From assembly GCA_017614655.1 (NCBI GenBank), contig JAGABO010000054.1, positions 1 to 12,053 of the forward strand: a DNA stretch of 12,053 nucleotides, in the 5' to 3' direction. A model generated the notes under the pieces. That model did no database searches. It worked only from the letters and a program-made list of their open reading frames with translations, and was not told where the DNA came from. The position numbers were made by a program, and so were the translations under genes. Positions 1 through 12,053 of the stretch are shown here, in pieces; position 1 is the first letter of the stretch; every line of letters begins with the position of its first letter. Source of the stretch: Treponema sp. Its GTDB lineage: Bacteria; Spirochaetota; Spirochaetia; Treponematales; Treponemataceae.

Positions 1-1021
1 CTTTAAAAAGCCAAAAGGCATTACATTTGAGCATATCGAAACTAATCCCAATTACGGTAAGTTTACTGCTTATCCTTTTGAACCGGGATTCGGAACGACT
101 GTGGGCAATACTTTGCGCCGTGTTCTGCTTTCTTCTATTCAGGGATATGCAATTTCTTCCGTAAGGATTACATCGTATGATGCAGATGGTGTTCCTCATG
201 TAATTTCAAGTGCTTTCGAAGGTATTCCGAATATTTCTGAGGATACTCTGGAAGTATTAAACAGCTTGAAACAGATTCGTTTGCGCCTGCCGCGGGATGT
301 TGAACAGGATACAATCCTTTATGAATTCAAAGGACCTGGAACCGTAAAAAGCGGTGACTTCGAGAAGGTTGGTCAGCTTGAAATCATGACTAAAGATCTT
401 GAGATTTTTACCATGATGGAAGGTGCTCATCTCGAAATCGAAATTCAGGTAGACTTAGGAAGAGGTTATACTCCTTCTGAAGTTAATGAATCTTATATTG
501 AGATTGTCGGAACTATTCCGATGGACTGTATCTTTACACCTGTACCTAAGGTAAAATATTCTATTGAACCTTGCCGCGTGGGACAGCGTAACGACTACGA
601 CAAACTTATTCTTGAGATATGGACAGACGGTTCTATAAATCCGGAAGATGCGCTTGCAGAAGCTGCTAAGATTGCAAAAGATTATTTTGCAATTTTTGTT
701 AACTTTAATGAGAGCGAATATTCAAGCGGTGAAGAACTTGATGAAGGCGATGAATCAATCCGCAAGCTTCTTAACACTTCTGTTGAGGAACTTGAGCTTT
801 CAGTACGCAGTTCTAATTGTCTTAAGAATGCAAATATTCACACAATCGGTGAATTAACAAAGAAAACGGAAGAAGACATTACAAAGACACGTAACTTCGG
901 AAAGAAGAGTCTTGAAGAAATCAAGGCAAAACTTGAAGAGCACGGGCTTACTTTGGGAATGACTGATTACAGCCACCTTAAGGATGTTAACTTACGTAAC
1001 CATAAGGATGAAAACGAATGA
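1..1021 (+). CDS. rpoA: RNA polymerase alpha subunit, 5'-truncated by window edge
   Basis: Alpha subunit of RNA polymerase: the N-terminal domain dimerises and nucleates the core enzyme, and the C-terminal domain contacts UP-element DNA and activators. The open frame runs to the left edge (first full codon at base 2) and encodes [11 protein letters not shown] and then the family motif [17 protein letters not shown]. The GTG at 101 falls inside this motif, so it is not the start. By comparison with E. coli alpha, roughly 8-12 N-terminal residues are missing. The alpha-CTD is complete: VRSSNCL carries the DNA-contacting Arg and Asn (E. coli R265 and N268), followed by [11 protein letters not shown] with the conserved Gly-Lys-Lys-Ser. 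The stop overlaps the rplQ start as ATGA, so the two genes are probably translationally coupled, in the usual rpoA-rplQ order at the end of the ribosomal protein operon. Confidence 0.97.
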
Positions 1022-1431
1022 ACCACAGAACAGGATTTAATGCGCTTTCAAGAACTTCAGCCCACCGCCGTGCAATGACACGCAACATGGTAACATCATT
1101 GTTCCGCTATGAGCGTGTTACAACAACAAAGTCAAAGGCTCTTGAAGTACGCCGCGCAGCTGAAAAGCTTGTTACACGTGCCAAAATTGACAGTGTACAT
1201 AATAGAAGAATCGCTGCAAAATTCATTGCAGATGAAAAAATCTTGAACAAACTGTTCACAGAAATCGGACCTCGCATGAAGGATCGCAACGGCGGTTACA
1301 CCCGTATTCTTAAGATGGGATTCCGCCAGGGTGATGCTGCAGATGTAGTAATTCTTGAGTTAGTAGACTATAAGCTTCCTGAACCGGAAGAAGCTGATTC
1401 AAAAGCAAAAAAGTCTGCGGATAAGGAGTAA
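1018..1431 (+). CDS. rplQ: 50S ribosomal protein L17 (bL17)
   Basis: L17 is a large-subunit ribosomal protein near the exit-tunnel side of the ribosome. The 137-residue protein has the family N-terminus [12 protein letters not shown], then [13 protein letters not shown]. It also has the conserved late segment [16 protein letters not shown], the hallmark of bL17, followed by a GFRQGDAA and ELVDYK end. A short charged extension (about residues 122-137, rich in Glu, Lys and Ala) is added to the core. The ATG overlaps the rpoA stop by 4 bases. The end of this gene contains AAGGAG (1423-1428), which serves as the ribosome binding site of the next gene. Confidence 0.97.
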
Positions 1432-1434
1432 GAT

Positions 1435-1665
1435 ATGTCTAAAGCACATCGCGGAACAGGCGTAAGAAACGAGCCGAACCATGGACGTGGAGTTTGCGGT
1501 ATTTGTGGTAAGCCACAGATTAAGACTCTCTACGATCAGGAAGTTGACGGCAAAAAAGTAAAAATCTGTAAATTCTGCAAAGCTAACCTTAAAAATAAGG
1601 CTCGCAAGGAAGCAAAGGCTGCTAAAGCTGCTGCTCCTGCACCAGAGGCTCCTGCAGAAGCTTAA
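1435..1665 (+). CDS. Small zinc-ribbon-like basic protein at end of ribosomal operon
   Basis: This is a 76-residue protein that I do not recognise as a standard ribosomal protein. It has two CxxC pairs (Cys21/Cys24 and Cys45/Cys48) separated by 20 residues, the layout of a treble-clef or zinc-ribbon metal site. A basic N-terminus (MSKAHRGTGVRNEPNHGRG) precedes them. A Lys/Ala-rich stretch and a Pro/Ala/Glu tail follow (about 53-76). The start is fixed by AAGGAG 6 bases upstream, inside the end of rplQ. There are only 3 bases between the rplQ stop and this ATG, and a strong terminator follows, so it is the last gene of the rpoA-rplQ operon. Size, charge and location suggest an RNA- or ribosome-associated role, but that is inference. 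Base composition and codon use resemble its neighbours. Confidence 0.85.
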   Translation: MSKAHRGTGVRNEPNHGRGVCGICGKPQIKTLYDQEVDGKKVKICKFCKANLKNKARKEAKAAKAAAPAPEAPAEA

Positions 1666-1674
1666 TTTCAGGTC

Positions 1675-1704
1675 TTGATCTGATTCAAGCCGCTCTTGTA
1701 TAAG
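1675..1704 (+). promoter_or_regulatory. Candidate sigma-70-type promoter for livJ, overlapping the terminator
   Basis: TTGATC (1675-1680; 4 of 6 to TTGACA) and TATAAG (1699-1704; 5 of 6 to TATAAT) are separated by 18 bases. The -10 lies in the loop and right arm of the terminator hairpin. Transcription would start near 1711, giving a leader of about 20 bases that contains GGAGG (1722-1726) before the livJ ATG at 1732. livJ needs a promoter after the terminator or overlapping it, and only 66 bases are available. This is a pattern match only. Confidence 0.4.
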
Positions 1705-1718
1705 GGCGGCTTTATTTT
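1687..1718 (+). terminator. Rho-independent terminator of the ribosomal/rpoA operon
   Basis: An 11-bp stem (AAGCCGCTCTT at 1687-1697 with AAGGGCGGCTT at 1702-1712, one G-T wobble) closes a 4-base loop GTAT. It runs straight into TATTTT (1713-1718). It sits 21 bases after the zinc-ribbon gene stop and only 9 bases before the livJ Shine-Dalgarno. Confidence 0.9.
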
Positions 1719-1731
1719 AATGGAGGAATAT

Positions 1732-2874
1732 ATGAAAAAATCGGTAACTCTTCTTGCTCTTACTGCTGCATTTGTTCTTGCAGGATGTTCAAAGAAGTCG
1801 GATGCTGACACAATCAAGATTGGTGGAGTTGCTCCTCTTTCTGGTGGTGTTGCAGTTTATGGTGTTGAGTGTAAGAACGGTATTGACCTCGCAATTGCAG
1901 AAATCAATGCTGCAGGCGGTGTAAATGGAAAGACACTTGAGTTCATTTGTGAAGATGATGAAGGCGATGCTGCAAAATCAGTAAATGCTTATACTAAACT
2001 TGTAACAAATGATGGTGTAAACCTTGTTATCGGTTCACTTACTTCCGGATGTACAATTGCTATTACTCAGCAGGCTCAGGCAAATGGTGTAGTTCAGATT
2101 GCACCGGCTGCAACAGCTCTTGCTGTAACAGATGCTGGTAACTATATTTTCCGCGCATGCTATACTGATCCGTTCCAGGGTCGTGTAGGCGGTAAGTTTG
2201 CTGCCGTAAACCTCGGTGCAAAAAAAGCTGCAGTTCTTTTTGATATCGGAAATGACTATTCTGTTGGTCTTAAAGATAACTTTGTTGCAGAATTTACTGC
2301 CCGCGGTGGAGAAGTTGTTGCAGAAGAATCTTATATCACTAACGACAAGGATTTTAATGCACAGCTTACAAAGATTAAGTCTACAAATCCTGATGTTGTT
2401 TATCTTCCTGATTACTACGGAACAGTTTCTCTTATCGCAAAACAGCTCCGCGCTCAGGGAATTGATGCTCCAATCGTAGGTGCTGACGGATGGGACGGAC
2501 TTGTTGGTCAGGCTGGTGATGAAGTTCTCGGCGGATACTATTCAAATCACTATGCAGAAGACAGCACAGACGAAAAAGTTCAGTCTTTTGTAAAAGCATT
2601 TAACGGCAAGTACGGCAAGGCTCCGAATGCATTTGCAGCTCTCGGATATGACTGTGTTTACATGCTTAAGGCAGCAATCGAAAACGCTGGAAGTTCAGAT
2701 GCTGAAGCAGTTCGCGATGCTCTCGAAAACATCAATATGGATCTCGTAACAGGACACATTGTTTTTGATGCAAAGCACAACCCGCTTAAATCAGCTGTAA
2801 TGGTAAAGATTTCTAAGGATGCAGAAGGAAACCTTTACACAGCTTATGAAGCAACTGTTGATATCAACGAGTAA
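1732..2874 (+). CDS. livJ: Branched-chain amino acid ABC transporter substrate-binding lipoprotein
   Basis: Periplasmic-side receptor of a Liv-type (HAAT family) importer, expected to bind leucine, isoleucine, valine or related amino acids and deliver them to LivHM. The 380-residue protein starts MKKSVTLLALTAAFVLAGC: a lysine-rich n-region, a hydrophobic core and a lipobox LAGC with Cys19 as the lipidation site, so it is probably membrane anchored. The mature part begins with IKIGGVAPLSGG and continues with the type I periplasmic binding fold: GIDLAIAEINAAGGVNGK, the ligand-loop region IGSLTSGCTIAI, and APAATALAVTD. Start choice: ATG at 1732 has GGAGG 5 bases upstream. An in-frame TTG at 1696 lies inside the terminator hairpin and would bury the signal peptide. 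The exact ligand cannot be read from sequence. Confidence 0.95.
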   Translation: MKKSVTLLALTAAFVLAGCSKKSDADTIKIGGVAPLSGGVAVYGVECKNGIDLAIAEINAAGGVNGKTLEFICEDDEGDAAKSVNAYTKLVTNDGVNLVIGSLTSGCTIAITQQAQANGVVQIAPAATALAVTDAGNYIFRACYTDPFQGRVGGKFAAVNLGAKKAAVLFDIGNDYSVGLKDNFVAEFTARGGEVVAEESYITNDKDFNAQLTKIKSTNPDVVYLPDYYGTVSLIAKQLRAQGIDAPIVGADGWDGLVGQAGDEVLGGYYSNHYAEDSTDEKVQSFVKAFNGKYGKAPNAFAALGYDCVYMLKAAIENAGSSDAEAVRDALENINMDLVTGHIVFDAKHNPLKSAVMVKISKDAEGNLYTAYEATVDINE

Positions 2875-2902
2875 TTCAGTTTAACGACTGAACCTCAGAA
2901 GA

Positions 2903-2954
2903 GGGCTGATTTTTTATGGAGAGATTCATAAGGAGTCAGCCCCTTTTTATTTTT
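2903..2954 (+). terminator. Long hairpin with T-rich tail between livJ and livH (terminator or attenuator)
   Basis: Left arm 2903-2920 pairs with right arm 2925-2942 over 18 bp around a GAGA loop. The outer seven pairs (GGGCTGA with TCAGCCC) are perfect and the middle includes several G-T wobbles. TTTTTATTTTT (2944-2954) follows after one C. A smaller hairpin (TTCAGT 2875-2880 with ACTGAA 2887-2892) precedes it. No convincing separate promoter was found between here and livH at 3003. The structure is best read as a partial terminator, or a 3'-end stabiliser, that keeps receptor mRNA more abundant than permease mRNA. Confidence 0.75.
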
Positions 2955-3002
2955 AAAAGTTTGCGGTAGAATGAACTACTAAAAATTTGTTGGAGTTATA
3001 AG

Positions 3003-3893
3003 GTGAAGATTTTTCTAACTCAGCTTGTAAACGGTTTTTCGCTTGGTAGTATTTACGCGCTCATTGCTCTGGGCTACACGATGGTTTACGGGATTGTAAA
3101 ACTCATCAACTTTGCTCATGGCGACGTAATGATGGTTGGCGCTTATACAGGTTATTTTGTGCTTGTTTTTTTGGGAGCCTCACCTTTCGGACTTGTCTGT
3201 GCTTTTATAGCGGCAATGTTTGTATGTGCACTTCTTTCTCTCTTAATTGAACGCTGTGCCTACAGACCCCTTCGTTCTGCACCGCGACTTAATTCGCTTA
3301 TTACGGCGATTGCAGTTGAACTTATTCTTCAGAATCTGATGCGTGTACTTCCGTTTGTTGGACCGGATCCGAGACAGTTTCCGACAATGCCGGTTAAACT
3401 GATCAACTTTGGACCTATTGTGATTTCAAATATTCAGCTTATTGTTATCTTTTCGTCGGCAGTTCTTATGCTTGTGCTGAACTATGTCATCAACTATACA
3501 CGTGCTGGAAAGGCAATGCGTGCAGTAAGCTATGACATGGGAGCTGCAAGTCTTATGGGAATAAATGTAAACCGTACGATAGCCGTTACTTTTGTAATCG
3601 GTTCTGTGCTTGCGGGAGCCGGCGGTGTTTTGTATGCAACGTATTATCCGAGTATTGATCCTATGATGGGTTATATACCGGGACTTAAAGCATTTGTTGC
3701 GGCCGTTCTCGGAGGAATCGGCTCGGTGCCTGGTGCCATGGCCGGTGGTATTCTTCTGGGAGTTGCAGAAACAATGGTAAAGGCTTATCTTTCGTCTCAG
3801 TATGCTGATGCGATTTCTTACTGCATATTGATTCTGATTCTTCTTGTAAAGCCTGCGGGACTTCTTGGAAAGAAACGGGTTATTAAGGTTTAA
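3003..3893 (+). CDS. livH: Branched-chain amino acid ABC transporter permease LivH
   Basis: First inner-membrane permease of the Liv importer. The 296-residue protein is almost entirely hydrophobic helices. It carries the LivH signature early on (YTMVYGIVKLINFAHGD, about residues 25-41). Near the C-terminus is the coupling region FVAAVLGGIGSVPGAMAGG that contacts the ATPases. Length is normal for the family (about 290-310). The start is GTG at 3003 with GGAG at 2992-2995. No ATG upstream fits, and the N-terminus MKIFLTQLVNGFSLGSIYAL aligns with LivH proteins from residue 1. It is followed 15 bases later by livM. LivH and LivM together form the translocation channel. Confidence 0.96.
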   Translation: MKIFLTQLVNGFSLGSIYALIALGYTMVYGIVKLINFAHGDVMMVGAYTGYFVLVFLGASPFGLVCAFIAAMFVCALLSLLIERCAYRPLRSAPRLNSLITAIAVELILQNLMRVLPFVGPDPRQFPTMPVKLINFGPIVISNIQLIVIFSSAVLMLVLNYVINYTRAGKAMRAVSYDMGAASLMGINVNRTIAVTFVIGSVLAGAGGVLYATYYPSIDPMMGYIPGLKAFVAAVLGGIGSVPGAMAGGILLGVAETMVKAYLSSQYADAISYCILILILLVKPAGLLGKKRVIKV

Positions 3894-3908
3894 GCGGGAG
3901 TATAAGAG

Positions 3909-4910
3909 ATGAAAAAGAACTTTTTACGGAATACAGTTTTTCTTTCTATAGTTGCAGTTGCTCTTATAGTTCTGCCGGCTCTTCTTATAAAGGTCCGGGT
4001 TATAAATGCATACTGGGCACGTATTTTTACTTTAGGCGGCGTATATGCGATTCTTGCGCTGAGTGTAAATGTTGTCTGCGGAATTACAGGTCAGCTTTCT
4101 CTTGGACAGGCAGGATTTGCAGCAATCGGTGCGTATGCGGTGATTTTTCTTACGCAGAAAGCGGGTCTTCCTCTTTTTGTAAGTGTGATTTTTGCAGGCT
4201 TTATAGCAGCGTTCTTTGGTTTTTTAATCGGATTTCCTGTATTAAAGCTTGAAGGTGATTATCTTGCAATTGTTACTCTTGCGTTTGGCGAAATCATCAA
4301 GGTAGTACTTCTTAATCAGAAGGAACTTACCGGCGGCCCGAACGGAATGCAGTTTCTTTCGTTTTTTACGTCGAATTTGAAACTTGGTCCGTTTGCAGCC
4401 TGGGTTTCTATAACGGGAACTCTTGTTCTTGTTGTAGTTCTGCTTCAGAATTTTCTGCGCTCTACTTACGGCCGTGCTATAATGGCAGTCCGCGAAGATG
4501 AGATTGCGGCAAACTCAAACGGAATAAGTGTTTTCCGTTACAAGATGATCGGGTTCATCATAGCGGCTTTTATTGGCGGAATCGGAGGTGCTCTTTATGC
4601 ACCGCTCGTTGGTTTTGTTAAGCCTGATTTTGCTGATTTTAATCATTCTGTAAACTATCTGATTTATGTTGTTCTTGGCGGAATGGGAAGTACTACCGGA
4701 AGTATTCTTGCAGCTTATTTACTTACAGTTATTCAGGAATATCTGCGCTTCCTGGGGAACTTCAGGCAGCTTTTCTATCCGCTTATCCTGATTTTTGTAA
4801 TGCTGTTCAGACCGCAGGGACTTCTTGGAACAAAGGAATTCAGTTTTGTAAAAGTGCTGGAAAAATCATTCAGCTTTCTTAAGGGAAAGAAAAAGGAGGC
4901 CGTACAATGA
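3909..4910 (+). CDS. livM: Branched-chain amino acid ABC transporter permease LivM
   Basis: Second permease subunit, partner of LivH. The 333-residue protein begins with a basic segment and a hydrophobic helix. It has the LivM motifs LSLGQAGFAAIGAYAV (about residues 64-79), LEGDYLAIVTLAFGEI, LTGGPNGM, and the late coupling motif YVVLGGMGSTTGS. The C-terminal PQGLLGTKEF is typical of the family. It is shorter than E. coli LivM (about 425 residues), which has an extra N-terminal region, but matches the common 310-340-residue form. GGGAG (3896-3900) precedes the ATG. The stop overlaps the livG start by ATGA, and AGGAGG (4894-4899) inside its end serves livG. Confidence 0.96.
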   Translation: MKKNFLRNTVFLSIVAVALIVLPALLIKVRVINAYWARIFTLGGVYAILALSVNVVCGITGQLSLGQAGFAAIGAYAVIFLTQKAGLPLFVSVIFAGFIAAFFGFLIGFPVLKLEGDYLAIVTLAFGEIIKVVLLNQKELTGGPNGMQFLSFFTSNLKLGPFAAWVSITGTLVLVVVLLQNFLRSTYGRAIMAVREDEIAANSNGISVFRYKMIGFIIAAFIGGIGGALYAPLVGFVKPDFADFNHSVNYLIYVVLGGMGSTTGSILAAYLLTVIQEYLRFLGNFRQLFYPLILIFVMLFRPQGLLGTKEFSFVKVLEKSFSFLKGKKKEAVQ

Positions 4911-5713
4911 GCGAAAAGACCCTTCTTCTTCGGGCAAATGATATTTCAATTGTGTTCGGCGGACTTAAGGCTGTAAGCGATTTTAATCTTGAACTGTACA
5001 AAGGTGAACTTATCGGTCTTATCGGGCCGAATGGTGCAGGTAAAACGACTGTATTTAACATGCTCTCGGGAGTTTATACACCTACTTCGGGAACAATCAC
5101 CTTTGTTGATAAATCAGGAACGCTCAGAATCATCAACAAAAAATCACCGGCTCAGTTAAATAGGCTGGGAATTGCACGAACGTTCCAGAACATCAGGCTT
5201 TTTTCTTCGCTGAGTGTTGCAGATAATATTAAGATTGCACTTCATCAGCAGAGAAAAGTAAATCCGCTTGATGTGCTTTTTAGGCTTCCGCGTTATCACA
5301 AAGACGAAGAGCGTATGGAAGAAAAGGCCATGATGCTTCTTAAGCTTTTTCATCTTGAATCAAAGGCCGGGGAACTTGCAAAGAATCTTCCGTATGGAGA
5401 ACAGAGAAAACTGGAAATATGCCGTGCTCTTGCCGCTTCTCCGGAACTGCTGCTTCTTGATGAACCTGCTGCCGGTATGAATGATCAGGAAACGCATGAG
5501 CTTATGGAGATGATTGCCTTTATACGAAAGGAATTTAATCTTACGGTTCTTCTTATTGAACACGACATGAAGCTTGTAATGGGAATCTGCGAACGACTTC
5601 TTGTTTTAAACTATGGCCGGGTTATTGCAAGCGGAACTCCTTCTGAGATTCAGAGTAACGAAGAAGTAATTACGGCTTATCTTGGTTCAGGCTACAAAAA
5701 GGAGGCGGAATAA
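4907..5713 (+). CDS. livG: Branched-chain amino acid ABC transporter ATPase LivG
   Basis: One of the two cytoplasmic ATPases that power the importer. The 268-residue protein has Walker A GPNGAGKT at 40-47 and a Q-loop TFQNIRLF (Gln94). The signature is LPYGEQ at 161-166, Walker B LLLLDEP at 181-187, and the switch His219 lies in LLIEHD. The signature differs from the classical LSGGQ, but Tyr in place of the first Gly is normal for LivG proteins. Pro in place of Ser is a milder oddity. The region between Walker A and the signature contains the extended insert typical of LivG. The end of the gene provides GGAGG (5701-5705) for livF, and its TAA shares one base with the livF ATG (TAATG). Confidence 0.96.
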   Translation: MSEKTLLLRANDISIVFGGLKAVSDFNLELYKGELIGLIGPNGAGKTTVFNMLSGVYTPTSGTITFVDKSGTLRIINKKSPAQLNRLGIARTFQNIRLFSSLSVADNIKIALHQQRKVNPLDVLFRLPRYHKDEERMEEKAMMLLKLFHLESKAGELAKNLPYGEQRKLEICRALAASPELLLLDEPAAGMNDQETHELMEMIAFIRKEFNLTVLLIEHDMKLVMGICERLLVLNYGRVIASGTPSEIQSNEEVITAYLGSGYKKEAE

Positions 5714-6423
5714 TGAGTCTTCTTGAAGTAAAAAATCTTGTCGTTTCTTACGGAGCAATCAAGGCTCTTAAAGGAATAAGTTTTTCTGTTGAACAGGGTG
5801 AAATAATTACGCTTATCGGTTCAAACGGGGCTGGTAAAACAACGACACTTCATTCAATCAGCAATCTTGTAAAAAAATCAGAAGGAAGCGTTGTGTTTAA
5901 CGGAAAAAACATAACGACTCTTGCGCCAGATAAAATCGTGCGTGAAGGTCTTATTCAGGTTCCTGAAGGACGCCGTGTTTTTGCAAACATGAGTGTTAAG
6001 GAAAACCTGGAAATGGGTGCTTACCTTAGAAACGACAAGGCACAGATAAAGAAAGATTTAGACTGGTGTTTTGAACTTTTCCCGCGTCTTAAGGAACGTA
6101 TTAATCAGATTTCGGCAACTCTTTCCGGCGGTGAACAGCAGATGCTTGCGATGGCACGTGCAATTATGAGCAGTCCGGAACTTCTTCTTCTTGATGAGCC
6201 GAGTATGGGTTTGGCGCCGATTCTTGTTGATGAAATATTCAACATCGTAAAAAAAATCAGTTCAAGCGGAAAAACAATTCTTCTTGTTGAACAGAATGCG
6301 TTTAAGGCACTTTCTATTGCTGACCGTGCTTATATTCTTGAAACAGGTACAATCACAAAAGAAGGAAAGGCTAGTGAACTTATAAACGATGATGCCGTTA
6401 AGGCTGCATATTTAGGAGGCTGA
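5713..6423 (+). CDS. livF: Branched-chain amino acid ABC transporter ATPase LivF
   Basis: Second ATPase of the Liv importer, forming a heterodimer with LivG. The 236-residue protein has Walker A GSNGAGKTT (36-44), the LivF motif VPEGRRVF (83-90), signature LSGGE (137-141), and Walker B LLLLDEP (157-163). As usual for LivF, the H-loop histidine is replaced by Gln194 (LVEQNA), which suggests the two ATP sites are unequal. It starts within the livG stop codon (TAATG, 1-base overlap). The stop is 2 bases before the CBS-ACT gene, whose ribosome binding site AGGAGG (6414-6419) lies in the last codons of livF. Confidence 0.96.
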   Translation: MSLLEVKNLVVSYGAIKALKGISFSVEQGEIITLIGSNGAGKTTTLHSISNLVKKSEGSVVFNGKNITTLAPDKIVREGLIQVPEGRRVFANMSVKENLEMGAYLRNDKAQIKKDLDWCFELFPRLKERINQISATLSGGEQQMLAMARAIMSSPELLLLDEPSMGLAPILVDEIFNIVKKISSSGKTILLVEQNAFKALSIADRAYILETGTITKEGKASELINDDAVKAAYLGG

Positions 6424-6425
6424 TT

Positions 6426-7067
6426 ATGCTTATTAGAGATGTTATGGTAAGGAATCCTATTACTGTTAAACAGGAGATGAGTGTCGTAGATGCGAAGCGT
6501 GTTCTCCAGGCTAACAAGATAAGCAGTGTTCCTGTTATGAATAAAAATGATGAACTTGTGGGAATCATTACAAGAAATGATCTTCTTAAAATTTTTCCGA
6601 GTGAAGCTACTACTCTTGATGTTTATGAAATTGCAGGGCTTCTGAATAAAATTTCTGTAAAGGACGTGATGACTAAATCCGTAAAAACTGTTTCTGAAGA
6701 TTTTACTGTAGAAGAAGCAGCGCGGCTTATGGCTGATTATGATATCGGCTGTCTTCCTGTTTTGAACGGAAACCTTCTTGTAGGAATTGTAACTGTAAGC
6801 AAACTATTCAGGGCATTTATTAATATGTTCAGTACAAGTACGCCGGGAGTTCGTGCAATTATTTCCATGGAAGATAACCGCGGAACTCTTGCAAATATTG
6901 CTTCAAAAATTGCAGCAGCAGGCGGCAACATCATTTCGGTTGTTACTTACGATTCTGTAATTGCAAACCAGAAGAAGGTTACGATTAAGTCAACGGTTTC
7001 TGTTGAGGACTTTAAGAGAATTGCATCTGAATGTAATGCCGAAATCTGTGACATAAGGAATGTTTAA
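6426..7067 (+). CDS. CBS-CBS-ACT domain protein, last gene of the liv operon
   Basis: A 213-residue soluble protein with two CBS motifs followed by one ACT domain, an AcuB-like layout. CBS1 covers about 1-57 (MLIRDVMVRNPITV, then ISSVPVMNKNDELVGIITRNDLL). CBS2 covers about 77-132 (VKDVMTKSVKTVSED, then IGCLPVLNGNLLVGIVT). The ACT domain covers about 142-213, with the expected turn DNRGTLANIASKIAAAGGNI and conserved Gly153. CBS pairs usually bind adenine nucleotides, and ACT domains usually bind amino acids. There are only 2 bases between livF and this gene, with AGGAGG in the livF end, so it is cotranscribed and probably coupled. A role as sensor or modulator of branched-chain amino acid uptake is inference from context. 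No catalytic domain or membrane segment is visible. Confidence 0.9.
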   Translation: MLIRDVMVRNPITVKQEMSVVDAKRVLQANKISSVPVMNKNDELVGIITRNDLLKIFPSEATTLDVYEIAGLLNKISVKDVMTKSVKTVSEDFTVEEAARLMADYDIGCLPVLNGNLLVGIVTVSKLFRAFINMFSTSTPGVRAIISMEDNRGTLANIASKIAAAGGNIISVVTYDSVIANQKKVTIKSTVSVEDFKRIASECNAEICDIRNV

Positions 7068-7161
7068 ACGGTTGCAGCTGCAGAATGATGATGTAATTTT
7101 TCAGGACTGCTGAGTGAAGCGGCATGGACGCCGCGTCGTAAGCTTAGTAACAGGTATGCCA

Positions 7162-7183
7162 CGAGTTTTCGTTAGAAAACTCG
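7162..7183. repeat. Perfect 9-bp hairpin
   Basis: CGAGTTTTC (7162-7170) pairs perfectly with GAAAACTCG (7175-7183) around GTTA. No T-rich tail follows on either strand, so it is not a classical terminator. Confidence 0.8.
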
Positions 7184-7185
7184 GA

Positions 7186-7216
7186 GATGTAATTTGCCAG
7201 GAGGGCAAATTACATC
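7186..7216. repeat. Perfect 13-bp hairpin spanning the lptB stop codon
   Basis: GATGTAATTTGCC (7186-7198) pairs perfectly with GGCAAATTACATC (7204-7216) around AGGAG. On the minus strand the right arm reads as the last Met codon and TAA of lptB, so the hairpin begins at the very end of that gene. It may act as a transcript end or RNase barrier for the minus operon. A T tract is lacking. Confidence 0.8.
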
Positions 7217-7971
7217 GAGAAGTCTTTTCCGAGATAAATTTCGCGGGCTTCCGGGGAGCGCAGGATTTCTTCCTTGTCTCCCTGAGTAATAATCTGGCCG
7301 TTAGAGATAATGATTCCCCTGTGCGTTATTTCCAGTGTATCGCGGACGTTGTGGTCCGTGATGAGGATACCGATTCCCTGTTTACTTAAAAGCTTGATTA
7401 TTCCTTTAATGTCAGCAACGGCAATCGGGTCAATACCGGCGAACGGTTCATCAAGAAGAAGGAACTTTGGTTCTATTGCAAGAGAGCGGGCAATTTCCGT
7501 ACGGCGCCGTTCTCCTCCCGAGAGGGTGTAAGCCTGCTGTTTTCTGATTCGGCCGATTGCAAACTCTTCGATAAGCTGTTCAAGACATTCGTGTTTCTGC
7601 TTTTTATCCAGGTCTTTACGGCGTTCAAGAATGGACCAGATGTTTTCTTCGACAGTGAGTTTTCTAAAAACAGAAGGCTCCTGTGGAAGATAGGAAATGC
7701 CGAGCTGTGCGCGTTTGTACATCGGAAGCTGGGTAATGCATTTATCATTTAAGAAGATGTCGCCTGAGGTTGGTTTGTAAAAGCCTACAATCATGTAGAA
7801 GCTGGTGGTTTTTCCGGCGCCGTTTGGTCCGAGAAGGCCGACTATTTCTCCGTTAGTCATGGAAAAATCAATTCCGCGGACAACATTTTTTCTTCCGAAG
7901 GATTTGAACAGGGCAGATACTCTTAGAGTTGAAGTTACCGGATTTGAATTGAAATCTGCTTCTGTACTCAT
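7210..7971 (-). CDS. lptB: LPS-export-type ABC transporter ATPase LptB
   Basis: Cytoplasmic ATPase that, in the Lpt system, powers extraction of outer-membrane glycolipid from the inner membrane by LptFG. The 253-residue protein has Walker A GPNGAGKT (48-55), Q-loop Gln97 in YLPQEPSVFRKL (an LptB hallmark), signature LSGGERRRTEIAR (150-162), and Walker B LLLDEPFAGIDP (171-182). The switch is His207 in LITDHNV, and the C-terminal region is typical of the family. An N-terminal extension of about 15 residues precedes the usual start. ATG overlaps the lptA stop (ATGA), with AAGGAG upstream, so I kept this start. It is the last gene of the minus operon. Its stop codon lies inside the inverted-repeat element. 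No lptF or lptG is in the window. Confidence 0.95.
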   Translation of the reverse strand: MSTEADFNSNPVTSTLRVSALFKSFGRKNVVRGIDFSMTNGEIVGLLGPNGAGKTTSFYMIVGFYKPTSGDIFLNDKCITQLPMYKRAQLGISYLPQEPSVFRKLTVEENIWSILERRKDLDKKQKHECLEQLIEEFAIGRIRKQQAYTLSGGERRRTEIARSLAIEPKFLLLDEPFAGIDPIAVADIKGIIKLLSKQGIGILITDHNVRDTLEITHRGIIISNGQIITQGDKEEILRSPEAREIYLGKDFSM

Positions 7972-8747
7972 TGTTCTTCTCCTTCTTTTGATTTTACTTC
8001 GGTATTTTTTTCTGCAGTTTGTGTTTCTTCTTTAGCAGTCACTTTTTCTTCTGAAGGTTCAGTTTTTGTTTCTGATGATTCAGTGGCTTCTTTTGCGGGG
8101 GCCGGGGATTCAGTTTTATTTTCTTCTTCTTTTGATTTAGAAACTACAGAGCCCTTAACTCTTCCGTCGAGAGTGATTTCGTTTGTTTCCAGGTTTAAGG
8201 TAATGTTCTGGGCGCGGAAAGTATCTTCTCCCTGAGTAATGCGCGGATTTCCCGTAAGTTCAAGCATCTGTTCCGTTTTTTTGTAGACTGCGTAAGAGGC
8301 GGTACAGTGATTGTCCTTCTGAACAAGACTTACCTGAACGGACATTACTGCGATGTCGGTATCCTGATTGTATTCGATTATTTCTGCATCGGCGGTAACA
8401 GAATTTTTTTCATCAATAAGGTGAACACTGTTTTCGAGAACGGCAATTTTTGTCTGCCTGTCATATTTCATGGAAGAACAGGTAAAAGAAAGTTCACTCT
8501 GAAGGTTGCGTCCGCTTATGTTTCCTTCTGCTGTTATGATGCGGTAGTCTTTTCCAGAGAGAGTGATTTCATCGGCATGTATTTCCATTGAGTCGGTAAG
8601 GATATAGGCACTGCCTTTAAGAGATGTAGTGCTTGTGCTGCTTCCAGCAGTTCCCGACATTGATTCTGCAGAGAAGGAGATTTTTTCGGCAGCTAACGGG
8701 GAGAGAAGAAAAAATGCTGATACAAAAAGAGCTGCTTTAATTTTCAT
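7968..8747 (-). CDS. lptA: LptA/OstA-like periplasmic transport protein with charged C-terminal tail
   Basis: A 259-residue OstA-fold protein, the expected periplasmic bridge of the Lpt system. The signal peptide is about residues 1-20 (hydrophobic core FVSAFFLL, cleavage after LAA). The body (about 45-200) shows the alternating short beta-strand pattern of this family: MEIHADEITLSG, ITAEGNISGRNLQ, VTADAEIIEY, FRAQNITLNLETNEITLDG. Residues about 203-259 are a low-complexity tail rich in Glu, Lys, Thr and Ser, probably disordered and absent from E. coli LptA. Cys90 and Cys148 could form a disulfide. It overlaps lptC by 11 bases, and its ribosome binding site (AAGGA) lies in the purine-rich codons of the LptC tail. 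It overlaps lptB by 4 bases. The family call rests on fold pattern plus neighbours. Confidence 0.85.
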   Translation of the reverse strand: MKIKAALFVSAFFLLSPLAAEKISFSAESMSGTAGSSTSTTSLKGSAYILTDSMEIHADEITLSGKDYRIITAEGNISGRNLQSELSFTCSSMKYDRQTKIAVLENSVHLIDEKNSVTADAEIIEYNQDTDIAVMSVQVSLVQKDNHCTASYAVYKKTEQMLELTGNPRITQGEDTFRAQNITLNLETNEITLDGRVKGSVVSKSKEEENKTESPAPAKEATESSETKTEPSEEKVTAKEETQTAEKNTEVKSKEGEEQ

Positions 8748-9318
8748 CTTTTTTTTCCTTTTGTTCCTTTGCAGCTTCTTCTTCGGTTTCTTCTTTTTTG
8801 ATTATCGTTCCAGAAACATCGTAGCCGAAAGCGTAGGATAGTGTTATGCCGCTTGCAGAAAAACCGCGTCCGAAAATTTCTACATCATCGCGGAAAAGTT
8901 CAACATAGTCATCTGCGCCCGAAGTGAGCTGTTCGGTTTTTGCATTCCATTTTAAGTTGTCTGCAATAATCTGCATGTTCTGTTCATTGTTCTTGAGCTT
9001 AATTTTTTCGTAAAGGGTGTAGATTTCGTTTTTTGTATCCATCGCAAGAAGTGAACAGCTTCCTGTTGTTGCTGCGTTATTGTTTTCATCGAAGGTGGTA
9101 AAGGCTGGATTTTTTGCATAACAAGAGCGGTCAGAAGCGTACTGTTCAAGTTCGTCTGCATCCATGTCCATTGTTTTCCTTGAATTTTCATAACGCGTAA
9201 AGTGTGTGTTAATAAAAACAAATTCAGGAACAATGTCTTTGACACTTCTTTCTGCGCCGTAATCAAGCGAACATGAGAAAAACAGAATTGCTGATGCAGA
9301 CAGAACAAGAAATTTCAT
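8737..9318 (-). CDS. lptC: LptC-family protein, predicted lipoprotein
   Basis: A 193-residue protein with the LptC-type pattern PEFVFINTHFTRY...DADELEQY (about 31-60) and later IKLKNNEQNMQIIADNLKWNAKTEQLTS. In E. coli, LptC is held in the inner membrane by an N-terminal helix and passes glycolipid to LptA. Here the N-terminus MKFLVLSASAILFFSC ends in a plausible relaxed spirochaetal lipobox (LFFSC, Cys16), so it may be lipid-anchored instead. Cys66 and Cys88 could pair. The last 20 residues are a Glu/Lys-rich tail, as in the downstream LptA. ATG overlaps the pyrG stop (ATGA). No good Shine-Dalgarno is visible, so translation probably depends on coupling. The call combines weak sequence pattern with position before lptA-lptB. 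Confidence 0.8.
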   Translation of the reverse strand: MKFLVLSASAILFFSCSLDYGAERSVKDIVPEFVFINTHFTRYENSRKTMDMDADELEQYASDRSCYAKNPAFTTFDENNNAATTGSCSLLAMDTKNEIYTLYEKIKLKNNEQNMQIIADNLKWNAKTEQLTSGADDYVELFRDDVEIFGRGFSASGITLSYAFGYDVSGTIIKKEETEEEAAKEQKEKKDEN

Positions 9319-10916
9319 TTTTTATTGTCGAGAGCTGCCTTGATAAATGCGTTAAACAGCGGATGTGGCTTTGAAGGTCTGCTTAAAAATTCAGGATGGA
9401 ACTGAACTCCGATTCCGAAAACGTGATCTTTCCATTCAAAGGCTTCTGTCTGCCCGTCCGAAGCGGCACTTGCAGAAATAAGAAGTCCGTGCGAAATCAT
9501 ATCCTGTGAATAGCGGCGGTCAAAAGTATATTTTGAACGATGGCGTTCCGTAATCTGTTCGGTGCCGTAGATTTTACAGAGCTTTGTTCCGCTGGTGAGG
9601 TTTACTTTTGCAGCTCCAAGCTTCATGATTCCGTCGCTTACAAGAGGCTGTTCTTCCGGAAGACTGATTACCGGATGCTTTGTTGTCTGAATAAATTCCG
9701 TTGAATCAGCATCATCCCATGAACAGATGTGACGGGCTGTATCAATTGCCATTAACTGCATGCCGAGATCTATTCCCAGATAAGGGATGTTGTTTTCGCG
9801 TGCATGCTTTACTGTTCTAAGAAGACCAAGGAATCCGCGCTGTCCGTAGTTACCGGGCACTACGATTCCGTCTGTATCTGCAAAGAACGGCGCAATATCG
9901 CTTGTGTTTTCCAGTGCCTCTGCATCAATTTTCTTAATTGTAATATCGGTATTGTTTCCGGAAACTGCTGCGTGGAAAAGAGATTCCTGTACACTCTTGT
10001 AACAGTTGTCGAGGTAATCTTTTTTTCCTACAAGAGCAATTACGGCCTTGTGTTCAGGATTTGCAAGTTTTCCGAGGAAAGATTCCCATTCAGAAATGTC
10101 AGCGCTGCGGTCATTAAAGTTAAAGCGCGAAAGAATTCTTTCGGTAAGTTTCTGTTCATTAAAGATAACCGGAAGTTCATAAACTGACTGTTTAACATCT
10201 GGCGAAACAAAAACGGAGGCCGGATTTACGTTACAGAAAAGTGCAATCTTCTTTTTGAGGGATTCATCAACTTCGCCTTCACAGCGGCAGATGAGGATGT
10301 CCGGCTGAATACCGACATTCTGCAGCTGCTTAACGGAATTCTGTGTAGGTTTTGATTTAAGTTCACCGCCTGTAATTACAGGAATGAGCGTAAGATGAAC
10401 AGAAAGAACATTTTCTTTTCCAAGTTCGCGCATGAACTGACGGGCAGCTTCCAGATAAGGAACGGCTTCGATATCACCGACAGTACCGCCGATTTCTACG
10501 ACAACAACATCAGCACCTGAAGAAGAAGCAACATGCCTGATGCAGCGCTTTATTTCATCAGTAACGTGTGGAATAACCTGAACTGCACGTCCGTTGTATT
10601 TACCCGCACGTTCATTGTTGATTACATTCTGATAGACTTTTCCGATTGTAAGACAGTTTTCGCTGCTTAAAGAGCCGTTTGTAAAACGACTGAAGTTACC
10701 GAGATCAAGGTCTGTTTCTGCACCGTCTTCCGTTACAAAAACTTCTCCGTACTGATATGGACTTATATTTCCGGCATCGACATTGATATAGGGATCACAT
10801 TTCATCATGGCAACTTTAAGGCCACAGGATTCAAGAAGACTGCCGATTGTGCTTGAAGCAACGCCTTTTCCAAGACTTGAGCAGACGCCGCTCGTTACAA
10901 GGATATACTTACTCAT
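9315..10916 (-). CDS. pyrG: CTP synthase with non-canonical glutaminase site (Cys replaced by Asp)
   Basis: CTP synthase makes CTP from UTP, ATP and an ammonia group, normally released from glutamine by its own C-terminal domain. The 533-residue length is normal. The synthetase domain (about 1-270) is well conserved: SSLGKG (P-loop, 13-18), DPYINVD, GEVFVTEDGAETDLDLG, VQVIPHVTDEIK, and GGTVGDIE (143-150). The glutaminase domain (about 290-533) keeps YLGI-LGMQL, ADSTEF and VQFHPEF (His507, Glu509). The catalytic nucleophile position is Asp383 (GIDLGMQ, codon GAT) instead of Cys. The oxyanion-hole motif is VPGNYG (353-358) instead of VPGGFG, and ERHRHRYE is ERHRSKYT. It is therefore predicted to use free ammonia only. 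Shine-Dalgarno is weak, 28 bases follow rseC, and the stop overlaps lptC by ATGA. Confidence 0.95.
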   Translation of the reverse strand: MSKYILVTSGVCSSLGKGVASSTIGSLLESCGLKVAMMKCDPYINVDAGNISPYQYGEVFVTEDGAETDLDLGNFSRFTNGSLSSENCLTIGKVYQNVINNERAGKYNGRAVQVIPHVTDEIKRCIRHVASSSGADVVVVEIGGTVGDIEAVPYLEAARQFMRELGKENVLSVHLTLIPVITGGELKSKPTQNSVKQLQNVGIQPDILICRCEGEVDESLKKKIALFCNVNPASVFVSPDVKQSVYELPVIFNEQKLTERILSRFNFNDRSADISEWESFLGKLANPEHKAVIALVGKKDYLDNCYKSVQESLFHAAVSGNNTDITIKKIDAEALENTSDIAPFFADTDGIVVPGNYGQRGFLGLLRTVKHARENNIPYLGIDLGMQLMAIDTARHICSWDDADSTEFIQTTKHPVISLPEEQPLVSDGIMKLGAAKVNLTSGTKLCKIYGTEQITERHRSKYTFDRRYSQDMISHGLLISASAASDGQTEAFEWKDHVFGIGVQFHPEFLSRPSKPHPLFNAFIKAALDNKK

Positions 10917-10944
10917 GCGCTGTATTTTCCCATTTTATGCAGAT

Positions 10945-11352
10945 TTATTCAACTGCTACTATAGTAGACTTTCCGGGAAGATCGATTTTTCTTGTAAAAA
11001 TAAAAACAAATATGCTGGAGACGGCAAGGAAGGAAAGTACGCAGACGGCCCGTATTCCGTCCGAAACCGCAAGTTCAAAAAGTCCTGCAATTTTCGGGGC
11101 GGTTATGTAGCCGAGTATTGCGCAGAAAAAAGGAAAGAGAAGGCTTATAAGGCCGGAGATTCCCTGCATGAACGGTGAGTTGTCCAGAGTTACGATACTG
11201 CCTTTTTCTATTTTAAAGCCGTGCGGATTTGAAACTGAATATTCAACCTGGACACTTTCGCAGCCGTGTGTACAGGAAATGCAGCTGCTTTTGAGTATGG
11301 GACGTACTGTAATTGATTTTTCTACGGAAACAACAACGGCTTTTTTTGTCAT
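10945..11352 (-). CDS. RseC/MucC-family membrane protein
   Basis: A 135-residue protein with the RseC_MucC family layout. It has a short soluble N-terminal part with a cysteine cluster (Cys24, Cys27, Cys31 in SSCISCTHGCES), then a small beta-rich stretch ending in KKGS-like turns (KIEKGSIVTL). Two transmembrane helices follow (about 65-87 and 103-122). In other bacteria, members modulate sigma-E signalling or help reduce SoxR together with Rnf-type electron transport proteins. The cysteines suggest a redox or metal site. Which role applies here cannot be decided: no rnf, rseA/B or soxR gene is in view. The ATG follows the TPR gene stop by 1 base, with only a weak GTGGA upstream, so coupling is likely. 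Confidence 0.82.
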   Translation of the reverse strand: MTKKAVVVSVEKSITVRPILKSSCISCTHGCESVQVEYSVSNPHGFKIEKGSIVTLDNSPFMQGISGLISLLFPFFCAILGYITAPKIAGLFELAVSDGIRAVCVLSFLAVSSIFVFIFTRKIDLPGKSTIVAVE

Positions 11353-11353
11353 G

Positions 11354-11875
11354 TCAGTTATTCCACAGTTTGAGCTTTTCTACACAGGATTCGTATCCGG
11401 CTTTGTTACCGAGTTCTTCGTAAGTGTCGCGCAGGTTGTAAAGGGCATCATAGTAGTACGGATTTAAGATAAGCGCCTGTTCAAAGGCAATGCTTGCTTC
11501 TTCGTATTCGCCGCTCTTAAAAAAGACAACGCCTGTTGTATTCCAGATGTGTGCGTTTTCGGGCTGAATGTTGATGCCGAGTATTGTGTACCGTCTTGCT
11601 TCGTCCATGTTTCCGAGTGTGAGTGAAAGGTGCGCAAGAGTTTCGATGATTTCTCCGTCTTCCGGATTCATGATGAAGGCTTTTTCTACAGCTTCTTTTG
11701 CTTTCTGAAGTTCACCTGCATCTCTGTAAGTAATTCCCAGATTAAACCAGAGAAGATAGTTTTCTTTTTCTATAGTAATAGCGCGCTTTAAACATGCGAT
11801 GGCTTCTTCGAAGTTACCGCTGGCTGCGAGATTAATTGCCTGATTGTTTAACTTTTCACAGCTTTCGATCATCAT
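11354..11875 (-). CDS. TPR-repeat protein
   Basis: A 173-residue soluble protein made almost wholly of about five tetratricopeptide repeats of 34 residues (about 6-39, 40-73, 74-107, 108-141, 142-173). Typical positions are visible: W/L-x-x-L-G, Y, G-x/E-A, A, A-L-x-x-N-P. Good examples are LLWFNLGITYRDAGELQKAK and IWNTTGVVFFKSGEYEEA. TPRs bind other proteins or peptides, and no catalytic domain or signal peptide is present. The start is the first of two adjacent ATGs (11875), which has GGAG 8 bases upstream and overlaps the upstream gene stop as ATGA. Its position before rseC, pyrG and lptCAB suggests a scaffold for envelope or redox functions, but the partner is unknown. Confidence 0.9.
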   Translation of the reverse strand: MMIESCEKLNNQAINLAASGNFEEAIACLKRAITIEKENYLLWFNLGITYRDAGELQKAKEAVEKAFIMNPEDGEIIETLAHLSLTLGNMDEARRYTILGINIQPENAHIWNTTGVVFFKSGEYEEASIAFEQALILNPYYYDALYNLRDTYEELGNKAGYESCVEKLKLWNN

Positions 11876-12053
11876 GTCTTTATCTCCGGAATCATAGAGG
11901 TGAAAAGCGAAGTAATCTTTTGTGCTTCTTCGTTCCTGAAAAGCTGTTCAAAGGATGCACAGCTTTCGTGAATAAGTTTTTTTCCTTCAGAAAGGGCGTT
12001 TTCTACGGCACCGCTTTCTGTAAGAAGTTTTATGGCCTTTTCTACTGCAGGAC
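11872..12053 (-). CDS. C-terminal end of an unidentified protein, possibly polyprenyl synthetase (partial)
   Basis: An open minus-strand frame enters from the right edge (first full codon at 12051) and ends at TGA 11872-11874, giving 59 residues (PAVEKAIKLLTESGAVENAL... to ...FTSMIPEIKT). The other two minus frames are closed by stops. The stop overlaps the TPR gene start as ATGA, and GGAG of that gene lies in its last codons, as expected for a real cotranscribed gene. The segment AIKLLTESGAVENALSEGKKLI resembles the C-terminal helices of trans-isoprenyl diphosphate synthases (IspA/IspB family), which carry an ESGALEYA-like motif. The catalytic DDxxD motifs would lie outside the window, so the identity is a guess. 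Confidence 0.6.
   Translation of the reverse strand, partial: PAVEKAIKLLTESGAVENALSEGKKLIHESCASFEQLFRNEEAQKITSLFTSMIPEIKT

Follow-up and report, generated by a model that had tools for sequence, protein, structure and literature searches.

CTP synthase (PyrG) is usually regarded as a glutamine-dependent, GTP-activated enzyme. A different enzyme family provides a case of a glutamine amidotransferase (GATase) domain that is kept without its Cys: mammalian carbamoyl-phosphate synthetase I, which belongs to the urea cycle, uses ammonia directly.

In CTP synthase itself, the ammonia reaction is described for mutant or chemically blocked enzymes. One study reports that the E. coli mutant G352P has no detectable glutamine-dependent activity and nearly full activity with NH4Cl, and ties activation by GTP to Leu109, Gly352, Arg356, Arg468, and Arg470, among others (PMC9138612). 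For the Drosophila enzyme, a second paper lists Leu107 (E. coli Leu109), Phe373, Arg376 (E. coli Arg356), Tyr307, and Arg481 as GTP contacts, and suggests that external NH3 enters at the GTP site (PMC8325340); a motif-based mapping made here would equate Phe373, Tyr307, and Arg481 with E. coli Phe353, Tyr298, and Arg470. A third paper says that DON-bound CTP synthase still uses ammonium, DON shutting the route through the GAT pocket (PMC11211670). No description of a natural Cys-less CTP synthase was found among the open-licence papers in the matches listed, as judged by title and the start of the abstract.

The window analyzed here is a stretch of 12,053 nucleotides from Treponema sp. (contig JAGABO010000054.1, assembly GCA_017614655.1), whose draft genome of 1.5 Mb is 57% complete. 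Its letters contain, on the minus strand from 10916 to 9315, an open reading frame for a CTP synthase of 533 aa with the motif GIDLGMQ and no internal stop. The name PyrG2 is used for this treponeme form of CTP synthase, which has Asp or Asn in place of the glutaminase Cys; residue numbers are those of E. coli MG1655 PyrG, read from the gene itself (L413), so that window Asp383 corresponds to Cys379. The features of the locus are as follows.

9315..10916, minus strand: pyrG2, Cys-less CTP synthase, 533 aa (TIGR00337 and Pfam matches, structure model)
9768..9770, minus strand: GAT codon, Asp383 at the nucleophile position, E. coli Cys379 (codon read and alignment)
9849..9851, minus strand: Asn356, E. 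coli Gly352, where the oxyanion hole meets lid L11 (alignment)
9531..9533, minus strand: Lys462, E. coli Arg470, a residue of the GTP cleft (alignment, place rechecked)
10593..10595, minus strand: Asn108, E. coli Leu109, in loop L4, a GTP contact from the adjoining subunit (alignment)
9390..9398, minus strand: His507 and Glu509, the other two triad members (codons rechecked, alignment)
8737..9318, minus strand: lptC, its start overlapping the pyrG2 stop by 4 bases, ATGA (PF06835)
7968..8747, minus strand: lptA (domain match)
7210..7971, minus strand: lptB (356.6 bits to TIGR04406)
10945..11352, minus strand: gene for an RseC/MucC-like protein, 28 bases upstream of pyrG2 (PF04246)
11354..11875, minus strand: gene for a TPR protein, upstream of the RseC-like gene (domain match)

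PyrG2 is a clade-wide natural variant of the known CTP synthase family. The window protein scores 651.2 bits against TIGR00337 (cut-off 462.75; model positions 2–526 of 526) and matches CTP_synth_N and GATase in Pfam; its structure model (pLDDT 89.4, pTM 0.89) reaches a TM score of 0.96 with the T. thermophilus CTP synthetase 1vco, and solved CTP synthases are matched end to end. With bacterial PyrG (TIGR00337; E. coli 1s1m, T. thermophilus 1vco) it shares the two-domain fold, the residues of the ATP, UTP, and CTP sites, and the His and Glu of the triad; it differs in having no nucleophilic Cys and in a remodeled lid, oxyanion glycine, and GTP cleft. The minus-strand codons GGA ATA GAT CTC GGC ATG CAG spell GIDLGMQ, in which the Cys of the nucleophile elbow of class I glutamine amidotransferases is missing, and an Asp-His-Glu set stands in place of the Cys-His-Glu triad. 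The first-pass annotation had read the glutaminase Cys as replaced by Asp383, and the codons together with the E. coli alignment confirm this; its statement that His507 and Glu509 remain was borne out when the codons were rechecked. Its further statement that the entire synthetase core remains is accurate for nearly all of that core, including the catalytic Lys18, Lys40, Asp72, and Glu140; the exception is the position of E. coli His57, occupied by Tyr56 in the window protein, and 7 of 61 PyrG2 proteins lack that His. According to some structural work, His57 lies at the tunnel exit. Of the GTP-site set, PyrG2 retains Arg356 and Arg468, with Leu109, Tyr298, Phe353, and Arg470 replaced.

PyrG2 was found in 22 of 59 genomes of the same genus, with Asp at the nucleophile position in 21 and Asn in one; all other PyrG rows in these 59 genomes have Cys (50/50). 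More than half (37/59) show no PyrG2, three of these with fragments left untyped (G002, G037, and G053). Over 61 distinct PyrG2 sequences the nucleophile position is Asp in 56 and Asn in 5, so that the Cys-less clade which the first-pass annotation had suggested looking for among spirochaete PyrG proteins does exist; two members found later, beyond the 61, have Gly (L464) and Asn (L465). Asp occurs in the isolates Treponema parvum, T. saccharophilum, T. socranskii paredis, and Treponema sp. Marseille-Q4130, and Asn in the isolate T. lecithinolyticum. Across the phylum, an Asp/Asn pattern was matched in 32 of 392 genomes (26/50 in the genus, 5/30 in the family's other genera, and 1/312 elsewhere); the pattern missed two family members, G349 (GINSGMQ) and G404 (GIGLGMQ). 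The lone match outside the family (G484, L375) lies in no PyrG-like frame and was rejected as PyrG.

Changes in PyrG2 are concentrated in the glutaminase and GTP site, and the synthase site is kept. All 61 PyrG2 proteins have Lys18, Lys40, Glu140, Gly143, Asp147, Glu149, Lys187, Lys189, Gln192, Arg211, and Lys223, and 60 have Asp72. Asp72 is replaced by Asn in T. lecithinolyticum (L246) and in G404 (L464), and the synthase of this branch may, by its sequence, be dead. The Gly352 position is Asn in 54 of the 61, Ser in six, and Val in one; Phe353 is represented by Tyr in 51, Glu359 by Leu in 55, and Tyr298 by Lys (49), Arg (10), Gln (1), or Glu (1). Arg470 is Lys in 61/61 vs. Arg in 154/154 Cys-bearing PyrG. 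Leu109 is Asn in 61/61; of the 19 native PyrG proteins from other spirochaete families, all with Cys, 18 have Leu here. Positions fixed in these 19 native Cys enzymes are replaced in PyrG2 at 4 of 130 in the synthase domain and at 13 of 86 in the GAT domain (Fisher p 0.0018), and PyrG2 has fixed GAT residues of its own. E77S, which seemed specific to PyrG2 when compared with general Cys PyrG only, was rejected as a mark of Cys loss; 18 of the 19 native Cys enzymes also lack Glu77. Loss of the Cys-dependent glutaminase in PyrG2 is a well supported reading of these alignments, because the nucleophile, Gly352, Phe353, Arg470, Tyr298, and Leu109 are replaced throughout the clade while the synthase residues stay. 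PyrG2 would resemble E. coli G352P and the DON-inactivated enzyme, in which the glutaminase is dead and the ammonia reaction kept; those are mutant or chemically blocked forms, whereas PyrG2 is natural and long conserved, and its ammonia reaction is predicted.

Both domains of PyrG2 are under purifying selection, the GAT domain being kept without decay: median dN/dS over 33 close PyrG2 pairs is 0.039 for the synthase and 0.079 for the GAT domain, vs. 0.043 and 0.096 over 15 pairs of Cys PyrG from the genus. The GAT domain of PyrG2 is about as constrained as a working glutaminase, and in an ammonia-only enzyme the need for this is not obvious. Mean identity across 19 genomes with both copies is 0.714 for PyrG2 vs. 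0.786 for the Cys copy; this lower conservation, the Tyr at the His57 position of the window protein, and the genomes of the genus sample that show no PyrG2 also count against the ammonia-dependent reading given below.

A second pyrG lies on another contig of the window genome, directly upstream of a guaA-like gene, and encodes the canonical GICLGMQ; the two proteins are 45% identical. A canonical Cys PyrG is also present in 20 of the 22 PyrG2-bearing genomes of the genus sample; in the remaining two, no second copy was found in the draft G013, whose pyrG2 reads in two frames, and G054 holds a fragment that was left unread. Both copies occur in 12/12 genomes of one further set (G109–G112, G114–G121) and in 4/4 of another (G318, G349, G404, and G430); with G430 and G115, which have the same PyrG places and an identical Cys PyrG, counted once, a Cys PyrG was read in 35 of 37 distinct PyrG2 genomes. 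No replacement of the normal enzyme by PyrG2 was seen, G013 being the sole genome of the 37 in which no other PyrG turned up. With a second, Cys-bearing PyrG present, glutamine can supply the nitrogen of CTP, and ammonia would be an additional source. Glutamine synthetase (PF00120) is matched in 58 of 59 genus genomes, whether or not they carry PyrG2; the only genome without one is that of the window, at its 57% completeness, and a tie between PyrG2 and missing glutamine synthetase was rejected.

The window locus has the order pyrG2, lptC, lptA, lptB. Of 42 loci, two of which (L036 and L118) look like one contig, 41 have lptC after PyrG2 in the same orientation; the 42nd is cut by a contig end. 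In 20 genus genomes chosen among those without PyrG2, lptA and lptB are present in 20/20 and lptC was recognized in 19/20, and none of these 20, being chosen as PyrG2-less, has PyrG2 beside the lpt genes. At four PyrG2-less loci (L340, L342, L345, and L357) lptC lies immediately next to the TPR and RseC-like genes, and this junction marks where pyrG2 is missing. LptB exceeds its cut-off in 57 of 59 genus genomes, irrespective of PyrG2. The lpt neighborhood had suggested that PyrG2 supplies CTP for Kdo activation; this was rejected as a role of general validity, since only 1 of 59 genus genomes has kdsB above its cut-off and three others (G017, G001, and G046) have full-length matches that fall below it. 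Clustering of PyrG2 neighbors returned mostly shadow frames and gave no hint on function.

The same linkage bears on ancestry, as lptC or lptA adjoins 17 of the 19 native-clade spirochaete PyrG genes. PyrG2 clusters with this native, lpt-linked PyrG in the tree (SH-aLRT 94 in the smaller set, just below the starred level of 95), and the treponeme Cys PyrG is placed elsewhere, apart from PyrG2. A clade of PyrG2 with the treponeme Cys PyrG was rejected (AU p 4.8e-6), as was a single spirochaete clade of PyrG2, native PyrG, and treponeme Cys PyrG (p 0.001), both p values being optimistic in that the groups were named after a tree was seen; with the first of these, recent duplication of the treponeme Cys PyrG was rejected as the origin of PyrG2. 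The best explanation is that PyrG2 is an old, vertically inherited, lpt-linked spirochaete pyrG lineage and that the Cys copy of Treponemataceae is of other ancestry. In the simplest account, Treponemataceae would have acquired a foreign PyrG (guaA-linked in the window genome) that supplied glutamine-dependent CTP, and the native copy, relieved of glutamine work, would then have lost its glutaminase. Treponema sp. Ehx436_bin20 (L376/L238) has a native-type, lpt-linked PyrG, the only copy found, with Ser for the Cys and Gln for His515; this Cys loss is a step separate from PyrG2.

From its sequence, PyrG2 is probably an ammonia-dependent, GTP-uncoupled CTP synthase that works beside a normal one. 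ATP would phosphorylate UTP at the N-terminal site, which is intact; NH3 would come in from solvent through the cleft between GAT and synthase domains, which GTP closes in normal enzymes. With the nucleophile changed to Asp or Asn, the glycine of lid and oxyanion hole to Asn, and the GTP cleft rebuilt, the GAT domain would be retained as a structural or gating module. Sequence, conservation, gene order, tree grouping, and selection are read directly for PyrG2; from there we infer ammonia dependence, GTP independence, the NH3 route, and the order of events. The low dN/dS of the GAT domain implies some function without telling which, and is the chief reason why two other readings stay alive.

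In the first of these, PyrG2 serves mainly to regulate or support canonical PyrG, joining it in mixed tetramers or filaments and tuning it through the binding of CTP, UTP, or ATP, with PyrG2's own catalysis being secondary or lost. The Cys PyrG that accompanies it in 35 of 37 distinct genomes, the conserved nucleotide-site residues and GAT domain, and the loss of Asp72 in two members speak for such a partner; we nevertheless consider it unlikely, as the catalytic Lys18, Lys40, and Glu140, needless in a non-catalytic partner, are kept in 61/61, and the two PyrG proteins of the window genome, at 45% identity, come from different ancestors and are encoded apart. Less likely still is a rebuilt Asp/Asn-His-Glu pocket with new chemistry or a new ligand, which would bind a non-glutamine metabolite or release ammonia from another amide, passing a signal or the ammonia to the synthase. 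Asp or Asn in 61/61 (the later Gly of L464 occurs in a branch that has lost Asp72 too), the GAT dN/dS of 0.079, and the fixed GAT residues peculiar to PyrG2 would suit such a pocket; however, Asn is unable to act like a carboxylate, and the glycine by the oxyanion hole is gone. We know of no class I GATase with an Asp or Asn nucleophile, which also counts against it.

The proposal of the first-pass annotation that this organism makes its CTP from free ammonia has the lost Cys in its favor and would be plausible in lineages for which no PyrG other than a Cys-less one was found (32 of the 50 non-spirochaete genomes below), but the check for a second pyrG turned up the intact GICLGMQ enzyme in the same genome, which contradicts the proposal unless that copy is silent and makes it very improbable that all CTP arises in this way. 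A sequencing error, a chimera, or a decaying gene, for which the draft state and 57% completeness of the assembly might be cited, can hardly be credited, since the same substitution occurs in 22 of 59 same-genus genomes, in cultured isolates such as T. parvum, and in 61 distinct sequences, with no stop in the window frame and a median dN/dS below 0.1.

A genome collection of 84,980 species, one genome per species, was scanned with a pattern that excludes Cys and is blind to some sequence contexts, so that counts are lower bounds. At least 117 matches were listed, and all 117 lie in frames homologous to E. coli PyrG: 61 have Gly, 37 Asp, 10 Ser, 5 Asn, and 4 Ala, every Asp and Asn among the matches listed being spirochaete. 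The matches listed come from bacteria and archaea and cover at least 10 named phyla (Bacillota, Spirochaetota, Planctomycetota, Bacteroidota, Methanobacteriota, Acidobacteriota, Synergistota, Myxococcota, Thermodesulfobacteriota, and Cloacimonadota). Further PyrG copies were sought in 63 genomes of these matches, 50 of them non-spirochaete. Of the 50, 32 have no PyrG match above 100 bits besides the Cys-less gene, single copies that are provisional in that most of these genomes are drafts of unstated completeness; 15 also carry a Cys PyrG, G085 has two PyrG pieces, both with Gly, and G092 and G102 have an additional N-terminal fragment that makes copy number ambiguous. Isolates within the 32 include five Sporosarcina, Filibacter tadaridae, and Methanimicrococcus blatticola, and various Clostridia also have a Cys-less PyrG as the only copy. 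Like PyrG2, these single-copy enzymes (Sporosarcina, Filibacter, Methanimicrococcus, Clostridia) have lost the nucleophile and kept the synthase site. A quick tree of rows hand-chosen from the matches requires 16 or more switches between Cys and non-Cys, gains and losses not separated, of which 12 are forced by well-supported branches.

The genus of Sporosarcina cyprini has one PyrG, Cys-less, in 41 of 41 genomes (22 Gly, 16 Ser, and 3 Ala; G520 has one more short piece beside its PyrG). In a 61-genome sample of the surrounding family, 50 were read and 46 of these have Cys; G061, G107, and G513 of the same sample were found Cys-less in other searches, and eight were left unread. The ammonia-rich niche once proposed for the window organism fits Sporosarcina better, where the only PyrG is Cys-less throughout the genus sample. 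A broader reading, to which we give a little less than even weight, is that ammonia-only CTP synthases are natural and recurrent, the Cys having been lost many times, and are the sole source of CTP in some organisms (the 41 Sporosarcina genus genomes, Methanimicrococcus blatticola), and that the treponeme GAT domain was rebuilt around Asp or Asn and is maintained by selection as a new gate or sensor in cells that also have a normal PyrG. Should ammonia-only forms occur naturally, in some cases with no other copy, nature can do without the glutaminase half. Enzymes of this kind would offer clean models of the ammonia route, of control by GTP, and of the way in which enzymes give up substrate channeling, and would not be expected to react with Cys-directed glutamine antagonists. 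They might also provide a molecular reason, among others, for the reported ammonia requirement of Sporosarcina pasteurii, a species not identified among the sampled genomes; that requirement is compatible with an ammonia-only CTP synthase in Sporosarcina.

The identity-based GAT/synthase ratio, 3.61 in Sporosarcina vs. 1.46, had suggested decay of the GAT domain there, a suggestion withdrawn in view of its low GAT dN/dS (0.049 vs. 0.108 in the Cys forms of the family) and of nine GAT and GTP-site residues (Tyr298, Gly352, Phe353, Arg356, Glu403, Arg468, Arg470, His515, and Glu517) kept in 41/41. PyrG2, in contrast, has changed Tyr298, Gly352, Phe353, and Arg470, all four of which the Sporosarcina genus sample keeps; Gly351 is replaced by Ala in 15 of its 41 genomes.

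The catalytic Cys379 (E. coli PyrG numbering throughout) was absent from PyrG in all 41 genomes of the Sporosarcina genus sample (loci L208, L210–L212, L280–L307, and L358–L366), replaced by Gly in 22, Ser in 16, and Ala in 3, and no Cys-bearing PyrG copy was found in any of these 41 genomes. Tyr298, Gly352, Phe353, Arg356, Glu403, Arg468, Arg470, and the triad residues His515 and Glu517 are kept in 41/41; Glu359 is variable and Gly351 is changed to Ala in 15 of the 41. The Ser form could in principle retain a residual, weak glutaminase activity. Gly also occupies the nucleophile position in archaeal PyrG proteins of Methanimicrococcus and relatives (loci L107, L154, L088, L368, and L373), and in M. 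blatticola (genome G082) the Gly-type protein is the sole PyrG found; across the surrounding archaeal family, 33 of the 34 full-length PyrG rows counted have Cys and one (L368) has Gly.

Among the spirochaetes, the single PyrG found in Treponema sp. Ehx436_bin20 (loci L376/L127/L238) is of the native, lpt-linked type, with the nucleophile elbow GISLGMQ and Gln at the His515 position; in the tree, this Cys loss falls outside the clade of PyrG2, the treponeme CTP synthase that mostly has Asp or Asn at the nucleophile position. In PyrG2 of Treponema lecithinolyticum (L246/L139) and genome G404 (L464), the catalytic Asp72 of the synthase site is itself replaced by Asn, and PyrG2 of this branch is possibly a fully non-catalytic form. 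Three genomes of the genus (G007, G034, and G042) and three of the family (G324, G333, and G369), 94–99% complete as called, gave zero PyrG matches; treponemes of this kind would have to salvage cytidine or obtain their CTP in some other way.

The window also holds a transporter stretch, flanked by rpoA-rplQ on one side and the lpt genes on the other, with putative gene names assigned by reading the sequence:

1696–7067, ABC transporter genes of the branched-chain amino-acid type, in the order livK-H-M-G-F

terminal gene of the 1696–7067 stretch, CBS/ACT-like protein
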